This document shows positions 1-6,411 of a stretch of 6,411 nt of DNA, in pieces. The DNA comes from JAUWCW01 sp030609125 [NCBI: Candidatus Rokuibacteriota bacterium] (GTDB lineage: Bacteria; JAUVQV01). Under the pieces are notes generated by a model. The model was not told the origin of the DNA. It saw only the letters and a list, made by a program, of their open reading frames with translations, and searched no databases. Numbering within the stretch: position 1 is the stretch's first letter; each line of letters opens with the position of its first letter. The stretch is taken from contig JAUWCW010000116.1 in NCBI GenBank assembly GCA_030609125.1, positions 1-6,411 of the forward strand, in the 5' to 3' direction. The translations under genes were made by a program, and so were the position numbers.

Positions 1-1
1 G

Positions 2-2137
2 AACCCGAAGGCGTGCGGCATGTTCGGATACTCCGCCGGGGAGTTCTTGCGGTTGCGCCGCGAGGACCTGCTCGACGCATCCAGTGCCGTCTCGAGGGAG
101 GCCGCGGCCCAGAGAGAGAGGACGGGAAGGTTCTCCGGCCAGCTGCCTTACAGGCGCAAGGACGGATCGGTCTTCACCGGTGAAGTCAACGCGCAGTCCT
201 TCAAGGATCGCCAAGGAAACGATCGGGTGAGCATCGTTGTGTCCGATGTTAGCGAGCGGCTCCGGGCGGAAAGCCTGGTCAGGATCCAGCGTGACCTTGC
301 GGCAGCCCTGGCCTCGGTGACGACACTCGAGGAAGGGCTGGCGGTCTGCCTGGACACGGCAATTGAGCTCTCGGACATGGACTCCGGCGGGATTTATCTC
401 ACTGATGCAGAGACCGGCACGTTTGACCTTGCCACCCACAAGAACCTCTCTCCCGGGTTTGTCGACGGTGTCAGAAGCTACGGTCCCGACTCGGCTCAGG
501 CGAAGCTGGTCGGCAAAGGGGTGCCCCACTTCACGGACTTTGAGAGCCTGCCCGCCCCCATAGTTAGTCCCGTGGCGAAGGAGGGGCTGAAAGCGCTCGC
601 TGTTCTGCCGATACTCCATGACAACCGCACCGTCGGCTGCATGAACATATCATCGCGGGGCGCCGTTGACATTTCGGTTTCCTCCCGGGAGGCCCTGGAA
701 TCCATCGCGTCCCAGGTCGGCAGCGCCATTGCGAGGCTCAGGGCGGAGAAGGCGCTGCGCGAGAGCGAGAGGAAATACCGCCAGCTCATCATGAATATCC
801 CGGTTGTCACCTGGACCTCCGACAGTGAGGGGAACACAGTCTTCATCAGCCCCAACGTGACCGGGGTTTACGGTTTCACCCCGGCGGAGATCTACGAGAG
901 CGGCGACGAACTTTTTATGGGGAGGATACACCCCGAGGATAGGAAGAGGATTGAGGGCGCCTATAGGGCCCTCTTTGAAGAGGACGCCGACTTCGACGTC
1001 GAGTACCGGATCAGGCACAAGGACGGAACGTGGATCTGGATTCGAGACCGGGCGTATTCCCGCAGGGAGGAGGGAGGACACTCCTTCGCCGTAGGCGTCT
1101 TCCACGATATAACGGAGCGCAAGAAGGCGAAAGAGGCCCTTCAGGAGGGCGAAGAGCGCTACCGCAGCCTGGTGGAGCAGCTGAAAGAGCTCATCTTCAC
1201 CGTCTCCAAGGACGGGGTCTTCACCTTCGTCAACGGGGCCATCGAAACGCTCACCGGCTGGTCAACGGACGATGTTGTCGGCAAGCCCTTTTCCGACATC
1301 GTCCACCCCGAAGATCTTCCCCTCGTCAGGGAGCGGTTCAAGCGGGTTCTCGGCGGCGAGAATATGCCTGACAACGAACTGCGGCTCAAGATGAAGTCGG
1401 GGACGATGAAGAACTTCGAGTACACCTCGAGCCGCTTGTTCCGGAAAGGGGAGGTGATCGGGGTCTGGGGGGTGGCGAGGGACGTCTCGGACCGCAAGAG
1501 GGTTGAAGAGGACCGCCGCAACCTCATCGCCCTCAGGGAGAGGGAGGGGATCAGCCGCTGGCTGCACGACAACCTCGGGGCGGACCTTTACAACATCATA
1601 CTCCTCGCCGACAGCATCCAGAAGCAGGAGCCCGGGTCGTCGGTCTTCACCCAGCAGATCGACTGGATTACGGAGACGTCGAGAAAGAGTCTGGCGAGCA
1701 TAAGAAACTACCTCGATTTCGCCAGTCAGACGGGGTTCTCCTTCGAGGGCCTGGTGGCTCACATGGAGGAGTACGGGAAGTCCCTGCTGAACCCCCTGGG
1801 CATTCAGTTGCATTTCGAGCAGGAGGGGGACATGGCCCGGTGCGGCCTCTCCGGCGTCCAGATCTTCAGCATCTACCTCATCTTCAAGGAATCCCTGACG
1901 AACATCGTCAAGCACGCCCGGGCTTCCCGCGTGACCGTGAGTGTTTCGGTGAAGGAAGGGAGGCTGGAACTGGCCATCGAGGACGACGGGAAGGGATTCA
2001 CCGCCGACGCCGTTCTCTCCGGAAAGTTCGGGACGACCAATCTGAGGGCCCGTGCCGACGAGCTCGGCGCGGACCTTCGCGTCAATACCAGTCCCCGCAA
2101 GGGCACCAGGGTGGACTTTTCACTGCCGCTTCAGTAG
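2..2137 (+). CDS. PAS-GAF-PAS-PAS sensor histidine kinase, NarX/DegS-like (HisKA_3), 5' partial
   Basis: This is a sensor kinase expected to autophosphorylate on histidine and pass the phosphate to a NarL-type regulator, most likely the one encoded next. The frame is open to the window edge, and the residues before the first ATG (NPKACG, then MFGYSAGEF) are the middle of a PAS domain. The ATG at 20 is therefore internal and the N-terminus is missing. Numbered from that Met, the domains are: end of PAS1 to about 87, GAF about 88-243, PAS2 about 246-373, PAS3 about 374-495, HisKA_3 about 500-575, and HATPase about 605-705. The phosphoacceptor is H516 in WLHDNLG. The N box is ESLTNIVKHA with N628, and the G1 box is DDGKGF at 655-660. 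A GTTNLRARADELGADL segment and a terminal GTRVDFSLP complete the ATPase fold. No membrane segment is visible in this part, so the sensed signal is probably cytoplasmic and may bind GAF or PAS. The ligand cannot be read from the sequence. Confidence 0.93.
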   Translation, partial: NPKACGMFGYSAGEFLRLRREDLLDASSAVSREAAAQRERTGRFSGQLPYRRKDGSVFTGEVNAQSFKDRQGNDRVSIVVSDVSERLRAESLVRIQRDLAAALASVTTLEEGLAVCLDTAIELSDMDSGGIYLTDAETGTFDLATHKNLSPGFVDGVRSYGPDSAQAKLVGKGVPHFTDFESLPAPIVSPVAKEGLKALAVLPILHDNRTVGCMNISSRGAVDISVSSREALESIASQVGSAIARLRAEKALRESERKYRQLIMNIPVVTWTSDSEGNTVFISPNVTGVYGFTPAEIYESGDELFMGRIHPEDRKRIEGAYRALFEEDADFDVEYRIRHKDGTWIWIRDRAYSRREEGGHSFAVGVFHDITERKKAKEALQEGEERYRSLVEQLKELIFTVSKDGVFTFVNGAIETLTGWSTDDVVGKPFSDIVHPEDLPLVRERFKRVLGGENMPDNELRLKMKSGTMKNFEYTSSRLFRKGEVIGVWGVARDVSDRKRVEEDRRNLIALREREGISRWLHDNLGADLYNIILLADSIQKQEPGSSVFTQQIDWITETSRKSLASIRNYLDFASQTGFSFEGLVAHMEEYGKSLLNPLGIQLHFEQEGDMARCGLSGVQIFSIYLIFKESLTNIVKHARASRVTVSVSVKEGRLELAIEDDGKGFTADAVLSGKFGTTNLRARADELGADLRVNTSPRKGTRVDFSLPLQ

Positions 2138-2161
2138 GCGCTCTCCCACTGCTATGACTGA

Positions 2162-2181
2162 AGGATCCCGTCCTTGATCCT
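2162..2181. repeat. Short inverted repeat AGGATC-N8-GATCCT
   Basis: Perfect 6-bp arms (2162-2167 and 2176-2181) enclose an 8-base loop, 24 bases after the kinase stop codon. The downstream sequence is G-rich, not T-rich, so it does not look like an intrinsic terminator. It could be a weak RNA hairpin or chance. Confidence 0.3.
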
Positions 2182-2198
2182 GCCGGGGGCTATGTCCG

Positions 2199-2218
2199 AG
2201 TCCCCCGTATAGGGGATT
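2199..2218. promoter_or_regulatory. Candidate operator: 20-bp palindrome with TCCCC/GGGGA arms
   Basis: TCCCC (2201-2205) and GGGGA (2212-2216) are symmetrical about the TA at 2208-2209, and A2199/T2218 also match. This gives the pattern AnTCCCCnnTAnnGGGGAnT. Two short half-sites about one helical turn apart is the geometry used by dimeric NarL/FixJ-type regulators, although the half-sites are not the E. coli NarL heptamer. It lies about 93 bases before the response regulator start and touches a TTGACG -35-like box. Autoregulation is my inference. An overlapping RNA hairpin, CGGGGG (2184-2189) with CCCCCG (2202-2207), is an alternative reading. Confidence 0.45.
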
Positions 2219-2247
2219 GACGAGGTGAAGGGCGGAGATGGTAAAAG
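2217..2247 (+). promoter_or_regulatory. Possible promoter for the response regulator gene
   Basis: TTGACG (2217-2222) matches five of six -35 consensus bases. TAAAAG (2242-2247) matches four of six -10 bases, but the spacer is 19 bp, longer than ideal. The kinase-regulator gap of 173 bases leaves room for a separate promoter. The adjacent palindrome at 2199-2218 would sit at an activator-like position. Sequence match only. Confidence 0.35.
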
Positions 2248-2310
2248 TACTTGGGGAACTCAGCAACAGGCTGATATGCAAAGGAAAGAAGATCTGATGA
2301 GGGGCGTGGC

Positions 2311-2943
2311 ATGAAGACAAAAGTGGCGATTGTGGAAGACCATGAAAAGACCAGGGAGTATCTGGCGGCCCTCTTCGGAGGTTCCGACGGCATCGAGCTT
2401 CTGGGCGTGTTCGGGACCGGGCAGGAAGCCCTGCAGAGTCTTCCCGAGCTGCTGCCCGACGTTCTCATCGTCGACATCAACCTGCCGGACATGTCCGGGA
2501 TAGACATCATCAGGGTCATGCGAGAGAGGGCCCCCCGCATGGAGATACTGGTTCTGACGATCCACGAGAACAGGGAGCACCTCTTCCTTGCGCTGCAGGC
2601 CGGCGCCACCGGTTATCTTGTGAAAGGAACACCCTCCACGGAGATCATCAACGCCGTTTCCATGCTGATGGCCGGCGGGGCGCCCATGTCCCCCGTGGTG
2701 GCGCGCTACGTCATCGAGGAGTTCCAGGATGTCAAGGGAGCGCGCGAATCCTCAGCCCTGACAAAGCGGGAGCGGGAGGTTTTGCAGGGGGTCGCCTCGG
2801 GTCTTTCGGAGAAAAAACTCGCCGACACCCTCTCCCTGAGCCCTCACACGGTCCACACCCACATCAAGAAGATCTACCGCAAGCTGCAGGTCAATTCCAG
2901 AGCCGAGGCTGTGCTGAAGGCCCGGAACAAGGGCATCGTCTGA
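2311..2943 (+). CDS. NarL/FixJ-family response regulator (REC + LuxR HTH)
   Basis: This is a 210-residue DNA-binding response regulator and probably the phosphorylation partner of the upstream HisKA_3 kinase, a class that normally pairs with NarL-type regulators. The receiver domain (about 3-120) has the acidic pocket E9-D10, phosphoacceptor D55 in LIVDINLPDMSG, the switch residue T83 and the conserved K105 in YLVKG, so it should be phosphorylatable. The LuxR-type HTH occupies about 149-210 (LTKREREVL, then the recognition helix around SPHTVHTHIKKIYRKL). Length and domain order are normal for the family. The ATG at 2311 is supported by GAGGGG at 2299-2304, six bases upstream, and by the receiver beginning at residue 4. 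Target genes cannot be told from sequence. The arsenic cassette downstream has its own promoter-like element, so co-transcription is not required. Confidence 0.95.
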   Translation: MKTKVAIVEDHEKTREYLAALFGGSDGIELLGVFGTGQEALQSLPELLPDVLIVDINLPDMSGIDIIRVMRERAPRMEILVLTIHENREHLFLALQAGATGYLVKGTPSTEIINAVSMLMAGGAPMSPVVARYVIEEFQDVKGARESSALTKREREVLQGVASGLSEKKLADTLSLSPHTVHTHIKKIYRKLQVNSRAEAVLKARNKGIV

Positions 2944-2963
2944 ACGCCTCAGGCACTGCCGGC

Positions 2964-2992
2964 TTGCCAGGACTCGGGTCGCGCAGTACACT
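2964..2992 (+). promoter_or_regulatory. Putative sigma70 promoter of the arsenic cassette
   Basis: TTGCCA (2964-2969, five of six -35 bases) and TACACT (2987-2992, four of six -10 bases) are separated by exactly 17 bp. Initiation near 2999 would leave a leader of about 22 bases containing the Shine-Dalgarno AGGTGA (3009-3014) of the next gene. CTTGCC occurs twice, at 2963-2968 and 2991-2996, flanking the promoter core. It is the best promoter candidate in the window, but it is a sequence match only. Confidence 0.55.
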
Positions 2993-3021
2993 TGCCCCCG
3001 TGATCGAGAGGTGACCTTCCC

Positions 3022-3372
3022 ATGAAGAATACGGGGGCGGGAAAGCGCGGCGAAAAGAGCCTTCCGCGAACGTGCGGTAAGGCGCAGCGTCTGCTGGTCA
3101 AGTACTACGGCACGGATAATCTCGCCTCCCTGAGCAAGGCCTCCGGGATATCCCGATCCACTCTTGCCTACTGGAAATCCTGCCCTGAGGCGAGAATGAG
3201 AAAGAACGGCTACCGGCATCTCCAGCGAATATTCGGCGGCGGTGCTTCCGACGATGCCGCCCGACACCTGCAGAACAGCAATCCCAACGTGATGGCCCTG
3301 CTGGAGGTCTTCCAGGAGGTGAGGGACGTTCTCTCCAGAATCGAGCAGAGACTCCTTCGCATGTATTCGTGA
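3022..3372 (+). CDS. Small helix-turn-helix protein of unknown family, candidate regulator of the arsenic genes
   Basis: I do not recognise a named family for this 116-residue protein. The first 30 residues are basic. A helix-turn-helix is visible at about 32-56: DNLASLSKASGISRSTLAYW has the A-x3-G-I-S-x-S-T-L-x-x-W spacing of Xre/resolvase-like HTH units. The C-terminal helix (about 89-114) carries hydrophobic residues every three to four positions (V90, L94, F97, V100, L104, I107, L111), consistent with a dimerising coiled coil. It is not a winged-helix ArsR and lacks the CVC metalloid site; its only cysteines are C18 and C54. The ATG at 3022 has AGGTGA seven bases upstream and a promoter-like element before that. 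As first gene of the cassette it may regulate arsC-acr3. That role is inferred from position and the HTH. Confidence 0.75.
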   Translation: MKNTGAGKRGEKSLPRTCGKAQRLLVKYYGTDNLASLSKASGISRSTLAYWKSCPEARMRKNGYRHLQRIFGGGASDDAARHLQNSNPNVMALLEVFQEVRDVLSRIEQRLLRMYS

Positions 3373-3382
3373 GGTCCTCCGA

Positions 3383-3408
3383 GGTCCCTTCCGTCGGCGA
3401 AAGGGACC
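3383..3408 (+). repeat. Hairpin GGTCCCTT-N10-AAGGGACC upstream of arsC
   Basis: Perfect 8-bp complementary arms at 3383-3390 and 3401-3408 enclose a 10-base loop. The hairpin lies in the gap between the HTH gene and the chosen arsC ATG and ends 11 bases before that codon. It sequesters AAGGGA, the only nearby Shine-Dalgarno-like stretch not touching the start codon. No T-run follows, so it is not an obvious terminator. It could modulate arsC translation or mRNA processing; this is inference. The direct repeat GAGGTCC (3371-3377 and 3381-3387) overlaps its left edge. Confidence 0.45.
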
Positions 3409-3419
3409 GCCCGGGGGGG

Positions 3420-3881
3420 ATGCCCCAAGGTAAAAAAATCAGGGTGCTCTTTCTCTGCACCGGCAACTCATGCCGCAGCCAGATGGCTGAAGGGTGGGCG
3501 AGGGCGCTGAAGGGGGGCAGGATCGATGCCTGGTCTGCCGGAATCGAGAAGCACGGTCTCAATCCGGCGGCGGTGAGAGTGATGGCCGAGGCGGGTGTGG
3601 ACATCTCGCGGCAGAGATCGAAGACTCTCGACGAGGTGGGGGACGTGCGGTTCGACTACGTCGTGACCGTCTGCGGCCACGCCGGGGAGAGCTGCCCGGT
3701 CTTCCCCGGCGGGGCGAAGGTCGTTTACCGGGGCTTCGACGATCCGCCGAGGCTGGCCGAAAACGCCGCCACCGAGGAAGAGGCGCTGGGGCACTACCGT
3801 CGGGTCAGGGACGAGATCCGCGCCTTCGTGGAGGAGCTGCCGGAGGCGCTGGAAGTCGAACAGGGAAGGATGTTTCCGTGA
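3420..3881 (+). CDS. arsC: Arsenate reductase, thioredoxin-coupled (LMW-phosphatase fold)
   Basis: This cytoplasmic enzyme reduces arsenate to arsenite through a cysteine relay, with thioredoxin as usual electron donor. The 153-residue product has the whole signature of the pI258-type family: the P-loop CTGNSCRS (C13, R19) followed by QMAEGW, then SAGIE and GFDDPP (D107 in the general-acid position). The two redox cysteines are C85 in VTVC and C92 in ESCP. C13, C85 and C92 correspond to the family's catalytic triad, so it should be active as a reductase rather than as a plain tyrosine phosphatase. I chose the ATG at 3420 because the conserved strand KKIRVLFLC follows at once. The alternative GTG at 3369 overlaps the previous stop codon (GTGA) and would add 17 non-conserved residues; neither start has a good ribosome site. 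The stop overlaps acr3 by four bases. Confidence 0.93.
3863..3870 (+). promoter_or_regulatory. Ribosome binding site GGGAAGGA deciding the acr3 start
   Basis: A strong purine-rich Shine-Dalgarno lies inside the end of arsC, seven bases before the GTG at 3878. It favours that GTG over the second in-frame GTG at 3884 and over far-upstream starts inside arsC. Together with the GTGA overlap it indicates translational coupling. Confidence 0.65.
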
Positions 3882-4963
3882 CAGTGCCGCGCCGGCTCTC
3901 GTTTCTCGACCGCTTTCTCACCCTCTGGATATTCCTCGCCATGTTCGTCGGGGTCATGGGGGGCTACCTCTTTCCCGGCGTCCGGTCGGTCATAGACTTC
4001 TTCCAGGTCGGCACCACCAATATCCCCATCGCCGCGGGGCTCATCCTCATGATGTACCCCCCGCTGGCAAAGGTGAAATACGAGGAGATGGGGCGCGTCT
4101 TCCGCGACGCCAGGGTCCTCTCCCTGTCGCTCGTGCAGAACTGGGTCATCGGCCCGGTCCTGATGTTCCTCCTGGCCGTCGCCTTTCTCTCCGGACACCA
4201 GGAGTACATGGTGGGCCTCATCCTTATCGGCCTGGCCCGCTGCATCGCCATGGTCATTGTCTGGAACGACCTGGCCGCCGGAGACCGCGAGTACTGTGCC
4301 GGCCTGGTGGCCTTCAATTCCATCTTCCAGGTGCTCTTCTTCTCGATTTACGCGTACGTCTTCATCACCGTCCTGCCCGGGTGGTTCGGGCTCGAGGGAG
4401 TGGTGGTGGATATCTCCATCGGCGAGATTGCAGGAACGGTCTTCATCTACCTGGGCATACCCTTTCTCGCCGGCATCGTCTCCCGCATTCTGGGCCTGAA
4501 GCTGAAGGGGCGGCAGTGGTATGAGGAGCGCTTCATCCCGCGCATCGCCCCCCTGACGCTCATCGCCCTGCTGTTCACCATCGTGGTCATGTTCTCACTC
4601 AAGGGAGAGCACATCGTTCAGCTGCCTCTCGACGTTCTGCGCATTGCAGTTCCCCTCTGCATCTACTTCGTGGCGATGTTCTTCGTCTCTTTCCGGCTCT
4701 CCATGAAGGCCGGGGCGACCTACGAGCAGTCGACGACCCTGAGCTTCACCGCCGCCTCGAACAACTTCGAGCTCGCCATAGCGGTGGCGGTGGCGGTCTT
4801 CGGGCTGGACTCCGGCCAGGCTTTCGCCGCCGTGGTCGGCCCGCTGGTGGAAGTGCCCGTTCTCATCGGGCTGGTGAACGTGGCGGTCTGGTTCAAGAGA
4901 AAATACTTTCCCTACGCCGTGGAAACCCCGACGGGGGTCTGCCATCTCACGTGCGAGCCCTGA
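3878..4963 (+). CDS. acr3: ACR3-family arsenite efflux permease (often annotated arsB)
   Basis: This inner-membrane carrier exports arsenite, completing detoxification of the arsenite made by ArsC. The 361-residue product is normal for ACR3 and shows about ten hydrophobic segments, from [16 protein letters not shown] near residue 15 to the last at about 310-335. Family landmarks are clear: [21 protein letters not shown] early, [16 protein letters not shown] with the conserved cysteine C122, and SNNFELAIA with glutamate E298. In characterised Acr3 proteins the equivalent cysteine and glutamate are needed for transport. The frame stays open upstream inside arsC to 3494, but that part is an arsC shadow without membrane character. 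The GTG at 3878 overlaps the arsC stop as GTGA and has GGGAAGGA seven bases before it. One oddity is the C-terminal tail VCHLTCEP, which carries two closely spaced cysteines (C355, C359). Confidence 0.95.
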
Positions 4964-4988
4964 GGGCCCCCACGCGCCGGGCCCTTGG
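4960..4988 (+). terminator. Weak terminator-like hairpin at the acr3 stop
   Basis: AGGGCCC (4963-4969) pairs perfectly with GGGCCCT (4979-4985) around a 9-base loop, and wobble pairs extend the stem into the TGA stop codon. No T-run follows, so a canonical intrinsic terminator is not shown. It could still stabilise the 3' end or act with Rho. Confidence 0.35.
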
Positions 4989-5029
4989 TCTCTCCGCAAA
5001 TGGCGCCCCTACCCCCGGCCTCGTCCGTC

Positions 5030-5057
5030 CCGCGGCCTGTCGCGGCTGATTCTATTT
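5030..5057 (+). terminator. Possible second terminator: CCGCG-N6-CGCGG, then T-rich tail
   Basis: A 5-bp all-GC stem (5030-5034 with 5041-5045) and 6-base loop are followed after four bases by a T-rich stretch, TTCTATTT at 5050-5057. The stem is short and the T-run is interrupted and displaced, so this is only a candidate end for the arsenic transcript. Confidence 0.3.
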
Positions 5058-5061
5058 GAGG

Positions 5062-5080
5062 CAAGGCGGCTTCAGCCTTG
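5062..5080. repeat. Inverted repeat CAAGGC-N7-GCCTTG overlapping a -35 box
   Basis: Perfect 6-bp arms (5062-5067 and 5075-5080) flank GGCTTCA. The right arm includes the TTG of the TTGACA box at 5078-5083, so a protein bound here would contact the promoter. It may be an operator or a chance hairpin in GC-rich DNA. Confidence 0.3.
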
Positions 5081-5106
5081 ACAGCCCCCTGCACGTGCGC
5101 TTACAT
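5078..5106 (+). promoter_or_regulatory. Putative promoter of the GAF-GAF-GGDEF gene
   Basis: A perfect TTGACA (5078-5083) is followed after 17 bp by TTACAT (5101-5106, three of six -10 bases). TACATA one base later is an equal alternative. The spacer contains the palindrome GCACGTGC (5091-5098). Transcription would begin around 5112-5114, essentially on the ATG at 5114. Confidence 0.5.
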
Positions 5107-5113
5107 AGTCCCC

Positions 5114-6411
5114 ATGGCACGGAAGAGCAGGGTAGCTTTCGAATCCGAGGTCAGCCGGATTCTGGAGTCGGCTGAAGCTGTGGATCTCAAGGTCCGCCGT
5201 TTTACCGGGCAGCTGTCTGACTTTCTGGAGAACGCATCGGTATCGGTGTATCTTTACGAGCCGGAGGCGGAAGAGCTCTTTCTCAAGAGCACCAGTCGGA
5301 CAGTCAGCTCTGAGGCGAAGGCGTTCCGGTTCGCCGCCGCCGGCACGATCCCCTCGCTCGCCATCCACGAGAGACGGACGGTGTCTCTGCAGGAGATCAA
5401 GCGCCCGGAGGGGAGCTCCATGGGGGCGGGCTACCATGTGTTTCCCATGCGGGAGGAAGAGGTCATTCTGGGGGTCGTGACCATAGAGCATGTGGCGCCG
5501 AAGAGTCTCGGGGTGATCCAGCTTGACGTGGCGCGCAGAGCGGTCAAGCAGCTCTCCGGCATTGTCGGCAAGGCCAGGAGCGAGGCGGAGCAGTCGATGC
5601 TGATGGCCAAGGTCTCCGCCATCAACGAGGCCGGAATCACCCTCGTGTCGCACAAGGATCTTTCCGAACTGCTCAAGATCTCCACGGCGGTGATGTCTCT
5701 CATCATGGGCGCTGGAAGCTGCATCATCCGAACCTATGACGAGGCAACCGACGGCTACGTCCCCGGCGACTGCTACGGTCTCTCCGATCCGGAGTTGCGG
5801 AAAAACGTGCTGAGCCTTGACCTCCTCGTCAACCGGGAGGTCGTGGAGAGAGGAAAGCCCGTGCTGGTGAGGGACCTTTCCCGAAGAGAAGACCTGAAGG
5901 AATATGCCGGCCTGGTTCGGACTCTCATCTGTCATCCGCTCAAGGCGCAAGGGGACATCGTCGGGACGATGACCATCTTCAACAAGAGCACCGGCAACAC
6001 CTTCACGCCGCCGTATTTTACGGAAAGGGACCTGGGGGACATGGCCCGACTGTCGAAGTATGTCGAGACGGCAATAGTCGAAGCCATGGACCATGACCGG
6101 GTGTGTGGGATTCAGGAGCGGGACGAAATGACGGGGCTGCCGAACATGAGGCAGTTCGAATCGCGGCTCCGGGCCGAGATAAGTCGAGCCCGGCGGTTTG
6201 ACAGCAAGATGGTCATCCTCACCTGCGAGACGAACCTGCGCCAGAACGGCGAGAGTCTCAAGTCCAGAAACCAATTTCAGAAAATGATGAGGAAAGTGGT
6301 GGAGGCCATCGAGAGCTCCCTCCGCGAGTACGATATCATCGCCGCGATGGACGAGGGGAGGTTCATCATGATCCTCCCCCAGGCCGAGGACGGCACCGTG
6401 AGCGCCACCGT
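5114..6411 (+). CDS. GAF-GAF-GGDEF-fold signalling protein with degenerate catalytic motifs, 3' partial
   Basis: The frame is open from 5114 to the right edge (432 codons seen, no stop). GAF1 is about residues 20-150 and GAF2 about 165-325. A GGDEF-type domain starts near 330 with the familiar entry RDEMTGLPNMRQFESRL (TGLPN at 340-344). No membrane segment is seen, so it is probably a cytoplasmic sensor. The domain departs sharply from active diguanylate cyclases. Where family members have the metal-binding D-x-D-x-FK segment this protein has CETNLR (371-376), and the GGDEF signature is replaced by DEGRF (413-417). Cyclic-di-GMP synthesis is therefore unlikely; nucleotide binding or protein contact is possible. 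The ATG at 5114 has no Shine-Dalgarno, an in-frame stop lies at 5057, and a promoter-like element ends eight bases upstream, suggesting a leaderless mRNA. An EAL or other domain could follow beyond the window. Confidence 0.88.
   Translation, partial: MARKSRVAFESEVSRILESAEAVDLKVRRFTGQLSDFLENASVSVYLYEPEAEELFLKSTSRTVSSEAKAFRFAAAGTIPSLAIHERRTVSLQEIKRPEGSSMGAGYHVFPMREEEVILGVVTIEHVAPKSLGVIQLDVARRAVKQLSGIVGKARSEAEQSMLMAKVSAINEAGITLVSHKDLSELLKISTAVMSLIMGAGSCIIRTYDEATDGYVPGDCYGLSDPELRKNVLSLDLLVNREVVERGKPVLVRDLSRREDLKEYAGLVRTLICHPLKAQGDIVGTMTIFNKSTGNTFTPPYFTERDLGDMARLSKYVETAIVEAMDHDRVCGIQERDEMTGLPNMRQFESRLRAEISRARRFDSKMVILTCETNLRQNGESLKSRNQFQKMMRKVVEAIESSLREYDIIAAMDEGRFIMILPQAEDGTVSAT

What the first reader, a model, noticed from the sequence alone, without database searches (positions are those of the whole stretch)
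3022..3372. Unfamiliar HTH protein in the regulator position of an ArsR-less arsenic cassette
The cassette has its own promoter-like element, then this 116-residue HTH plus coiled-coil protein, then arsC and acr3. No ArsR winged helix or CVC metalloid site is present in the window. Either this is a different type of arsenic regulator (two cysteines, C18 and C54, are available) or it controls something else and sits here by chance.
Basis: inference. Interest (0 to 1): 0.6.

Follow-up and report, generated by a model that had tools for sequence, protein, structure and literature searches.

The report
Orphan DNA-binding gene beside arsenic genes
A small, unclassified DNA-binding protein sits just in front of two arsenic-detoxification genes where the usual arsenic sensor is missing; it is a real gene, but its only relative found lies away from arsenic genes, so a role in sensing arsenic is possible but unproven.

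Summary
Window 3022-3372 (+) encodes a real 116-aa helix-turn-helix protein with a C-terminal helix, followed on the same strand by an arsC-like gene (3420-3881) and a clear acr3 (3878-4963). No ArsR was found on the contig. The rest of the genome (92% complete) has one gene over the ArsR metalloregulator cut-off, on another contig beside tusA; neither it nor a second, marginal place has a CxC motif. A sister genome has a CVC-type ArsR on its acr3 contig.

The arsenic-sensor reading is weakly supported. One relative was found: a paralogue in the same genome (58% identity, both cysteines kept), between a glycosyltransferase and a DUF6566/HlyU-like gene. ArsR-less acr3 loci are not rare (13 of 60 fetched). 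No inverted repeat above chance lies in 2944-3021. A 26-bp one lies between the HTH gene and arsC; its GGGAC core recurs inverted before the paralogue, a post hoc lead.

I favour a lineage-restricted local regulator, probably XRE/lambda-repressor-like, that heads the HTH-arsC-acr3 row. Arsenic sensing through C18/C54 is a minority reading. Interest is modest.

The parts
3022..3372 (+). 116-aa helix-turn-helix protein with a C-terminal helix (P0001); C18 and C54 are its only cysteines
   Evidence: coding; AF2 helices; no family over a curated cut-off; PHROGs has none
3420..3881 (+). arsC-like arsenate reductase, thioredoxin-type by best match; CTGNSCR loop and CGHAGESC pair
   Evidence: LMWPc 61.6 bits, cut-off 23.2; TIGR02691 146.9 bits, below its 174.3 cut-off; sequence
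3878..4963 (+). acr3 arsenite efflux transporter; GTG start overlaps the arsC stop
   Evidence: TIGR00832 454.9 bits, cut-off 282.8; only acr3 found in this genome
2964..2992 (+). sigma-70-like promoter match TTGCCA-17-TACACT
   Evidence: 1 found, shuffles mean 0.3; consensus match only
3383..3408 (.). 26-bp imperfect inverted repeat GGTCCCTTCCG-TCGG-CGAAAGGGACC between the HTH stop and the arsC start: candidate operator or RNA hairpin
   Evidence: 32 of 1000 shuffles do as well; two equally strong or stronger repeats lie inside genes of the window; only inverted GGGAC/GTCCC pair within 45 bp in the window; RNA fold z only -0.38
2311..2943 (+). LuxR/NarL-type response regulator upstream, 78 bp before the HTH gene; rival controller
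2..2137 (+). PAS/GAF histidine kinase (HisKA_3 + HATPase), cut by the contig start

Best explanation
The protein is a small DNA-binding regulator with a three-helix HTH core, most like the XRE/lambda-repressor arrangement, and a C-terminal helix that probably makes it a dimer. It belongs to a two-member family found only in this genome, and each member lies just before a same-strand gene of different kind. In the window it most likely acts locally, binding near its own unit (the inverted repeat at 3383-3408 is the best candidate site) and setting expression of arsC-acr3. Shown: the coding gene, its place, the paralogue, no CVC-type ArsR found. Inferred: dimer, DNA binding, target and sign of regulation. 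What signal it answers, arsenite or another, is open.
For: Coding signal and paralogue. HTH core with pLDDT about 88-93 over residues 11-40 and a C-terminal helix with pLDDT 83-89 over 81-100 in the paralogue model. Weak but concordant leads to lambda-repressor-like proteins: Pfam Xre-MbcA-ParS_M and Phage_CI_repr, below cut-off; Foldseek HipB, N15 Cro, SinR, P22 c2, not significant; phrog_409 'transcriptional regulator', E 0.0027 over residues 26-60. First gene before arsC, 47 bp away, same strand. The paralogue lies 27 bp before a DUF6566/HlyU-like gene, with three copies of TGGGACGG upstream (10 of 2000 shuffles hold any 8-mer three times). Inverted GGGAC/GTCCC pairs lie beside both: the window's only one is in the HTH-arsC gap, and two lie before the paralogue; 34 of 5476 background segments of the gap's length hold one.
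Against: No fold match is significant (best Foldseek E 0.32 in PDB, 0.27 in BFVD; no VIA Z of 5 or more), and the helices after the HTH core are of low confidence. The paralogue has no PHROGs match. 2944-3021 has no inverted repeat above chance. Local alignment of the two genes' upstream DNA is no better than shuffles, although the two HTH helices are almost identical. The GGGAC core was picked after seeing the data, and 9 of the 12 such pairs in 38.5 kb lie elsewhere. The hairpin's RNA energy is ordinary.
Confidence: 0.45

Rival explanations
1. Bystander: the HTH protein controls genes elsewhere or only itself, and arsC-acr3 is constitutive, read through from upstream, or controlled in trans.
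For: The only relative is not near arsenic genes. None of the 60 fetched acr3 loci holds a relative of the protein. 13 of those 60 had no ArsR-type gene in the fetched DNA, and 3 of the 29 with arsC within 3 kb and at least 5 kb on both sides; read by eye among ORFs of 80 codons or more, the 13 showed no small HTH directly in front, though one has a response-regulator-like ORF about 360 bp off. No inverted repeat above chance in 2944-3021.
Against: Same strand, 47-bp gap, first-gene position. A sister genome has a CVC-type ArsR on its acr3 contig, so ars genes are probably regulated in this order.
Confidence: 0.3
2. Arsenite-sensing repressor of a non-ArsR kind: the dimer blocks the cassette, As(III) binds C18/C54 thiolates and releases it.
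For: Regulator position and no CVC-type ArsR found in the genome. Both cysteines kept in the paralogue.
Against: The paralogue with the same cysteines lies away from arsenic genes. Joint conservation of two residues is expected about one time in three. No operator visible in 2944-3021. No precedent in the listings seen.
Confidence: 0.15
3. The upstream histidine kinase/response regulator pair controls the row, and the HTH protein is an accessory.
For: HK and LuxR-type RR lie directly upstream on the same strand, RR stop to HTH start 78 bp; neither of the two terminator-like sites found is in that gap.
Against: A promoter-like site lies in that gap. PAS/GAF kinases are general sensors (recalled). 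In the part of the sister ars contig read by eye no such pair was seen.
Confidence: 0.1

Closest known systems
arsR-arsC-acr3 operons with ArsR/SmtB repressors
   Same: Small HTH gene in front of arsC and acr3 on one strand
   Different: No ArsR winged helix (no HTH_5 match at E<=1), no CVC; the sister genome has the usual ArsR with GELCVC
XRE / lambda-repressor-like HTH regulators (HipB, N15 Cro, SinR, P22 c2; Pfam Phage_CI_repr, Xre-MbcA-ParS)
   Same: HTH core in AF2 models; among the top, non-significant structure matches
   Different: No family over cut-off; helices after the HTH core are uncertain; no relative outside this genome found in these searches
MerR-type metal regulators
   Same: Weak HTH match, E 0.15; HTH plus C-terminal helix
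   Different: 12.4 bits against a 28.2 cut-off; extra helix before the HTH in the AF2 models

Membership tests
ArsR/SmtB | HTH_5 / HTH_metalloreg winged-helix match | tested here: not met
   No such match at E<=1 in Pfam or at E<=0.1 in NCBIfam; the window contig is not listed
ArsR/SmtB | CVC-type As(III) site | tested here: not met
   Sequence: only C18 and C54, 36 residues apart
XRE / lambda-repressor-like HTH | Pfam/NCBIfam HTH match over cut-off | tested here: not met
   Only sub-threshold Pfam matches; none in NCBIfam
XRE / lambda-repressor-like HTH | Fold of the DNA-binding domain | tested here: inconclusive
   Foldseek best E 0.32; VIA Z 4.9 or less
MerR | MerR HTH match over cut-off | tested here: not met
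   12.4 bits against 28.2
Acr3 | TIGR00832 over cut-off | tested here: met
   454.9 against 282.8 bits
ArsC, thioredoxin type | TIGR02691 over cut-off | tested here: not met
   146.9 against 174.3 bits, though the best match; called arsC-like here
ArsC, thioredoxin type | CX5R loop plus C-x6-C pair (motif recalled, from no call) | tested here: met
   CTGNSCR and CGHAGESC in the translation
Arsenic-responsive regulator | Binding to the cassette DNA released by As(III) | not testable with these tools
   Needs a bench assay

The most novel reading that the evidence does not exclude
A new class of arsenite-responsive repressor with a lambda-repressor-like HTH and a two-cysteine site has replaced ArsR in this lineage, acting at the inverted repeat between its own gene and arsC.
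Probability: 0.13. Interest if true: 0.65.

Novelty: new member of a known kind. Interest (0 to 1): 0.3.

Why it matters
If the protein answers to arsenite, it would be an arsenic sensor outside the ArsR/SmtB family, useful for biosensors and for understanding how regulators are swapped on detoxification genes. If not, it is an ordinary lineage-specific regulator next to an ArsR-less arsC-acr3 pair.

Tried and rejected
Searches for relatives that gave none: genome contigs with the single protein (31 pattern stretches, none confirmed) and with the pair alignment (30 stretches); viral contigs twice (8 and 192 stretches); phages; plasmids (one match in a RepC gene, E 0.5, dismissed); 60 genomes with the single protein (the own genome only); two other phyla with close RpoB, 5 and 12 genomes, none; the 60 acr3 loci. 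In 386 genomes with the pair profile, four others gave E 0.003-0.009; three of these read through stop codons and the fourth covers only residues 34-72, so I dropped them as chance or generic HTH. The contig scans need exact short peptides, so distant relatives could be missed. In the sister genome, four matches at E 0.3-5.3 were taken as noise.

A shared operator by local alignment of the upstream regions: six comparisons, none better than shuffles. TGGGACGG with up to one mismatch is not enriched in the window (4 found, mean 9.7 expected); exact copies on the paralogue's contig number five, two of them elsewhere. RNA folds: z -0.38, -1.19, -1.17. PDB sequence search with the pair: one chance match, E 2.2. 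A Fer2_3 match of the paralogue (E 0.025, 15 bits against 27) was treated as chance.

Structure searches: the window model has mean pLDDT 59.9 and the paralogue 72.0, each from two sequences; all matches are non-significant. No absence is claimed from them.

The acr3 survey: 60 places in 59 genomes, taken from the first 69 rows of the score-ranked list (150 genomes with a match), not at random; the window's own row was left out and eight rows were passed over (G377, G349, G318, G268, G384, G121, G192, G292). ArsR was found by a home-made profile seeded with two proteins and iterated on the same ORFs, E below 1e-4; 17 of 60 loci have under 5 kb on one side. Neighbours of the 13 ArsR-less loci were read by eye among ORFs of at least 80 codons, not profile-searched. 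A fragment of a second acr3 at a contig start in the sister genome (fetched) was not examined.

Full report
What is there. The window is the whole of contig C130 of a genome of 2.3 Mb in 376 contigs, 92% complete. The main genes run on the + strand: a PAS/GAF histidine kinase (2-2137), a LuxR-type response regulator (2311-2943), the 116-aa HTH protein (3022-3372), an arsC-like gene (3420-3881), acr3 (3878-4963) and a GAF-GGDEF gene running off the end. Acr3 is clear at 454.9 bits against a cut-off of 282.8. ArsC's best match is the thioredoxin-type arsenate reductase, 146.9 bits, under the curated 174.3.

The HTH gene is real. A paralogue in the same genome (C121:5784-6095) is 58% identical. 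The codons differ mostly at third positions (34/30/60), with dN 0.40 against dS 1.89. Both cysteines are kept, but 60 of 103 aligned residues are kept overall, so this says little about a metal site.

What kind of protein. No Pfam or NCBIfam family reaches its cut-off. The best hints are phrog_409 'transcriptional regulator' (E 0.0027; none for the paralogue) and sub-threshold XRE/phage-repressor models. AF2 on only two sequences gives mean pLDDT 59.9 for the window protein and 72.0 for the paralogue, where residues 11-40, the HTH core, reach about 88-93 and a C-terminal helix spans 77-102; residues between are at about 50-60. Foldseek's top PDB hits for the window model are HipB chains, with N15 Cro, SinR and P22 c2 lower, none significant (similar for the paralogue); VIA gives no Z of 5 or more. 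I read it as an XRE/lambda-repressor-like HTH plus a dimer helix, by inference.

Where relatives are. Only the paralogue was found. It lies between a glycosyltransferase (4267-5658) and a DUF6566/HlyU-like gene (6123-6362), with a LysE/RhtB-like gene (weak match) and a TrmFO-like gene (name by recall) beyond; no arsenic gene was seen among the ORFs of that 16.4-kb contig (by eye). None of 59 other genomes, 5 and 12 genomes of two other phyla, 60 acr3 loci or the contig, phage and plasmid collections gave a convincing relative; four weak matches among 386 genomes were dropped. The phylum holds only two genomes here; RpoB of the other is 74% identical, the next by score 62-63%.

Is the cassette really without ArsR? 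In this genome one gene passes the ArsR metalloregulator cut-off (C174, beside tusA; nearest named models PagR, TsoR and BigR, below their cut-offs), and a second place, on C238, just passes HTH_5 only. Neither has a CxC motif. About 8% of the genome may be missing. The sister genome has one full acr3, on a contig that also holds an ArsR with GELCVC and an LMWPc-type ArsC-like gene and an ArsA-like ORF (by eye). In 60 fetched acr3 loci from 59 genomes, 47 had an ArsR-type gene and 13 did not. Among 29 with arsC within 3 kb and at least 5 kb on both sides, 3 had none. So ArsR-less arsC-acr3 pairs are a minority but not strange.

Control DNA. The promoter-like site 2964-2992 matches 9 of 12 consensus bases (1 found, 0.3 expected). 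The stretch 2944-3021 has no inverted repeat above chance (982 of 1000 shuffles). The HTH-arsC gap has a 26-bp imperfect inverted repeat, 3383-3408 (32 of 1000 shuffles, one of four gaps tested); two others as strong or stronger lie inside genes of the window, at 3676-3715 and 6355-6379. The paralogue's upstream DNA has three copies of TGGGACGG (10 of 2000 shuffles). Both share the core GGGAC in inverted pairs; the window's only pair is the one in the gap, 34 of 5476 background segments and 62 of 5000 shuffles of the gap hold one, and 9 of 12 pairs in the 38.5 kb examined lie elsewhere. The core was chosen after looking, and full local alignments show nothing, so this is a lead, not evidence of a common operator.

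Literature. Search listings only, plus passages of one paper. 'arsenic resistance' + 'XRE family' + 'acr3' gave one paper, on Pseudomonas biofilm genotypes; 'ars operon' + 'XRE' + 'arsenite' + 'regulator' gave one, on Cupriavidus metal resistance. In three wider searches (15 of 180, 15 of 15 and 15 of 40 papers listed) no listed title names an XRE-type arsenic regulator. Of PMC6205960 I saw three passages, which treat ArsR as the ars regulator. These searches cover open-licence papers only.

Judgement. The gene and its place are confirmed. The most likely role is a lineage-specific local regulator. A specific arsenic sensor is possible, at about 0.15, but nothing here shows it, and the one relative found points away from it.

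Noticed in passing
L015:5663-5753 (G000:C121, upstream of the paralogue): Three exact copies of TGGGACGG, the middle one reversed, within about 90 bp before the paralogue's start; a possible operator array or RNA hairpin.
   Followed up: partly
G000:C174:514-738 (L008, L024): The genome's only gene over the ArsR metalloregulator cut-off lies next to tusA; nearest named models include TsoR and BigR, below their cut-offs, so possibly a sulfur-linked regulator.
   Followed up: partly
L032 (G001:C316): The sister genome's acr3 contig also has ArsR (GELCVC) and an ArsC-like gene, a DsbD_TM-type gene, and, by eye, ArsA-like, ArsD-like, permease-like and thioredoxin-like ORFs.
   Followed up: partly
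window 5114-6411: GAF-GGDEF gene directly after acr3, cut by the contig end.
   Followed up: no
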